Shown piece after piece: positions 1-64,000 of a stretch of DNA of 64,000 nucleotides (the stretch's first letter is position 1; every line of letters begins with the position of its first letter). Under the pieces are notes generated by a model. It was not told the origin of the DNA and did not search any database. It was given only the letters and a program-made list of their open reading frames with translations. The DNA comes from Desulforamulus ferrireducens. GTDB lineage: Bacteria > Bacillota > Desulfotomaculia > Desulfotomaculales > Desulfotomaculaceae. The translations under genes were made by a program, and so were the position numbers. The stretch is taken from NCBI RefSeq assembly GCF_002005145.1, contig NZ_CP019698.1, positions 1,364,001 to 1,428,000 on the forward strand, given 5' to 3'.

Positions 1-813
1 GACATAAATATAGGATTGGCGGTATTCCTCACCTAACTGCTGTTGCGGTGGGTTGACGATCACTTTGCCCAGGGGTTTAGTGGGGGGGTTTTGGGTTATC
101 CATTTAAACTGCACATCATATCCTTGCTCTTGAACCCTTTGACAGGCTTGCCAAATGTCCGGAATACGTTTAAAGGGGGTATGTTCACTACCCACGGCCA
201 GGACATAGACTTCCTGAGGGTTAGAGCTTTTAGGATAGAATATTTGTTCATTTAAGGCATTGTGAAAAACCAGGGCCTGTCGGTGAAAGTTTTCTTGAAT
301 CTTCCGGGCACCTGTTTCCGAACAGGTAATGATCCGGGAAGGTAGCTGATACATTCGATAAATCAGGTCTTTTTTAGCTGCATCAACCTTATCCCAATCC
401 CAGAGGTGAAAATCCCCCTGCTCAAAATAGACCACCGGGGCAATGCCAGCCTCCACACAGGCACTGAGCTGGTCCCAGTAGGTGGCTACAATGATATCGG
501 TGTCCTGGGGGATACCCCTGGCAAGTTCAATACCGAAGGGTACTTGCAAATAATTGGCCTCAATGGCAAACCAATCCGGCTTTGGAAAATGGCTTAACAG
601 GCTTACCCGCAGGCCCAGTTTGCTTAATTCATTGGCATGTTCAAAGATGATCTTGACCCCGCCGCAGACACTGACGTGCCCCAGGAGATACACTACGTGC
701 AAGGGTTGCTCCGAGCGAATAGCTCTGGCTTGCAACTGTTGTTTTTGGATATATTTAAAACGAGCCACCCGTCGGTTGAATTCATTGACCCTTAACTGAT
801 TGATTAATAACAT
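1..813 (-). CDS. Glycosyltransferase, GT4/family 1-like (C-terminus outside window)
   Basis: An open frame runs from an ATG at 813, preceded on the minus strand by GGGAGGCG, to the window edge without a stop (271 codons seen). The N-terminal part contains GHVSVCGGVKIIFEHANEL, the glycine-rich start of a GT-B glycosyltransferase, and later there is VGSEHTPFKRIPDIW, resembling the start of the second Rossmann half of GT4 enzymes. It would transfer a sugar from a nucleotide-sugar donor in the cytoplasm; the acceptor is unknown. Two GT2-TPR genes and a set of putative surface proteins lie upstream on the same strand, so glycosylation of those proteins is a reasonable inference. The specific activity cannot be called. 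Confidence 0.75.
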   Translation of the reverse strand, partial: MLLINQLRVNEFNRRVARFKYIQKQQLQARAIRSEQPLHVVYLLGHVSVCGGVKIIFEHANELSKLGLRVSLLSHFPKPDWFAIEANYLQVPFGIELARGIPQDTDIIVATYWDQLSACVEAGIAPVVYFEQGDFHLWDWDKVDAAKKDLIYRMYQLPSRIITCSETGARKIQENFHRQALVFHNALNEQIFYPKSSNPQEVYVLAVGSEHTPFKRIPDIWQACQRVQEQGYDVQFKWITQNPPTKPLGKVIVNPPQQQLGEEYRQSYIYV

Positions 814-954
814 TCCCTAACGCCTCCCAATTCGCGCTAATGATACTCCAGTATATGTTCTCTACTTGAAAAATTAACTGACCTGCCAACCACCAAAATT
901 CAACGGTCATTAGGACGCGGGCGAATTTGTTATACTTTTTTCTGAACATACAAG

Positions 955-990
955 AAAAAGGAGCAGTCCTGGGGAAACTGCTCCTTTTTC
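955..990 (-). terminator. Rho-independent terminator after GT2-TPR gene
   Basis: Arms AAAAGGAGCAGT (956-967) and ACTGCTCCTTTT (977-988) pair around a short loop, with a T-rich run on the minus strand. It lies just downstream of the stop of the minus-strand gene at 994-2139. Confidence 0.8.
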
Positions 991-993
991 CCT

Positions 994-2139
994 TTATTTT
1001 TGGGCACCTGTAAAATGAATGTTCATTGTTTGTATCAGTTTATTATAGGTTGCTTCAAATGGTGTCTTTTTCAGTTGCTCAAAGATTTGATTTACTGTTG
1101 TAAATGCTTGGCTGGTTTGACCCAACTTTACCAGTTCGGGAATTATTTGTAGAGACTCTTCCAAAATTGATTGAATTGCGTTAAGGGGCAGTTCTTGGGC
1201 AATACCTTCTACAGAAAACAAATGGATGGGTGGAGGACCCATGGCCAGACATTTATTCATACAAGCCAGGGCATCAGAAATCTTGCCGATTTTTTGATAA
1301 ATAATGCCTTTTAAATAAACCAGGTCGGTGTATTGGGGATAGATTTTCAAAAACCGATCGGCCAGGTCCAGGCCTTGCTGATACTGTCCCAGGACGGTGT
1401 GACAATGAACCATGCTGCGAATCATGGCTGGGGCGTAAGATTCCTGGCTATTTGTCTTAGCTAAGGATTGCTGATAATATTCCAGGGCCTTTTGGTATTC
1501 TCCCATTTTTTGATGCTCCACAGCAATATAAAAGAGGATAAAACCGGCATTACCGTAAGTTTTCTTGGCTTTATGGAGTATTTTCAGGTTACGCTGGATT
1601 TTGCTTTGATAGACGGCATCATCATTTTCATAGCCGTGGTGATAGATGGTAATGTTAGAGTGTCCAATGGCTTCCTGGGAGGAATTGCGAATAACGGCGG
1701 GTAAAATCTGTTCATGAATGGGACATTCAAAGCGGTGGAGCGGGTGGTTGCGAAAGAGGCGAAAACCCTGAAAACTGGTGCCGGGTTGATGATTAAACAT
1801 ATTGATAATTTTAACCCAATAACCGCTATATTTTTCCTCTTGGATAATTTTTCTTAATTCGGGGGCGGTTGTCTGATCCAGTTCTTCATCACAATCCAAA
1901 AACAGAATCCAGTCTCCGGTGGCTTTTTCCAAGGACTTGTTACGAGCTAAAGCAAAATCATCCTGCCAGAGATGGTGATAGACTTCGGCACCCAGTTTTT
2001 CCGCTATTTCTACGGTAAAATCTGTGGAACCTGTATCCACCACCACAATTTGATCCACATAGGGCTTGGCACTTTTGATACAACGTTCAATATTTTGTTG
2101 TTCATTCTTGGCAATCATACAAAGGCTGATGGTGGGCAT
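994..2139 (-). CDS. GT2 glycosyltransferase with C-terminal TPR repeats
   Basis: A 381-residue protein. Residues 1 to about 230 are a GT2 (GT-A fold) domain: start ISLCMIAKNEQQNIERCI, VVDTGSTDFT, then a metal-binding DxD-like segment LFLDCDEEL. The remainder consists of helical TPR-like units (for example AGFILFYIAVEHQKMGEYQK and YLKGIIYQKIGKISDALACM). The architecture is common in Firmicutes for transferases that modify surface proteins. The ATG overlaps the stop of the upstream paralogue as TAATG, so the two are probably translationally coupled. Donor and acceptor are unknown. Confidence 0.85.
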   Translation of the reverse strand: MPTISLCMIAKNEQQNIERCIKSAKPYVDQIVVVDTGSTDFTVEIAEKLGAEVYHHLWQDDFALARNKSLEKATGDWILFLDCDEELDQTTAPELRKIIQEEKYSGYWVKIINMFNHQPGTSFQGFRLFRNHPLHRFECPIHEQILPAVIRNSSQEAIGHSNITIYHHGYENDDAVYQSKIQRNLKILHKAKKTYGNAGFILFYIAVEHQKMGEYQKALEYYQQSLAKTNSQESYAPAMIRSMVHCHTVLGQYQQGLDLADRFLKIYPQYTDLVYLKGIIYQKIGKISDALACMNKCLAMGPPPIHLFSVEGIAQELPLNAIQSILEESLQIIPELVKLGQTSQAFTTVNQIFEQLKKTPFEATYNKLIQTMNIHFTGAQK

Positions 2140-4109
2140 TAATGCACCCCCTTCAGCGACGTATGCTTCCTTAATTTCATCTGTATTTCTACCAACTGGC
2201 GGTTAAACTCAGGGTTTTCAGGATACTGCCGCAGTGCCTCCTGTACCATAGTTAAAGTATGGTGAAGATATAGCTTCTGCAGCAACTCTTGGCAGCGGGT
2301 ATTTTGTGGTGTTAATTCTAAAGCTTTTTGCAGCATAGCCTGGGCGGAGTGGTATTCCTGGTTGTTAAAGAAATACCTGCCCAGGGCATAGTAATGATCC
2401 GCACTCCGTTGCCCCTTTCTCAGATCCTGCAGTGACAGTCTGGCGGCCAATTCAAACCTGCCATCATTTTCCGGCTCGGCAATTAAAAAGGTTATTTGTT
2501 GGTGATGGGAGGCTAGCCCGCAGGATTGAAGAATGTGATAAGCAGGCGCAAAACCTTTGTGGTCTAACAGGCCATTTAATACTTCATTAAAATAAAAATT
2601 ATGCAGTTTTAGTTCACTGGTTGGCGTGCGGCCCAGGATGATATCGTTAATGCCTTGGAAGTATTGGAGATGTTCCTCCTCTAAACCGCTATCGAGAGCT
2701 AGGTACTGGGAAGCATCCTGTGGAGGGTTGGCAGTCCAGAGGGAAAACACTAACTCTTGTACAAGTGTCTGTCGTAGAGGCAAATGGGGGACTTGCTCTA
2801 ATGCTTCTGCAGCTTCGGCATAGCGACCAATCTTCATCAAGGTTCTACACTTATATTGAGCCAGATCAGGTCTGTCTGATGATAAGTTATTTAATATCCG
2901 GGCGGCCAGGGTATATTCTTCAATCTCATAAAGCATGCGGGAGAGCATTAGTTGTTCTGTCACTTTGTCTTTGTGTCTCACGTTGCTTTTGAGTATCGCA
3001 TAAACCTGTTGCCCGTCCCCCAGGTATGCCTTCAAGATATGGGCCAACTGGACATAATACTGCATATCGTTATTTTTTGCCTTAAGAACCTGTATTTGAT
3101 GCTGTAAAGCCTTGGGGTAATTACCTTCCTGCTTAAATATTTCAGCTAACTTGGCATTTGGCAGGAAACTTCCCACACCGGTGCGGGAGGTATAACGACC
3201 AGTGGTTTGTTCGCCCAGTTCCAGACAGCGGGTAAAGCAGTCTTTGGCCCGCTTTACGTTACCCAGTTGATAAAACAGTTCCCCTTCAATATAGTGAATA
3301 TCCACATAATCAGGGTAGTGTTTTTTGCACTGCTCAATATACTCCACAGCCTCAGCCAGCCGGCCCAATTTTAACAGACAGGAGATTAAGGAAATAAAAA
3401 TGCTGGGGGCATACATGGCCTGTAAGTTCACGTGCTGCAGCGCCTTGGTGTAATGGTCCACCGCTCCTGCCAAATCATTGAGGTTAACGCAGGAACCTCC
3501 GAGACTATATAAATAAAAGGGATTGTCCGGGTCCTCTGCCACCAGTTTGGTGTTGATTTTATGGTTCCGTTGGGCTTTGTTTTTGGCCAAAAATTCTGCG
3601 GCCAAATAACCATAATGGATAATTTTAATGCCGCTGTTAACCACCGGAGTACCATTAGTTTGCGGGGTAATGGCAGTAATAATTTGTTCATGCAGTTTAC
3701 CCTCGAAGCGATAGGTCGGTTTGTTTCTAAACATACGTACATTGACATGCTTTAAGGGGGCATTGCCGTCTGTGAGGTTAACAATTTGAAAAATATAGGC
3801 TTCAACATCTTCTCTTTTGGTCAGGGAGCGCAAACGTTCACAGCAATTGGCTTCCAACTCCTCATCGGCATCTAAATACAGTATCCAATCACCCGTGGCC
3901 TGGTCCAGACTATAGTTGCGGGCAGCAGCAAAGTCATCTTGCCATTGATAGTGATATACTTTGGCCCCAAACTGTTTGGCGATGGCCACAGTCCCATCTT
4001 CCGAACCGGTATCCACGATAATTATTTCATCCACACATGCCTTGGCGCTGTTGAGGCAGCGAGCTAAATTTCTTTCCTCGTTTTTCACGATCATACAAAG
4101 TGAGATCAT
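2139..4109 (-). CDS. GT2 glycosyltransferase with long TPR tail
   Basis: The start chosen is the ATG at 4109 (MISLCMIVKNEERN), preceded by AGGAGGAGTAGC on the minus strand; an 11-codon longer frame exists but has no ribosome site. The 656-residue protein begins with a GT2 domain (VDTGSEDGT, LYLDADEEL) and continues with about 400 residues of TPR-type helical repeats (NPFYLYSLGGSCVNLNDLAG, HYALGRYFFNNQEYHSAQAM). It is a longer paralogue of the next gene and is coupled to it by a 1-nt TAATG overlap. The TPR part may hold a protein substrate or partner; that is inference. Confidence 0.85.
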   Translation of the reverse strand: MISLCMIVKNEERNLARCLNSAKACVDEIIIVDTGSEDGTVAIAKQFGAKVYHYQWQDDFAAARNYSLDQATGDWILYLDADEELEANCCERLRSLTKREDVEAYIFQIVNLTDGNAPLKHVNVRMFRNKPTYRFEGKLHEQIITAITPQTNGTPVVNSGIKIIHYGYLAAEFLAKNKAQRNHKINTKLVAEDPDNPFYLYSLGGSCVNLNDLAGAVDHYTKALQHVNLQAMYAPSIFISLISCLLKLGRLAEAVEYIEQCKKHYPDYVDIHYIEGELFYQLGNVKRAKDCFTRCLELGEQTTGRYTSRTGVGSFLPNAKLAEIFKQEGNYPKALQHQIQVLKAKNNDMQYYVQLAHILKAYLGDGQQVYAILKSNVRHKDKVTEQLMLSRMLYEIEEYTLAARILNNLSSDRPDLAQYKCRTLMKIGRYAEAAEALEQVPHLPLRQTLVQELVFSLWTANPPQDASQYLALDSGLEEEHLQYFQGINDIILGRTPTSELKLHNFYFNEVLNGLLDHKGFAPAYHILQSCGLASHHQQITFLIAEPENDGRFELAARLSLQDLRKGQRSADHYYALGRYFFNNQEYHSAQAMLQKALELTPQNTRCQELLQKLYLHHTLTMVQEALRQYPENPEFNRQLVEIQMKLRKHTSLKGVH

Positions 4110-4175
4110 GCTACTCCTCCTAAGAAAGTTATATGTCATCATATGTGGAACTGGAGGATGGCGTGAAAAATGAGA

Positions 4176-4202
4176 GAGTGTCGCATCATTACGGCGACAC
4201 TC
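4176..4202 (-). terminator. Hairpin with AGTGTCGC stem, probable terminator
   Basis: GAGTGTCGC (4176-4184) pairs with GCGACACTC (4194-4202). The same stem sequence recurs at several other gene ends in the window. It lies between two minus-strand genes, next to composite repeat copy A. Confidence 0.6.
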
Positions 4203-4222
4203 TTTGGTGGTCAGTTTTTAGT

Positions 4223-4450
4223 TTTGGGCTTTCAGCCATCGGCCAGCGGCTTAAAGGATGGGCCATTGGCCGTTAGCCATTGGCTTTTTATCCTTGGACC
4301 ATAGGTCTTTGTCATCCGATTTATCTTTAAAGCCCCCTCAGAGGGGGCATAGGGGGATTGGTCAGTTCCTCCGTCGGCTTCGCTACCTACACCATAAGGA
4401 GGTTCTTAAAAGGCCAATGGCTAATGGCCAAAAGCCTATGGCCTGGCAAG
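4223..4450. repeat. Composite intergenic repeat, copy A
   Basis: The left arm has repeated units such as CAGCCATCGGCC and GGCCATTGGCCGTTAGCC. The right arm has the inverted counterpart GGCCAATGGCTAATGGCC. Between them is a core with AAAGCCCCCTCAGAGGGGGC and CTCCGTCGGCTTCGCTACC. Related copies are at 23205-23526, 26254-26393 and 62385-62590. No coding potential is credible. The 4143-4523 interval holds only this element and the adjacent hairpin. Confidence 0.75.
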
Positions 4451-4523
4451 GTCAAAAATATTAATACTGACGATTGATGGCTGACAGCACCAATTGCGTA
4501 CCACAACCCAGTTTAAAGTTTTC

Positions 4524-5444
4524 TTAAGAGCAGGGGAAGGTGGCTACAGGTACCCATTGGGCGTACTTAAATTCGTTAATCTTACTTAAAGCGCAGTCCT
4601 GGGTGGCGGCATAAACTTGCACCCTGGGATCACTAAGAATGGCACGTATTTCCACGTTGCGGCGACCGTAACCGGGGATGGTCACAGTGTCTTCCACAAT
4701 GCAGCAGGGAGTACTAATGCCGAGGGTGGTGGTAACTTCTTCTACGTCACAGCCTTCATCAACAGTTCTTATGTTAAAGGTTACTGTCTGAGGTGTGGTG
4801 GTGTTGTTAAGTGCCTTCAAAAGGACTGATTGTTCGATGCAGTCTACCAGGAAGGGACCGGTGGTATAGAAGTTGGTAAAGCCCTGGTTGGCCAAAATCT
4901 GACTAACCTCTGATTTAATTTCCACCAGACCGAAGGTGGGGTTTTCCAGCATATCCTGAATACCACCTACGATGGTTTCGATGGAGGATACTTCGGATTT
5001 TATTTCCTCCAGGCCAAAGGTAGGATTAAAGACAGCAGATTCAATGGCGGAAACTTCGGATTTGATATCGCTGAGCAGAGTAATGGGAATCTCAATATTA
5101 ATATTTTTTACAATATCCAGAATTTCCGATACTTCGGTCTTAATTTCCTCCAAACCAAAGGTGGGGCTAAAGACGGCTTTTTCAATGTTTCTAATCTCAC
5201 ATTTAATTTCTTTGAGTCCAAATTTTGGATGGCAGAGAAGCTTTTCACACTTGTCGATTTCCTTTTTTAAGATACACAACACTTTAATAATTTTCATTAA
5301 TAGTTGGGAATCATGCCCACATTGAAAACAGTCTTTGCAGTGATCATCATGGCAGTGGTGATCATCATGGCAGTGCTTATCACATTGGTGGTCACAATGG
5401 TGATGACCTTTTTTCCAGGGATAATTATCGTCCCAGTTCCACAT
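4524..5444 (-). CDS. FGL-repeat protein with Cys/His-rich head (short paralogue)
   Basis: A 306-residue protein that I cannot assign to a named family. Residues 1-45 are extremely rich in His, Cys and Asp (HHHCDHQCDKHCHDDHHCH), a likely metal-binding segment. Residues about 70-210 contain four FGLxEIKxEVSxIE units and one degenerate LLSDIKSEVSAIE unit, predicted helical. The C-terminal domain of about 100 residues starts near FYTTGPFLVDCIEQSV and is probably beta-rich; it matches the C-terminus of the 608-residue neighbour (LTTGPFLQTINETSL). No signal peptide is visible. ATG at 5444 follows AAGGGGG. A structural role in the spore coat or exosporium is inferred from the neighbours only. Confidence 0.75.
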   Translation of the reverse strand: MWNWDDNYPWKKGHHHCDHQCDKHCHDDHHCHDDHCKDCFQCGHDSQLLMKIIKVLCILKKEIDKCEKLLCHPKFGLKEIKCEIRNIEKAVFSPTFGLEEIKTEVSEILDIVKNINIEIPITLLSDIKSEVSAIESAVFNPTFGLEEIKSEVSSIETIVGGIQDMLENPTFGLVEIKSEVSQILANQGFTNFYTTGPFLVDCIEQSVLLKALNNTTTPQTVTFNIRTVDEGCDVEEVTTTLGISTPCCIVEDTVTIPGYGRRNVEIRAILSDPRVQVYAATQDCALSKINEFKYAQWVPVATFPCS

Positions 5445-5548
5445 GTTGTTAAAACCCCCTTATTATTCTATTCTCTTACATAATATGACAAAGAATGTTG
5501 GATGTTACAGTATTGGGAAATGTAGAGGGTTTTAGGCAAAAAAAGAAA

Positions 5549-5566
5549 AAGTGTCTTGCGACACTT
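5549..5566 (-). terminator. Terminator after the 608-residue FGL-repeat gene
   Basis: AAGTGTC (5549-5555) pairs with GACACTT (5560-5566) and is followed on the minus strand by a T-rich run. It is another member of the AGTGTC-stem hairpins. Confidence 0.65.
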
Positions 5567-5610
5567 CCATTTGTATAGGAAAAAGTAAGCAGGTTGACTG
5601 GTTATTCCAT
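5558..5610. repeat. Short dispersed repeat, copy 1
   Basis: This stretch, from GCGACACTTCC to GACTGGTTATTCCAT, is similar in order and sequence to 42697-42759 (GCGACACTCCC to GACTGGCTATTCCAT). Both are intergenic, and both start with half of a hairpin stem. Confidence 0.5.
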
Positions 5611-5732
5611 AAGCGAAGGGGGCGTTCGGATGAGTTGCTTAGCCCGAACGGGACCACAAAGAAATACAGTCTGAGGGCGTAACTATTGGGTTGGCTGATG
5701 CACAACATCCTATTGAACAACTGCTCTGCAGA

Positions 5733-7559
5733 TTAGCCGGTACAGACGGTGCCCAGCGGCAGGAAGTCAGCGGAGAAGAACTCTGTAATTTTTTCTCCCC
5801 CGGAAATGGTTGCGGCGTAGAGGAAGATGCCCGAGGTGGAAGTGGTTTGAACATTGACGATAATGTTTCCTGTGTGCGCCGAGATGTCTAATACTTCCGA
5901 TTGGACACAACAACTGGGAATATTGGTGAGGGTCGTGGTGGCTAGCAAGTTGGGAGGGCATTCATTATCATTGACGCCCAGGACTGTGAAAGTGACATTT
6001 TGTGGCGTGCCAGTCGCGTTATAGGCTTTTACTTCTAAACTGGTTTCGTTGATGGTTTGCAGAAACGGTCCGGTGGTGAGGTTTTGGGCGGGACCTCTGG
6101 CACTGAGGAAGCCTGCAAATTCAGCCACTAATAGAGAAACCTCGGATTTAATTTCCGGCAGACCAAAGGCTGGGTTAGATACTGCCCCTTCGATGGTTGA
6201 GATTTCTGCCTTTATTTCGCTGAGACCAAAGGTTTCATTGAGCAGAAGCAGAATGGAATCCAGGGTAATCTGCCTGATCTCAGTGGCTAGGGCCAGGATT
6301 TCCGAGACTTCGGACTTAATTTCCGCCAAACCGAAGGTGGGGTTGTTAATTTCAGTTAAAATACCACCCACAATGGTCTCGATGAAGGAGATCTCTGATT
6401 TAATTTCTGGCAAGCCAAAGGTGGGATTAAATACTGCTCCTTCGATGGCAGAAACTTCAGATTTGATTTCCACTAAACCAAAGGTGGGGCTCAATACGGC
6501 ACCTTCAATGGCAGAGATTTCGGACTTAATATCCGACAGCAGAGTGATAGGGAATTCTATATTGAGGTTGCTGATAATGGATAGGATTTCCGAGACTTCG
6601 GATTTAATTTCCGCCAAACCGAAGGTGGGGTTGTTAATTTCAGTTAAAATACCACCCACAATGGTCTCAATGAAGGAGATTTCAGATTTAATCTCTGGCA
6701 AGCCAAAGGTGGGATTAAATACGGCACCTTCAATGGCAGAGATTTCGGACTTAATATCCGACAGCAGGGTGAGGGGGAATTCTATATTCAGGTTGCTGAT
6801 AATTGATAGGATCTCTGATACTTCGGATTTAATTTCTAATAAACCATAGGTTGGATTATTAATCTCGGTAAGTATGCCACCCACAATGGTCTCGATAGCG
6901 GAAACTTCGGACTTGATTTCCGGTAAACCAAAGGTGGGGCTGAAGACACCCTGTTCGATATTTTTAACTTCCCGTTTGATTTCTTTAAGGCCAAAGGAGG
7001 GGCTGAAGATGGCCTTTTCAATGAAACGAATTTCCTTTTTAATCTCCTTTAGACCAAAATTTCTATGTTTGAGCAGACAGAGGATAATCTTTAATTTGAT
7101 ACAAACAAAAATAAAACATTTGAGCCATCGGTTGTCAGGCTTATGATGATGGGGCGGATAACCCTTGCAGTGGTCAGGTTTACAAATCTTTTTATGTTCC
7201 CAGTCATTGTCGCAGGTACTGTCACAGGGATTATCCTGGCAACCACACTCGTCGTGGTCACAAACTATGTTGCTATCGCAACCGCCGGCACAGTCATTGT
7301 GCCAATCCAGTAGGTTTTCTAAGTCATCTAAATTCTCCAGGCTATCACCCAAACCAAATTTTTGCTTAAGCTTGGATAAATCTTCCTTAATTTCATCATA
7401 CAGTTGATCAGCCATATTATCGGGTATACCTTCTGTCATTTTATCCCAAAACTCTTCCGGCAAGTCATTTGAGAGATGCTGGCTACCATAGTTGGGGATT
7501 TTTTGCAGCATGGAGTCTACCAGGTCCTTAATGTACTGCTTAAATTCTTGACGATTCAT
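5733..7559 (-). CDS. Long FGL-repeat protein (608 aa) with Cys/His-rich segment
   Basis: ATG at 7559 follows GGAGCATCG. Residues 1-95 are acidic and helical. Residues about 90-145 are rich in Cys, His and Asp (CDHDECGCQDNPCDSTCD). Then come eleven [FY]GL units plus two degenerate LLSDIKSEIS units with a 21-residue core period (F-G-L-x-E-I-K-S-E-V-S-x-I-E-x-A-V-x-N-P-T), and finally a C-terminal domain shared with the shorter paralogue at 4524-5444. The DNA of the repeat region contains near-identical blocks offset by 288 bp. The 21-residue period equals three heptads, so a segmented coiled coil is possible. Family and function are unknown; a spore-surface structural protein is the favoured inference. 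Confidence 0.8.
   Translation of the reverse strand: MNRQEFKQYIKDLVDSMLQKIPNYGSQHLSNDLPEEFWDKMTEGIPDNMADQLYDEIKEDLSKLKQKFGLGDSLENLDDLENLLDWHNDCAGGCDSNIVCDHDECGCQDNPCDSTCDNDWEHKKICKPDHCKGYPPHHHKPDNRWLKCFIFVCIKLKIILCLLKHRNFGLKEIKKEIRFIEKAIFSPSFGLKEIKREVKNIEQGVFSPTFGLPEIKSEVSAIETIVGGILTEINNPTYGLLEIKSEVSEILSIISNLNIEFPLTLLSDIKSEISAIEGAVFNPTFGLPEIKSEISFIETIVGGILTEINNPTFGLAEIKSEVSEILSIISNLNIEFPITLLSDIKSEISAIEGAVLSPTFGLVEIKSEVSAIEGAVFNPTFGLPEIKSEISFIETIVGGILTEINNPTFGLAEIKSEVSEILALATEIRQITLDSILLLLNETFGLSEIKAEISTIEGAVSNPAFGLPEIKSEVSLLVAEFAGFLSARGPAQNLTTGPFLQTINETSLEVKAYNATGTPQNVTFTVLGVNDNECPPNLLATTTLTNIPSCCVQSEVLDISAHTGNIIVNVQTTSTSGIFLYAATISGGEKITEFFSADFLPLGTVCTG
6295..6434. repeat. Intragenic direct repeat, unit 1
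   Basis: A 140-bp block inside the 608-residue repeat gene is almost identical to 6583-6722, differing mainly at silent positions. A more diverged third relative lies near 6814-6900. Confidence 0.8.
6583..6722. repeat. Intragenic direct repeat, unit 2
   Basis: Partner of 6295-6434, offset by exactly 288 bp (96 codons), so the frame is kept. It encodes the NNPTFGLAEIKSEVSEIL and FNPTFGLPEIKSEIS units. Confidence 0.8.
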
Positions 7560-7763
7560 CGATGCTCCTTACCTCCTCTTACCTTCTTGTTGCTAATTTA
7601 TTGCACCCTTCCCTAAGAGGTGACATTTTATCGGCATAAAACCACTTCCAATATCATATTTTTATATTTATAATTTGTTACCGCGCTGGTTTAGGAGGTT
7701 ATTAGGGTGAGCAAAACAATAGCGAGGAGTACATAAGGGAATTTTGTTAGTAAAAATAATAAA

Positions 7764-7791
7764 AGTTACCCGAAGACTACTTCGAGTAACT
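7764..7791 (-). terminator. Terminator after SPOCS-like gene 1
   Basis: AGTTAC plus CGAAG pair with CTTCG plus GTAACT around a 4-base loop, followed on the minus strand by TTTTATTATTTT. It lies just past the stop of 7833-8606. Confidence 0.75.
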
Positions 7792-7832
7792 ATTTCATAT
7801 ATTTTAAGAACTAGTCAAACTAAAGGAGATTT

Positions 7833-8606
7833 TTAAAAAGTTAAATCGCCAACTGCTGGGATTGCCACCAGGCGATTTTGTAAGATTTTAACCACCAGCA
7901 ATAATATGGCCTTTTCCTCCACTTGCCTAAATTCTTTTTCTTCAAAGGGTAGGTTTACCCCACAGGGACGTTGACGATTAAGATACTCGTCATATTCTAC
8001 CACTCTGGCACTGACTAATTCACAATAAGGAAGGTCGTTGAAAAACTCTTGGCTCACCTGGTTATATTCCGATAAATCACTGGATAATAAGTGGTCTTTA
8101 TCCGCAAAACCAGGGCCGCTTAAGGGCTGATTTCTAAAGAAGGTAAATTCATCAGTGGTGTTTACCAGAATAGAGGCAGGGGTGGCCCCGTTAAAGACCA
8201 CTTGCGTCATGCAGTTAAAGGGTACATCAACGGTACAATGGCGAATGTCTCCACAGACTCCTTCACTGTTTGAACATGATCTGGTGGCATAGTCAATGTT
8301 TTTGCGAATGTAACCTTTAATAGATAGCATGGTTGGTGAACCTACAGGTTCAAAGGGGTCTTGGAGCAGCAGGCACTGGGTTACCTTAACCCTCTTTTTG
8401 ATATCTTTAATTTCCAAAGCCGGCTCAGGCAAAGTAATGACTGAATCAAGGTTAACCTGAATTTGTAATTGGGCTAAAACAACAGGCACTTTTACCGTGG
8501 GGCCAGTTGTCAGACCAACAATAGCCACAGTACTGCTGGGACATTCACATAGAGTACCGCCCTTTACCACATTGTTCTGTTTAAAAGGTGGGCAACAGCG
8601 CTCCAT
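7833..8606 (-). CDS. SPOCS/DUF3794-like spore-surface protein, paralogue 1
   Basis: A 257-residue protein starting MERCCPPFKQNN after AAAGGAGGAATATT. The central part has VKVPVVLAQLQIQVNLDS, LPEPALEIKDIKKRVKVTQC, then GYIRKNIDYAT and HCTVDVPFNC, which is the pattern of SPOCS (DUF3794) domains known from spore proteins such as SipL and resembles CsxC-type exosporium proteins. A C-terminal module (SEYNQVSQEFFNDLPYCELV, PFEEKEF) is shared by all three paralogues here. Cysteines in SCSNSEGVCGDIRHC are conserved among them. There is no signal peptide, as expected for a protein assembled from the mother cell. The exact family name is uncertain. Confidence 0.65.
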   Translation of the reverse strand: MERCCPPFKQNNVVKGGTLCECPSSTVAIVGLTTGPTVKVPVVLAQLQIQVNLDSVITLPEPALEIKDIKKRVKVTQCLLLQDPFEPVGSPTMLSIKGYIRKNIDYATRSCSNSEGVCGDIRHCTVDVPFNCMTQVVFNGATPASILVNTTDEFTFFRNQPLSGPGFADKDHLLSSDLSEYNQVSQEFFNDLPYCELVSARVVEYDEYLNRQRPCGVNLPFEEKEFRQVEEKAILLLVVKILQNRLVAIPAVGDLTF

Positions 8607-8768
8607 AATATTCCTCCTTTCAAGTTTTACTGCATGGTATGCTAAAAATAGATATAATGTTACATATCCTGGTACTAAAATAAAAATATGGAATTACAAT
8701 AAAAACTGGATCGAAATGGTAACCATATTGCCAAATTCTACATATCATGCAGTAAAGAATATACAAAA

Positions 8769-8797
8769 AACCCGGGAGCGAGAAACTCACCGGGCTT
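8769..8797 (-). terminator. Terminator after SPOCS-like gene 2
   Basis: CCCGG (8771-8775) pairs with CCGGG (8790-8794), with an inner GAG/CTC pair and a TTTTTT run on the minus strand. Confidence 0.7.
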
Positions 8798-8813
8798 TAC
8801 TGAAGCATGTTTT

Positions 8814-9593
8814 TTATAAAATTCCATTGATAACAACCGGTTGATTTTGCAGAACCTGTAGAACAAGAGAAATAACCATTTTCTCTTCTATTTTTGTAAA
8901 TTCTCTTTCCTCAAAGGGAACGGGGCCACAGGGCTGGCTACGGTTAAGGAACTCATCATACTCAACGATCCTGGCACTGATTAGTTCGCAGAAGGGTAAT
9001 TCTGTAAAGAACTCTTCACTAACCTGATTATATTCGGAAAAATCACCGGATAACAAATGGTCTTTTTCAGAAAAACCTGCATTGTGAGGTAATCTTTGTT
9101 TGCGGAAGAACTCAAACTCGGTTCTGGTATTGGCAATAGGTGTAAAGGGTAAGGCACCGTTAGTGAAGGGTACTGCTGTGGTGCAGCTAAAGGGAACATC
9201 CACTGTACAATGGCGAATATCACCGCACACTCCCTCTAAAGTAGAGCAACCACGGGTGGCGTACTCAATGTTTTTACGTACAAAACCCTTTAAAAATAAG
9301 GTTCCTGTGCCGTTAGTTACATTAAGGTCAGGTTCCTGAATTAACAGGCACTGGGTAACTTTAAGACGCTTTTTAATATTTTTAATTTCTAAGGCTGGTT
9401 CAGGCAACTTAAGAAAAGAATCAACATGAATTTGCACCTGCAGTGTGGACAGTACCACGGGAATTTTAACTGTGGCCGGTAAGGCTGCTACCGGAGGAGT
9501 GACAGTAGGGAAGGTGCTGGCACAGGTTGGTTGAGTGCCGCCGCCGATTACCTTAACACAGGCAGAATGGACATGGGATTCACATTGGGACAT
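8814..9593 (-). CDS. SPOCS/DUF3794-like spore-surface protein, paralogue 2
   Basis: A 259-residue protein starting MSQCESHVHSACVKV after AAAGGAGGTTTATCATA. It is collinear with the 7833-8606 product: VKIPVVLSTLQVQIHVDS, LPEPALEIKNIKKRLKVTQC, GFVRKNIEYAT, CGDIRHCTVDVPFSC, DHLLSGDFSEYNQVSEEFF and a closing PFEEREFTKIEEKM segment. Each paralogue has its own ribosome site, and two of the three have a visible terminator, so they may be separate transcripts, perhaps under sporulation sigma factors; no such promoter was identified with confidence. Confidence 0.65.
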   Translation of the reverse strand: MSQCESHVHSACVKVIGGGTQPTCASTFPTVTPPVAALPATVKIPVVLSTLQVQIHVDSFLKLPEPALEIKNIKKRLKVTQCLLIQEPDLNVTNGTGTLFLKGFVRKNIEYATRGCSTLEGVCGDIRHCTVDVPFSCTTAVPFTNGALPFTPIANTRTEFEFFRKQRLPHNAGFSEKDHLLSGDFSEYNQVSEEFFTELPFCELISARIVEYDEFLNRSQPCGPVPFEEREFTKIEEKMVISLVLQVLQNQPVVINGIL

Positions 9594-9706
9594 TATGATA
9601 AACCTCCTTTAATGTTTATATAGCATGGTATTCAATCTTTGTTAATGATGTTACTTTATGCCAGAAAAACCTGAATTTTTGTTCCAGTAGCTAATAATTT
9701 TACAAA

Positions 9707-11212
9707 CTAGCCTCCTGGTTCCCCAATTTTGTCTCGGTTTTCAATAGTTTGAGCCACTGTTTGAATTAATTTGTCATAATTAGCCAGACTAGCATCTTCG
9801 TCAGCGCCCCCTGCCATATCTTCGAAAAATTCCTCTGCCGGTTCATCCCAGGTAGCCCTTTGCACAAACGGGATAATGACTGGAGGAATCTGTACCAATT
9901 GTTTTTGCAATAGTTGTAAGGTTAAGGTGAGGACAATTTTTTCTTCAATACAATTAAAGACTTTTTCCTCAAAGGGAGCTTCTTCGCTTAAATCAGTTCG
10001 GTTGATAAACTCATCGTATTGTACTATTTTGCTGCTAATCAAGTCGCAATAGGGGAGTTCATTAAAGTACTCTACACTTACCTGGTTATATTCGGACATA
10101 TCTGCGGAGAGAAGTTTATCCTTCTCGGCAAATCCAACAGGGAGGTCTTGCTTGCGGAAAAACTGGAACTCTTCTACACTATTGGCTACAGGTGGTAATG
10201 GTGGGATGGCGTAGGTTACGGTGGTGGTACATGCAAAGGGAATATCAACGATACAATGATGTAAATCGCCGCACACTCCCTCTTTATTGGAGCAGTTCAC
10301 TGTGGCATAGGTAATGTTTTTTCTTATAAAGCCTTTCAAGAATAAATTACCGCTGTCGCCAACAATGCCAGGCTCCAAGAGCAACCGGGATTGTGTTACT
10401 TTTGTGGAATTGTGTATTTCCTTAACCTCCAGGGCTGCTTCCGGTAGATCGATTTTGGCATTGATGTTAAGCTGTACTTGAAACTGGGCCAGGACTAAGG
10501 GGATTTTAGCCAGGGCACCGGTGGTAATCACGTTGTTAGCGGGTACTAAATTGCTCTCACAGTTGATGACAGTATTACTGCTGACACTGGCACAGGGAGG
10601 GCAATCGGCATGTGTTTCAACATGTTCGTTTTCTGTATTTTTAACTTCTGTGATAACTGGAGGATTTTCCAGTATCATTGGTAAATTATTGTTAATACTG
10701 GGACATTCTTCCTTCCCAGAAGGATTATTAACTTCAGTTAAATCAATTTTGGTATCCATATGCGGGAGGTTTTCCTGGGTATCTTCTTGCTTGTGCTCAC
10801 AGGGCTGGCATTGCTCCTCCTGGGGCTCCTCTTTTACAAGCATTTCCTGCTTAGTCTCTGTGTCTTCTTTTATAAAATCATCTTGTTCAGCCGGTAGTTT
10901 AGCAGGATGTTTCATATTTAAAAACATGTCAATTTTCTCTAATATCTCTGGTTTTCTTACGCTGTATTCTGTTTGGTCAGTTGCGGTTTCCTCTACTTCT
11001 GCGCTATCTGATTCTGATGTCTCCACCTCGGGCACTTCATTTATTTCATTGGACTCAGGAGCTTGTTCTTCTATCCCCTCAAACTTCTCTATCAAGTCTG
11101 TATTATTTGACTTGGCGGCTTGTGCCTGCACAAATTTTATGCCAGAAAACATATCTTTAATAACTTCGACAATTTTAGGGGTTGGAAAAGTTTGATAAAT
11201 CTGGTCAAACAT
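9707..11212 (-). CDS. SPOCS/DUF3794-like protein with long acidic N-terminal extension
   Basis: A 501-residue protein starting MFDQIYQTFPTPKIVEVIKD after GTAAGGAGGTTAAGCA. Residues about 40-200 are low-complexity and Glu-rich with short Cys clusters (QCQPCEHK, DCPPCASV), probably disordered. From about residue 225 it matches the two shorter paralogues (IPLVLAQFQVQLNINAKI, LPEAALEVKEI, GFIRKNITYAT, CGDLHHCIVDIPFAC, SEYNQVSVEYFNELPYCDL). It carries an extra C-terminal tail of about 50 residues. The extension could act as a linker or anchor in a surface layer; this is inferred. It is the first of the three paralogues in the direction of transcription. Confidence 0.65.
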   Translation of the reverse strand: MFDQIYQTFPTPKIVEVIKDMFSGIKFVQAQAAKSNNTDLIEKFEGIEEQAPESNEINEVPEVETSESDSAEVEETATDQTEYSVRKPEILEKIDMFLNMKHPAKLPAEQDDFIKEDTETKQEMLVKEEPQEEQCQPCEHKQEDTQENLPHMDTKIDLTEVNNPSGKEECPSINNNLPMILENPPVITEVKNTENEHVETHADCPPCASVSSNTVINCESNLVPANNVITTGALAKIPLVLAQFQVQLNINAKIDLPEAALEVKEIHNSTKVTQSRLLLEPGIVGDSGNLFLKGFIRKNITYATVNCSNKEGVCGDLHHCIVDIPFACTTTVTYAIPPLPPVANSVEEFQFFRKQDLPVGFAEKDKLLSADMSEYNQVSVEYFNELPYCDLISSKIVQYDEFINRTDLSEEAPFEEKVFNCIEEKIVLTLTLQLLQKQLVQIPPVIIPFVQRATWDEPAEEFFEDMAGGADEDASLANYDKLIQTVAQTIENRDKIGEPGG

Positions 11213-11293
11213 TGCTTAACCTCCTTACCAGATGATTGCTTTCGTCCATACATCCTATTCAGTAAGGAGTTACCAGGTTATCATAAATAATAA

Positions 11294-11316
11294 AAAACTC
11301 CCGCAATGGGAGTTTT
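11294..11316 (-). terminator. Terminator of LysM gene
   Basis: AAAACTCCC (11294-11302) pairs with GGGAGTTTT (11308-11316), with T residues on the minus strand. The stop codon of the LysM gene overlaps the stem. Confidence 0.75.
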
Positions 11317-12088
11317 AATTTCCGGCTGCCTTGGCAACGGTGGCAAGATGTTCCTGTACATAGCTTTGTGAAACACCACTGCCATGGGGTTTGCTGTTGT
11401 GCAAGTAGAGGTCAAAGTGTCCATTTACACCGTTGTCGGGAGTAGTATCAATGTCATGGGGTTGACCGGAGAGGGAACCGGCAATATTCTTACCGTTCTT
11501 ATGAATGATCACTGGCCGGGGGCTCCAAGTCCATTGGCCGAATAAATCTTGCATGATCTTGGTGTCTGCGGCTGTGGCAGGTTCAATATCACAATGATTG
11601 CCGGCACTTAACACCTTTAGAGTTAGTTGTTTACCAGTGCCGCAATCGGTGACTGTAAAATGTTCGCCACTCTTAAACATATATTTACCACTGGTAAACC
11701 AGTCCACCAGTTCAACACTACTTACTTGGGGGACTGGTTGAGAATCCTGCTGGGTAGTATTAGCTTGACTTTCCTGGGGAGTGGTAGCTTGGGGAATGAT
11801 CCAGGAAATACTGCTGGTGCTATTAACTGCAGGGCTGGTAGGTCTGATGGCGTTTCTGGAAGTCACTGGGGGGCTGGCTAACACCAGTTTTTGCCCAATG
11901 GCTAGATTATCGCTAGTTAGTCGATTAGCTCTTTTCAGCTCTTCAACGGTGGTACCATGAGCTTGGGAAATTAGCCAAAGACTATCCCCGGGTTTGACAA
12001 TATAAATCTGCTCTGCAGCCAGAGCAGGGTAACCGGTAAATAGGAACCAGGTAAGGCAGAGAACGGTGATGAAAAGCTTTTTTGACAT
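11315..12088 (-). CDS. Secreted LysM-domain protein
   Basis: The start chosen is the ATG at 12088 (MSKKLFITVLCLTWFLF) because GGAGG sits nine bases upstream. Residues 1-25 form a signal peptide ending near ALAA. A single LysM domain follows (IYIVKPGDSLWLISQAHGTT through IGQKLVLA), which binds peptidoglycan. A Ser/Thr/Gln-rich linker leads to a C-terminal domain of about 125 residues with NHCDIEPATAADT and GVNGHFDLYLHNSKPHG; I know of similar secreted LysM proteins in spore formers but cannot name the domain. It is probably exported to the cell wall or the spore cortex/coat interface. Confidence 0.8.
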   Translation of the reverse strand: MSKKLFITVLCLTWFLFTGYPALAAEQIYIVKPGDSLWLISQAHGTTVEELKRANRLTSDNLAIGQKLVLASPPVTSRNAIRPTSPAVNSTSSISWIIPQATTPQESQANTTQQDSQPVPQVSSVELVDWFTSGKYMFKSGEHFTVTDCGTGKQLTLKVLSAGNHCDIEPATAADTKIMQDLFGQWTWSPRPVIIHKNGKNIAGSLSGQPHDIDTTPDNGVNGHFDLYLHNSKPHGSGVSQSYVQEHLATVAKAAGN

Positions 12089-12219
12089 ACAAATTTCCTC
12101 CAACTCTTACATAATCCACCAATAAGTGATATTTGTTTTATTGTAACCGCAACTATTTGATATTTCAATAAGACTTTTGTCTAGTATAATAAATACAAAA
12201 AGTAGCAGTAGGTGAGATC

Positions 12220-12570
12220 ATGGCTAAAATCAAGATCAGAAAGAATCTCAGTGATGAAGACATGTTAGCGGGCTATAAAGAGGAATTAACCTTTGAAAAC
12301 ACCTGGTTGGCTGAGGAACAAGAAAGCAAACCCAAGGTTAAGCCCGTACAAAAAAACAATGCCCAGGAGGGCCTCAGCTCTTTCTTCACCCCGGAACTGC
12401 AAGAGCAAGTGGGGAAGATTTTGCTGCAGATAAAATTAGACCTTTATAAGCAAGGTATCATTGATTATCGCTTGGAAGTGAGTCGTCAGGGTAATTCAGT
12501 GGTTCTCACAGCGGTTAACGCCGTGGGAAAAAAGAAAGAGCCAGAAAAAAGCACAAAGAAGCGCAAGTAG
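12220..12570 (+). CDS. Conserved hypothetical protein (116 aa)
   Basis: A 116-residue soluble, highly charged protein (MAKIKIRKNLSDEDMLAGYK). The middle part (SSFFTPELQEQVGKILLQIK) looks helical and the C-terminus is Lys-rich (KKKEPEKSTKKRK). The ATG follows GGTGAGATC, and a terminator-like hairpin lies after the stop. No family is recognised. It precedes addB on the same strand but is separated from it by that hairpin. Confidence 0.65.
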   Translation: MAKIKIRKNLSDEDMLAGYKEELTFENTWLAEEQESKPKVKPVQKNNAQEGLSSFFTPELQEQVGKILLQIKLDLYKQGIIDYRLEVSRQGNSVVLTAVNAVGKKKEPEKSTKKRK

Positions 12571-12573
12571 TCT

Positions 12574-12606
12574 AAGACTGTCAGCCTGGGGGTTGGCAGT
12601 CTAAGT
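12574..12606 (+). terminator. Terminator after hypothetical gene
   Basis: AGACTG-CAGCC pairs imperfectly with GTTGGCAGTCT across a GGGG-containing loop, followed by a short T run. Confidence 0.55.
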
Positions 12607-12691
12607 TTTCCGGGTATTAAAGGGATTAAACGCAGGTTAGCGAAACTATTTGTAGATAGCCTGTTGCAAAACATTGGTTTGTTTTTCAGCA

Positions 12692-12733
12692 ACCGACTCC
12701 CGCTCAGAGGGAAGGGGTAAAGCGCGAGTCGGT
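12692..12733 (+). promoter_or_regulatory. Leader hairpin just before addB ribosome site
   Basis: ACCGACTC (12692-12699) pairs with GAGTCGGT (12726-12733). The hairpin ends about ten bases before the AGGGGGAAAG ribosome site of addB. There is no T run, so a leader structure is more likely than a terminator. Confidence 0.45.
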
Positions 12734-12753
12734 GTAAAAAAGGGGGAAAGCCT

Positions 12754-15700
12754 GTGAGCTTAAGGTTTATTGTTGGCAGGGCCGGCAGTGGCAAAAGCCA
12801 TATCTGTTTAGAACAAATTCGGCAGGAATTACTCTCCCGTCCAGAGGGACCGCCCATTATCCTGCTGGTGCCTGAGCAGGCCACCTTTCAATATGAATAT
12901 AGTTTAGCTACCACCCCTGGACTTAAAGGAACTATGCGGGCTCAGGTATTAAGCTTTCGCCGTTTAGCCTGGCGGGTATTGCAAGAGGTCGGCGGTGCTG
13001 CCCGAGCCCACATAGGAGAATTGGGTAAACGTATGGTTCTGAGGCGTATTCTAGAGCGGCGCAAGTCAGAACTAAAAATTTTCCAACGGGCCGCTCGGCA
13101 AGCAGGTTTTACCGATAGTTTGGCCACCACTCTGGCGGAATTAAAAACCTACTGCATTATACCGGAGGATTTGCAGCAGAGTATGGACAAACTTAAGCTA
13201 CAGGAGCAGAACACGGTGCTGGAGAAGCTCGAGGATCTGCATTTGCTATACAAGGATTTGACCGAATTTTTAGCTGATCGCTTTACCGATCCGGACGATT
13301 ATCTCAATTTGTTGGCAGAACGGCTGGTTTACTCCCCCACTGTCCAGGGAGCAGATATTTACATAGATGGTTTTACCGGTTTTACCCCTCAGGAGTATGC
13401 CGTTATCGAGAAAATTCTTGGCACAGCCAAGCGGGTGCAAATCACCCTTTGTTTTGATCCTAGCTACCTAACAGAGCCCTGCGGCGAGGAGGAAATGTTT
13501 TATCTAACGGTGGAAACCTACCACCGGCTGAAGGAAATGGCCGATGCCTTAAGGATTCGGCAGGAACCACCCTTACAGCTAACCGTCTCTGTGCCTTTTC
13601 GATTTCAGCACTTACCTGCCCTGGCCCATTTAGAAAGGCATTACTACAGTCGGCCTGTGACTACCTGTCAGGAAAAGGTGGGCATAAAATTAGTGGCCTG
13701 TGCCAACCGCCGGGCAGAAGTGGAAGCGGCAGCCAGAGAGATTATTCGCTTAAGCCGTGATAAGGGGTTACGCTGGCGGGAGATGGTGGTACTCCTACGG
13801 GATTTGAATGAATATCACCAAATTATCTCCAATGTGTTTGAGGACTATGGTATTCCTGTCTTCATTGATCATAAACAGTCGGTGCTGCATCACCCCCTGG
13901 TGGAACTTATCCGCAGTGCCCTGGAAACCGCAATAGAGAACTGGTCTTACGACCCGGTTTTCCGTTATTTAAAAACAGATCTGGTACCCCTGGAGCGGGA
14001 GGAAGTAGACCGCCTGGAGAACTATGTCTTAACTTACGGTATCAGGGGTTCCCGTTGGATTGATGGTAAGCCCTGGACCTATCGTAAAAAGTACACTCTG
14101 GAGGAAGACCAGGAACTATCCGAGCAAGAGGATAGGGAATTGGCTGAGATCAATAGCATTCGCCACCGTGCCGTAGCCCACTTGAAAATCTTTACCACTG
14201 CCATCTCCCAGGCCAGCTCGGTTAGGCAAATGACCACCGCCTTGTTTGATTTGCTGCAGTCCTTGCAGATTGCTGCCACCTTGGAAAAGTGGGCCAAGGA
14301 GTTGGAGGAGCAGGGACGTTTAACCGAAGCCAAACAGTATGCCCAGTTATGGAACAACGTGCTGCTGCTGTTGGATGAGATTGTGGAGGCTTTGGGTGAA
14401 GAAGAGCTTTCTCTGGAGGAATACAGTCTTGTACTGGAGGAAGGGCTGGAAAATTTAAAATTGGGGTTAATACCCCCAGGCTTGGATCAGGTGGTGGTGG
14501 GTACCTTAGAGCGTTCTCGCAACCCCAATGTCAGGGCCGCCCTGATACTGGGCATCAGCGACGGGGTATTACCGGCCCGGCTGTCCGAGGAAGGCATCAT
14601 CAGTGACTATGAGCGAGAGACTTTACGGGAAATAGGATTAAATCTGGCACCAGGTACCAGGCGCAAGCTCTTTGATGAACAGTTCCATATTTATACCGCC
14701 CTCACCAGAGCCAGTGAAGAACTTTATCTCAGTTACCCCCAGGCGGATGACGAAGGTAAAGGATTAGCCCCTTCGCAGGTGATTGGTAGAATAAAAGAAC
14801 TGCTGCCTCAGTTGGAGGAACAGGTGGTTCCGGTGGAACCCTCGGGGAACTGCGATCTGGAATTTATTGTTACCCCCGGGCGCAGCCTGTCCTTTTTGGC
14901 GGCCAAGCTGAGGGATATGAAGCGAGGCCAGCCGGTGGACAGCCTCTGGCAGGATGTCTATTCCTGGTTTGTTGGTCAGCCTGAGCTGGGGCAACAATGC
15001 AGGAGAATTTTGGCCGCACTCTTCCATGTCAATCAAGAACCCCCACTGGCCAAGGGTCTAGGCCAGCGACTGTATGGCCGGAGACTAAAGACCAGTGTTT
15101 CCAGATTGGAGAAATTTACGGCCTGTCCCTTTGCCCATTATCTCTCCTACGGCCTTAAGTTAAAGGAGCGCGGACAATTCCAACTGGGGGCACCGGACCT
15201 GGGACAGTTTTTCCATGCCGCCCTGAAAATTTTTGTGGAGCGCCTTAAGGAGCAAAATATTGACTGGGGACAATTGACCAGGCAACAAGGGATAGCTTTA
15301 ACCGGGGAGATTGTGGCAGAGTTAGCCCCCAAGCTACAAAATGAAATTTTATTAAGTACCGCCCGTTATCGCTATTTAATTAGGAAATTGCAAAGAACCT
15401 TGGAGAGGGCGATTTTTACCCTCACCGAACATGCCAAGCGGGGAAGCTTCCGGCCGCTGGCAGTGGAACTTAGCTTTGGTGAACAGGGTGAATTGCCTCC
15501 AGCTACTATAAATCTGGAGGATGGTTGTGTCATGCAACTCTCAGGGCGCATCGATCGCATTGACTGTGCCTGGGAGGGTGGACAACCTTACCTGGCTATT
15601 TTGGATTACAAATCCGGTTTAACAGATATCAAGCTGACGGATATCTACCATGGCTTGAAACTTCAACTATTAACCTATCTGGATGTGGCCTTGACCTACT

Positions 15701-16218
15701 CCAGTCAGTTGCTTAACCAAAGGGCTATGCCGGCGGGCATGCTCTATTTCAGCGTCAGAGATCCTTTATTGAGCAGTTCTGGCCCGCTACCGGAGGCCAA
15801 AGCAGCGGAGGAAATGCTCAAGCAATTAAAAATGAAGGGGCTGCTGCTTGGGGATAAATTAGTAATCCATCTGCTGGATGGTTCCCTGACAGGTACTTCG
15901 CCACTGCTGCCTGTTGGCTATAAAAAGGACGGTAACTTTACCAGTACTTCCCGAGTAATCACTGAGGAACAGTTTGAACTATTGAGGAAATATCTACAGA
16001 CTCAATTAAGAGCCATCGGGCAACGGATAATCAGTGGGGAAATTAACATCAGCCCTTATCGGCAAGGGCAAGAAACAGCCTGCCGCTTCTGTATTTTTAA
16101 ACCGGTTTGCCAGTTTGATCCTCTACAGGAGGAAAATTTGTTCCGCATTTTGGTTAAACGGGATGACCATATCCTTTGGTCATTGATCAGAGAAAGTCTG
16201 GGTGATCATCATGAGTGA
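12754..16218 (+). CDS. addB: AddB, helicase-nuclease subunit B
   Basis: An 1154-residue AddB, the usual size. It forms the AddAB complex that processes DNA double-strand ends for recombination. The Walker A motif GRAGSGKS is at residues 8-15. The C-terminal nuclease has LDYKSG with D951 and K953, and the four cysteines that hold the 4Fe-4S cluster are visible: C791 in TACPFAHY and C1110, C1113, C1119 in CRFCIFKPVC. The start is a GTG with AGGGGGAAAG upstream. The 3' end overlaps the start of addA by 8 nt, typical of the addBA operon. Confidence 0.97.
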   Translation: MSLRFIVGRAGSGKSHICLEQIRQELLSRPEGPPIILLVPEQATFQYEYSLATTPGLKGTMRAQVLSFRRLAWRVLQEVGGAARAHIGELGKRMVLRRILERRKSELKIFQRAARQAGFTDSLATTLAELKTYCIIPEDLQQSMDKLKLQEQNTVLEKLEDLHLLYKDLTEFLADRFTDPDDYLNLLAERLVYSPTVQGADIYIDGFTGFTPQEYAVIEKILGTAKRVQITLCFDPSYLTEPCGEEEMFYLTVETYHRLKEMADALRIRQEPPLQLTVSVPFRFQHLPALAHLERHYYSRPVTTCQEKVGIKLVACANRRAEVEAAAREIIRLSRDKGLRWREMVVLLRDLNEYHQIISNVFEDYGIPVFIDHKQSVLHHPLVELIRSALETAIENWSYDPVFRYLKTDLVPLEREEVDRLENYVLTYGIRGSRWIDGKPWTYRKKYTLEEDQELSEQEDRELAEINSIRHRAVAHLKIFTTAISQASSVRQMTTALFDLLQSLQIAATLEKWAKELEEQGRLTEAKQYAQLWNNVLLLLDEIVEALGEEELSLEEYSLVLEEGLENLKLGLIPPGLDQVVVGTLERSRNPNVRAALILGISDGVLPARLSEEGIISDYERETLREIGLNLAPGTRRKLFDEQFHIYTALTRASEELYLSYPQADDEGKGLAPSQVIGRIKELLPQLEEQVVPVEPSGNCDLEFIVTPGRSLSFLAAKLRDMKRGQPVDSLWQDVYSWFVGQPELGQQCRRILAALFHVNQEPPLAKGLGQRLYGRRLKTSVSRLEKFTACPFAHYLSYGLKLKERGQFQLGAPDLGQFFHAALKIFVERLKEQNIDWGQLTRQQGIALTGEIVAELAPKLQNEILLSTARYRYLIRKLQRTLERAIFTLTEHAKRGSFRPLAVELSFGEQGELPPATINLEDGCVMQLSGRIDRIDCAWEGGQPYLAILDYKSGLTDIKLTDIYHGLKLQLLTYLDVALTYSSQLLNQRAMPAGMLYFSVRDPLLSSSGPLPEAKAAEEMLKQLKMKGLLLGDKLVIHLLDGSLTGTSPLLPVGYKKDGNFTSTSRVITEEQFELLRKYLQTQLRAIGQRIISGEINISPYRQGQETACRFCIFKPVCQFDPLQEENLFRILVKRDDHILWSLIRESLGDHHE

Positions 16219-19200
16219 TAAAAAATGGACCGACGAGCAACTGGCAGCCATCACCAAAAGGGATAGCAATTTATTGGTGGCTGCGGCCGCTGGCGCCGGT
16301 AAGACAGCGGTCCTGGTGGAGAGAATTATTCAGCGCATAACTGATCCGGAGCGGCCGGTGGATGTGGATCAATTATTAATTGTCACCTTTACCAATGCTG
16401 CGGCAACGGAAATGCGTGAGCGTATTGGTCAGGCTTTGGGCAAGGCCTTAAATGAAAATCCGCACTCCAAACGTTTAGCCAAACAACTGACTATGCTCAA
16501 CAGAGCATCCATTACCACTCTGCACTCCTTTTGTTTAGAGATAGTGCGGCGGTATTTTTACCTGTTGGATTTGGACCCGGCCTTTCGCATAGCCGATGAC
16601 ATAGAAGCGGAACTGCTGCGTTTAGAAGTGTTGGAGGCTCTCTTTGAGGAGAGATATCAACGGGAAGAGAGTGATTTATTTACCACCCTGGTGGATCTTT
16701 ATGGCGGCCAGCGGGATGATAGTAAATTACAGGAACTGGTGCTGGGGCTTTACCGTTTTGCCAGCAGTAACCCCAGACCCCAGGCCTGGCTGCAACGGTT
16801 GGCGGAGGACTTTTACCTCCCCGAAGATTTAGCCATCGACCGGTTGCCCTGGATGGAGCGGATCAAGGAAGCCATTGAAGAAGAAATGGGTAGCATACTA
16901 AGCCTTTTAAGGCAAGCAGCCTGGCTGGCCCAACAACCAGGCGGGCCTGCTCCCTATATGAAGACCCTGCAAGCTAATATCCTGGAGATAGAAAGCCGGC
17001 AGAACTGCCGCCAGGCCAGTTGGGACAAACTTTATCGTTCCTTTACTTCGCTGGACTGGGGTAAATTAAGTGCCTGTCGGGGAAATGATTTTGATGACGG
17101 ATTAAAGAATAAAGCGAAAGCCCTAAGGGAAAAAGCCAAGGACAAATTTGAAGACCTGAAGAAAACCTATTTTAGTGCAGCACCGGAGGTAATGCTGGCA
17201 GATTTACGTTCCTTATATCCACTGGTCAAGGAATTAACCAGCCTGACCCAGGAATTTATCCATAACTACCAAAGGAAAAAGCAAGCCAAGGGTTTGGTGG
17301 ATTTTACAGATCTGGAACATTTTTGCCTGTCTATCCTGCAGCAGCAGGAGGCAGATGGGACTCTGACACCTTCTCCCATTGCCCAGGAGCTTAAGCAAAG
17401 GTATGTTGAGGTGTTAGTGGATGAATATCAGGATATTAACGCTGTCCAGGAAACGGTTTTACAACTGGTCTCCCAACCGGCCAATCGTTTTATGGTTGGT
17501 GACGTAAAACAAAGTATCTATCGTTTTCGCCTGGCAGAGCCGGGGCTCTTTCTGGGTAAATATCTGCGCTACGGGGTGGCAGATAACACCGAAGGTCGTC
17601 TTATTGAATTGAGTAAAAACTTCCGCAGCCGTCGCTCGGTGGTTGATGCCGTTAACTTTGTTTTTCGTCAGATTATGACTGAGGCGGCTGCAGAGATTGA
17701 TTATAATGCCAAGGCAGAGCTAAAATGTGGTGCCAGCTATCCCGCAGAGGCGGGAATACACACAGCCGAGGGTGCTGTGGAGCTGCATATCCTTGATAGG
17801 AAAGATTTAGGCCATGAGGATTATCCCGTTGTGGCAGAGGATGAAAGGGAGCAGTCAGGCCAAAGCGATGAGCAAGAGGATTTGAACAAGGACCAATGCG
17901 AGGCCAGACTGGTGGGCCGCCGTATTTTGGAACTGGTGCAGGGGACGGACACCACCCCTCCCTTGAATGTGTGGGACAGCCACCTGAAGAAGTACCGTCC
18001 TGTTACCTTCCGGGATATGGTGATTTTACTGCGGGCAACCTCTGGGCGGGCTAACATTTTTTTGGAGGAGCTGCGCAATCTAGGTATTCCTGCCTATGGC
18101 GAACTGGGCACCGGTTACTTTGACGAGGTTGAGGTGGAAACCTTTCTGTCCCTGTTAAAGATTATTGACAACCCTCGCCAGGACGTGCCCCTGGCGGCTG
18201 TACTCAGGTCACCGATGGTGGGTTTGACGGCAGCAGAATTGGGGGAAATTAAACTACATCACCCCACGGGTGATTTTTACGATGCAGTTCTGGCAGCGTC
18301 TCAGGCTGCTGATGAACTGGGTAAGAGGCTAAGTGAATTTCTCAAGCAACTGGAGGCCTGGCGTTCCCAGGCCAGGCGAGGCTCGCTGGCGGATTTAATC
18401 TGGCAGTTGTACCGGGAAACCGGTTATTACGACTATGTGGGTGGTTTGCTGGGAGGAACCCAGCGTCAGGCCAACCTGCGGGTTTTATATCATCGTGCCA
18501 GGCAGTTTGAGGCCACTGCTTTCCGGGGTTTGTTTCGTTTCCTGCGCTTTGTGGAGCGGTTAAAAAATTCAGCCAAGGATTTAGGAGCCGCCCGAGCCCT
18601 GAGTGAAAACGAAGACGTGGTGCGGATTATGAGCATCCACAAGAGTAAGGGCTTGGAATTTCCTGTGGTGTTTGTAGCAGGTTTGGGTAATAAGTTTAAT
18701 TTGCAAGATACCTATAAGGATATGCTGATGCACAAAGAAATGGGCCTGGGTCCCCAGATTATCAATCTGAGCACCAGAGTTTCCTATCCTAGTTTACCGA
18801 AGCAGTTAATAAAACAGCAAATTCGGAAGGAATCAGTGGCAGAAGAAATGCGAGTGCTTTATGTGGCACTGACCAGGGCCAGAGAAAAGCTAGTACTGGT
18901 GGGTTCGGTGGCAAATCTAGCGAAATCCCTGGAAAAATGGTCTACCTTTGCTGGTCAGGCCGGCTGGGCTTTGCCCACAGCAGAACTTACGGCGGCCAAC
19001 AATAACCTGGATTGGCTCGGTCCGGCTGTCTTGCGGCATCGGGATGGCCAGCATCTGCTATGTCTTAGCGGTTCAGATATTAAGCCCAGCCCGGAGGTGG
19101 CGGGAGATCCTTCCCGCTGGCAGATTTATTGTACCCATGTGTCAGAATTGCAGAACCTGACCCCTGACAATCCTGCACAAGTGGCAGCACTACTGGAGAA

Positions 19201-19939
19201 AGTGCAGCAGTTCTTGCCCCTGGAGCCCTGTGGGCTGCAAGGGGAGGTAGAAAGACGGCTCAGTTGGCGCTACCCCTTTGCCAGGGTGGCAGCAAAACCC
19301 GCTAAAACCAGCGTCACGGAGTTAAAACGACGCTTTGCTGAATTGGCTTTGCAGGAAGAAGGACTACCTCCTGGCCGACCCCAACTTAACAACAGACCGA
19401 GGTTCTTACAGCAGGATCGGGGCTTAAGCCCCACCGAGCGGGGTTCTGCCCTCCACCTGGTGATGCAGCATATCCAGCTAAGGACTGTGCCCACTGAGGA
19501 TGAAGTGAGGGAACTACTAGCCCGCTTGGTGGAACAGGAAATTCTCACAGACGAACAAGCGGCCGTCATTGAACCACGCTGGATTACTGAGTTTTTCCAA
19601 AGTCCTTTGGGGCAGCGGGTATTGCAAGGAAGAGCAGTAAAAAGGGAGTTACCTTTCAGTTTAGCAATGCCAGCCAGGGAGGTTTATCCAGAACTGCCAG
19701 AGAATGAAGAGGAGTATGTGCTGCTGCAGGGTGTAATTGACTGTCTGGTGGAGGAGAGGGATGGTTTGCTGCTGATTGATTATAAAACCGATGCAGCCAA
19801 ACCCGGTGATACAGCACCGGCTGAACGCTATCGGGAGCAAATAAATATCTACACCCGTGCGGTGGAGGAAATCTTAGATAAAAAGGTAAAGGAAAGGGCT
19901 ATCTACCTGTTTGCCAACGGGGAGACAGTGTATTTGTAG
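16211..19939 (+). CDS. addA: AddA, helicase-nuclease subunit A
   Basis: The ATG at 16211 (MSDKKWTDEQLAAITKRDSN) is preferred over a GTG three codons earlier. The protein is about 1242 residues and has UvrD-type SF1 helicase motifs: AAAAGAGKT at 24-32 (Walker A), VDEYQDIN with D404-E405 (Walker B) and MSIHKSKGLEFPVVFVAGL (motif V region). The C-terminal RecB-like nuclease has LLIDYKTD with D1190 and K1192. It partners AddB in double-strand break repair. All key residues are present and nothing appears broken. Confidence 0.97.
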   Translation: MSDKKWTDEQLAAITKRDSNLLVAAAAGAGKTAVLVERIIQRITDPERPVDVDQLLIVTFTNAAATEMRERIGQALGKALNENPHSKRLAKQLTMLNRASITTLHSFCLEIVRRYFYLLDLDPAFRIADDIEAELLRLEVLEALFEERYQREESDLFTTLVDLYGGQRDDSKLQELVLGLYRFASSNPRPQAWLQRLAEDFYLPEDLAIDRLPWMERIKEAIEEEMGSILSLLRQAAWLAQQPGGPAPYMKTLQANILEIESRQNCRQASWDKLYRSFTSLDWGKLSACRGNDFDDGLKNKAKALREKAKDKFEDLKKTYFSAAPEVMLADLRSLYPLVKELTSLTQEFIHNYQRKKQAKGLVDFTDLEHFCLSILQQQEADGTLTPSPIAQELKQRYVEVLVDEYQDINAVQETVLQLVSQPANRFMVGDVKQSIYRFRLAEPGLFLGKYLRYGVADNTEGRLIELSKNFRSRRSVVDAVNFVFRQIMTEAAAEIDYNAKAELKCGASYPAEAGIHTAEGAVELHILDRKDLGHEDYPVVAEDEREQSGQSDEQEDLNKDQCEARLVGRRILELVQGTDTTPPLNVWDSHLKKYRPVTFRDMVILLRATSGRANIFLEELRNLGIPAYGELGTGYFDEVEVETFLSLLKIIDNPRQDVPLAAVLRSPMVGLTAAELGEIKLHHPTGDFYDAVLAASQAADELGKRLSEFLKQLEAWRSQARRGSLADLIWQLYRETGYYDYVGGLLGGTQRQANLRVLYHRARQFEATAFRGLFRFLRFVERLKNSAKDLGAARALSENEDVVRIMSIHKSKGLEFPVVFVAGLGNKFNLQDTYKDMLMHKEMGLGPQIINLSTRVSYPSLPKQLIKQQIRKESVAEEMRVLYVALTRAREKLVLVGSVANLAKSLEKWSTFAGQAGWALPTAELTAANNNLDWLGPAVLRHRDGQHLLCLSGSDIKPSPEVAGDPSRWQIYCTHVSELQNLTPDNPAQVAALLEKVQQFLPLEPCGLQGEVERRLSWRYPFARVAAKPAKTSVTELKRRFAELALQEEGLPPGRPQLNNRPRFLQQDRGLSPTERGSALHLVMQHIQLRTVPTEDEVRELLARLVEQEILTDEQAAVIEPRWITEFFQSPLGQRVLQGRAVKRELPFSLAMPAREVYPELPENEEEYVLLQGVIDCLVEERDGLLLIDYKTDAAKPGDTAPAERYREQINIYTRAVEEILDKKVKERAIYLFANGETVYL

Positions 19940-19942
19940 GAT

Positions 19943-20536
19943 ATGCAACAGGAAAGCAAAAAAATAATTTTAAAGGCAGCTTATCTGTCGCAATTGTTGA
20001 TTCTATTTTGCGGCATGTTGGCCCTGTGGTTTTTCTATGTACGTCAAGGCATTGGCTGGCAGACAATTTATCAATGGGGCAGCGTTGGTCTTGTTTTAGG
20101 CTATGGCACCCTCATGGCAGCTATTTTAGTCTTAATGCAGATTTTGTTGGCAACCCTGGTGCCCCACCACCTTTTGTTGGACGACGGCACCAACAGGGTG
20201 CTATATTCCTTTTCCTATCCCAACATCCTATTATTAATGGGTTTAGGAGCCTTTGCGGAGGAAACCCTGTTTCGGGCGGCCATGCAGCCCAAGCTGGGTA
20301 TTTTACTCACCAGTGTCTTGTTTGCCCTGATCCATGTGAGATATCTGAAAAAATGGGTTTTACTGCTGGGAACGGTTGTTATGAGCATGGCCCTGGGCTG
20401 GCTTTACCAAAAAACCCAAATCATCTGGGCGCCCATTTGGGCACATTTTTTAGTCAATGTGACCATGATTTGTTTTGGTAAGCGGGGTTTGTTTGTGCCG
20501 CAGGATACTCCCCAGTCCAGTAGCGACTGTCAATAA
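19943..20536 (+). CDS. CPBP family intramembrane protease
   Basis: A 197-residue protein with about five hydrophobic segments. The CPBP (Abi, Rce1-like) motifs are present: E106-E107 in EETLFR and H131 in FALIHVRYL, plus a C-terminal PIWAHFLVN segment carrying the last His. Members are glutamate/histidine-type membrane proteases; the substrate here is unknown. It starts 4 nt after the addA stop, so it is probably cotranscribed, although functional coupling to DNA repair is not implied. Confidence 0.85.
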   Translation: MQQESKKIILKAAYLSQLLILFCGMLALWFFYVRQGIGWQTIYQWGSVGLVLGYGTLMAAILVLMQILLATLVPHHLLLDDGTNRVLYSFSYPNILLLMGLGAFAEETLFRAAMQPKLGILLTSVLFALIHVRYLKKWVLLLGTVVMSMALGWLYQKTQIIWAPIWAHFLVNVTMICFGKRGLFVPQDTPQSSSDCQ

Positions 20537-20632
20537 CTGTGACTAAAAATTTAATCAATTGTTTCTTCTAACTTAGGAGGAAATTTCACAAAGTTGCAGA
20601 ATAAGAAATAATAAGTGAACTTTCCAGGTGTT

Positions 20633-20673
20633 TGTCAGATCTTTTGCTTCCCGGCGAGGTCTGACATTTTTTT
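20633..20673. terminator. Terminator between convergent genes
   Basis: TGTCAGATC (20633-20641) pairs with GGTCTGACA (20658-20666), followed by TTTTTTTG on the plus strand. It lies between the CPBP gene and the convergent hexokinase gene. Confidence 0.8.
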
Positions 20674-20675
20674 GT

Positions 20676-21962
20676 TTATGCACCGCAGCTGGCAGCGGCT
20701 ATGGCTGCACCTGTTCCTGACCCATCTTTAACCAATCCCAGGGAAATCCTCGCCACTTTTTCTCCTAAAATATCCACCAGGGACTGCTTGATATGCTCCT
20801 GATAAGAGGGCATTTTTTCAAATAAGGAACCATCCACAGCGATAAAATGCTGGCGGTTCAGTTCTGGGTCCATATGCTTGAGCACACCGGCATAGGTAGC
20901 TGCCACTAATTTAGCAGAGCGGGTAGTGACCAATTCTGCCACCATCCGAAGCGCAGCACAATTATCCTGGCTAGGTTTTAGCTCAGGGCAGTTCTGCTGC
21001 AGCCAGGAGCTAATAACAGTAAACTGTTTGCTATGATCGCCCAGAAAAGTTGCCAGATCCTGAGTTTTTAAGGAGTAAGGTGGCAGGAGCTGGGGCTGGT
21101 CCCAGAGATCTAACAGGATTAAGCGGGCCAGTTCTCCTAAATATTGCCCGGCAACGGCTTTTTCCAATAGCTGTTGGCCGGGTTTTTCACTGGCTTGATC
21201 CAGGGCGATATCGTAAGGGGTCAGAGGAATGCCATGAAAGTTGCCGGATTCCAGATTAATAATCATGGGTTCTCCGGTGGAGGGTTCCTGTGGTTCCAAG
21301 TAACAGGTATTGTGCCCGGTGCCACAAATGGAACCAATGCTGGCCTGGGGATACCGGTAAGCTGCTGTCAGTAGTGTGCCGGTGGTATCATTAATTATGG
21401 CAGTTGGTTTTACCTGGTGTAAGTTCTTACGAATTAAGGCTGCCTCCAATAACGAGGTAATTTCCTGACCTTCCATGCCGGCGGTTTTAATTTCCTTGGT
21501 CCAACTGAGCAGAACAGCCCGGTTGGCAGTTAATTGTTCACTGGGAAAGGAAAAGGTATGACCCAGTAGATAAGGGCGGTTGTCTTCCAACAGTTCTCCC
21601 AGCTGAGAGGCAATAAAATCAAACAAATCCTCAGCATTGGCCAGGGAAGAGGTATAATCATAAAAACCAGCCGGTTCTTTGAGGGGAAAGGAGCGTTGGA
21701 CCTTAATCCTGGTATTACCCGAGCCTAATAGTTCCACCAGTTGCAGACGAATATTGGTGCCGCCGAAATCGATGGTTATATATTGTCCTTTTTCCTGACC
21801 GGTGGGTTTTGAGAGATAAGATCGGAGCATTTTGAGGGAACCCTTACCGCCCAGACCTGCTGTCATTTCTTGCTTAAATTGCTCTGCAATTGCCGTTAGC
21901 TCTGCCGCTGTGGGTAAGAACAGCCTGGTTAAAGTTTGTATTTTTTCACTAAATCTAGTCAT
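20676..21962 (-). CDS. Eukaryotic-type hexokinase
   Basis: A 428-residue protein from the ATG at 21962, which has AGGGG at good spacing; a GTG two codons upstream is possible. It phosphorylates hexoses with ATP. The motifs are those of the eukaryotic hexokinase fold: phosphate-1 DFGGTNIR (65-72), GHTFSFPSEQ (134-143), LSWTKEI (152-158), NDTTGTLL (191-198, with the catalytic Asp), GTGHNTCYLEP and C-terminal LVKDGSGTGAA. The LSWTK and NDTTGTLL motifs are those of yeast/animal-type enzymes, not of the ROK or GlcK families usual in bacteria. The gene stands alone with its own terminator. Confidence 0.88.
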   Translation of the reverse strand: MTRFSEKIQTLTRLFLPTAAELTAIAEQFKQEMTAGLGGKGSLKMLRSYLSKPTGQEKGQYITIDFGGTNIRLQLVELLGSGNTRIKVQRSFPLKEPAGFYDYTSSLANAEDLFDFIASQLGELLEDNRPYLLGHTFSFPSEQLTANRAVLLSWTKEIKTAGMEGQEITSLLEAALIRKNLHQVKPTAIINDTTGTLLTAAYRYPQASIGSICGTGHNTCYLEPQEPSTGEPMIINLESGNFHGIPLTPYDIALDQASEKPGQQLLEKAVAGQYLGELARLILLDLWDQPQLLPPYSLKTQDLATFLGDHSKQFTVISSWLQQNCPELKPSQDNCAALRMVAELVTTRSAKLVAATYAGVLKHMDPELNRQHFIAVDGSLFEKMPSYQEHIKQSLVDILGEKVARISLGLVKDGSGTGAAIAAASCGA

Positions 21963-22048
21963 GTTCACAACCCCTAGTTAGTTTAAGCAATGAAGTGGCT
22001 TTTCCTTATTATACCTGAAACCAATAGCTTGTTCTAATGATATAAAAG

Positions 22049-22067
22049 TGATATCATATGTATATCA
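22049..22067. promoter_or_regulatory. Palindrome upstream of the SPFH gene, possible operator
   Basis: TGATAT-N7-ATATCA is a perfect inverted repeat about 30 bp before the SPFH start, with another TGATATA at 22038-22044. A ribbon-helix-helix protein is encoded just downstream, so autoregulation is possible but unproven. Confidence 0.35.
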
Positions 22068-22097
22068 AATTAATATTTGTTTTAAGGAGGTTTGCAG

Positions 22098-22943
22098 ATG
22101 ACAGAAAGAAATGCTTTTAAGATGAATGGTTTTCTTGTCCTCCTACTGATGCTAATGTTAGTTGCCGGTGCCATCTATTTCTTTATTAATTTACAGTTCA
22201 TTATTATTGGTATACTGATGGTCTTGCTGGCAGTTGTTCTCCTAAGCGGCATGTTAATTGTTCAGCCCAACCAGGCTAAGGCCATTACTTTTTTTGGACG
22301 CTATCTGGGCAGTATTAGGGAGGCAGGCATTTGGTTTACAGTACCCTTTTCCATCAGTAAAAAGGTATCCTTGCGAGTGCGAAATTTTAACAGCGCTAAA
22401 TTAAAGGTTAACGATGTGGAAGGCAATCCCATAGAAATTGCCGCTGTCATAGTTTTTAAGGTGGTTGATTCCGCCAAGGCTTTATTTGATGTCGATAACT
22501 ATGAACAGTTTGTGGAAATACAAAGTGAAACTGCCCTGCGCCATGTGGCCACTAAATATCCTTATGATAACTTTCATGATGAGGGTTATTCATTACGGGG
22601 CAACACCGAGGAAATTGCTGCTGAACTGGCCAAAGAGCTACAATCCCGCTTAACTGTGTCCGGAGTGGAAGTATTGGAAGCCCGTCTTACCCACTTAGCC
22701 TACGCCACTGAAATAGCCAGTGCTATGCTGCAACGGCAACAGGCTGCTGCCATTATAGCTGCCCGACAAAAAATTGTGGAAGGTGCTGTGGGTATGGCTC
22801 AGATGGCCATTGACAAACTGCAACAGGAAGGCACCGTTGAACTGGATGAAGAACGTAAAGTAACCATGATTAATAATTTAATGGTGGCAATTGTATCTGA
22901 TAAGGCGGCACAGCCCGTTATCAATGCAGGAAGCCTGTATTAG
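22098..22943 (+). CDS. SPFH/band 7 membrane protein
   Basis: ATG at 22098 follows AAGGAGGTTTGCAG. The 281-residue product has two N-terminal hydrophobic segments (about residues 10-30 and 32-52), then a band 7 domain (IVQPNQAKAITFFGRYLGSI, GIWFTVPFSISKKVSLRVRN, IPIEIAA-like strand, ALRHVATKYPYD) and a helical tail rich in Ala and Gln (LQRQQAAAIIAARQKIVEGA). Such proteins form membrane scaffolds of the stomatin/prohibitin type. It ends 13 nt before the ribbon-helix-helix gene and is probably cotranscribed with it. Confidence 0.88.
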   Translation: MTERNAFKMNGFLVLLLMLMLVAGAIYFFINLQFIIIGILMVLLAVVLLSGMLIVQPNQAKAITFFGRYLGSIREAGIWFTVPFSISKKVSLRVRNFNSAKLKVNDVEGNPIEIAAVIVFKVVDSAKALFDVDNYEQFVEIQSETALRHVATKYPYDNFHDEGYSLRGNTEEIAAELAKELQSRLTVSGVEVLEARLTHLAYATEIASAMLQRQQAAAIIAARQKIVEGAVGMAQMAIDKLQQEGTVELDEERKVTMINNLMVAIVSDKAAQPVINAGSLY

Positions 22944-22956
22944 CAGGTGATCCGTT

Positions 22957-23139
22957 GTGCCACCGAAAAAGAGTTTTCCCTTAAGGATTGACCCTAAATT
23001 ATATGGACAATTAGAAAAATGGGCTGCGGATGAATTCCGCAGTGTCAATGCCCACATAGAATTTCTCCTACGGGAAGCAGTTAGACGAGCGGGTAGACTG
23101 CCCAAAGAGGAGCCTCAACAGAAAGAGCAAGACTCTTAA
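22957..23139 (+). CDS. Small Arc-like ribbon-helix-helix protein
   Basis: A 60-residue protein with GTG start. [20 protein letters not shown] and [20 protein letters not shown] match the strand-helix-helix pattern of Arc/MetJ-type DNA-binding proteins. I recall similar small proteins beside SPFH genes in other Firmicutes. It may regulate its own operon through the palindrome at 22049-22067. There is no adjacent toxin-like gene, so a toxin-antitoxin role is not supported. Confidence 0.75.
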
Positions 23140-23171
23140 TGAAATTAATAATATCTTGGGTATGAACATAA

Positions 23172-23207
23172 AAGTGTCGCATAACTACGGTTTTGCGGCA
23201 CTTTTTT
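23172..23207. terminator. Terminator after SPFH-RHH operon
   Basis: AAGTGTCGCA pairs with TGCGGCACTT across a TAACTACGGTTT loop, followed by TTTTTT. It is a member of the AGTGTCGC-stem set and abuts composite repeat copy B. Confidence 0.8.
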
Positions 23208-23526
23208 GGCCATCGGCCATCAGCCATCAGCCATCGGCCATCAGCCATCGGCTTGGTTGGATTAAACCCGATACTCGTACACATTCCCTGTAGTGGGGAT
23301 TTTATTTGAGCCCCCTCAGTGAGGGGGCTGGCGCGCAGCGACTGGGGGAGTTTACAGGGTTTTATCCTCGACTCCCTCCGGCGGCTGCGCTGCCACCTCC
23401 CCAAAGGGAGGTCAAAAAAGGCCAATGGCCAAGAGCCAAAGGCTAAAGGCCAGAAGCCAATGGCTTACGGCCTCTGGCCTAAGGCCCAAAAGCCGAAGGC
23501 CGACGGCTGATGGCCGATGGCCAATA
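23205..23526. repeat. Composite intergenic repeat, copy B (longest)
   Basis: The left arm is a run of CCATCGGCCATCAGCCATC-type units (23208-23253). The right arm ends with the inverse, GACGGCTGATGGCCGATGGC (23500-23522). The core at 23309-23412 holds GCCCCCTCAGTGAGGGGGC, CGCAGCGACTGGGGGAGTTT and CTCCCTCCGGCGGCTGCGCT. The right arm is long, with further units such as GGCCAATGGCC and GGCCTCTGGCC. Nothing here codes for protein. Confidence 0.8.
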
Positions 23527-23662
23527 CGCATCATCCCCTAAATTGCGCAACAACCATATTTTTCTATATATGTGCTAAAGTTGAAGAAGGAGAATGGGCT
23601 GCCAAAGAGAAACAAGTTACAAATTGTTGCGGATATACCAAAATTACAAAGGAGGTAAAGAT

Positions 23663-24265
23663 ATGACCAAGGTAGAGGAAGGTTATAAGCAAAGATATAA
23701 AGCAGGCAATACCCCCTGGGATATTGGCAGACCTGAATCTAATCTTATTCAGACGGTTACTGCTATGGACATCAAACCCTGTAAAGCACTGGAAATAGGT
23801 TGTGGGACCGGCACAAACTCTCTGTGGCTGGCCCAGCAAAATTTTGATGTGGTTGGTATTGATACTTCCGAGATGGCCATACAGCAGGCGATGGAGAAGG
23901 CTGCCCAGGATAATATCAAGTGTACCTTTGTTGTCAGTGATATCTTTACCAACAAAATTGCAGGAGCCCCCTTTGGCTTTGCCTTTGACAGAGGTTGTTT
24001 TCATTCCTTTAATACGGATGAAGAAAGGATGAATTTTGCTGAGAAAGTGGCTAGTCTTTTAGAAAAGGACGGTTTGTGGCTTAGTCTATTAGGCAACGCT
24101 GATGAAAAACGCCCTTTCCCTGGGCCACCACAGCGCACCGCCAGGGATATTGTTAACTCCGTGGAACCCTACTTCGAGATACTTTCTCTGGTTTCCGGAC
24201 ATTTTGAATCTAACCATCCCAGTCCACCCAGAGCTTGGGTTTGTCTGATGCGCAAAAGAGCTTAG
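23663..24265 (+). CDS. Class I SAM-dependent methyltransferase
   Basis: The start chosen is the ATG at 23663 (MTKVEEGYKQRYKAGNTPWD) because AAAGGAGG is positioned correctly; a longer frame begins 69 nt upstream without one. The 200-residue protein has a Rossmann methyltransferase core: motif I ALEIGCGTGTNSLWLA, motif II VVGIDTSEMAIQQA and the FDRGCFHSF segment. NTPWDIGRPES near the start is typical of TehB/thiopurine methyltransferase-like enzymes. The substrate is unknown. The gene is monocistronic, between a repeat and a terminator. Confidence 0.85.
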   Translation: MTKVEEGYKQRYKAGNTPWDIGRPESNLIQTVTAMDIKPCKALEIGCGTGTNSLWLAQQNFDVVGIDTSEMAIQQAMEKAAQDNIKCTFVVSDIFTNKIAGAPFGFAFDRGCFHSFNTDEERMNFAEKVASLLEKDGLWLSLLGNADEKRPFPGPPQRTARDIVNSVEPYFEILSLVSGHFESNHPSPPRAWVCLMRKRA

Positions 24266-24284
24266 AAATATATTAATACCTTAC

Positions 24285-24336
24285 AAGACTCCCATCGTAT
24301 TTCTTATCTCAAAAGCGATGGAGGGTCTTGTTTTTT
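24285..24336 (+). terminator. Terminator after methyltransferase gene
   Basis: AAGACTCCCATCG (24285-24297) pairs with CGATGGAGGGTCTT (24316-24329), followed by GTTTTTT. Confidence 0.85.
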
Positions 24337-24422
24337 ATATTTAGACCATAGAGGATTATGATAACTCTGCTGGAATTAAGAAAGGTTAGGATTTTCTAAA
24401 GTGGATGAGCGGGAGGATTAAG

Positions 24423-26189
24423 ATGCTAGAAAAATACCGTCTGCCCATCTTGGCAGCAATTGGCGGCGGCTTGATTTTTGCGGCTGCACTGTACTGGGGA
24501 GAGATGTTCTATAAGGTATATGACCCTGAGTGGTATTTAGGTTTACATATAATGATGGAGTTTTTAAGCTCAGCTGTAACACTGGCCATCTTTGGTGTAT
24601 GTCTGAACACCAAAAGAGACAGGGCAATTGTCGAGAATTTTAATCTGGAACACTATCTCCTGGGTTTTTTTATTTTTCTTGCCGGCTCCATCGATGTTTT
24701 TCATACCTTATCCTATCAAGGGATGCCAAGTTTTTTAGCCCCATCGGATGCCAATCGCGCCACCACCCTTTGGGTTAGTGCCCGCCTGGTATTTGCCATA
24801 GGTTTATGGATTAGTCTTTTATATCCTAAGCATTTAGGATCAGCCAACAACAAGAACCTTAATTATCTGTTTATGGCAGGCGTAATGATAACGGGAGGCA
24901 TAATTTACCTAACCTATGTTCACCCCTCGCTGCTACCACCCATGTACGACCAAGGACAGACAAAAATTAAAATTCAACTGGAATACCTGGTCTCTATTTC
25001 CTATTTCCTGACAGCAGTTTTATTGTTATACCGCATCAGAGGTAGTAAGAACCAAAATTATAGTGTACTGGCAGCGGCTTTGTTACTATCGGTATGGAGT
25101 GAACTATCCTTTACCCTTTACGCCAGTGTTTATGATATTTTTAATCTGCTGGGCCATTTATTCAAGGTTGCTGCTTATGCTTGTATCTTTCAGGCTATTT
25201 TTGTCTACTCGGTGCGCTACCCATACCGGGTGTTAGTGGAAACCCAAGAGAAACTAAGAGAGAGTGAAAAGATTGCAGCTTTAAACAAAGAACTGGCAGC
25301 GGCTCAGTTAAAGCTTAAAGTTAGCAATGAGGAGTTGCTGGCTACCAACGAAGAATTAACTGCCATCAATGAGGAATTATCTGCCATGCAAGAGGCTCTA
25401 CAAAAGCAAAATATAGAGCTAAAGCAAGCCCATCTTGCCTTGGCCCAGGCAAAGGAAGATGCTGAAGCAGCAAATCGACTGAAAAGCGCTTTTCTGGCTA
25501 ACATGAGTCATGAAATTAGAACACCCATGAATGCTATTATTGGCATGACCGACTTATTGGCTCTAACACCTTTAACTCCTAAACAACAGGAATATACCCG
25601 GGCCATTCAGGATTCTGGGCAGCACCTGCTTAATTTGATTAATGACATCTTAGATTTGTCCAAAATCGAGGCCGGTAAAATAACTTTGGAGAATATTCAT
25701 TTTAGTATTAGTTCCCTGTTAGAGGGTTCCATAAGCTCCTTTAAACCCAAGTTAATGGAAAAAAAGCTGCAAATTGAAACTGTTGTTGCTCCTGATATAC
25801 CAGATATTTTACTGGGAGACCCCCTGCGCATACGCCAAATAATTCTCAATCTAATTAGCAATGCTGTTAAATTTACCAATGAAGGGAAAATCAGCGTGGA
25901 GGTTTCGGCCATTACCTCAGGGGATCATCAAAAAGAGATAAAATTTAGTGTCAACGATACAGGGGTAGGGATAGCCCAGGAGAACATAGGATCTTTGTTT
26001 CAGCACTTTACACAGGCAGATGATTCAATCACCCGTAAATATGGTGGCACCGGCCTAGGCCTAGCTATATGTAAAGGGTTAGTAGAGCTAATGGGAGGCA
26101 CCATCGGGGTCATAAGTGAGCAGGGAAAAGGATCAACCTTTTGGTTTACCCTGCCTTTAAAACAGAATGATAGATTGGGTATTAACTAA
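24423..26189 (+). CDS. MASE3-type membrane sensor histidine kinase
   Basis: ATG at 24423 follows GGAGGATTAAG. The 588-residue protein begins with about seven membrane helices in the MASE3 pattern ([17 protein letters not shown]), continues with a coiled-coil linker of about 75 residues ([20 protein letters not shown]), then HisKA with H363 in SHEIRTPMN, and an HATPase_c domain with [33 protein letters not shown] and GGTGLGLAI. No receiver domain is attached and no response regulator is nearby, so it is an orphan kinase. The signal is unknown. Confidence 0.92.
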
Positions 26190-26253
26190 TGAACGGACAA
26201 CCATAACGTTAACTTCCCTTTCTTGCCAGTGAGTATTGCAAAACTACGATTTT

Positions 26254-26393
26254 GTTTTGGCCATTGGCCGTTGGCTGTTAGCCATTGGTTTGTTATTCTT
26301 GGGCCAAAGGATTTTTGTCACCCCCGAGTTTTGTAAAGCCCCCTCGGGTAGGTCAAAAAAGCCAATGGCCAATGGCTAATGGCTAACAGCCCC
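26254..26393. repeat. Composite intergenic repeat, copy C (short)
   Basis: The left arm is GGCCATTGGCCGTTGGCTG and the right arm CCAATGGCCAATGGCTAATG. The core is reduced to a CCCCCTCGGGTAGGTCAAAA remnant. Upstream, 26229-26254 holds a degenerate version of the CATAACTACGG-loop hairpin seen in copy B. Confidence 0.7.
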
Positions 26394-26410
26394 TTATTAA
26401 ACTGAAAAAA

Positions 26411-26438
26411 GGAGTATCGCTTGGCGACACTCCTTCTA
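26411..26438 (-). terminator. Terminator between convergent genes
   Basis: GGAGTATCGC (26411-26420) pairs with GCGACACTCC (26424-26433). It serves the minus-strand gene ending at 26447 and follows repeat copy C. Confidence 0.65.
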
Positions 26439-26446
26439 ACAGTTAA

Positions 26447-26890
26447 TTACTCAGGCCAACTGGCCAGGGGGGACTTGCTAAATTTAGCATCCCAAATTAC
26501 ATGGAATTTCAGATCTTCGTCTGGCGCAACCTCACCGGTTATCTTCTTATTGGCAATCATGATATCAAAGGATCCCTTAACATACTCGTCAAACAACAAC
26601 TTACCTGCGTCTTCCTTGCGAAAGGCGATGGGTAAACGCACGCCGTTTTGCCATTTCACCAGCAACAGATACATATCGGATTCTGGATCATAGGCCCAGT
26701 TGGGTGGAGCATATTCACCACCGGCTGCTACCAGGGGTTCTGTCCAAGCGGGATTTACCAGTACCATGGTGGTACGGGAATATTCTTGGCCATTTTCTTC
26801 GTAATTAAGGTCAGCCCAAGCCCCAAAATCAGGACTGTAAGCGGCGGCACCAAATTCTTTAATAATATCAAACTTTTCCTGTTCTGACAT
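26447..26890 (-). CDS. Conserved hypothetical protein (147 aa)
   Basis: A 147-residue soluble, acidic protein starting MSEQEKFDIIKEFGAAAYS, with ATG preceded by AGGAGGGTTTCT on the minus strand. It is rich in aromatic residues (PNWAYDPESDMYLLLVKWQN) and appears to be a compact mixed alpha/beta domain. There is no signal peptide or recognisable motif. No family is recognised. It shares its orientation with the small gene upstream at 26945-27226 and may be cotranscribed with it. Confidence 0.7.
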   Translation of the reverse strand: MSEQEKFDIIKEFGAAAYSPDFGAWADLNYEENGQEYSRTTMVLVNPAWTEPLVAAGGEYAPPNWAYDPESDMYLLLVKWQNGVRLPIAFRKEDAGKLLFDEYVKGSFDIMIANKKITGEVAPDEDLKFHVIWDAKFSKSPLASWPE

Positions 26891-26944
26891 AGAAACCCTC
26901 CTATAGCCATTATCAATAATTGTCCTTTGGACATTATTCCCTTG

Positions 26945-27226
26945 TTAAAACAATTCAATTTGTGTTGGTTTATTTTTAGCCCTTTCCTCTAATACTTTTT
27001 TTAAGTTAGGACTTCCTTCCCTTAACCACTTCTTAAAACCTTGGGACTGCAGGATGGTGGTAGGGTCTTTACCAGCAGTCAAACCTAGAAAGCTACCATC
27101 TAATTGCCAGATATACAAAAATGCCTTGGCAGAAGAGGGGATATACTGGATCTTGGCGATGCACCACTGGCTTTTATGCTTCCAGTAGATGTATTGTTGA
27201 TCCAATGACTGAATATCCAAAAACAT
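26945..27226 (-). CDS. Hypothetical protein (93 aa)
   Basis: The likely start is MFLDIQSLDQQYIYWKHKSQ at 27226; a frame 13 codons longer exists. Upstream on the minus strand is TTTCAGGGGGT, which is close to the ATG, so the start is uncertain. The product is short, basic and aromatic-rich, and ends RAKNKPTQIELF. That C-terminal QIELF resembles a beta-clamp-binding peptide (QxxLF type); this is a resemblance only. No family is recognised. Confidence 0.55.
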   Translation of the reverse strand: MFLDIQSLDQQYIYWKHKSQWCIAKIQYIPSSAKAFLYIWQLDGSFLGLTAGKDPTTILQSQGFKKWLREGSPNLKKVLEERAKNKPTQIELF

Positions 27227-27409
27227 ACCCCCTGAAACCTGACATCTATACCAAATTCTCCACAAATTCCTAATATCCTGTTTACAATATTACATTTTAG
27301 TTACAAAGCAGGGGATGGGTGGTTGAGGGGAGAAGGTAAATTATACTAATACGGTGCAGATTGTTGCGATAAGGATAAGGGAATTTTAATAATAACGGAG
27401 GTAATCAAA

Positions 27410-28240
27410 ATGACAACCAGACAAGCCGACCAATGGGGAGTAAATGTGGACAGTTTACCAGATTTCTGGGTGGATGCTGAAAAATTATCTATTATTCAAG
27501 ATTTTATGTTCTCCGGCATTAACGTGATGCTTACCGGGGACCCTGGTACAGGGAAAACCGAATTAACCAAAAGATTGGCCCAGGCTCACCAACTACCCTT
27601 CCACAGAGTAAACGTGGGTGCCATTCGTACCCCCAGAGATTGGTTTGGACACTGGGAATTTATTGGTGGACAAACGGTTTTTATTCAATCGGAATTTGTG
27701 GCGGCCATACAGCGCCCGGGCATCGTGGCTCTTGACGAATTTAACCGGGTTACTCCGGATATTCATAACTCCATCTATACCATCTTAGACCATAACCGTG
27801 AGGTCTATATTGAAGAGACCAAGCAGCATATTTCGGTACACCCCAGATGTATCTTTATTGCCACGGAAAATAGGGGGCGCAGCCATACCGGTACATTTAT
27901 GGAAGACACCGCAGTAAGTGATCGCTTTGAAACCATCCAGTTAGAGTTACCCCCGGTGGAAATCATGGCCCACCTTTTAGAAAAGGTATATGGGGCAGAG
28001 ACGGAACAAGCTTTACTGCTAGCCAGAATTACCCATAAACTCAACACATTGTACCACGAAGAAAGCCTCAGTCGTCCCACCGGTTTCCGACCGGCCATAT
28101 CTGCCACTGCTTTATTAAAAAGAGGTCAAGCATTAAATACCGCTCTTAAATATACTTTTGTTAATCGCTTTTCGCCAGAAGGTGGCGTGGACAGTGAACA
28201 AACCACCGTGCTTCAGGTGATTCAGGCTTATTTGAAATGA
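27410..28240 (+). CDS. MoxR/CbbQ-type AAA+ ATPase
   Basis: A 276-residue protein with ATG after ACGGAGGTAATCAAA. Walker A GDPGTGKT is at 43-50 and Walker B VALDEFNR has D109-E110. The sensor segment IFIATENRGRSHTGTF and SDRFETIQLELPP match MoxR-family AAA+ proteins. These act as chaperone-like ATPases with a VWA partner. The next gene encodes such a partner, 81 nt downstream, so a two-protein remodelling system is likely. The client protein is unknown. Confidence 0.9.
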   Translation: MTTRQADQWGVNVDSLPDFWVDAEKLSIIQDFMFSGINVMLTGDPGTGKTELTKRLAQAHQLPFHRVNVGAIRTPRDWFGHWEFIGGQTVFIQSEFVAAIQRPGIVALDEFNRVTPDIHNSIYTILDHNREVYIEETKQHISVHPRCIFIATENRGRSHTGTFMEDTAVSDRFETIQLELPPVEIMAHLLEKVYGAETEQALLLARITHKLNTLYHEESLSRPTGFRPAISATALLKRGQALNTALKYTFVNRFSPEGGVDSEQTTVLQVIQAYLK

Positions 28241-28321
28241 TGCCATTGGTTTCAGGCCCACAGCCCTTTTGAAATATTTGTTTGGCTGTGAACTAATATA
28301 ACATGAAGTGGTGGTGATTTA

Positions 28322-30121
28322 GTGGCTGTGCAAAATCAAGTGGCAGTTTGGAAAAATAAAAGCTTGTCGGATTTTTGGCTTACGGGCAGAGGGTTGGAGC
28401 AAAACAACAGAGCCAATGGCCAGCCCTATGCCTTGTTTAGTCATAAACTATTGGCTTCAGAAGATATGGATGCCCAGGCTATGGCTATGACTGCTATCCT
28501 GGGAGCAGTGTCCCGCGTGATTGACATTGTCCATGGCCGTAATAAATTTACCGTTAACTTTAGCTCACAGGAAGTGAGAACTAATTTTGCCACCAAGCAA
28601 ATAGCCCTCAGTGCGGAGCCGCTGATGAATCCTCCCCCAGGCTATTTGATGCCAGACATTGTGGATGTTCTAACAGGCATGGCCCTGCATGAAGCAGCCC
28701 ATGCCCAGTTCAGTAAACCGGAATATTATACAGAAATGCCAGGAAACCCTTTTATGGCAACTATCCGCAATGTTGTGGAGGATGTCTATGTGGAACACCT
28801 GACCAGTCTGTATTATCCCGGCTATGCCGGTTACTTTTGGAAATACCGTCGGTACGAATTTGATTTGCAACCAGAGAAATGGGCCCATCAACCAAAGAAA
28901 GACTTAATGGAGAATGAACTAAATTTACGTGCCAGTGATTTTCTGTTAGTCATGCGCTCCACCAGAGATTATGTATCCAGCGTGCCCAGGGTAAATAATG
29001 TGGCAGAAATGCTGCGTAAGATGATTTACATTGATAACCCGGCCCGCTTGGAAAAGCTAAATACCAGGAATGTTGCTAAAAAGATTTATGAAGAACTGTT
29101 TGGAAATATGATCCAGCATGATATAGCTTATTCATTGCCCAGTACTTTGTTAGACTATAACAAACGTGGCCAGCACCAGGCGGAAGCAGGTAGTGCTCAA
29201 AATGATTTTAAAACCAATATACCTAGTGATTTGCAGAATTTAATTCAAAATATGCGGCAGGAACAATTGCAGGTTGCTAACCTGAGTGAACTAATGGAAG
29301 CCGGCTTGGACCCGGATTATCCGCCACCACCGCCGCCCATGGTAGTGTTCCGCCGGCCCCTCATCGGTGAAGGGGCTGCGGAAAGGTATGAACAATCGCG
29401 CAGTGTGGTTAAACCCTTTGTTATCAGACTCCGTAACCGACTGAGTTGGGCCAATACCAGACAGGTTATTAACCAATACCAACTACCCAGCGGTGAACTG
29501 GATGAGGATAGTTTGTACCAGGCCAGTTATTCCAATAAAATATTCCGGCGCACGGAAATTATCAATACCCGTACCCGTAATTTGGATATTGGTTTACTGG
29601 TTGATACCAGCGCCTCTATGGTATATCCTGCGGGAGAAGGGATATCAAGGGTAGAATTAGCCCGTCATCTGGCCACATTATTTGTGGAAGCGCTGGAACC
29701 GGTGGATTCGGTTAAAACCTGGGTATTTGGTTTTAATTTAAAGGGTGCTGTAAACATGACTGAGTTGTATTCACCACAGCTTACCAATAAGGCTCGCCTT
29801 GGTATGACTAATGCAGAGGGGACCACACCAGAGGGGACGGCCATTAAATATGCGGCCCTACGTTTGCTGGCAGAGGGGCGGCCCTTTGTCCAAAAGGTGT
29901 TGGTTGTGATTGCCGATGGCAACCCTAATCCGGGACCAGAGACCAGGCTAGTTAAGGAGCAGGTCAGAAAATTAAAGGGGCAGGGTTGCAAAACCATCAA
30001 TATTTTGCTGGGAGATCGACCGCTGGAGTACGGGTATCAATACACCATTCCCTGGACTGACTTCTATACAGTTACCACTGAGTTTGGCAGATTACTAAAA
30101 AAGCTAGTGGAAGAGGAATAA
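28322..30121 (+). CDS. VWA-domain protein with HExxH metallopeptidase-like region
   Basis: A 599-residue protein with GTG start after GGTGGTGATTTA. The N-terminal half has HEAAH at 123-127 and, about 23 residues on, NVVEDVYVEH (150-159), the spacing seen in CobT-like and DUF2201-type putative metallopeptidases. The C-terminal VWA domain has the MIDAS motif DTSAS (D428, S430, S432), with a GTTPEGTA segment further on and VVIADGNPNPG. It pairs with the MoxR-type ATPase just upstream. Whether the HExxH site is catalytic is not known. Confidence 0.85.
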   Translation: MAVQNQVAVWKNKSLSDFWLTGRGLEQNNRANGQPYALFSHKLLASEDMDAQAMAMTAILGAVSRVIDIVHGRNKFTVNFSSQEVRTNFATKQIALSAEPLMNPPPGYLMPDIVDVLTGMALHEAAHAQFSKPEYYTEMPGNPFMATIRNVVEDVYVEHLTSLYYPGYAGYFWKYRRYEFDLQPEKWAHQPKKDLMENELNLRASDFLLVMRSTRDYVSSVPRVNNVAEMLRKMIYIDNPARLEKLNTRNVAKKIYEELFGNMIQHDIAYSLPSTLLDYNKRGQHQAEAGSAQNDFKTNIPSDLQNLIQNMRQEQLQVANLSELMEAGLDPDYPPPPPPMVVFRRPLIGEGAAERYEQSRSVVKPFVIRLRNRLSWANTRQVINQYQLPSGELDEDSLYQASYSNKIFRRTEIINTRTRNLDIGLLVDTSASMVYPAGEGISRVELARHLATLFVEALEPVDSVKTWVFGFNLKGAVNMTELYSPQLTNKARLGMTNAEGTTPEGTAIKYAALRLLAEGRPFVQKVLVVIADGNPNPGPETRLVKEQVRKLKGQGCKTINILLGDRPLEYGYQYTIPWTDFYTVTTEFGRLLKKLVEEE

Positions 30122-30164
30122 AAAAGGTTAGGGGGCAGAACAAACGCCTCCTAACCTTTTTTGT
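30122..30164 (+). terminator. Terminator after MoxR-VWA pair
   Basis: AAAAGGTTAGG (30122-30132) pairs with CCTAACCTTTT (30150-30160), followed by a T run. Confidence 0.8.
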
Positions 30165-30589
30165 TCTTATATTGACAACAAAATATAATTATGTCAAGTT
30201 TTTTTAATAAAAGTGACGCTTTTTTGGGAAAGTAATTTATTAAAAGATTGAATAACAAAGTGTAATGTTTTTTTGTACAGTAAAACAACTATTTTTTTGT
30301 CCAAAAGAGTAGTGACAAAGAAATTTTGTCAGGGCCGAAATGGTTATGCTAGAAACAAAATATTGTAATGAAAACAGTAAAATCAACAAAAATATTTTTG
30401 CTTTTAGTGCAAAAAAGTACTTGAAAATAAAAAAACCTTTTGATAGCATTACCGCAAAGGCAATGACAAAGAAGGTAATAAGAGAGATATAATTTTTGTT
30501 TTATATTGATTAAGAAAAACCTGCTGAGATAGGGCAGGTTTTAAAATGATAATATTATTATACCTGCTTGGGTTATGGGGGTGGAGGAT
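30165..30589 (+). promoter_or_regulatory. Conserved 5' region of transposase-like gene, unit 1
   Basis: AT-rich noncoding DNA. It contains an inverted repeat with arms TGACAAA and TTTGTCA (30313-30331) and a 17-nt block GTGCAAAAAAGTACTTG (30407-30423). Both recur at nearly the same spacing upstream of unit 2 (34462-34480 and 34555-34571). Further small hairpins (AACCTGC...GCAGGTT at 30519-30540) lie before the start codon. An operator, an RNA leader or transposon-end remnants are all possible. Confidence 0.55.
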
Positions 30590-31957
30590 GTGTTTTTTCG
30601 CAAAATAACCACCAAGAAAAATGGCAAAGAATATGTTTACGTAAAATTGATTGAAAACTACCGTCAGGACGGGAAAGTTAAGCAGAGGGTAATAGCTAAC
30701 TTCGGCAGTGTGGAGAACTTATCTTCTGAACGAATCAATTATTTAATTGCCAGCTTGAAAAAACTACACAAGGAGATTCAACCCCAAACAAGCGATTTAA
30801 AAATCACACCCCATACCACTACGACAATTAATTACGTACGCAATACCCTGCGGCAATCTCCGGTTAGCCAGGCTTTACAAGGGATATTTGGCTCGAAGGA
30901 TTATCCTTATATAGAGGCATTACTCATTAAAAGCATTGTGGCCCCAGACACTAATCAACCCATTCAAGAGGTATGCAAAAACCTGGGGTTTAACGAAGGT
31001 ACTAGCCTAAACTATTACAACGTCTTAAAAAGGTTAGGTGATGACGCCAATAGATTACCCCTTTTAAAAGCAGGGCTTGAGTATTGCCGGGGAAATGAAA
31101 TTATTCACAATCCCATATTTATTTACATTTTGCAAAGTACTTTTGAAGGTAGTTCCTTTGATTACGATCTTACTGGCAATATGTTTTTAACCCAAAACTA
31201 TCAAAAACCCATGACTCTTTTCTTAGCCAGTTCGCCAGAGGGTGTTCCGCTGGATTATCAGTTCACAGAAGACAGTGAAGAAGTGGCCAAGGAATTACCT
31301 TTATTTATTTCCAGGCTAAAGAGTATTTTTGACGGTAAAATAATAGTTTTGGATGATAATGGTTATTTGCCAACCTCGCTGCCAGGTTGTTTGATTGCCA
31401 GACCAGTATCTGAAACCACGGCAAACCAGGACACTGCTCTGCGTTTTTATGTCAGTAACTTTAAGCAGGTTAGCCAAGGCAAAATAAAAGAAATAAAGGC
31501 TAAATTGGCTAAAGTTTCCGCTGGGTTGGAGAACTTAAAGGCAGATATTTTGTTAGGTAAGTTAACGAAAGAAAGTCAGGTTAGAAAGAAAGCCGATAAT
31601 GTCATAAAGAGTAATCAGTGTGATGAATTAGTGATATACAGCTACGAGGAAGCTACTCACTCATTCCATTATGAAATTGATCAAGCAGCGCTTAAGGAAA
31701 AACAGGAATCGGTATTTATTACCCCGTGGGAAATACAGGGACATAACGATGATAACCTCTTAGAAGAACTAACTGATATTCAAATGAAAACAGGCCAGTT
31801 TAAGATGCTAACCGACCAACTAAAGATACCACCCATTAATATTTACGTGGATTATCATTACTCGCCGGAAATTATCTCGGGCCATATTCAGCTTGAGATT
31901 TTAAAAAGCCAAGTTCAAGGCGCAATGAACAATCCGTCTATAGGGGGTGGGATATAG
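30590..31957 (+). CDS. IS1634-transposase-like protein, probably domesticated (unit 1)
   Basis: A 455-residue intact frame; GTG at 30590 is chosen to match the paralogue at 34703, although an in-frame ATG lies 15 nt upstream. The N-terminus (FFRKITTKKNGKEYVYVKLI, VKQRVIANFG) is that of IS1634-family transposases. By my alignment, candidate catalytic Asp residues are D193 (DLTGN) and D255 (VLDDNG), but the expected Glu of the YREK box is Thr401 and its Lys is Thr408. The protein is about 100 residues shorter than the typical IS1634 enzyme. It sits upstream of the TauE/SafE gene with no obvious terminator between. A DNA-binding or regulatory role is inferred. Confidence 0.65.
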   Translation: MFFRKITTKKNGKEYVYVKLIENYRQDGKVKQRVIANFGSVENLSSERINYLIASLKKLHKEIQPQTSDLKITPHTTTTINYVRNTLRQSPVSQALQGIFGSKDYPYIEALLIKSIVAPDTNQPIQEVCKNLGFNEGTSLNYYNVLKRLGDDANRLPLLKAGLEYCRGNEIIHNPIFIYILQSTFEGSSFDYDLTGNMFLTQNYQKPMTLFLASSPEGVPLDYQFTEDSEEVAKELPLFISRLKSIFDGKIIVLDDNGYLPTSLPGCLIARPVSETTANQDTALRFYVSNFKQVSQGKIKEIKAKLAKVSAGLENLKADILLGKLTKESQVRKKADNVIKSNQCDELVIYSYEEATHSFHYEIDQAALKEKQESVFITPWEIQGHNDDNLLEELTDIQMKTGQFKMLTDQLKIPPINIYVDYHYSPEIISGHIQLEILKSQVQGAMNNPSIGGGI

Positions 31958-31964
31958 AAGGGTT

Positions 31965-31990
31965 AATTTTGTCAATACAAATTTCTTCTT
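31965..31990 (+). repeat. 26-bp conserved block 3' of transposase-like gene, unit 1
   Basis: Identical to 36077-36102, the equivalent position in unit 2. It starts AATTTTGTCAATACAAAT and contains the TTTGTCA half-site seen in the upstream inverted repeats. Confidence 0.7.
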
Positions 31991-32129
31991 TTCTTCAAGT
32001 TGATTGTAGCACCTTTGTAGTGAATATTCAATATTTATAGGCGCAAAAATTATATTTTTTGTCATCACTACAATGAGAATTTTCATCTCTTAAGCACCTT
32101 GAGACATAATTCAAAAGGGGGTTACCCAG

Positions 32130-33416
32130 ATGCGAGGACTATATGAGGCTTTAATGGCTGCATCCAGGGCCCACGCCAAATGGGAACTGGAAATGTCCAA
32201 TAATATTATTAAGAACAGGAAACATTTATTCATTTTAGCTCTTATGATGCTTCCTCTCGTTATACCTGCCATTGGTCATGCTGCTGATCTGCCTGGTTTT
32301 TTGGGTGGTAAAAGTGCCTATGGACCATCTTACTATAACCCAACCATGTTTTATGGTTCCATAGCCGTGGGTATTTGTGCTGGCTTAATTACCGGCTGTA
32401 TTGGTGCCGGTGGTGGTTTCGTGATTACACCTGCTCTGATGAGCTTAGGCGTTAAAGGTATTCTGGCAGTTGGTACCGACCAATTCCATATCTTTGCCAA
32501 AGCCATTATGGGTACCGTAATTCACAAGAAATTAGGTAACGTTAACGTTGCTCTGGCCATTGCCTTCCTGATTGGTTCCGGTGTTGGTGTAACTGCCGGG
32601 GGTAGTTTAAACCGTGCTTTGTTTAATGCCAACCCTGTTATGAGTGATTTTGTGATCAGTGCTATTTATGTTGTTATGCTTGGTTTCCTCGGTTTCTATT
32701 CCTTGTATGATTTCATTAAGACCAGACATCAAACCGGTGGAGATGCTCACGGCGGTCCCGTGGGTACAACCAAATTAGCTCTGAAATTACAGAGCATTAA
32801 TCTGGCTCCTATGGTTAAGTTTGATGAGGACTTATATCCTGGTGGACGTAAGATCTCTGGTTGGTTTGTTGCCCTCTGTGGTGCTGTGGTTGGTTTTGCT
32901 GCAGCTATCATGGGTGTGGGCGGTGGTTTCTTAACCTTCCCCATGTTCGTATATGGCTTAGGCGTATCCTCCTTTACCACTGTGGGTACTGACATTCTGC
33001 AAATTATCTTTACTGCCGGTTATAGCTCCATTGCTCAGTATGCCATCTATGGCTATATTTTCTACACCCTGGCCATGGGTATGTTGGTTGGTTCCTTGCT
33101 GGGCATCCAGATCGGCGCTGCCACCACAAAGGTTGTTTCCGGTATCTATATCAGAGCTTTCTATGCCCTTGCCATTTTAGCTGGTTTTGTTAACAGAGCC
33201 TTTGCCCTGCCGGAAAAAATGGCCCAAATGGGTTACATTCAGTTGGATGCTGCCTCGGGTAAACTGTTGGCAGATATTGGTGCTTGGATATTCTTTGGTC
33301 TAGTGGTTATGTTTGCTGGTTGGATTATCATTAGCTTCATTCGTGGTATACCCACACTGCGGGCAGAGAGTGCCAAGGCTGCTATGGCCTCCGATGGGAA
33401 GGGAGTGAGCCATTAA
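32130..33416 (+). CDS. TauE/SafE-family anion permease (unit 1)
   Basis: A 428-residue membrane protein with ATG after AAAGGGGGTTACCCAG. It has the TauE/SafE repeats: GCIGAGGGFVITPALMSLGV with AVGTDQFHIFAKAIMGT in the first half, and AAIMGVGGGFLTFPMFVYGL with TVGTDILQIIFTAGY in the second. It is longer than usual (about 250-300) because of an amphipathic N-terminal stretch of about 28 residues plus a signal-like helix ending IGHAAD, and a cytoplasmic-type loop around PGGRKISGW. The family moves sulfite, sulfonates and related anions; sulfur-anion transport is plausible in a sulfate reducer but not shown. It overlaps the next gene by 1 nt. Confidence 0.88.
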   Translation: MRGLYEALMAASRAHAKWELEMSNNIIKNRKHLFILALMMLPLVIPAIGHAADLPGFLGGKSAYGPSYYNPTMFYGSIAVGICAGLITGCIGAGGGFVITPALMSLGVKGILAVGTDQFHIFAKAIMGTVIHKKLGNVNVALAIAFLIGSGVGVTAGGSLNRALFNANPVMSDFVISAIYVVMLGFLGFYSLYDFIKTRHQTGGDAHGGPVGTTKLALKLQSINLAPMVKFDEDLYPGGRKISGWFVALCGAVVGFAAAIMGVGGGFLTFPMFVYGLGVSSFTTVGTDILQIIFTAGYSSIAQYAIYGYIFYTLAMGMLVGSLLGIQIGAATTKVVSGIYIRAFYALAILAGFVNRAFALPEKMAQMGYIQLDAASGKLLADIGAWIFFGLVVMFAGWIIISFIRGIPTLRAESAKAAMASDGKGVSH

Positions 33417-34132
33417 TGATTAGAGACAGTAAGGCTTTCTTGATCGGGATAATTATGATGGTTTCTTTCTTAGGAATTTATGCCTACATGATGAGTCCCT
33501 CCTTTGGTGACGGAAGAAATGGTTTGGAATTTGCTGACGATATGTTTAACTCCATTTCCAAAGGTTCCGTGGAGAAAGTAATTCAGGGCGAAATTGGTAA
33601 AGTAGACGCGTGGAATGGTAACAATATCGATGTTACCCTGCAGGCTAAGGATGCAGAGGAAGCCGACAAATGGTCTAAGATGATTGAAACCGTTGATGGT
33701 TCCCAGGTAGCTGTCAATAACGAGGCTGTTACTGTTAAGGCAGATCTTGGCAAAGTTCTAGCCGACATCGGAGAAGTCTGCACCAATATGTTTAATAACA
33801 ATGGGGATGCCATTGAACAGAAATATGGTCTTGAGGCCCGCGATGCCACCTATAGTTGGTATAATATTTCTAAAGCCATAGTCAAGGACTTGGAAAAACA
33901 GCAACAATTTAAAGAGTCCATTGCTATTCAACAGTTCCAGAAAAAGGTTATCGAACCCTCTTACAACTATTATGGAGTGGAAGCCAAGCAAGTTAGTAAC
34001 AACGTTGGTATCATGACTTTCATGATGGTGTTCTATCTCATTTACACCATCTGGTATGGTTTTTCCATCTACTACCTCTGCCAAGGTTTTGGTATTACCA
34101 TGAGCAAGTCAGCTAAAAAACAAGAAGCATAG
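33416..34132 (+). CDS. Two-helix membrane protein partner of TauE/SafE (unit 1)
   Basis: A 238-residue protein whose ATG overlaps the permease stop (TAATG). An N-terminal membrane helix (LIGIIMMVSFLGIYAYMM) is followed by about 160 residues, probably outside the cell (FGDGRNGLEFADDMFNSISK, VEPSYNYYGVE-like), then a second helix (MTFMMVFYLIYTIWYGFSIY) and a short basic tail. No named family is recognised. The same gene follows the second permease, so the two products probably form one transport or sensing complex. Confidence 0.75.
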   Translation: MIRDSKAFLIGIIMMVSFLGIYAYMMSPSFGDGRNGLEFADDMFNSISKGSVEKVIQGEIGKVDAWNGNNIDVTLQAKDAEEADKWSKMIETVDGSQVAVNNEAVTVKADLGKVLADIGEVCTNMFNNNGDAIEQKYGLEARDATYSWYNISKAIVKDLEKQQQFKESIAIQQFQKKVIEPSYNYYGVEAKQVSNNVGIMTFMMVFYLIYTIWYGFSIYYLCQGFGITMSKSAKKQEA

Positions 34133-34148
34133 TGGGAAAAGACTAATG

Positions 34149-34191
34149 GAGTGTCACGCTACTTGTTAGTAGTCAGTGACACTCTTTTTTT
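34149..34191 (+). terminator. Terminator of unit 1
   Basis: GAGTGTCAC (34149-34157) pairs with GTGACACTC (34176-34184), followed by TTTTTTT. Confidence 0.85.
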
Positions 34192-34702
34192 GTACGTTTC
34201 TAAGATTTCCCTTGATGAAAGTATAATGAAAACTAGGGCTTCTGCCTACGTACTCAAGGAGTTGGCGCAAGCCAAATTTTTCTAATCAGCCAGCCATAGT
34301 GATAGCAAATGTGAAACAAAACTTTTAATTTTAGATAGAGTAACAGTTTTTTGTCAATAGTTTTTTGTGAAATTTATCATAAATAATTAATTGTGCCGAT
34401 TGAGAACCCCTAATACAGGTAAAAAAGTGTAAAATACTTCCGCATATAGTGCCATTTGCTCTGACAAAAAAATTTTGTCATAGCGGTAATATTCAATCTT
34501 GAGCTGGTTTGAGTAATGAAAACTATCTACCAGCTAAGAAATTTTTTTATTTATGTGCAAAAAAGTACTTGCAAACATAAAACCTATTTGTTACTATTTG
34601 CGCAAAATTAAAGGACAAAAATTAATGAAGTTACAATCAATCAATAAGATAATTAAAGTTAAGTAACATAAATAATATATGCGATAGATTGGAGGTGAAG
34701 GC
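34192..34702 (+). promoter_or_regulatory. Conserved 5' region of transposase-like gene, unit 2
   Basis: AT-rich noncoding DNA of about 500 bp. The inverted repeat TGACAAA/TTTGTCA is at 34462-34480 and the 17-nt block GTGCAAAAAAGTACTTG at 34555-34571, matching unit 1; the sequence in between has diverged. A further TTTGCGCAAA palindrome lies near 34598-34607. The ribosome site GGAGGTGAAGGC precedes the GTG start at 34703. Confidence 0.55.
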
Positions 34703-36073
34703 GTGTTTTTTCGCAAAATTACCACCAGAAAAAACGGCAAGGAATATGTGTATGTTAAGCTAATCGAAAACTACCGCTCCAATGGCCGGATAAAGCAAAG
34801 GGTAGTGGCCAACTTCGGTAGCTTGGAAAACCTTTCACCCCAAAGGATTAGTGATTTGATTAATAGTTTACAAAGGCTCTACCAAGACATCGAACAGAAA
34901 CAAGATAATAAGCCGGTGGTGGAAGACCTCCTGGAACAGTCTGCCGAAACAATTAAAACAATAAGAAACTGTCCTATGCTTGAACCTCTCAAACAACTTT
35001 TCTCTGCCACACAATATCAAATCTTAGAAGCTATCATCATAAAATCTCTGATTGCTCCGGAACTAAATAGACCCATTCAGGAATTGTGCCAACAGTTAGA
35101 GTTGGTGGATGCCAGCAGTATTGAGTTTTATAACGTTTTAAAAAAGTTGGGTGAAACGGAGTTCAGGCCTCTGTTGGATAAAGTATGGGTAACAATACCT
35201 GGGGCAAAGGAAGAGGATTACAAAGTAATCTATATTCATCCCATCAATGGCATATTTAAGGGTGCGACCTTTCTCTCTGATCCCACAGGTAACCCATATG
35301 CCACTGAAAATTACCAAAAGGAATATGTTCTGTGGTTAGCCTACAATAGTCAGGGGGTACCCTTGGACTTTACCAGAGTGGAAGAAATGGGGCAGCTAAA
35401 AGGGCAGTTAAACCGCTTGGTGCAAAGGTTGGAGGATTTGTTGGACTGTCAGGTGGTTGTGATGGATGCCGATGGTATTCTCACTGACATAGATGTACCC
35501 TACCCCGTAGCCTCGCTGGCAAAGGGCTTAACGCGGGGAGTAAACCCAAATCAGTACTACAGTTTCCAGGCTATCCAAATAGAACCAGAGAATGAAGTGA
35601 AAATAAAAGAAATAAAAGCCAACCTGGCAAAGGTTTCCGCTGGCCTGGAGAACATCAAAGCAGATATTCTGCTAGGGAAACTAACTAAAGAAAATGTGAT
35701 CAAGAAAAGGGCAGAGGCGGTCATAAGAACCAATGGTTGCCAAGAGATGGTTTCGTTTTTCTATAATGACACAAACAAAACACTTAACTATTACATCAAG
35801 GACGATGTTGTGGAAGAAAAGACTAAGTCGCTGGTAACCTCCCAATGGGTGGTGCCTAAGGAAAAATTTAAAGACAATATTAACCTACCCCAGGTGACAA
35901 TAAAAAACGATCGGTTTCGTAACATCACCGATCAGTTAAACATACCACCTATTAACTTATACGCCGATTTTCATTACTCAAGGGAAATAATCTCAGGCCA
36001 CATAGCTCTGGAGATTATTAAAAACCAAATAACCATGGTAGCCAACATACCATGGCAAGGAGGTGATTCTTAA
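34703..36073 (+). CDS. IS1634-transposase-like protein, probably domesticated (unit 2)
   Basis: A 456-residue intact paralogue of the 30590 product, with GTG after GGAGGTGAAGGC. The N-terminus FFRKITTRKNGKEYVYVKLI and the central block KIKEIKANLAKVSAGLENIK are strongly conserved with unit 1, while other parts have diverged. D193 (DPTGN) and D255 (VMDADG) fall at the same residue numbers as in unit 1; the YREK positions are Asn402 instead of Glu and Thr409 instead of Lys. Loss of the Glu in both copies while the frames stay open argues for a retained non-transposition function. Confidence 0.65.
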   Translation: MFFRKITTRKNGKEYVYVKLIENYRSNGRIKQRVVANFGSLENLSPQRISDLINSLQRLYQDIEQKQDNKPVVEDLLEQSAETIKTIRNCPMLEPLKQLFSATQYQILEAIIIKSLIAPELNRPIQELCQQLELVDASSIEFYNVLKKLGETEFRPLLDKVWVTIPGAKEEDYKVIYIHPINGIFKGATFLSDPTGNPYATENYQKEYVLWLAYNSQGVPLDFTRVEEMGQLKGQLNRLVQRLEDLLDCQVVVMDADGILTDIDVPYPVASLAKGLTRGVNPNQYYSFQAIQIEPENEVKIKEIKANLAKVSAGLENIKADILLGKLTKENVIKKRAEAVIRTNGCQEMVSFFYNDTNKTLNYYIKDDVVEEKTKSLVTSQWVVPKEKFKDNINLPQVTIKNDRFRNITDQLNIPPINLYADFHYSREIISGHIALEIIKNQITMVANIPWQGGDS

Positions 36074-36076
36074 AAT

Positions 36077-36102
36077 AATTTTGTCAATACAAATTTCTTC
36101 TT
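36077..36102 (+). repeat. 26-bp conserved block 3' of transposase-like gene, unit 2
   Basis: Identical to 31965-31990 and at the same position relative to the stop codon. The following 140 bp are only weakly similar apart from TTTGTCAT, AAGCACCTT and the GGGGGTTACCC ribosome region. Confidence 0.7.
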
Positions 36103-36245
36103 CTTCGTCAAGAACATTTTAGCATCTATATCTTTGTTAATCAAGACTCAGTATTAAGAATTATTTGAAATTTGTCATTACCATTAGAAAAACTCTTTGT
36201 TCAAGCACCTTTGTAATCTAAAAACAGATAGAGGGGGTTACCCGC

Positions 36246-37535
36246 ATGAGAGGATTATACGAGGCTCTAATGAGCGCCTCGCGAGCCCATGCCAGATGGG
36301 AAATTGAAATGTGTAATAACATTGTACGAAGCAGAAAACACTTATTAATTCTATTGATAATGTTACTACCTTTGATAATACCTGCCATTGGTCATGCTGC
36401 TGATCTGCCTGGCTTTTTGGGTGGCAAAAGTGCCTATGGACCATCCCACTATAATCCAACCATGTTTTATGGTTCCATGGCTGTAGGCGTTTGTGCCGGC
36501 TTGATTACCGGTTGTATTGGCGCCGGTGGCGGTTTTGTAATCACCCCCGCTCTGATGAGCTTAGGCGTTAAGGGTATCCTGGCCGTAGGTACTGACCAAT
36601 TCCACATCTTTGCCAAGGCTATTATGGGTACTGTAATTCATAAAAAACTGGGTAACGTTAACGTTTCTCTGGCCATTGCCTTCCTGGTTGGTTCCGGTAT
36701 CGGTGTAACCGGCGGCGGTTCCTTAAACCGGGCCCTGTTCAATGCCAACCCGGTATTCAGTGACTTTGTTATTAGTACCGTTTACGTGGTTATGCTAGGT
36801 TTCTTGGGCTTTTACTCCTTGTATGACTTCATTAAGACTAAAGGTAAGTCCGACAAGGGCGATGCCCATGGTGGTCCGGTTGGTTTAACTCCTCTGGCCA
36901 AAAAATTACAAAGCATTAACTTAGCTCCCATGATTAAGTTTGACGAAGACATCACTCCCGGTGGCCGTAAAATCTCCGGTTGGTTTGTAGCCCTTTGCGG
37001 TATGGTAACTGGCTTTTTGGCAGCTATCATGGGTGTGGGCGGCGGTTTCGTAACCTTCCCGATGTTTGTCTACGGTTTGGGTGTATCTTCCTTCACCACT
37101 GTAGGTACTGACATTCTCCAGATCATCTTCACCGCCGGTTACAGTTCCATCGCTCAGTATGCCATCTACGGCTATATCTTCTATACCCTGGCCATGGGTA
37201 TGTTAGTAGGCTCACTGCTGGGTATCCAAATCGGAGCAGCGACCACCAAGGTAGTTCCCGGTATTTACATCAGAGCCTTTTATGCCATCGCCATTCTGGC
37301 CGGTTTCGTTAACAGAGCCTTTGCTCTGCCCGAGAAAATGGGTCAAATGGGTTATATCACCATTACTCCAGAAGCGGGTGCTTTATTGAACAGTATTGGT
37401 ACCTGGATCTTCTTCGGGTTAATCGTTATCTTCGCGGGTTGGATTATCCTTGCTTTCATTAGAGGTATCCCCACCCTGCGGGCTGAAAGTGCCAAAGCTG
37501 CTGAGGCAGCCGGTGGGAAAGGAGTGAGCCATTAA
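36246..37535 (+). CDS. TauE/SafE-family anion permease (unit 2)
   Basis: A 429-residue protein, ATG after AGGGGGTTACCCGC. It is nearly the same as the unit 1 permease along its whole length, including the unusual N-terminus (MRGLYEALMSASRAHARWEI), the IGHAAD boundary, GCIGAGGGFVITPALMSLGV and the IRGIPTLRAESAKAA tail. Differences cluster in the loop near residues 196-212 and around residue 375. Conservation here is far higher than between the two transposase-like proteins. It overlaps the next gene by the same TAATG arrangement. Confidence 0.88.
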   Translation: MRGLYEALMSASRAHARWEIEMCNNIVRSRKHLLILLIMLLPLIIPAIGHAADLPGFLGGKSAYGPSHYNPTMFYGSMAVGVCAGLITGCIGAGGGFVITPALMSLGVKGILAVGTDQFHIFAKAIMGTVIHKKLGNVNVSLAIAFLVGSGIGVTGGGSLNRALFNANPVFSDFVISTVYVVMLGFLGFYSLYDFIKTKGKSDKGDAHGGPVGLTPLAKKLQSINLAPMIKFDEDITPGGRKISGWFVALCGMVTGFLAAIMGVGGGFVTFPMFVYGLGVSSFTTVGTDILQIIFTAGYSSIAQYAIYGYIFYTLAMGMLVGSLLGIQIGAATTKVVPGIYIRAFYAIAILAGFVNRAFALPEKMGQMGYITITPEAGALLNSIGTWIFFGLIVIFAGWIILAFIRGIPTLRAESAKAAEAAGGKGVSH

Positions 37536-38251
37536 TGATAAGAGATAGTAAAGCCTTTATCATGGGGTTGATTATGTTACTAGCCTTTATGGGAATTTAC
37601 GCCTACATGATGAGCCCTTCCTTCGGCGATGGCAGAAACGGTTTGGAATTTGCCGACGACATATTTAACTCCATCTCCAAAGGTTCCGCCCAGGCAGTAA
37701 TCCATGGCGAAGTTAAAAATGCCGAAAAATGGATCGGTAACACCATCGAGGTTGAGCTGACCTGCAAGGACGAAGAACAGGCTGCCAGATGGGCCGATGC
37801 CCTCAATAAGGTAGACGGTGCAGAGGTAAAGGTTAATCAAACTAATCTTTCATTAAAAACTGACTTTGGCAAACTACTGGCCAACATTTCTGAGGATTGC
37901 ATCGCTATGTATGATAACAAGGGTGATGTGGTGCAGGCTAAGTACAACACCGACCCCAGAGATGCAACTAACCGTTGGTACAGTATTACTAAGGCCATAG
38001 GTAAAGATCTGGAAAAGAAGGAACAATTTAAGGAATCCATTTACCTGGCAACCTATCAGAAGAAGGTAATTGAGCCTGCTTATAACTACTATGGTGTGGA
38101 AACCAAATTTGTGAAAGACAATAAAGGCACCATGACCTTCCTGCTTCTCTTCTATTTGTTCTACACCCTGTGGTATGGTTTTGCCATCTACTATCTCTGT
38201 GTGGGCTTTGGCATCACCATGAACAAAGCCGCCAAAAAATCCGAAGCTTAA
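37535..38251 (+). CDS. Two-helix membrane protein partner of TauE/SafE (unit 2)
   Basis: A 238-residue paralogue of the 33416 product, the same length, with identical SPSFGDGRNGLEFADD and a conserved EPAYNYYGVET segment. The middle of the extracellular part (residues about 55-120) is the most divergent, as expected if it binds different ligands or simply drifts. Membrane helices lie near residues 8-26 and 203-228. It closes the second three-gene unit. Confidence 0.75.
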   Translation: MIRDSKAFIMGLIMLLAFMGIYAYMMSPSFGDGRNGLEFADDIFNSISKGSAQAVIHGEVKNAEKWIGNTIEVELTCKDEEQAARWADALNKVDGAEVKVNQTNLSLKTDFGKLLANISEDCIAMYDNKGDVVQAKYNTDPRDATNRWYSITKAIGKDLEKKEQFKESIYLATYQKKVIEPAYNYYGVETKFVKDNKGTMTFLLLFYLFYTLWYGFAIYYLCVGFGITMNKAAKKSEA

Positions 38252-38268
38252 TTTGCTTCATGAACCTA

Positions 38269-38297
38269 AACACCCCCCTGCCGGGGTGTTTTTTTTA
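38269..38297 (+). terminator. Terminator of unit 2
   Basis: AACACCCCC (38269-38277) pairs with CGGGGTGTT (38282-38290), followed by TTTTTT. Confidence 0.9.
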
Positions 38298-38394
38298 TGC
38301 CCACTTTACCCGGTGGCATCCCTGTTGTAAAATGATAGGATGACTGGCAATGCCACTTATAAAGAGGTATACCAAAAAGACGGATGGTAAAGAT

Positions 38395-39768
38395 ATGAAA
38401 CAAACCTATTCACTTAAGGAAAAGAGTAAACAACTGCTGGTTATTTTTTTACCAATTTTAGTTACCCAACTAGCCCTTTCTTCCATGATGTTTTTTGATA
38501 CCGTGATGTCCGGCAATGCCAGTGCCTTTGATTTGGCTGGCGTGGCCATTGGCGCGAGCATCTGGTCACCCATTTCCACTGGTATAACCGGCATTTTGTT
38601 GGCCGTAACACCCATAGTTAGCCATTTCCTGGGGGGCGGTCAGAAAGATAAGGTGCCCTTTGCTGTTATCCAAGGGGTTTATTTGGCCATCGGCATTTCA
38701 TTGTTTGTTATTGTCAGTGGTTTTTTTGCTTTGCAGCCTATCTTAAATAGGATGGATTTAGAACCGGTGGTCAGGGATATTGCCAAAGGGTATTTATGTG
38801 CTCTCGCCTTTGGTATTACACCCATGTTCGTTTACACCGTACTTCGCTGTTTTGTGGACGCCTTAGGACAGACCCGCATGACCATGATCATTACCCTTAT
38901 ATCCTTACCAATTAATGTTACCTTTAATTACCTGCTAATTTTCGGTAAGTTTGGTTTTCCTCGCTTGGGGGGTGTTGGTGCAGGGGTAGCCTCAGCCATT
39001 ACCTATTGGTGTATTCTGCTTATTGCTATTTATGTTTTACATAGGGTGGAACCCTTTGTTGAGTTTGGTGTGCTGAAACGCTTATATCACCTTTCACTGT
39101 CTGCCTGGCGTGAACAACTAAAACTGGGTGTGCCCATCGGTCTTTCCATCTTTATTGAGACCAGTATTTTTGCCGCAGTTACCCTGCTAATGAGCCAGTT
39201 TAACACCACTACCATAGCCGCTCACCAAACCGCCCTTAACTTTGCCACGGTGCTGTATATGTTGCCCTTAAGTATATCCATGGCCTTAACTATCACGGTG
39301 GGGTATGAGGTAGGGGCTAAACGCTTCCGGGATGCCCGACAGTACGGCCTACTGGGTGTGGGTACAGCCGTAGGTCTGGCCTTTGTTAGTGGTATTGGCC
39401 TATTGCTTTTTAACGAACAGGTGGCTAGATTATATACAAATGATCAGGCAGTTTTTGAACTGGCTAAGCAATTTTTAATTTATGCTATTTTCTTTCAACT
39501 GTCCGACGCCATTGCTACGCCAGTGCAGGGGGTATTGCGCGGCTATAAGGATGTGAATTTCGCTTTTATTGTAGCTGTTTGTTCCTATTGGCTGATAGGC
39601 TTACCGCTAGGTCATTTTCTCGCCTCCTACACTTCCTTTGCTGCCTTTGGCTATTGGATTGGACTTATTACAGGTTTGGCTTGTGGTGCAACAGGTTTGT
39701 TTATCCGCCTACTGCGGGTACAACGGGCCAGTTGTAGGGGAGATGCGGAGCTAGTGTGTAAAACTTGA
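38395..39768 (+). CDS. MATE-family multidrug/Na+ efflux pump
   Basis: ATG at 38395 ([20 protein letters not shown]) is preferred by comparison with NorM-type proteins; an upstream ATG at 38350 would add 15 residues. The roughly 457-residue product has twelve hydrophobic segments in two halves, with [19 protein letters not shown] at the start and [13 protein letters not shown] in the second half. It is expected to export cationic compounds in exchange for Na+ or H+. The substrate is not predictable. The gene is flanked by an upstream terminator and by rarA downstream. Confidence 0.88.
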
Positions 39769-39837
39769 GAAATCTCTGCCAACTAATATTGGCTTAGAAA
39801 AGGTCATACAGGATATTTCAGGTTATGAGGTGGTTTG

Positions 39838-41148
39838 ATGGATTTATTTAGTTCAGCAAGAACAAATTTACAGGCTGCGCCTTTGGCTGAAAGAATGCGA
39901 CCCCGGAGTTTGGAGGAGTTTATTGGTCAAGAACATATTGTAGGTCCAGGTAAGCTGCTGCGTCGAGCCATTGAGGCAGATAAGCTGGGTTCCATCATCC
40001 TGTACGGCCCCCCTGGCACGGGCAAGACGACACTGGCGACTATTATCTCGGCCATGACCAAGGCTAATTTTGTTAAAATAAATGCGGTATCCGCCGGCGT
40101 TGCCGAGATTCGCGCAGAGATAAAAAAAGCCAGCGAAAATCTTAATTATTACGGTAACAAGACCATTTTCTTTATTGATGAAATACATTCTCTCAAAAAA
40201 GGTGCCCAGCAGGATTGCCTGCTGGAGGCGGTGGAAAAGGGACAAGTGATTCTCATTGGGGCAACCACCGAAAACCCCTTTTTTGAGTTAAATGGAGCAT
40301 TATTAAGCCGTTCCCGGATATTTCAGCTGAGGGAATTAAATGAGCAGGATCTGTCTCGGTTAATTCAGCGGGCTTTGCAGGATGAGATTAACGGGTTGGG
40401 TATTTATAAGGTGAAGATTGAAGAAGCAGCAGTTCAACATTTTATTCGCATTGCCGGTGGTGATGCACGCAATATACTGAATGCCTTGGAACTGGCAGTT
40501 TTATCTACCCCGCCGGCGGAGGATGGTTACCGCCATATTACACTGGAGGTGGCAGAAGACTCCAGCCAACAGAGGTATATTCGTTATGACAAATCCGGTG
40601 ATAATCACTATGATGTAATCTCTGCTTTTATTAAAAGTATTCGGGGTTCCGATCCCAATGCGGCCTTACACTATTATGCCCGCATGACTGCAGCCGGAGA
40701 GGATCAGCGTTTTATTGTGCGCCGGCTAATTGTCCATGCTTCCGAAGATATTGGCATGGCCGACCCCCAGGCTATGTTAATGGCCCATGCTGCCTGGAAT
40801 GCCTTGGAGACAGTCGGTATGCCTGAAGCACGGATTCCCATTGCCCAATGTATTATTTACCTGGCCACAGCACCGAAGAGCAATAGTGTCATTTGTGCCG
40901 TTGATGAAGCCCTGGCGGACATTAAGAAAAAAACGGTTGGGCAGGTTCCCCCGCATCTGCGTGATACCCATTACCGGGGAGCTCAGGCCTTGGGTCACAC
41001 AGGCTACAAATATCCCCATGACTATCCGGGGCATTATGTGGAGCAACAGTATTTACCAGATCAATTAAAGGGAGCCCGTTACTATAAACCCAGCGATCAG
41101 GGAATGGAAAAATTATTAAAATTACCCCGAGATGTGTCGAAGGAATAG
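39838..41148 (+). CDS. rarA: RarA (MgsA) replication-associated recombination ATPase
   Basis: ATG at 39838, seven bases after GAGG; an in-frame TTG sits one codon earlier. The 436-residue protein begins PLAERMRPRSLEEFIGQEHI, then Walker A YGPPGTGKTTLA, Walker B FFIDEIHSL, sensor-1 GATTENPFFELN and ARNILNALE. The C-terminal tetramerisation part has DPQAMLMAHAAWNALETVGM and HYVEQQYLPDQL, as in bacterial RarA/MgsA. It acts at stalled replication forks. Confidence 0.95.
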   Translation: MDLFSSARTNLQAAPLAERMRPRSLEEFIGQEHIVGPGKLLRRAIEADKLGSIILYGPPGTGKTTLATIISAMTKANFVKINAVSAGVAEIRAEIKKASENLNYYGNKTIFFIDEIHSLKKGAQQDCLLEAVEKGQVILIGATTENPFFELNGALLSRSRIFQLRELNEQDLSRLIQRALQDEINGLGIYKVKIEEAAVQHFIRIAGGDARNILNALELAVLSTPPAEDGYRHITLEVAEDSSQQRYIRYDKSGDNHYDVISAFIKSIRGSDPNAALHYYARMTAAGEDQRFIVRRLIVHASEDIGMADPQAMLMAHAAWNALETVGMPEARIPIAQCIIYLATAPKSNSVICAVDEALADIKKKTVGQVPPHLRDTHYRGAQALGHTGYKYPHDYPGHYVEQQYLPDQLKGARYYKPSDQGMEKLLKLPRDVSKE

Positions 41149-41202
41149 CCTAATTTGTGGAGAATTAATGTATTAACATTAAGCCTGAAGGGGGCAGACG
41201 GG

Positions 41203-41958
41203 TTGAGCGAGTTAACGAACAAAGTAATTAATATCGCCAAGCGCCAGACACAGGTAGCCTATCTTGATATAACAGAACAGGAAGTTCAGTTAATGGTTAG
41301 CCATAAGGATCTGTTCGTGCAGGAAGCCGAGCGGGTGGTGGATGGTTTTTATAAACACGTGTTAAACTTTCCCTATCTCAAGGAGCTAATTAGCAAGCAT
41401 AGTACCGTTGAACGTTTGAAGGAAGCCCAAAAAAGATATTTTATTACCCTCTGTGATCCCATAGATGAAGGGTACTTAAATCGGAGATTAGCCATTGGTA
41501 AGATACACCAGAAGATTGGTCTTTATCCCAAATGGTATTTGGGCACCTATCAAATTTACACCAATGAAATTCAACGTATATTAGCCAACCATCACGGTAG
41601 TTGCACCGAGACCTATGCCCAGGCACTGGTAGCCTTTATGAAGCGCTTGAATCTGGATATGCAGTTGGCCATTGAAAATTATATTTTAGATCAACTGCAG
41701 CAGCTTATTTCCTTTCAACAAGACATTGGTTCGGTGGCTGAAATTATTGATGATATTGCCGAGCAAACCAATATGCTATCTTTAAACGCTTCCATTGAGG
41801 CGGCCAGAGCCGGCGAACACGGACGCACCTTTGCTGTGGTGGCGCAAGAAGTACGTAAGTTAGCTGAACGCTCCTCCCAGTCTGCCAGAGACATTGCCCA
41901 AATGGTTAATTCCAATCAGCAAGCCATTGAAAAAATGAAGAAAACCTCAGCAGAATAG
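41203..41958 (+). CDS. Globin-coupled sensor with short MCP signalling tip
   Basis: TTG at 41203 ([20 protein letters not shown]) is chosen because AAGGGGGC is well placed; the frame extends 16 codons upstream. Residues 1 to about 170 form a protoglobin domain like Hem[22 protein letters not shown] with H102 as the expected heme ligand. Residues about 180-245 are the MCP hairpin tip ([34 protein letters not shown]). No membrane helix and no methylation helices are present, so it is a short soluble protein of 251 residues. It probably senses O2, CO or NO. A terminator follows immediately. Confidence 0.85.
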
Positions 41959-41981
41959 ACTCCTCCAGGGGTCTATTTTTT
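41955..41981 (+). terminator. Terminator after globin-coupled sensor
   Basis: ATAGAC-CC pairs with GG-GTCTAT around TCCA, followed by TTTTT. Confidence 0.7.
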
Positions 41982-42059
41982 ACTTTGCTAAAGCCTGGTA
42001 TAAAAAACAGTCTATGGTAAAATGGCTTGTATAAGTTATTAAGTTTAAGGGGTGGTTCC

Positions 42060-42680
42060 ATGGCCAGAGTTCTCCGGTGGCCGGGTAAAATGCCTGTTGA
42101 CAACCATGATGAACCTCGGCAGCAGGGGTTGCTGGGTTGGCTAAAAACATTATTTAGTAGCAAGGCAAAAACCCCGGACAAAGGACTTGCCGGGGAGTGG
42201 AAGGTAGCCAAGGCCTTGGCTGATTATTTGGATGATCGGTGGACAGTGGCGAATAATCTTAAAATATCCCTTTCCACCGGTAAAGCACAGATAGACCATT
42301 TGCTCTTTGGTCCCGAGGCAATTTATTGTATTGAAACAAAAAATTGGCATAGCGCTTCCTGCAATGCCAAGGAGGAATGGTTTAGGCTACAAGGTCGTCT
42401 GTGGATACCACAGGACAGTCCTGTGGAGCAAAATAAGCGTAAAGTAGAGCAGCTCAGGAAACTACTGCAGCAACAGGACATTAATATTAAGGTAGAAAAC
42501 ATCATTGTCTTTGCCAACCCAGGGAAGTTTGATTTTCATCAGGCTAAGTGGCCCCGGGAGGCCCAGGTTTTTGGTTTGCCTGGTTTGATCACATATCTTA
42601 AACAAATGGGTGATGCGGAAACAGGTTGGGCTGAAAATAAACAGCCCAGTCCTGAAACAATACTTGCTTTAATCCGCTAG
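42060..42680 (+). CDS. NERD (nuclease-related) domain protein
   Basis: ATG at 42060 (MARVLRWPGKMPVDNHDEPR) follows AAGGGGTGGTTCC. The 206-residue protein contains a NERD domain: GLAGEWKVAKALADYL, then QIDHLLFGPEAIYCIETKNW with D79, E92 and K94 as the nuclease-like D-ExK set. It may act on nucleic acid; biochemical roles in the family are mostly unknown. No helicase or kinase domain is attached. It stands alone between a terminator and a convergent ABC-F gene. Confidence 0.82.
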   Translation: MARVLRWPGKMPVDNHDEPRQQGLLGWLKTLFSSKAKTPDKGLAGEWKVAKALADYLDDRWTVANNLKISLSTGKAQIDHLLFGPEAIYCIETKNWHSASCNAKEEWFRLQGRLWIPQDSPVEQNKRKVEQLRKLLQQQDINIKVENIIVFANPGKFDFHQAKWPREAQVFGLPGLITYLKQMGDAETGWAENKQPSPETILALIR

Positions 42681-42696
42681 GGGAGCATATCAGAAT

Positions 42697-42759
42697 GCGA
42701 CACTCCCTTGTTATTGTATGTGAAAAACCGACAGTAAACAGGTAGACTGGCTATTCCAT
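42697..42759. repeat. Short dispersed repeat, copy 2
   Basis: Counterpart of 5558-5610: GCGACACTCCC, a TTGTATGTGAAAAA segment, then ACAGGTAGACTGGCTATTCC. Located between convergent genes. Confidence 0.5.
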
Positions 42760-42783
42760 TTTAGACTCCTGTACAACATTTAT

Positions 42784-44703
42784 TTATTTTTCTATCTCTT
42801 CTGTTAAAGAAACCCACTCTTCCAGATAGCTGTCCAGGGCGGTTTTCACCTGGCTAAGTTCCTCACTTAACTGTAAACATGCGGTATAGTTCTGTGCCAC
42901 CTCGGGCTTTTCCAGCTCACCGTTAATAAAACTAATTTTATCTTCGCTGGCAGCAATAAGTTGTTCTAATTCCTCAATTCTTTTGATTCGTTTTCTTTCC
43001 AGTCTTTGCTGTTCTTTATTCTCCAGGTAACTTTGTTTGCCCGGTTGAGGTTTAGCATCTTCTTTTTTTGTTTGGGGCTGAGAACCCCGTTCAGCTAATT
43101 TTTCCTGGTAATAGTCGTAGTTTCCTAAAAAGGACTCCGTACCGTTGGCAGATAACTCAATAACCCGGGTAGCCATTTTATTTAAGAAATAGCGGTCGTG
43201 GGAGACAAACAGAATGGTACCCGGGTAATCCAGCAGGGAGCTTTCTAAAATCTCCCGACTTAAAATATCCAGATGGTTGGTGGGCTCATCCAGGATTAAC
43301 AGGTTGGCCTTTTGCAGCATCAGTTTAGCCAGAGCCAGACGGGCCTTTTCACCGCCGCTGAGGTCAGCCACTTTTTTGTAGACATCATCCCCCCGGAAAA
43401 GAAAATTCCCCAGGATGGTTCTGATATCCCTTTCATCCATCAAGGGGTAGTCGTCCCATAACTCGTCCAGCACTGTTTTCTGTGGGTCTAATTTTTCTTG
43501 CTGCTGAGCATAGTAGCCGATACTGACATTAGTTCCCTTGCGAATATAACCGCCCAGGGAGGGGAGTTCACCCACAATGGTCTTGAGCAGGGTGGACTTA
43601 CCCACACCGTTAGGCCCCAGGAGAGCTACGCTTTCTCCCCGTTCAATTAGGAAGTTAATATCCTTAGCCAGGGGTGTACCATGATAACCAATTGCTAAAT
43701 CAACAGCCTGTAGAACATCATTACCGCTTTTAATCTTAATATCAAAGGAAAAATGTATCTGCCTTTGTTTGGCTACAGGCGCCTCCACCAGTTCCATTTT
43801 TTCCAGCGCCTTGAGGCGACTTTGCGCCCTTTTGGTGGTGGAGGCCCGTACAATATTCCTTTGAATAAATTCCTTGGCTCTGGCAATTTCCATTTGCTGT
43901 TGCTCAAATTGTTTAAGCAAGGATTCCTGTTGCTGGGCTTTTAAATCAATAAAGCCGGAATAATTGGTGGGGTAGGTGGTGGCTTGGCCATACTCCAATT
44001 CGACAATTTTAGTTACCACTTTATCCAGGAAGTAACGGTCGTGGGATACCACCAGAATCGCACCGGTGTAGGTTTGTAGGAATTGTTCCAGCCAGGTTAA
44101 AGAACGAATATCCAAATAGTTGGTAGGTTCGTCCAAGATCAAGAGATCAGGTTTTTGTAACAGGTTTTTAGCTAAAGCTAAGCGAGTTTTTTGACCGCCG
44201 CTTAACATCGAAATGGGGGAATGATCATCTACTTCAGGAAAATCTAAGCCTTGCAGTACCCCACGAATGAGGGAGTGATAGCTATAGCCCCCCTGCTCCC
44301 GAAAGGTCTCTGACAGACGATCATACTGCTTCATTACTCGTTCTAGCTCGGCTTGGTCAGCCTTCACCCGGGGGTCTCCCATTTGCTCTTCCAGTTTTCT
44401 CAGCTGATGTTCCAGATCAATTAAAGGTTGGAATATGGAGAGCATTTCCTCATAGATGGTACGGCTAGATTCCAGTCCGCTGTCCTGAGCCAGATAGCCC
44501 AAGGTTAAATTATGGGAGCGCATGATGTTTCCTGCATCCGGGGCCAATTGTCCGGTTATGATCTTGAGCAAGGTGGATTTACCTGCGCCATTAACACCCA
44601 CCAAACCTATTTTTTCCCGCTCCTGAATGGTTAAATTTACATCTTTTAGTATTTGTTTTGCGCCAAAGTACTTAGAAATGTTGTTAGTTTGTAGTAAAAT
44701 CAT
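42784..44703 (-). CDS. ABC-F family ATPase
   Basis: ATG at 44703 (MILLQTNNISKYFGAKQILK) follows TTGGAGGAGTTTATTT; a longer frame lacks a ribosome site. The 639-residue protein has two ABC domains without membrane segments: GVNGAGKST and LSGGQKTRLALAKNLL in the first, GPNGVGKST and LSGGEKARLALAKLML in the second, each with LLILDEPTN. The linker (ERQIHFSFD-like) and a C-terminal coiled coil (LERKRIKRIEELEQLIAASE) fit the Uup/YdiF-like branch. ABC-F proteins act on the ribosome; an antibiotic-resistance role cannot be claimed. Confidence 0.92.
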   Translation of the reverse strand: MILLQTNNISKYFGAKQILKDVNLTIQEREKIGLVGVNGAGKSTLLKIITGQLAPDAGNIMRSHNLTLGYLAQDSGLESSRTIYEEMLSIFQPLIDLEHQLRKLEEQMGDPRVKADQAELERVMKQYDRLSETFREQGGYSYHSLIRGVLQGLDFPEVDDHSPISMLSGGQKTRLALAKNLLQKPDLLILDEPTNYLDIRSLTWLEQFLQTYTGAILVVSHDRYFLDKVVTKIVELEYGQATTYPTNYSGFIDLKAQQQESLLKQFEQQQMEIARAKEFIQRNIVRASTTKRAQSRLKALEKMELVEAPVAKQRQIHFSFDIKIKSGNDVLQAVDLAIGYHGTPLAKDINFLIERGESVALLGPNGVGKSTLLKTIVGELPSLGGYIRKGTNVSIGYYAQQQEKLDPQKTVLDELWDDYPLMDERDIRTILGNFLFRGDDVYKKVADLSGGEKARLALAKLMLQKANLLILDEPTNHLDILSREILESSLLDYPGTILFVSHDRYFLNKMATRVIELSANGTESFLGNYDYYQEKLAERGSQPQTKKEDAKPQPGKQSYLENKEQQRLERKRIKRIEELEQLIAASEDKISFINGELEKPEVAQNYTACLQLSEELSQVKTALDSYLEEWVSLTEEIEK

Positions 44704-44860
44704 AAATAAACTCCTCCAATACCTCAGTTTACCCGAAGTATTGCTCCTAGACAAGAATGAACAAGGCACTTGGCTAAAAAGCAGGTTTTTCGTATTCAGG
44801 GAATACTGTTAGAGTAGACATCTAAGAACGACAACCGGAAGGCCGGAGAAGGGAGAACTT

Positions 44861-46033
44861 ATGCAAGAGAAGGTACCACTTTGGACAAAGGACTTTATTT
44901 TAATCTGTTTGGCCAATCTCTTGATTTTCACCAGTTTTTATTTTTTACTGCCCACTCTACCCGTGTTTGTCACAAGTGTGTTGCAGGGTGATGAGAGTAA
45001 TGTTGGCTATGTTGTGGGGGTACTGTCCCTTACGGCGGTGTTGGTTCGTCCTCTGTCGGGCTACTTATTGGATGCTGCCAGTCGTAAAAAGATTCTCCTG
45101 TTAGCCCTGGTGGCTTTTTCCTTAGCCATGGGGGCATATTACTTTGTCACCAGTCTAACTTTGCTGTTTTTACTTAGATTTGTCCACGGCCTGGCCTGGG
45201 GTTTTACCACCACCGGTGCGGGCACTATCGCCTCAGATATTGTGCCACCCTCCCGCAGGGGGGAAGGTATGGGATATTATGGCTTGTCCAACACCCTGGC
45301 CATGGCTGTTGGACCCAGTCTGGGGCTGTTTATCTTAAATAAGACTAATTTTTCTACTCTCTTTACCGCTAGTTTTGTTATTGCCCTGGCCGCTCTGTTA
45401 ACCATTTTAGTGATTCCCTATCGGCAAGAACCCTTAGGCAAGCCCAAGGGTAAATTATCTTTCACTAGTTTTTTTGAACCCAGGGTTTTTTCCCTGTCCC
45501 TGGTGATGTTTTTTACTGCCCTGGTTTACGGTGGCATCGTTTCCTTTATTGTTCTTTATGGACATAATATCGGGGTGGGTAATCCGGGGATCTATTTCTT
45601 AATTTATGCCCTAACATTATTGTTAGTCAGGCCGCTGGCCGGTAAGAGCTTTGACAAAAACGGTCCGGGCAAACTTATGGCCATTGGCTTTATAGCCATT
45701 GCCCTGGCCTTTGTTGTGCTTTTTTTTGCCCGGGGTGAACTGCTATTTGGGGCATCGGCAGTGGCTATGGGTATTGGTTTTGGTATTGTTCATCCCACCG
45801 CCATGGCTATGGCCATCAACAGGGTGGAACCCTTTCGGCGTGGTGCAGCCAACGGAACTATCTTTAGTGCCTTTGATTTAGGTATTGGTATTGGTTCCAT
45901 TGTGTTAGGTATTATTTCTGAATGGATAGGTTTGTCTTATATGTATCTGGTTTGTGCAGCCATCATTATCGTGCCCTTGGTAATGTTCTATTTGAAGGAT
46001 GCCAGGGCGAGAGCTGCTGCGGAGCAGGGTTAG
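44861..46033 (+). CDS. MFS transporter
   Basis: A 390-residue protein with twelve predicted membrane helices, ATG after GAAGGGAGAACTT. The loop 2-3 signature RPLSGYLLDAASRKKILLLA and the matching RPLAGKSFDKNGPGKLMAIG in the second half are typical of major facilitator exporters. The substrate is unknown. It is divergent from the ABC-F gene and 50 nt upstream of the nitroreductase, with which it may be cotranscribed. Confidence 0.9.
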   Translation: MQEKVPLWTKDFILICLANLLIFTSFYFLLPTLPVFVTSVLQGDESNVGYVVGVLSLTAVLVRPLSGYLLDAASRKKILLLALVAFSLAMGAYYFVTSLTLLFLLRFVHGLAWGFTTTGAGTIASDIVPPSRRGEGMGYYGLSNTLAMAVGPSLGLFILNKTNFSTLFTASFVIALAALLTILVIPYRQEPLGKPKGKLSFTSFFEPRVFSLSLVMFFTALVYGGIVSFIVLYGHNIGVGNPGIYFLIYALTLLLVRPLAGKSFDKNGPGKLMAIGFIAIALAFVVLFFARGELLFGASAVAMGIGFGIVHPTAMAMAINRVEPFRRGAANGTIFSAFDLGIGIGSIVLGIISEWIGLSYMYLVCAAIIIVPLVMFYLKDARARAAAEQG

Positions 46034-46083
46034 CCATGAACTGCCTATGGTTGAATGCAGATAGCTAAAACGAGGTGATTTCA

Positions 46084-46875
46084 ATGTTTCCTAAACTGGA
46101 ATGGTACCAGGCTATCACTAAAAGGGTATCACGCAGGAGGTTTAGACTGGAGGGATTGCCTCAAGAAACCCTTACCAAATTAGAGCTATTGTGCTACCAG
46201 TTTCGTTTTCCCGAAGCAAGGGCGGTGCTGGTATTGGATAATTCAGGGGCTATTTATAAGGGATTAGTTGGTTCCTACGGCAAGATCAAGGGTGCCGGTG
46301 CTTACATCGCCTTTGTGGGAGATATTGGTTTTCCCCATTACCAGGAGAAAGTTGGTTATCTAGGGGAAGGTATTATTTTAGAAGCCACCAATCTGGGGTT
46401 AGGTACTTGCTGGGTGGGAGGATTTTTCAGACCCGAGGTGGTGGCCAAACAAATCTACCTTGATCCCGGAGAAAAGGTTTTAGCCATTACACCCCTTGGC
46501 TTAACAGATGAGCAGTATTCCTTAGAAGAAAAACTACTGATGGGTTTTGCTAAAAGTAGGAAAAGGAAAGAACTGGCGGAACTTACCGCCGGAATTCCCA
46601 GTGAGCAGTGGCCCCACTGGGTTAGGCAGGCTTTAGAGGCAGCCCGCCTGGCACCCTCGGCGGTTAATCGCCAGCCCTGGCGCTTTATGGTGGAACAAGA
46701 CAGCATTACTGTTAAGTTAGATTCGCCCAAGGATAGTTACAACATTGCCAAGAGGTTGGATTGTGGCATTGCCATGCTGCATTTGGAATTGGGAGCTATG
46801 GCTGCGGGTGTAAGGGGTCAGTGGCAATACCTGGCTGGGGAGGAAGTGGCGGTCTTTATGGTAGAAAAACAATAA
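46084..46875 (+). CDS. TM1586-type nitroreductase family protein
   Basis: ATG at 46084 (MFPKLEWYQAITKRVSRRRF) follows GAGGTGATTTCA. The 263-residue protein resembles the putative nitroreductase group typified by TM1586: SRRRF near the start, EGIILEATNLGLGTCWVGGF in the middle, and a second half with LEAARLAPSAVNRQPWRFMV. It probably binds FMN and reduces a small substrate with NAD(P)H. A member of the two-domain form, it is longer than single-domain nitroreductases (about 170-200). Confidence 0.85.
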   Translation: MFPKLEWYQAITKRVSRRRFRLEGLPQETLTKLELLCYQFRFPEARAVLVLDNSGAIYKGLVGSYGKIKGAGAYIAFVGDIGFPHYQEKVGYLGEGIILEATNLGLGTCWVGGFFRPEVVAKQIYLDPGEKVLAITPLGLTDEQYSLEEKLLMGFAKSRKRKELAELTAGIPSEQWPHWVRQALEAARLAPSAVNRQPWRFMVEQDSITVKLDSPKDSYNIAKRLDCGIAMLHLELGAMAAGVRGQWQYLAGEEVAVFMVEKQ

Positions 46876-46878
46876 AAA

Positions 46879-46904
46879 GGAAGTGTTTTTACGACACTTC
46901 CTAC
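46879..46904. terminator. Bidirectional terminator
   Basis: GGAAGTGT (46879-46886) pairs with ACACTTCC (46894-46901). Lies between the nitroreductase gene and a small minus-strand gene. Confidence 0.7.
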
Positions 46905-46918
46905 CAGTTAACTTATTA

Positions 46919-47050
46919 TTAGTTCAGTGCACATTCAGGTGCGTTGGGATTAATGGCACATTTAACCTTTCTGTAGGTTTTAATCACGGGTACTACCACA
47001 AAATACAGAAACGCCATGGTCAAGGGGTTTGCAATTGCCAAATATCTCAT
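46919..47050 (-). CDS. Small membrane protein (43 aa)
   Basis: A short frame MRYLAIANPLTMAFLYFVVV continuing to PVIKTYRKVKCAINPNAPEC and ending ALN-stop. The ATG at 47050 follows AAAGGAGGATCCTAT, an excellent ribosome site, which is the main reason to accept it. It has one hydrophobic helix (residues about 8-22), then a basic stretch and two cysteines. A terminator follows. No family is recognised. Confidence 0.65.
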   Translation of the reverse strand: MRYLAIANPLTMAFLYFVVVPVIKTYRKVKCAINPNAPECALN

Positions 47051-47310
47051 ATAGGATCCTCCTTTGGTATCTTATTGGAGTCATTATATTATTTAGAAAA
47101 TTCTTAAAAAGTCGCTAGTTTGACAAATTTTTGTCATTTTACCGACGCCAAGTTCCGGAAATTACAAATCTATTAATAGCTGCAATCTATTTTAAAGGGA
47201 TAATTACGCTAATAATGTAATAAACTGTGGTTTATGGCTAAGTATTTAATGCCTTTCCTTAGCAATAGCGTAAACTTTGTGCAAAAATAAACGATGAAAT
47301 GAGGGTTAAT

Positions 47311-48138
47311 ATGTCCTTGAGAATTACAGTAGTTACTGAGAATTCCGTCACCAAAAGGAATTTAGTGGCGGAGCATGGACTGTCGCTATTAATAGAGACT
47401 GATAATTATAAACTGCTCTTTGATACCGGCCAGGGTTTAGCCCTGGAGTCTAATGTTAAAAACCTACAGATAAATCTCCAAGAAATTCAGGCCATTGCAT
47501 TAAGTCACGGTCATAACGATCATACCGGAGGTTTAAAACAGGCACTTACTTTAAGTGGTCCCAAGCCGGTTTATGGGCATCCGGGAATTTTTGACGAAAA
47601 GTACTCAGTAAATGGGGAAGGGCAATATACCCCTAACGGTATGCCCTTTGGCAAGTCTGAGCTGGAGCAATTAGGTGCGGAATTCCATTTGCAAAGGGAA
47701 CCCATCCAGTTAACAAGTGGTATCCTTCTCTGCGGTCAGGTACCCAGGGTAACAGATTTTGAGGAGCTTAACCCACACTTTGCAGTAAAAAAGGAAGGTC
47801 AATACGAAATTGACCCCCTGTGGGATGATCAGGCCTTGTTTATCGATACCCCTAAGGGATTAGTGGTGGTGGTGGGCTGCAGTCATTCCGGGTTAATTAA
47901 TATTTTACGTTACGCCCGGCAGATTACCGCGGTCCCGCTCTATGCAGTGGTGGGGGGGACTCATTTGGTGGCGGCCAATGAAGAAAGACTTCATAAAACC
48001 ATCGAGGAACTCAAGTTATTACAGGTGGAAAAATTAGCAGTTTCCCATTGTACAGGCTTTTATGCCCAAATGAAATTAAAAGAAGCCTTTGGACAAGGCT
48101 TTGTTCTGAACAATGTGGGACATACCTTTATGGTCTAA
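47311..48138 (+). CDS. MBL-fold metallohydrolase
   Basis: ATG at 47311 (MSLRITVVTENSVTKRNLVA) follows GAGGGTTAAT. The 275-residue protein has the metal-binding HGHNDHTGG motif, FDTGQG before it, and later VVGCSHSGLINI and VVGGTHLVAA, as in the 7,8-dihydropterin-6-methyl-4-(beta-D-ribofuranosyl)-aminobenzene-5'-phosphate synthase-like MBL group. The substrate is uncertain. Transcribed alone, converging on the GIY-YIG gene. Confidence 0.88.
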   Translation: MSLRITVVTENSVTKRNLVAEHGLSLLIETDNYKLLFDTGQGLALESNVKNLQINLQEIQAIALSHGHNDHTGGLKQALTLSGPKPVYGHPGIFDEKYSVNGEGQYTPNGMPFGKSELEQLGAEFHLQREPIQLTSGILLCGQVPRVTDFEELNPHFAVKKEGQYEIDPLWDDQALFIDTPKGLVVVVGCSHSGLINILRYARQITAVPLYAVVGGTHLVAANEERLHKTIEELKLLQVEKLAVSHCTGFYAQMKLKEAFGQGFVLNNVGHTFMV

Positions 48139-48144
48139 CGGATC

Positions 48145-48178
48145 AGGTGTCGACTGTGAGTATCAATCGACACCTTGT
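48145..48178. terminator. Bidirectional terminator
   Basis: AGGTGTCGA (48145-48153) pairs with TCGACACCT (48167-48175). Shared by the MBL gene and the convergent GIY-YIG gene. Confidence 0.8.
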
Positions 48179-48438
48179 TTAATTAGGAGCAGCTTTTCCT
48201 GGCGGGACAACTTTTTGATGGCCTTTTCCCTGGCCAGGGCGCTACCTTTATCATAGCCCCTTTCTACATAGACCAATTTAACAGGCAGACGGCTGCGGGT
48301 ATATTTGCTGGCCTTTCCCTGCTCATGCATCCTTAGTCGCTGCTCTAAATGATTGGTTATGCCGGTATAAAGGCTTTGATCAGCACACTGGAGCAAATAC
48401 ACCACGTAAGCAGCGCTCTTTTTTAGGTCCTCCCCCAT
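48163..48438 (-). CDS. GIY-YIG nuclease-superfamily protein (UPF0213-like)
   Basis: ATG at 48438 (MGEDLKKSAAYVVYLLQCAD) follows AGGAGGATAGC. The 91-residue protein has the GIY-YIG core: YVVYLLQCADQSLYTGITNH, then LEQRLRMHEQGKASKYTRSR and EREKAIKKL-like end (AREKAIKKLSRQEK). Single-domain members of this type (YhbQ/YazA) are widespread and poorly characterised, with nuclease activity on DNA ends proposed. The stop overlaps the terminator region. Confidence 0.9.
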   Translation of the reverse strand: MGEDLKKSAAYVVYLLQCADQSLYTGITNHLEQRLRMHEQGKASKYTRSRLPVKLVYVERGYDKGSALAREKAIKKLSRQEKLLLIKQGVD

Positions 48439-48458
48439 GCTATCCTCCTGATTAGGGT

Positions 48459-48492
48459 AAAATGGGCTGACCCGCCAGGGCCAGCCCATTTT
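48459..48492 (-). terminator. Terminator after 57-aa gene
   Basis: AAAATGGGCTG (48459-48469) pairs with CAGCCCATTTT (48482-48492). It lies between the minus-strand 57-residue gene and the GIY-YIG gene. Confidence 0.75.
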
Positions 48493-48501
48493 AATTTTAG
48501 A

Positions 48502-48675
48502 TTACTTCTTATCCTTAATCAAGTGGTCCTGCTTGGGGCAGGCACCTTTACAATCCCGATAAAAGTTGTGGCAGGTGAAAAACAGCCAACCAACTTGTTT
48601 TTGTCCGGTTTCATAATCCATTTTGGGTTCAATGGTGATGACATCATTAATCTTTTCACAAAATTTTTCGGCCAT
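48502..48675 (-). CDS. Small Cys-containing protein (57 aa)
   Basis: The frame starts MAEKFCEKINDVITIEPKMD at 48675 after AAGGAGGTTGTCTTCCCA. The C-terminal half has CHNFYRDCKGACPKQDH, four or so residues between His/Cys ligands, suggesting metal or Fe-S binding. It is soluble and lacks a signal. A strong ribosome site upstream and a terminator downstream support a real gene. The family is not recognised. Confidence 0.65.
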   Translation of the reverse strand: MAEKFCEKINDVITIEPKMDYETGQKQVGWLFFTCHNFYRDCKGACPKQDHLIKDKK

Positions 48676-48980
48676 TGGGAAGACAACCTCCTTATTAACT
48701 AATTATATACTATGAATTATATTCCAAAATTAGTTACAATACAACATTGTCACTAGATAATTCCAATCAGTTATAACTATATAAAGCATTAGATATGATT
48801 ACAAATATGACCCCCGCTTGTAAGTGTCAAAAATTGCCGTTGGTGGCAGGAACTCAGGGAAAGACCAAGAACTTTTATAAGCTTAGTTAATTGCTTTTCC
48901 ATCATTTGCCCTGGAAAGTTTAAAAAAACCTGGAAGCAAGTATAATAAAACTAAGGCTTTGCACAGAAAGGAAATAGCAG
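48676..48980. other. Noncoding divergent interval
   Basis: About 300 bp between a minus-strand small gene and a plus-strand oxidoreductase gene; it should hold promoters for both. A TATAAT lies near 48940 but no convincing -35 box at proper spacing is seen. No repeat or RNA structure was recognised. Confidence 0.4.
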
Positions 48981-50594
48981 ATGATTAGGGTATCCGGCAT
49001 TAAGTTATCCATCAACCAGGATGAAACAGAGCTGAAAAATGCTATCTTAGAAAAACTTAGGTTACCAGCCAAGGATTTAATCCAATATAAAGTATTTAAG
49101 CGTTCGGTGGATGCCAGAAAAAGCGATAATATATATTTTATTTATGCTGTAGATGTAGAAGTGGCAAATGAAGCAAAGGTGCTCAAGAAATTTGCCAAGG
49201 ACAAAGATGTGGTGCCTTCGCCCAATTTGACATATCAATTTGTCAAGACCGGTCAGCAGCCCCTCAAGCATCGGCCGATAGTTGTGGGCAGCGGACCGGC
49301 AGGCTTGTTTGCGGCCCTACTGTTAGCCATGATGGGCTACCGTCCTCTGCTGTTGGAGCGGGGTGCTGATGTGGACCAACGGACCCAGGCCGTACAAAAA
49401 TTTTGGCAAACCGGTCAACTGGACCCGGAGTGTAATGTGCAATTTGGCGAAGGGGGCGCGGGTACCTTTTCCGATGGCAAATTGACTACTTTAATCCGGG
49501 ATCTCCGCTGCCGTAAGGTTTTGGAAGAATTGGTGGCTGCGGGAGCGCCAGAGGAAATTCTTTACAGCCATAAACCCCATGTGGGTACAGATATACTGCG
49601 TGTGGTAGTCAAAAATATTCGTCAACGGATTATTGCTTTGGGTGGAGAGGTACGCTTTCAAGCCAAGGTTACTGAGATAATGGTAGAGCAGGGACAGGTT
49701 ACCGGGGTCATGGTCAATGACTCTGAACCAATACCCACCAATGTGGTGATCTTGGCCATTGGCCACAGCGCCAGGGATACCTTTGAGATGCTCCATAGAT
49801 TGGGTGTGCAAATTACCCCCAAAGCCTTTTCCATCGGTGTTAGAATAGAGCACCCACAGCAAATAATTGATGAAGCCCAATATAAGAAATTTGCCGGACA
49901 CCCCAAGCTAGGACCTGCGGAATACAAGTTAGCCTATCATTCTCCCAATGGACGTTCCGCCTACACCTTTTGTATGTGTCCGGGAGGTATGGTGGTGGCG
50001 GCAGCTTCGGAGTCAGGCGGCGTGGTTACCAACGGTATGAGTGAACATGCCAGAAACGCTGAGAATGCCAACAGCGCCCTCTTGGTAGGGGTTACGCCAG
50101 CTGATTTTGCCAGTGACCATCCCCTGGCCGGTGTGGAATTTCAACGACAATGGGAGCAAAAAGCCTTTGCCCTGGGGGGCGGCAATTACCATGCTCCGGC
50201 ACAACTGGTGGGGGATTTTCTGGCCGACAGACCATCCCAGTCCCTGGGACAGGTGGCACCTTCCTACCGCCCGGCCGTTAAGCTGGCCGAGCTTAAGGAA
50301 TGCCTGCCTTACTATGTTACAGAGACTCTCAGGGAAGCTATTGTAGAATTTGATAAAAAACTTAAGGGTTTTGCTCATCCAGAGGCGGTACTCACCGGAG
50401 TGGAAACCAGAAGCTCTTCACCCATTCGCATGGAAAGAAATGAGCAACGGGAATCTAACATTAGCGGTCTTTACCCGGCCGGTGAAGGGGCCGGTTATGC
50501 CGGAGGGATAATTTCGGCCGCTGTGGATGGTCTTAAGGTGGCAGAAGCGGTGGCGGAAAAATTTAAACCCTTTGGGGAGGGAACTTATGTCTAA
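48981..50594 (+). CDS. FAD-dependent oxidoreductase (uncharacterised dehydrogenase family)
   Basis: A 537-residue flavoprotein. Residues 1-90 form a small N-terminal domain (IRVSGIKLSINQDETELKNA) typical of this conserved family. The FAD-binding motif VVGSGPAGLFAALLLAMMGY lies near residue 100, followed by LLERGADVDQR and VQFGEGGAGTFSDGKLTTLI. The C-terminal part has GLYPAGEGAGYAGGIISAA, which closes the FAD site. The substrate is unknown. The stop overlaps the start of the next FAD gene by 8 nt. Confidence 0.9.
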   Translation: MIRVSGIKLSINQDETELKNAILEKLRLPAKDLIQYKVFKRSVDARKSDNIYFIYAVDVEVANEAKVLKKFAKDKDVVPSPNLTYQFVKTGQQPLKHRPIVVGSGPAGLFAALLLAMMGYRPLLLERGADVDQRTQAVQKFWQTGQLDPECNVQFGEGGAGTFSDGKLTTLIRDLRCRKVLEELVAAGAPEEILYSHKPHVGTDILRVVVKNIRQRIIALGGEVRFQAKVTEIMVEQGQVTGVMVNDSEPIPTNVVILAIGHSARDTFEMLHRLGVQITPKAFSIGVRIEHPQQIIDEAQYKKFAGHPKLGPAEYKLAYHSPNGRSAYTFCMCPGGMVVAAASESGGVVTNGMSEHARNAENANSALLVGVTPADFASDHPLAGVEFQRQWEQKAFALGGGNYHAPAQLVGDFLADRPSQSLGQVAPSYRPAVKLAELKECLPYYVTETLREAIVEFDKKLKGFAHPEAVLTGVETRSSSPIRMERNEQRESNISGLYPAGEGAGYAGGIISAAVDGLKVAEAVAEKFKPFGEGTYV

Positions 50595-51846
50595 GGCTCA
50601 GCATAACAAGGTTATTGTGGTGGGCGGCGGTGCAGCCGGACTACTGGCAGCCATTGTAGCAGCCAGAAACGGTGCCCGGGTGACCATATTGGAAAGAAAT
50701 CAACGAGTGGGTAAGAAGATTCTGGCCACCGGCAATGGTCGCTGCAATCTAACCAATATAGATATGAATATAAGTCATTTCCATGGTACTAACCCTAAAT
50801 TTGCCCTAACAGCCCTGCATAGATTTGATAATTATCATAGCATTGATTTCTTTGAAAGGTTGGGCATTGCCCATAAAATAGAAGAAAGGGGCAAGGTTTT
50901 TCCCCGCTCCAACCAGGCTTCCAGTGTATTGGATGTGTTGCGCTATGAGCTGGAGGAATTGGGCGTGACTACCCTGGTGGAAGCGGAGGTCAAAGATATA
51001 CAAAGAAGCAAAAATGGTTTTCAGCTAATGGTCAAGGGAGGGGAGTCCCACTTGGCCCAGGCAGTTATTCTGGCTACCGGGGGAAAAGCTGCCCCCCATT
51101 TGGGTTGCACCGGCAGTGGTTATCAGTTAGCCGAAAAACTGGGCCATCGCATCATAGAACCCTTTCCTTCCCTGGTGCAGTTAAAATTAGCTGCTCCTTT
51201 TCTTAAACAAATTAAAGGCATTAAATTTGATGGCGATGCCGAGGTGATAGTAAAAAATAAGGTTATTGCCAGGGCCAGCGGTGAAATACTTTTTACCGAG
51301 TATGGTATTTCCGGTCCGCCCATCTTTGACCTTAGCCGTTATGCGGGCTATTGGCTACAGCAGGGTCAAAGGGTCTGGTTAAAGGTCAGTATCATTACTC
51401 ATCTGGCCCCGGAGGAACTGGCAGCTTACATACAACAGCGCTTTGACTACAACCCCCAGAAAACTTTAGCCTTTAGCTTTGTTGGTATGATCAATAAACA
51501 ATTGGTACCGGTATTATTAAAAGAGGCTGCCGTTGATGTCAATAAAAAGGTTGCGGATGTTACCGCCCAGGAAAGAAATAGAATTGTAGAAATTCTGCAA
51601 GACTGGCGCTTTGAAGTAACTGGCAGTAATACCTGGACGGCTGCCCAAGTAACAGCGGGCGGGGTTGATGTTAAGGATGTTAACCCTGCTACCATGGAGT
51701 CCAGGCTGGTGCCGGGTCTGTTTTTTGCCGGAGAAATTTTGGATATAGATGGTGATTGCGGCGGTTATAATCTCCAATGGGCTTGGTCTTCCGGCTACCT
51801 GGCTGGGCTGTATGCCGCAGCCTATGTTAGTAGGGGAAATAAGTAA
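50587..51846 (+). CDS. BaiN/HI0933-family flavoprotein
   Basis: ATG at 50587 follows GGGAGGGAACTT inside the end of the previous gene. The 419-residue protein has VVGGGAAGLLAAIVAARNGA, KKILATGNGRCNLTN (the family signature) and GLFFAGEILDIDGDCGGYNL near the end. HI0933/YhiN-type proteins are FAD-dependent oxidoreductases of unclear substrate; BaiN is a bile acid reductase relative, but that activity is not implied. It is cotranscribed with the upstream flavoprotein. Confidence 0.9.
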   Translation: MSKAQHNKVIVVGGGAAGLLAAIVAARNGARVTILERNQRVGKKILATGNGRCNLTNIDMNISHFHGTNPKFALTALHRFDNYHSIDFFERLGIAHKIEERGKVFPRSNQASSVLDVLRYELEELGVTTLVEAEVKDIQRSKNGFQLMVKGGESHLAQAVILATGGKAAPHLGCTGSGYQLAEKLGHRIIEPFPSLVQLKLAAPFLKQIKGIKFDGDAEVIVKNKVIARASGEILFTEYGISGPPIFDLSRYAGYWLQQGQRVWLKVSIITHLAPEELAAYIQQRFDYNPQKTLAFSFVGMINKQLVPVLLKEAAVDVNKKVADVTAQERNRIVEILQDWRFEVTGSNTWTAAQVTAGGVDVKDVNPATMESRLVPGLFFAGEILDIDGDCGGYNLQWAWSSGYLAGLYAAAYVSRGNK

Positions 51847-51858
51847 AAAGGAGTAGGT

Positions 51859-52998
51859 ATGCCTAGATTGAAAAATCTTAGACAAAAATTGCCCTTTGGG
51901 GCGCGCATGATTAAAACAGCTATAGCGGTGATGATTTCCTTTTATATAGCCAAAACTTTTGAATTAAATGCAGTGGTGGCGGCTGTGACGGCCATTATTA
52001 ATGTGCAGCCGTCCCTGAGCAGATCCCTGCGTAACGCCATCGAGCAAATCAATGTACATGTTTTAGGGGTATGTGTTGGTCTAATGGTGGGCTACCTATG
52101 GGCTCCGGGACCTCTGGCCATGGGCTTAGCCACACCCCTGGTGATCTGGTTAGCCCTCAGATTTGGTTTTTCTGATGTGGTGATGGCTTTGGTGCCGATG
52201 GTTATTATTTTGAGTTCCCCTGAAGAGGCCTTCCTTACCGAAGCCCTCTATAGAAGCTTGGTTATCTTTATTGGCGTGGGAGCCGGTCTACTGGTGAACG
52301 GTCTGGTGGCACCGCCTCGCTATCGAGATATCTTATTAAGTAAAGTACAACAATTAAATAATCAATCGGCGGAGTTTTTTGCTGAGTTGACCGATGGTTT
52401 CCTTGCTTTGCGTCTTATGCCGGAAGAGGAGTATCAAGATAAGCGTGCTGCAGTAAAAAAACTACTCAGTGAATCAAGACAGTATCTGGAACTATGGAAA
52501 GAGCAGTTAGGTCAATCCAAAACCCCCTACCCCTGGCAGGATAAACTGATCGAAGGTTACATTGACTTTAACGCCAACCTTTATCATAAAAGCAAAGATA
52601 TCTATGAAATGACCAAAGCAAGAATAGGCTGGCGACAGCAGATGGGTTATCCCGCCATTACGCCTGAATTTGAGGCTATTTTAGCCATGCTGCAGCATGG
52701 CAAAAAGGACTTTTTAAAACTGAATGCCGAACTGCAAAGCAGCTTGTTTGATGGCAAACCGGCCAAGTACTATCCCGTTGACGATGCCTTCTGGGAAGAA
52801 ATGGGTGACTTTATTGATTTATGGCATACCAAGCTGTCCGGTGCTTACTATATGCATGCTTTGTTGTTCCTGGCGGTTGTGGCCAATAATTTAAAGTTTG
52901 CCAACCGGGCTACCAAGGAGTTCCTCAATACCATCCATGAAAACCAAGAACAAACCGATGCAACAAGTAATGTGACAGGTAGAATGGAGGAAGACTAA
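51859..52998 (+). CDS. Aromatic acid exporter (ArAE/FUSC-like) membrane protein
   Basis: A 379-residue protein, ATG after AAAAAGGAGTAGGT. The N-terminal 150 residues hold about five to six membrane helices with IINVQPSLSRSLRNAIEQIN and GVCVGLMVGYLW, as in the DUF939/ArAE family. The rest is a soluble helical domain (KKLLSESRQYLELWKEQLGQ). The family includes exporters of aromatic acids; the substrate is not established here. It begins 12 nt after the BaiN-like gene and may share its transcript. Confidence 0.85.
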   Translation: MPRLKNLRQKLPFGARMIKTAIAVMISFYIAKTFELNAVVAAVTAIINVQPSLSRSLRNAIEQINVHVLGVCVGLMVGYLWAPGPLAMGLATPLVIWLALRFGFSDVVMALVPMVIILSSPEEAFLTEALYRSLVIFIGVGAGLLVNGLVAPPRYRDILLSKVQQLNNQSAEFFAELTDGFLALRLMPEEEYQDKRAAVKKLLSESRQYLELWKEQLGQSKTPYPWQDKLIEGYIDFNANLYHKSKDIYEMTKARIGWRQQMGYPAITPEFEAILAMLQHGKKDFLKLNAELQSSLFDGKPAKYYPVDDAFWEEMGDFIDLWHTKLSGAYYMHALLFLAVVANNLKFANRATKEFLNTIHENQEQTDATSNVTGRMEED

Positions 52999-53052
52999 GG
53001 GCTTATCTCATGTTATAATGGTAAAATAATCTAGTTACCTGAGGTGATGTTA

Positions 53053-53457
53053 TTGAATGCACTGGCCCAAGAACTCCGTAAAAAACGCTTAACCTTTACG
53101 GCAGTTTTTATTGTGCTTACCCTCTTGTTTGGAGTGGTTCAGTGGCAGTGGGAGCAGGGAAACTTATCGGAAGAGCAACTGCAATGGCTCCTGCTGGCCT
53201 GGCGCTTATCCATTGGTGTCCTGTGTTTATGGTTTGGTTATGCCATTGGCCTGAACAAACAAACCACCTGGTTTATGACCATGCTGGCGGTTTTAGACCA
53301 AGTTACTTCCTGGCTGGCTTTATTATATTTTTTGTACAAGAGCGGCGTTATGTATATCAATGCTAAAAAGGGAGTTTCTGTGGCCCCCCAGGCCAAGGGT
53401 AAAGGGCCAGAGCAGTCAATAAAGGGTAAAAAAGCTGGTAAAAAAACCAAAAAGTAA
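53053..53457 (+). CDS. Small membrane protein (about 134 aa)
   Basis: TTG at 53053 (NALAQELRKKRLTFTAVFIV) fits the GAGG at 53041; the ATG at 53047 lies too close to it. Three hydrophobic segments are predicted (FIVLTLLFGVVQWQW, LLAWRLSIGVLCLWFGYAIG, MTMLAVLDQVTSWLALLYFL), followed by a highly basic tail rich in Lys. No family is recognised. It follows the ArAE-like gene at 54 nt and ends before a hairpin. Confidence 0.65.
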   Translation: MNALAQELRKKRLTFTAVFIVLTLLFGVVQWQWEQGNLSEEQLQWLLLAWRLSIGVLCLWFGYAIGLNKQTTWFMTMLAVLDQVTSWLALLYFLYKSGVMYINAKKGVSVAPQAKGKGPEQSIKGKKAGKKTKK

Positions 53458-53468
53458 TGATAAATACG

Positions 53469-53498
53469 CCTTGCTAAGCCATTCAGCAAGGTTTTCCT
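53469..53498 (+). terminator. Terminator after membrane protein gene
   Basis: CCTTGCT (53469-53475) pairs with AGCAAGG (53485-53491), followed by TTTTCCTTT. Confidence 0.7.
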
Positions 53499-53585
53499 TT
53501 GTGTATGGATTATCCAGGTTTGTGGGGAATTAAACCATCGCTATATGAACATTTTATAAAGGGTACGAGATGTGGGAGGTTAGTT

Positions 53586-54152
53586 ATGGATTTTCAAACA
53601 AAGGTATTGGCAGGGGGAAAAATTGGGGCGGCCATTCGAAGGCTGGAGGACATAGAGGAAGCTATTCGACACCCCAAAATTAAAACCATCTTTTTATTAA
53701 ACGGAGATATTAACAAGCTACCTTCCATTGTTAATCGAGTGAACAAAGCAGGGAAAATAATTTTAGTTCATATAGATTTGATTGAAGGTATTGGTAAGGA
53801 TGCAGCAGGTGTTCATTTGTTAAAAAGAATGGGAGTTGCCGGTATTGTTACCACCAAATCTAACCTGGTGAAATTTGCTAAAGAAGAGGGGCTTTTTGTT
53901 ATTCAACGTTTGTTTATTGTAGATTCTGAATCTGTTAAAACAGGTATTAGAGTAGCTAGTAATATAAAACCCAGTGCTGTGGAAGTGCTACCGGCCACCG
54001 TTCCTGCTTATGTGGTTAGTGAAATTAAGAAAGCGTTAAACATTCCGATACTTGGTGGAGGTCTCCTAAAAACCAGAAAGGACGTAGAAGAGGCCTTGGC
54101 AAAAGGGATAGATTTTGTTTCCACCAGTCGACGGGATCTCTGGGAAATCTGA
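53586..54152 (+). CDS. glpP: GlpP, glycerol-3-phosphate-responsive antiterminator
   Basis: ATG at 53586 (MDFQTKVLAGGKIGAAIRRL) follows GGGAGGTTAGTT. The 188-residue protein matches the GlpP family: FLLNGDINKLPSIVNRVNKA, ILVHIDLIEGIGKDAAGVHL, GIVTTKSNLVKFAKEEGLF, QRLFIVDSESV and PILGGGLLKTRKDVEEAL. It binds glycerol-3-phosphate and prevents termination in the leader of glp mRNAs. The glpF leader with two hairpins follows, exactly where its target would be expected. Confidence 0.95.
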   Translation: MDFQTKVLAGGKIGAAIRRLEDIEEAIRHPKIKTIFLLNGDINKLPSIVNRVNKAGKIILVHIDLIEGIGKDAAGVHLLKRMGVAGIVTTKSNLVKFAKEEGLFVIQRLFIVDSESVKTGIRVASNIKPSAVEVLPATVPAYVVSEIKKALNIPILGGGLLKTRKDVEEALAKGIDFVSTSRRDLWEI

Positions 54153-54198
54153 AAACAAGTATAACTTTAAGCGAATTATGCCAAAATTAAATTTTTTC

Positions 54199-54227
54199 TT
54201 GCATTAGGATTAATTTAATTATATAAT
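54199..54227 (+). promoter_or_regulatory. Promoter of glpFKABC
   Basis: TTGCAT (54199-54204), a 17-base spacer, and TATAAT (54222-54227), near the sigma-A consensus. It precedes the leader hairpins. Confidence 0.75.
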
Positions 54228-54267
54228 CTAATTAGAAAACTTGATATCTGGTTGGAGTTTTGGAGAT

Positions 54268-54320
54268 AACCCCCTGAATAGCTAATTTCCCTTAGCTGTT
54301 TATTGGGGGTTTATTTTATT
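54268..54320 (+). terminator. First leader hairpin of glpF
   Basis: AACCCCC (54268-54274) pairs with GGGGGTT (54305-54311), inner GCTAA/TTAGC, then TTTATTTTATTT. It lies within the leader, downstream of the predicted promoter. Confidence 0.7.
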
Positions 54321-54347
54321 TACTCTACCTGGCCGGGAGAGAGGGAG

Positions 54348-54402
54348 ACGGTTTGAACAACATTCTTTTTAGGAATGTTTGTTAAACCGTTTTATTTTTT
54401 TT
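54348..54402 (+). terminator. Second leader hairpin of glpF, probable GlpP-controlled terminator
   Basis: ACGGTTTGAACAACATTC (54348-54365) pairs almost fully with GAATGTTTGTTAAACCGT (54373-54390), followed by TTTATTTTTTTT. This is a strong intrinsic terminator 140 nt before glpF; antitermination by GlpP is inferred from gene order and the known GlpP mechanism. Confidence 0.8.
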
Positions 54403-54541
54403 CAAAGAAAGGAGTTGTGTACTGACCGAGCAATAAATGGCTAGCTGGTTGGTTTACAAGTAATACCCAGTGACAATTTAAAATTGTTCTAGTAAATTAG
54501 TTGGTACGGTAATTTATATTTCTAACAAGGGGGATAAAGAA

Positions 54542-55252
54542 ATGACACCATTTTTGGCTGAACTTATTGGTACCATGATACTTATTATTTTTGGTGGTGG
54601 CGTTGTTGCCGGTGTTGTTTTGAAGAAATCTAAGGCTGAAAATTCAGGTTGGATTGTCATTACCGTTGGTTGGGGTTTAGCTGTGGCCATTGCGGCTTAT
54701 AGTGTCGGCAGTTTCAGTGGTGCTCACTTAAACCCAGCCTTAACCATTGCTCTGGCTACCATTGGTAATTTCCCCTGGGCAGATGTACCTTCCTATATTG
54801 TTGCACAAATGATTGGTGCCTTTCTGGGCGGTGTTGTGGTATGGTTACATTATCTACCACACTGGGAGGCAACCGAAGATCAGGGTGCCAAGCTAGGAGT
54901 ATTTGCCACCGGCCCTGCCATTAGAAATACCCTGGGCAACTTAATCAGTGAGATTGTGGGAACCTTTATGTTGGTGTTAGGTATTTTAGCCATTGGTGCC
55001 AATAATTTTGCTGACGGTTTTAATCCCTTTGTTGTTGGTCTCTTAATTGTAGCCATTGGTGTATCCTTGGGTGGTCCCACTGGTTATGCTATTAACCCTG
55101 CCCGTGACCTTGGTCCCCGTATTGCCCATGCTGTGTTGCCCATTCCCGGCAAAGGCAGTTCCGACTGGGGTTATGCTTGGATTCCTGTGGTAGGACCTAT
55201 AATCGGCGGTGTTTTAGGCGGTTTGTTCTACAAAATATTCTTTTTAGGCTAA
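54542..55252 (+). CDS. glpF: GlpF, glycerol facilitator
   Basis: A 236-residue aquaglyceroporin, ATG after AAGGGGGATAAAGA. The two NPA motifs are present: SGAHLNPALTIALA and GYAINPARDLGPRIAH, the latter with the Asp after NPAR that marks glycerol facilitators. Six membrane segments fit the family. It admits glycerol by diffusion. glpK follows 45 nt downstream. Confidence 0.95.
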   Translation: MTPFLAELIGTMILIIFGGGVVAGVVLKKSKAENSGWIVITVGWGLAVAIAAYSVGSFSGAHLNPALTIALATIGNFPWADVPSYIVAQMIGAFLGGVVVWLHYLPHWEATEDQGAKLGVFATGPAIRNTLGNLISEIVGTFMLVLGILAIGANNFADGFNPFVVGLLIVAIGVSLGGPTGYAINPARDLGPRIAHAVLPIPGKGSSDWGYAWIPVVGPIIGGVLGGLFYKIFFLG

Positions 55253-55273
55253 GAAGCAATCGCTTGACTATAA

Positions 55274-56800
<1,527 letters not shown>

Positions 56801-56840
56801 ATCCTCAAGGCTAATTTGATAAAGGCTTGAGAATGGGAGA

Positions 56841-56886
56841 AGCCGCACAGTGTCAGGAATTTCCTGCAATTGTGCGGCTTTTTTCT
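56841..56886 (+). terminator. Terminator-like hairpin between glpK and glpA
   Basis: AGCCGCACA pairs with TGTGCGGCT, with inner CAGGAA/TTCCTG, then TTTTTT. It may end part of the transcript after glpK and so lower glpABC expression, or be an attenuator. Confidence 0.75.
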
Positions 56887-56916
56887 CATAGATTGCGCCG
56901 GAACGGGGGATTAATG

Positions 56917-58521
56917 ATGACAGCAGAGACAGTTCAGGTGGTGGTAATTGGCGGAGGTGCCACCGGTACAGGAATTCTCCGGGATCTTGCCCTCAGGGGT
57001 ATATCCGCTATCCTGGTAGAGCAAGGAGATTTGGCCCATGGGACCAGTTCAAGGTTTCATGGTTTGTTACACAGTGGCGCACGCTACGCGGTGAAGGACA
57101 AGGAAGCGGCCAGGGAGTGTCTGGAGGAAAACATGATCCTGCGTCGTATCGCCCCCAACTGCGTGGAGAATATTGGTGGTCTTTTTGTTCAGTTACCAGA
57201 GGATGATCCTGCCTATGCCGAGCAGTGGCTGGTTGCCTGTGCCGAGGCTGGCATTAAAACAGAGGAAATGGACCTTCAGGAATTACGTCGCAATACCCCT
57301 ATTTTAAATGCCCAGGTAACCAGGGCTTTTAAGGTTCCAGATTGCGCAGTGGACGGTTTCCGGGTTTTGTGGAGCAATGTTAATTCTGCTCGCCGTCATG
57401 GTGCACGATTACTTACCTATCACCGTGTCATTGGGATTCGTCAAAGTAATGGTCAAGTTATAGGGGTAGAACTGGTTAATGAACTCACCGGTGAGAAGAA
57501 ATATATTGCCTGCGATATGATTATCAATGCTGCCGGAGCCTGGGCGGGAGAAGTGGCTGCCCTGGCCGGACTGGAAATAAATGTTATTAAAGATAAAGGG
57601 ACCCTGGTGGCCTATAACCACAGGTTGACCAAGCAGATAGTAAATCGACTGCGCCCGCCTGGGGATGGGGATATATTTGTACCCCATGGTACCATTACTA
57701 TCTTTGGTACCACCTCAGTAACGGTAAATGACGCCGCCTGCACCAAACCCGGTGACAGCGAAGTAGCGGAACTAATAAAAACTGGTCAAGACATGATACC
57801 CGAATTAGAGAATTACCGCCTGATCCGAGCCTTTGCCGGTGTACGCCCCCTCTACCAGGAGGGGAACAGTGCTGGGGGCAGAGATGTTACGAGAAATTTT
57901 GCCCTTCTAGATCACCAGGAAAAAGACGGCTTGCAGGGCTTCATAAGTATTGTGGGCGGGAAATTTACCACCTTTCGCTTAATGGCTGAAAAAACAGTGG
58001 ATTTAGCGGCTAAACGATTAGGTGTTACCGCTGCCTGTCGGACAGCCGAGGAACCCTTAGCTGCGCCTGTAGACCCTGCTTTGTTGGAACGGGGTAAAAG
58101 GGTTTTTGGAGTTCCTGGTGCCAAGAAGGCCGCCGACCGCTTGGGAGATAGTTTTGCCAAGGTGGTAGAGGAGGCAGAAAGGAATCCTGATCAACGTAAG
58201 ATCTTCTGTGAATGCGAAGTTGTCAGCCTGGCCGAAATTGCCCACGTGGCCCAGGACGGCGATAGCTTCACCCTGGGAGATATCCGTCGTAAAACCAGAA
58301 TGGGTATGGGAACCTGCCAGGGAACCTTTTGCAGCTATCGCACCCTGGGAGCTTTAAGTGGCTATCCACAGTTTGCGGGCAACCATAAGGACTATCTCAC
58401 TAAATTTTTGCAAAAGCGCTGGAAGGGAATCAGACCTGTCATGTGGGGTCAGCAACTGAGAGAGGCCCAGTTATCCTCTGCAATATATTGTTCATTATTT
58501 GGTTTGGAGAGAATGAAATGA
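56917..58521 (+). CDS. glpA: GlpA, anaerobic glycerol-3-phosphate dehydrogenase subunit A
   Basis: ATG at 56917 (MTAETVQVVVIGGGATGTGI) follows GGGGGATTA; a second ATG lies one codon earlier. The 534-residue FAD protein oxidises glycerol-3-phosphate to dihydroxyacetone phosphate. FAD motif GGGATGTGILRDLALRG, then GTSSRFHGLLHSGARYAVKD (family signature). A C-terminal BFD-like domain carries Cys431, Cys433 (CECEVVSLAEI), Cys467 and Cys472 (GTCQGTFC), expected to bind an Fe-S cluster. glpB starts by overlapping its stop. Confidence 0.95.
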   Translation: MTAETVQVVVIGGGATGTGILRDLALRGISAILVEQGDLAHGTSSRFHGLLHSGARYAVKDKEAARECLEENMILRRIAPNCVENIGGLFVQLPEDDPAYAEQWLVACAEAGIKTEEMDLQELRRNTPILNAQVTRAFKVPDCAVDGFRVLWSNVNSARRHGARLLTYHRVIGIRQSNGQVIGVELVNELTGEKKYIACDMIINAAGAWAGEVAALAGLEINVIKDKGTLVAYNHRLTKQIVNRLRPPGDGDIFVPHGTITIFGTTSVTVNDAACTKPGDSEVAELIKTGQDMIPELENYRLIRAFAGVRPLYQEGNSAGGRDVTRNFALLDHQEKDGLQGFISIVGGKFTTFRLMAEKTVDLAAKRLGVTAACRTAEEPLAAPVDPALLERGKRVFGVPGAKKAADRLGDSFAKVVEEAERNPDQRKIFCECEVVSLAEIAHVAQDGDSFTLGDIRRKTRMGMGTCQGTFCSYRTLGALSGYPQFAGNHKDYLTKFLQKRWKGIRPVMWGQQLREAQLSSAIYCSLFGLERMK

Positions 58522-59771
58522 TGAAAAAAAATAGCGAAGTACTGGTAATTGGAGCAGGTCTCTCTGGCTTAATGGCAGCAGCTAAGGCTGTGGCTCAGGG
58601 TAGAAAAGTCATGCTGGTAGCCAATGGCATGGGTGCATTGGGTTTATCTTCAGGATGCATCGATCTGTGGGGCTATCAAGTAGACCAACCGGACAAAGTT
58701 TGCACCAATCCCCTGGAGGAAATTGCCAAGCTAGTTCAGCGGCAGCCCAGCCATCCCTATGGCAGGTTGCTGGAAATTTTGCCCGAGAGTCTGGATTTTT
58801 TCCTGCAGCTTTGCCAGCAAAATAAAATACCTTATGTCAAAAAAGAAAGCAACTGGCAGTTGCCAACCGCCTTAGGTACCCTGAGACCTACTTATCTGGT
58901 GCCGGAAAGTATGGCTGTGCCGGATCTCGATGAGATCAAGGGAATATTGGTGGTGGGTTTTCAAGCCTTAAAAGATTTTTATCCTGAAGTATTAATAACT
59001 AATCTTCAAAAAAATGCCCAACTGGCACCTAATTGTCAGCTCAGCTCTGTGCTGGTTAACCTTAACAGGCAAGAACTAAACGCCAACACCCTGGCTCACC
59101 TGTTGGAAAAGCCAACTACCATAGAGCAAGTGCTAAGCCAGATTAAACCTCATTTGACCTCTGAAATGGTGGTATTGTTTCCTCCTGTTTTAGGGGAACA
59201 ACGAAGTGTTGATAAAATTTTTTGTGAACAATTGGGTTGCCCGGTTTTTGAGGTTACTAACATTCCCCCCGCCTTACCTGGACAAAGGTTGCAACGGGCG
59301 CTGTTAAAACACTTAAAAAACCAGGGAGTGGAAGTGATTATGGGTTGTCAGGTCACTGCTGCCCAGGTTGCCGATAAAAGTTGCCAGGGGGTAGTGGCGG
59401 AAGGTAGTGGCAAAAAACTGGAAATTTCTGCTCAGACTATTGTTTTGGCCACAGGTTCCTTTCTCGGTGGTGGTTTAGTCTCCAGCATGGGTGAGATAAG
59501 GGAAGGAATTTTTAATTTACCCCTTTATACTAGTTCGGACAAATGGTCCCGCAGGGATTTTCTTTCCCTGGCTGGGCAGCCCTTTAATGAATTTGGCGTG
59601 GTCGTAAATGAACATTTGCAACCACTTGATGAGCAGGGAGAAATAGTATTAGAAAATGTACTTATCACAGGAGCTAATTTAGCTGGCTGTAATTACCCCA
59701 TAGAAAAGTGCGGCAACGGCGTAGCTCTTGCCAGTGGTTATAAGGCTGGGAAGTTGGCAGGGGAGGTGTGA
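58518..59771 (+). CDS. glpB: GlpB, anaerobic glycerol-3-phosphate dehydrogenase subunit B
   Basis: ATG at 58518 overlaps the last codon and stop of glpA, with GGAGAG upstream. The 417-residue protein has VLVIGAGLSGLMAAAKAVAQ and LGLSSGCIDLWGYQ, both typical of GlpB, and a C-terminal ITGANLAGCNYPIEKCGNGV. It is thought to bind FMN/FAD and pass electrons from GlpA to GlpC. It ends 4 nt before glpC. Confidence 0.93.
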   Translation: MMKKNSEVLVIGAGLSGLMAAAKAVAQGRKVMLVANGMGALGLSSGCIDLWGYQVDQPDKVCTNPLEEIAKLVQRQPSHPYGRLLEILPESLDFFLQLCQQNKIPYVKKESNWQLPTALGTLRPTYLVPESMAVPDLDEIKGILVVGFQALKDFYPEVLITNLQKNAQLAPNCQLSSVLVNLNRQELNANTLAHLLEKPTTIEQVLSQIKPHLTSEMVVLFPPVLGEQRSVDKIFCEQLGCPVFEVTNIPPALPGQRLQRALLKHLKNQGVEVIMGCQVTAAQVADKSCQGVVAEGSGKKLEISAQTIVLATGSFLGGGLVSSMGEIREGIFNLPLYTSSDKWSRRDFLSLAGQPFNEFGVVVNEHLQPLDEQGEIVLENVLITGANLAGCNYPIEKCGNGVALASGYKAGKLAGEV

Positions 59772-59775
59772 GCCA

Positions 59776-60975
59776 ATGACAGAGGAACAAAGACTGGCTT
59801 TGGATAATTGCATAAAATGCTCTATATGTGTAACGCACTGCCCGGTGGCCAAGGTGACAGATATTTTTGCCGGCCCTAAGCAAAACGGCCCTGATTGGGA
59901 GCGCTTTCGCTTGGAGGAACCCACTGCGGTACATCCCTCCATTGGTTATTGCAGCAACTGCAAGACCTGTGATGTGGTCTGTCCTTCCGGGGTAAATGTT
60001 TCTACCATGAATGCCAAAGCTAAGGGGGAGTATGTGGCCCTGCATGGCGCCCCCTTCAGGGATATGATTTTAGCCCGGGTAGAACTACTGGGTAAAGCCT
60101 CACGCCTGGCTCCTTCCCTGGTTAACTGGTTGGCAGGCAATAAACCCCTGCGGCTGTTGGGGGAGAAATTTATGGGTGTCAGCTCTCAAATGACCATGCC
60201 TAAATATGCCCGGCAGACCTTTTTACAAATGTATCAGCCGAAAAAAATAGCCAATAGTAAGGATAAGGTAGTGTACTTTCCTGGTTGTTATGTTAATTAT
60301 AATACGCCGGAGGTTGGCCTGGCTTTGGCCGAGATTTTGGCCCGGCATGGTATAGAATTAACCGTTGAGCAATTTAACTGCTGTGGTCTACCCTTGATTG
60401 CCAATGGTTTCTTAGATGTGGCTAAGGCTTACGCCCAAAAAAATCTTAGCAAGCTCCAACAATATGTGCAGCAGGGTTACCGCATTATTACCACTTGTCC
60501 CAGTTGCCATTTGTCCCTCAGCCGAGAATACCAGGAACTATTTGCTTTGGATACCAGCCAATTAAATGATCAAATTTTCGATGCCTTTGAATATTTAAAT
60601 ATGCTGAAGCAAGAGGGGAAAATTAACTTAGAGCTGAGCAGGGTGAACCGTCGGGTGGGTTATCACCAACCTTGTCACTTAAAGGCTATCGGCAGTGGTA
60701 TTCCTTCCTTGGAGACACTGCGCAACATTCCCGGCTTGGAAGTTACGGAATTGGATGCTGGTTGTTGCGGTATATCCGGAAGTTACGGCTTCAAAAAAGA
60801 GAAATACCAGATAAGTCAGGAAATAGGCCAAAATATCAGGCAAGCTGTGGAAGAATTGTCAGTTGATGAGGTTATTACAGAATGTGGCACCTGTCAGTTA
60901 CAAGTGCAGCATTTAACAGGCGCTGAGGTATATCATCCTATGCTATTGTTGGCCGAAGCAATAGGCCAGAGGTGA
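59776..60975 (+). CDS. glpC: GlpC, anaerobic glycerol-3-phosphate dehydrogenase subunit C
   Basis: ATG at 59776 follows GGGAGGTGTGAGCCA. The 399-residue protein has two 4Fe-4S motifs (CIKCSICVTHCPVAK, CSNCKTCDVVCPSGVN) followed by two CCG domains (FNCCGLPLIANG, GCCGISGSYG). It anchors the complex at the membrane and delivers electrons to the quinone pool. Gene order glpABC is that of the E. coli anaerobic enzyme. Confidence 0.95.
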   Translation: MTEEQRLALDNCIKCSICVTHCPVAKVTDIFAGPKQNGPDWERFRLEEPTAVHPSIGYCSNCKTCDVVCPSGVNVSTMNAKAKGEYVALHGAPFRDMILARVELLGKASRLAPSLVNWLAGNKPLRLLGEKFMGVSSQMTMPKYARQTFLQMYQPKKIANSKDKVVYFPGCYVNYNTPEVGLALAEILARHGIELTVEQFNCCGLPLIANGFLDVAKAYAQKNLSKLQQYVQQGYRIITTCPSCHLSLSREYQELFALDTSQLNDQIFDAFEYLNMLKQEGKINLELSRVNRRVGYHQPCHLKAIGSGIPSLETLRNIPGLEVTELDAGCCGISGSYGFKKEKYQISQEIGQNIRQAVEELSVDEVITECGTCQLQVQHLTGAEVYHPMLLLAEAIGQR

Positions 60976-61055
60976 CTAAAAACTAATAGTATATTAACAT
61001 AGTTTTTGTCTTTAGGTGTCAAAATAGGTAAAATGGATAAAAACGGGAGGTTGCC

Positions 61056-62369
61056 GTGACAAATCTTACCTATGATGATATTTTTAAAGAACTGGTAAAA
61101 TCAGCTTACGATGGGAATTTAAAAGAAGGTATACAGCAACTCAAGGAAAAGGGTGGCTCAGAGGTGGAAGAGTATATTCATTATGCCACCGGTGGCGGTG
61201 ACCCTGAACGAGTTGTCTTTAAGGTGAAAAACTGTGTTCATGACTGTGGATATGCTGATGCCAATGGTGATTGTCAGGTTTCCTGCTTAATGGAGGCCAT
61301 CGAGCGAGATGAACAGGGTAATGTAGTGATCAATGGCGGTAGTTGTACCGACTGTGGAGAATGTGTCAGCGTCTGTCAGCATGAATGTTTGGTGGATAAA
61401 AAAGAGTTTATTCCCCTGGTAGAGGTACTGAAGGACCGCAAGGTACCGGTATTTGCCATCATTGCCCCGGCTTTTATTGGGCAATTTGGTGAGGATGTAA
61501 CACCAGGTAAAATGCGGGCTGCTTTAAAAAGACTGGGGTTTTATGGTATGGTGGAAGTAGCTCTGTTTGCCGATATACTAACCTTCAAGGAAGCCCTGGA
61601 ATTCGATGCCCATGTTAACAAAGAAGGGGACTTTGTTTTAACCAGTATGTGCTGTCCCATGTGGGTATCTATGGTAAAAAAGGTTTATACCAAGCTGGCG
61701 CCACATATTACTCCCTCGGTGTCGCCCATGGTAGCTTGTGGTCGGGGGATTAAGAAATTACATCCCGATGCCAAGGTGGTCTTTATTGGACCTTGTATCG
61801 CTAAAAAGGCTGAGGCTAAGGAACCTGATGTACGAGATGCAGTGGATGTAGTTATTACCTTTAAAGAATTGCAGCAAATTTTTGAGGCGGTGGGCATTAA
61901 TCCAGCGGAAATGGAAGAGGATGAGAAAGAACATTCCTCCACCGGTGGCCGCATTTATGCCCGCACAGGCGGTGTGAGTAAAGCGGTTTCTGACACTTTA
62001 AAAAGAATTAGACCGGACAAGCCAATCCAAATAAAAGCAGTTCAGGCCCACGGCGTAAAGGAATGCCGTCAAATGCTACAGGATGCTTTAGCCGGTAAAA
62101 TAGTTGCCAATTTTTATGAAGGAATGGGTTGTAAGGGAGGCTGCGTTGGCGGACCCCATGTACTCATTGACCCGGCTAAGGGAACGGAATTAGTGAATAA
62201 TTACGGTGAGGAAGCCAATAGCTTAACACCTGCTGATAATAAATATGTACTAGCGCTCTTAAAGAGTTTAGGGTTTGATGAGATAGATGATTTATTTGAT
62301 GAAGAAAAAGCCAAAATATTTTCCCGCAGCTTCTATGAAAAAGGTGAGAATGGGGCTATTGTGCAATAG
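61056..62369 (+). CDS. Monomeric [FeFe]-hydrogenase (possible group B)
   Basis: A 437-residue protein, GTG start after GGGAGGTTGCC. The N-terminus has ferredoxin-type clusters: C60, C64, C73, C77 and CTDCGECVSVCQHEC (C97-C111). The H-cluster motifs are L1 TSMCCPMW (196-203), L2 GPCIAKKAE with C247, and L3 EGMGCKGGC with C359 and C363. All four cluster cysteines are kept. L1 has an extra Met between TS and CCP, which I associate with group B enzymes (assignment uncertain). It is probably ferredoxin-linked H2 metabolism. It lies 80 nt after glpC with its own ribosome site. Confidence 0.9.
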   Translation: MTNLTYDDIFKELVKSAYDGNLKEGIQQLKEKGGSEVEEYIHYATGGGDPERVVFKVKNCVHDCGYADANGDCQVSCLMEAIERDEQGNVVINGGSCTDCGECVSVCQHECLVDKKEFIPLVEVLKDRKVPVFAIIAPAFIGQFGEDVTPGKMRAALKRLGFYGMVEVALFADILTFKEALEFDAHVNKEGDFVLTSMCCPMWVSMVKKVYTKLAPHITPSVSPMVACGRGIKKLHPDAKVVFIGPCIAKKAEAKEPDVRDAVDVVITFKELQQIFEAVGINPAEMEEDEKEHSSTGGRIYARTGGVSKAVSDTLKRIRPDKPIQIKAVQAHGVKECRQMLQDALAGKIVANFYEGMGCKGGCVGGPHVLIDPAKGTELVNNYGEEANSLTPADNKYVLALLKSLGFDEIDDLFDEEKAKIFSRSFYEKGENGAIVQ

Positions 62370-62384
62370 GGATGAGGCGTCTTG

Positions 62385-62590
62385 TCCTTCGGCCATGGAG
62401 TAAAAATATTGGCCTTAGGCTTTTGGCCTATAGCCCTTGGCCTTTTAGGGAACTCCCTATCGTGTAGGTGGGTGCGTAGCCGCCGGAGGGTGGGTAAAAA
62501 CCCTGCAGAAACTCTCCTAGTCGCTTTGCGCCAAATGGCCAATCTGTTATCCTAAGGCAAAAAAGACGACGGCCGATGGCTGAAGGCCTA
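62385..62590. repeat. Composite intergenic repeat, copy D (inverted)
   Basis: Core 62451-62531 is the reverse complement of the copy B core: AACTCCCTATCG, GTAGCCGCCGGAGGGTGGGT, ACCCTGCAG and CTCTCCTAGTCGCTTTGCGCC. Arms have GGCCTTAGGCTTTTGGCC and GGCCGATGGCTGAAGGCC. It separates the hydrogenase gene from a convergent small gene. Confidence 0.75.
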
Positions 62591-62593
62591 AAA

Positions 62594-62632
62594 AAGGAAG
62601 TGTCGCATGACCGTAGTCTAGCGACACTTCCG
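62594..62632 (-). terminator. Terminator after 81-aa gene
   Basis: GGAAGTGTCGC (62596-62606) pairs with GCGACACTTCC (62621-62631). It belongs to the AGTGTCGC-stem set. Confidence 0.75.
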
Positions 62633-62637
62633 GCATG

Positions 62638-62883
62638 TTAGTTATTGCTTTGACTAATAAGGTAGTCCAGTAGACGTTCAAACTGCATATTAACTAATTC
62701 TTGCACAGGCACACCGGTTTCTTCCGATCTTTTTTCAATGACATGTAGTTGGTTGCGCAGGAATTCGTAAATAATATATTCGGCCACATCCTCGGGTGTG
62801 GAACCTTTTTGCTCTGCATATGCTTCTAACTTTTGCTGGGTGGCTTCGGATAAATTTAGTTCAAGCTCTTTATTGTCCTCCAT
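62638..62883 (-). CDS. Hypothetical protein (81 aa), possible RHH-like helix pair
   Basis: An 81-residue acidic protein (MEDNKELELNLSEATQQKLE), ATG after AAAGGATGAACATAC on the minus strand. LELNLSEATQQKLEAYAEQK followed by TPEDVAEYIIYEFLRNQL has the strand-helix-helix rhythm of ribbon-helix-helix proteins, and a further helix follows. No partner toxin is seen. The family is not recognised with certainty. Confidence 0.65.
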   Translation of the reverse strand: MEDNKELELNLSEATQQKLEAYAEQKGSTPEDVAEYIIYEFLRNQLHVIEKRSEETGVPVQELVNMQFERLLDYLISQSNN

Positions 62884-63268
62884 GTATGTTCATCCTTTCA
62901 CTTAGTATTACTTATATATTCTCCCCTGTTACCCCTACTACCTGCCTAAAATAAAAAATAACCCTGAAAAATAAAAAAGAGCCTTAAAGCTCAAGTTTTC
63001 TGAGTAGTTCCTAAGTGGGCAAGGCCACTAGCAGACAAAGGGTGAAAATTATTCCTCTTAACATAATTTCACCCCACTCGTGAAAATGTTCACTATATTA
63101 ACTGCGCTATAGTATAAAATGCTTATGGAAACCACCGGTCTTAAGAACTTTTTAAACAATTTACTAATACTTAATCTTTAAATTCATGCAACTAAACTAT
63201 TATTTTCACAAGGTATAATCTATCCTATGTCGAAATAAGCAAGTAGTAATTTGAAGGGAGCTAGGATA
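62884..63268. promoter_or_regulatory. Intergenic region with inverted repeats
   Basis: Divergent spacer of 385 bp. An inverted repeat GGGTGAAAATTAT (63040-63052) with ATAATTTCACCC (63063-63074) is followed by GTGAAAATGTTCAC (63080-63093), itself palindromic. TATAAT at 63216-63221 may be a -10 box of the following gene. These could be operators; no regulator can be named. Confidence 0.4.
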
Positions 63269-64000
63269 ATGGTCTATAACTATAAACAGGAGCTATTGAA
63301 AAAACTGGATGAAGGATCACTGGCAGGTATTACTTTGGATCATGAATTCACCTTTGCCTGTAAGGCAGAGTGTATGGGTCGTTGCTGTACCAGTATTACC
63401 ATTTTATTAGACCCCTGGGATGTGGAAATAATGGCCAGACATTTGGGTATTTCCGGCCGTGAGTTTTTAGCAGAATTCTGTAAATATGATTTTAGCCAGG
63501 AACTTAAATGGCCCTATGTCAGGTTAAAACATGCGGAGGATGGTCCCTGCATTTTTATGTTGGAGGACGGCCGGTGTGAGATATACCCTGTTCGCTCTAG
63601 GAACTGCCGCACTTATCCCATTGGCCGGGCTGTCCGTTTTAAACAGGACGGTCAAAAGGTGGAACGAATTTTTGTTGTTGAGAAAATGGGTTTTTGTCTG
63701 GGACATAGCAGTCCTAAAAAATGGACGGTTCAACAGTGGTTTGACGATGCAGACTGTCAGAAGTTTTATGAGTTATCCGACCTTTACTTGGAGGTTATTA
63801 ACTATGTCAACACTCAACTGAACGGCCAGGCTTGGATGAACAGAAATGTTGCTCAAATGATCTTGCCTTTGCTTTATGGACCGGATTTATTAAGAAATAA
63901 ACTGGGCATATCAGAACAAGAGGTGGGGCACGAAGAGTTTTACCGCCGTCGTATGCGGGCTATTAAAGTGGTACTAACAGATATTGCCGCAACCTTTGGT
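63269..64000 (+). CDS. YkgJ-type cysteine-cluster protein (C-terminus outside window)
   Basis: The frame starts at ATG 63269 (MVYNYKQELLKKLDEGSLAG) after GAAGGGAGCTAGGATA and is open to the window end (244 codons seen). The cysteine pattern FACKAECMGRCC, then PCIFMLEDGRCEIYPVRSRN and CRTYPIG match the CxxCxxxCC family (YkgJ/UPF0153-like), which is expected to bind a zinc ion or Fe-S cluster. Function is unknown; the unusually long C-terminal part (over 130 residues after the cluster) is specific to this subgroup. Confidence 0.82.
   Translation, partial: MVYNYKQELLKKLDEGSLAGITLDHEFTFACKAECMGRCCTSITILLDPWDVEIMARHLGISGREFLAEFCKYDFSQELKWPYVRLKHAEDGPCIFMLEDGRCEIYPVRSRNCRTYPIGRAVRFKQDGQKVERIFVVEKMGFCLGHSSPKKWTVQQWFDDADCQKFYELSDLYLEVINYVNTQLNGQAWMNRNVAQMILPLLYGPDLLRNKLGISEQEVGHEEFYRRRMRAIKVVLTDIAATFG

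Follow-up and report, generated by a model that had tools for sequence, protein, structure and literature searches.

A mobile-element site upstream of sulfur-ion transporter genes suggests that a transposase-derived enzyme became their gene switch

Why should a transposase-like gene stand, twice in a row, directly in front of genes for a TauE/SafE permease and its partner protein? The question is raised by a locus in the window, by which we mean the whole 64,000-nucleotide stretch of the Desulforamulus ferrireducens genome analysed here (contig NZ_CP019698.1, positions 1,364,001 to 1,428,000). The locus consists of two tandem units, each made of an IS1634-type gene, hereafter gene A, a TauE/SafE (TSUP) permease gene and a gene for a two-helix partner. 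Its features are as follows, in window positions.

30309 to 30319, plus strand: putative operator, an exact GTAGTGACAAA, of which the 3.24 Mb genome has five
30313 to 30331, no strand: palindrome TGACAAA-N5-TTTGTCA ahead of gene A1, present in just two exact copies in the genome
30464 to 30470, plus strand: TGACAAA half-site upstream of gene A1 (motif scan)
30590 to 31957, plus strand: gene A1, dead IS1634-derived protein and putative regulator, 455 residues from the likelier GTG start at 30590 (the frame is open from an ATG at 30575)
31968 to 31978, minus strand: operator-like site GTATTGACAAA between gene A1 and the permease gene (motif scan)
32058 to 32064, minus strand: TTTGTCA box, 90 bp from the preceding site
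32130 to 33416, plus strand: permease of unit 1, 428 residues (Pfam PF01925, 2.4e-35)
33416 to 34132, plus strand: partner of unit 1, 238 residues, overlapping the permease gene by 1 nt
about 34151 to 34190, plus strand: intrinsic terminator of unit 1, hairpin GAGTGTCAC...GTGACACTC followed by T, read directly
34350 to 34356, minus strand: TTTGTCA half-site upstream of gene A2 (motif scan)
34462 to 34480, no strand: palindrome TGACAAA-N5-TTTGTCA upstream of gene A2 (motif scan)
34703 to 36073, plus strand: gene A2, dead IS1634-derived protein, 456 residues, with a Tn5-like RNase H core in its AlphaFold2 model
36080 to 36090, minus strand: operator-like site GTATTGACAAA between gene A2 and the permease gene (motif scan)
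36171 to 36181, minus strand: operator-like site GTAATGACAAA before permease 2, 91 bp beyond the preceding site
36246 to 37535, plus strand: permease of unit 2, 429 residues (Pfam PF01925, 5.7e-36)
37535 to 38251, plus strand: partner of unit 2, 238 residues (open reading frame read from the sequence)
38268 to 38291, plus strand: intrinsic terminator of unit 2 (terminator scan)

The two units agree in gene order and very nearly in gene lengths, both couple permease and partner by the 1-nt TAATG overlap, and each ends in its own terminator, all as the first-pass annotation had described them; the hairpin of unit 1 exceeds the loop limit of the terminator scan and was therefore missed by it. The ranking of divergence given there is also borne out, identity between the units being about 86-87% for the permease, 62% for the partner and 42% for gene A. 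Orthologues across the genus are closer to each other than the tandem paralogues are (73% vs 42% for gene A, 92% vs 87% for the permease), which indicates that the tandem duplication is older than the species. A third complete unit lies at 598,571-602,017 of the same genome, 0.8 Mb from the tandem pair. In all, the genome contains three copies of gene A and three partner genes, and each gene A precedes a tauE-partner pair. Both permeases are far over the PF01925 cut-off (122.8 and 124.8 bits vs 32.6). The partner protein, read from its sequence, has two hydrophobic helices enclosing a middle domain. Judging from the family and its neighbours, the substrate of the permeases is probably sulfite, sulfate or sulfonates.

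Gene A descends from an IS1634 transposase that has lost its catalytic centre. The copies in the window, like the partner proteins, reach the cut-off of no Pfam or NCBIfam family, and two distant members of the gene A family match the NCBIfam IS1634 model NF033559 (L073 with 252 bits and L069 with 205, against a cut-off of 100). The Pfam DDE domain is found in three genuine IS1634 elements at 1e-16 to 1e-19 and in none of the seven gene A family members tested. All seven genuine elements keep the DDE catalytic residues (7/7), whereas among 58 gene A proteins the first aspartate is kept in none, the second in 26 and the glutamate in two. In a tree with 27 genuine IS1634 elements the gene A family forms one clade with a support of 99, revealing a single origin. 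The AlphaFold2 model of gene A2 (pLDDT 86.8) shows an N-terminal three-stranded sheet plus helix followed by a Tn5-like RNase H core, and it aligns with the Tn5 transposase at Z 9.2 over 242 residues. A search of solved structures by gene A sequence returned no relative. The N-terminal fold gave no significant match to known DNA-binding domains in a fold search, in which the arm-type integrase and PC4 domains also appeared only at noise level, so the missing match is uninformative. Outside the genus, mean pairwise identity in the family is 83% in the first 40 residues and about 25-45% beyond.

Gene A is also associated genomically with sulfate reduction, and its hosts are spore-forming, sulfate-breathing bacteria. 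In the order Desulfotomaculales 53 of 113 genomes carry it; an initial scan with one gene A protein as query found no relatives outside the order, and neither did an alignment-based scan of 84,980 species. Most genomes in other families carry one copy, and tandem units occur in several species. Outside the window's family there are 43 genomes with gene A, of which 38 carry aprA (Fisher P 3.5e-6) and the other five dsrA; in 20 genomes gene A lies within 30 kb of aprA. Across the order it adjoins sulfate transporters and other genes of the pathway, its neighbours being DASS symporters, CBS proteins, other TauE proteins, hdrBC-qmo-apr genes or dsrC. The first-pass annotation was right to connect the gene with the transport of sulfur anions in a sulfate-reducing host.

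A short motif, GTAGTGACAA, is enriched 27-33 times in the non-coding DNA around gene A and at the sulfate-reduction loci of gene A genomes. In the genus modules TGACAAA was seen 50 times vs 2.7 expected, and a pair of boxes 90 bp apart between gene A and the permease is kept in most of them. In other genera TAGTGACAA was found near gene A 39 times vs 1.2 expected; at sulfate-reduction loci it occurred four times in gene A genomes (0.2 expected) and not once in gene A-less genomes (0.5 expected). Genome-wide there are 62 exact TGTAGTGACAA sites, and 24 of them lie no more than 10 kb from gene A, where 0.4 would be expected. The strict 11-mer TGTAGTGACAA is a poor probe in the window's genus, because there the motif has drifted and takes the form GTAnTGACAAA or is shorter still. 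In the window's own genome the motif precedes TauE, YeiH, NhaB and hdr-sat-apr-qmo genes: with one mismatch allowed, 12 of 44 sites are in non-coding stretches at these genes, compared with none of 81 sites of the reversed pattern. The motif shows no excess across this genome as a whole, and the signal lies in its placement. Where gene A2 has been lost, its flanking boxes are still present. We also considered TGACAAA as a -35 promoter element and rejected it, since no fitting -10 element lies near the gene A-tauE boxes and the promoter scan performed at chance level.

The same site occurs in part of the IS1634 family itself, next to the transposase gene and inside the element ends. Beside the transposase genes of genuine elements we found six exact sites vs none expected, and 19 vs 0.6 with up to one mismatch, the latter in only 12 of 35 loci, three of which are close kin; the motif was absent after the stop codons of 216 ordinary open reading frames.

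Taken together, the evidence points to a regulatory role for gene A, a role absent from the first-pass annotation. Our main reading, to which we give a probability of roughly three in four, is that gene A is a domesticated, catalytically dead IS1634 transposase that recognises a specific sequence and regulates the transcription of a regulon for sulfur-anion transport, with the ancestral transposon site as operator. The strongly conserved N-terminal domain of about 60 residues would read GTAGTGACAA, the site that IS1634 elements carry beside their transposase gene, and the regulon would comprise the genes with this site in front, namely those for TauE/SafE, DASS, YeiH, NhaB and CBS proteins, hdr-sat-apr-qmo and gene A itself. 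From these sequence patterns we infer both binding of the motif by gene A and control of transcription through it. More tentatively, at slightly below even odds, transposase and transposon site were domesticated together to become the main regulator of sulfate and sulfite transport, and partly of sat-apr-qmo, in Gram-positive sulfate reducers, a regulator that may bridge site pairs about 90 bp apart. Transposases pair the two ends of their transposon, and on this model we would guess that two gene A molecules bridge such a pair, so that the promoter is looped and shut.

The most serious competitor, which we regard as unlikely, is that the motif serves some other regulator as operator, with gene A co-inherited and doing another job, for example as a nucleoid or RNA-binding protein. 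Other genera have a Rex-like palindrome ahead of gene A, which indicates that other regulators do act there, and a few sites precede tauE in gene A-less genomes. The latter are three single, degenerate sites in 10 loci, set against nine sites in four of 10 tauE promoters unlinked to gene A in gene A genomes, a weak contrast. This alternative leaves aside that genuine IS1634 elements carry the same motif beside their transposase gene, that the motif clusters around gene A across many genera, and that it tracks gene A at sulfate-reduction loci.

Far less probable is a role for gene A as an accessory subunit of a TauE/partner transporter complex, to which the gene A-tauE-partner order, constant in the genus and seen in some other genera, would lend itself. 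Elsewhere gene A stands beside DASS, CBS, hdr-qmo or dsrC genes without tauE, and its modelled fold is that of a transposase. Such neighbours also show that, of the earlier idea of a fixed transposase-like part of a transport operon, the fixed IS1634-derived gene stands and the structural part of a three-gene operon does not. TauE/partner pairs without gene A, the first of the two signs that the first-pass annotation had named as contrary to its reading, do occur, in gene A-less genomes and as the second unit of two others (G053 and G056).

That gene A is a decaying insertion, a neutral passenger in a transport operon, is barely credible despite its clear IS1634 ancestry and degenerate core. 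The gene is under purifying selection, with dN/dS of 0.10-0.29 over its whole length and, in most pairs, of 0-0.04 over the N-terminus, and it has persisted from one origin in 53 genomes. Taking terminal inverted repeats starting C-----YT and target duplications of 5-6 bp as the marks of a mobile IS1634 element, we found no inverted repeats bracketing gene A1 or A2, while the genuine elements tested have terminal repeats. With all three copies of the genome in the same context, we likewise rejected a passing insertion sequence, in agreement with the first-pass annotation; the second contrary sign it had named, copies dispersed over unrelated loci and bearing terminal repeats and target duplications, was not found. 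A working recombinase, for example one cutting or inverting tandem transport units as a switch, is just as improbable even with the RNase H-like fold kept in the model and tandem units in several species, since the first aspartate is lost in 58 of 58 proteins and the glutamate in 56, and outside the genus the single-copy members lack any tandem unit to act on.

The IS1634 family has been split from the IS4 family (PMC2266710). Gene A shares with its elements the transposase N-terminal domain, the overall alignment, the modelled RNase H-like fold and, with part of the family, the GTAGTGACAA-type site, but differs in lacking the DDE triad, terminal inverted repeats and mobility, in being single-copy or fixed in context, and in strong divergence from residue 61 to the end. 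The plant transcription factors FHY3/FAR1, derived from Mutator-like transposases (PMC13306707), are likewise domesticated transposases that regulate transcription, as proposed here for gene A; they are eukaryotic, with another transposase superfamily and DNA-binding domain, whereas the proposed operator of gene A is a bacterial insertion-sequence site and its regulon sulfur-anion transport. TldR proteins, RNA-guided transcription factors (PMC13418256), resemble the proposed gene A in being bacterial regulators of transposon origin, but descend from TnpB and need a guide RNA, whereas gene A is of DDE-transposase descent and would read DNA itself. Regulators of phages and toxin-antitoxin systems have also been co-opted, as from Ner to SfsB (review PMC8987985); these too are mobile-element proteins recruited into host gene control, but they were HTH/RHH regulators before co-option, and a term search of that review gave no mention of DDE transposases. 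PMC5840216 deals with the TauE/SafE (TSUP) and DASS transporters that sulfate reducers carry, the families preceded by the motif here, and notes the DASS gene Desgi_3715 near sat/apr; in its passages on these genes we found neither a regulator nor an operator for them.

In the literature searched, we found no sulfate-uptake regulator described for Gram-positive sulfate reducers, and gene A, its motif and the genes preceded by it supply specific candidates for the protein, its operator and its targets. Annotations of 'IS1634 family transposase' in these genomes should be read with caution, as they often denote conserved host genes. From the literature searched and to our knowledge, no bacterial transcription-factor family has been derived from a DDE transposase before. 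If our reading is true, gene A would be the first, with an operator that can be traced back to the sequence of the mobile element itself, and would give a direct and testable view of an insertion sequence turning into a gene switch.

The first-pass annotation had described two consecutive units of the same gene order, each made up of an IS1634-type transposase-like gene (gene A; A1 in unit 1, A2 in unit 2), a TauE/SafE permease gene (tauE) and a gene for a two-helix partner, and the gene coordinates and sequence bear this out. The predicted proteins of units 1 and 2 have 455 and 456 residues (gene A), 428 and 429 residues (permease) and 238 residues (partner in both), and in both units the partner ATG overlaps the permease stop codon by one base. 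The two permeases share 86% identity and the partners 62%. Gene A1 is 73% identical to the first copy of Desulforamulus aeronauticus compared with 42% to A2; the tandem duplication is old, because orthologues across the genus are closer to each other than the tandem paralogues are. A third complete unit, followed by a YeiH-family (PF03601) gene, lies at 598,571-602,017 of the D. ferrireducens genome (3.24 Mb, one contig), which carries no gene A or partner copies beyond these three units. A MoxR-type AAA ATPase and VWA-domain protein pair (window 27410-30121) stands directly 5' of the modules in other Desulforamulus genomes as well.

Gene A is a catalytically dead member of the IS1634 transposase family. 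Neither window copy hits a family model, but its relatives in other Desulfotomaculales families form a graded chain of NCBIfam IS1634 scores (252, 205, 79, 65, 49 and 48 bits). The Pfam DDE domain is absent from all seven homologues tested, while three genuine IS1634 elements match DDE_Tnp_1 at 1e-16 to 1e-19. An alignment of 58 family members and seven genuine elements shows that all 58 have lost the first catalytic Asp and 56 the catalytic Glu; 26 keep the second Asp. In a tree against 27 genuine elements the family forms one clade (support 99), and no terminal repeats bracket gene A1 or A2. Whole-gene dN/dS is 0.10-0.29, falling near zero in most pairs over the first 60 residues; outside the genus, identity is 83% over the first 40 residues and about 25-45% further on. 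The confident AlphaFold2 model of A2 (pLDDT 86.8) places a three-stranded sheet and a helix at the N-terminus, with no significant solved-structure match for this fold, before an RNase H-like core; among solved structures the whole model comes closest to Tn5 transposase (Z 9.2, rmsd 5.1, 242 residues).

Gene A occurs in all eight other genomes of the genus, fragmented in one draft, and in one further genome of the Desulfotomaculaceae, often as two tandem copies. A draft Desulforamulus aquiferis contig has its gene A copies and VWA gene broken up, through either sequencing error or decay. Outside the family, 43 genomes of the order each carry one member, mostly of 460-580 residues. When the family alignment was run against 84,980 prokaryote species, it recovered 40 loci, assigned to this order (Desulfallas, Desulfoscipio, Desulfotruncus, Sporotomaculum, Desulfofundulus, Desulfovirgula, Desulfocucumis, Desulforudis, Ammonifex, Desulforamulus and MAGs); a few bear odd taxon labels. 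Genomes that lack gene A can also carry the partner. Among the 43 genomes, 38 carry aprA (Fisher P 3.5e-6 across the order minus the window's family), the other five all carry dsrA, and 20 genomes have gene A and aprA 7-27 kb apart. Its usual neighbours are a DASS sodium:sulfate symporter, a second CitMHS-type symporter, CBS-domain proteins, TauE with the partner, other TauE proteins and hdrCB-qmo; in Sporotomaculum-like genomes (four loci), which lack aprA and the transporters, gene A adjoins dsrC and a NifX-like gene.

Of all 7-mers, the box TGACAAA/TTTGTCA shows the strongest enrichment in non-coding DNA of the genus modules (50 seen, 2.7 expected). Most modules have two boxes between gene A and tauE, spaced 86-91 bp. 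Two species that have lost A2 still retain boxes. Motif discovery drew partly on the modules themselves; the tests in other genera, sulfate-reduction loci, the rest of the genome and insertion sequences are independent of them. The regions upstream and downstream of gene A at 34 loci of other genera independently yield GTAGTGACAA, and TAGTGACAA occurs 39 times in non-coding DNA around gene A there (1.2 expected). In non-coding DNA of sulfate-reduction loci, TAGTGACAA is found four times in gene A genomes (0.2 expected) and not at all in 15 loci of genomes lacking gene A (0.5 expected), a contrast that is not free of phylogeny because the two groups differ in ancestry. Across the 43 genomes, 24 of 62 exact TGTAGTGACAA sites are no more than 10 kb away from gene A, where 0.4 would be expected. 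Putative sites stand upstream of gene A itself as well as of tauE, DASS, CBS and sensor kinase genes; at tauE promoters unlinked to gene A the motif contrast is weak.

Within the D. ferrireducens genome, sites outside the modules lie upstream of YeiH, two TauE genes, hdrCB-sat-aprBA-qmoAB and NhaB, with more in the gap 3' of qmoB. Allowing one mismatch, 12 of 44 sites fall in modules or such sulfur-gene regions, whereas the reversed pattern has 0 of its 81 sites there (counted from coordinates). The genome has just two exact copies of the palindrome TGACAAA-N5-TTTGTCA, one upstream of A1 and the other upstream of A2. The stretch between qmoB and an HD-domain gene (about 715.2-716.2 kb; L178 16193-17152) comprises 960 bp without long ORFs and holds five TGACAAA-type sites. 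One exact GTAGTGACAAA (571,470; L177 5471) falls within the coding region for an SsuB/TauB-like ABC ATPase, whose neighbours resemble a sulfonate-type ABC transporter.

The motif also accompanies genuine IS1634 elements. In 35 distinct loci, the 200 bp 5' and the 120 bp 3' of the transposase gene contain six exact sites (0 expected), and 19 when one mismatch is allowed (0.6 expected). With a single exception these sites share one orientation, and their typical positions are 67-96 bp 5' of the transposase start and the stop codon itself; none follows the stop of 216 ordinary ORFs. Motif and stop overlap in several elements (L207-L246), in which the TAG of GTAGTGACAA serves as stop codon of the transposase. 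Twelve of the 35 loci, three of them close kin, bear the motif, and the others may have diverged sites.

Within literature searches confined to open-access papers, a term search of a review of mobile-element co-option in prokaryotes (PMC8987985) found no DDE transposase case, and any statement of priority rests in part on that search. At 18 of 34 loci outside the genus, a Rex-like palindrome (TTGTG-N8-CACAA) lies upstream of gene A (23 seen, 0.44 expected; TTGTGAAATATTGCACAA at L117-L144, for example 203 bp 5' of the gene A start at L127) and is nearly absent from Desulforamulus; it may place gene A under redox control. Sites paired about 90 bp apart hint at bridging, which is a guess because their relative orientation varies from genus to genus. 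We infer that gene A most likely works as follows: having lost catalysis, the protein would still read the ancestral IS1634 site through its conserved N-terminal domain, copies of that site 5' of transporter genes would form a regulon, and putative sites 5' of gene A would provide autoregulation.
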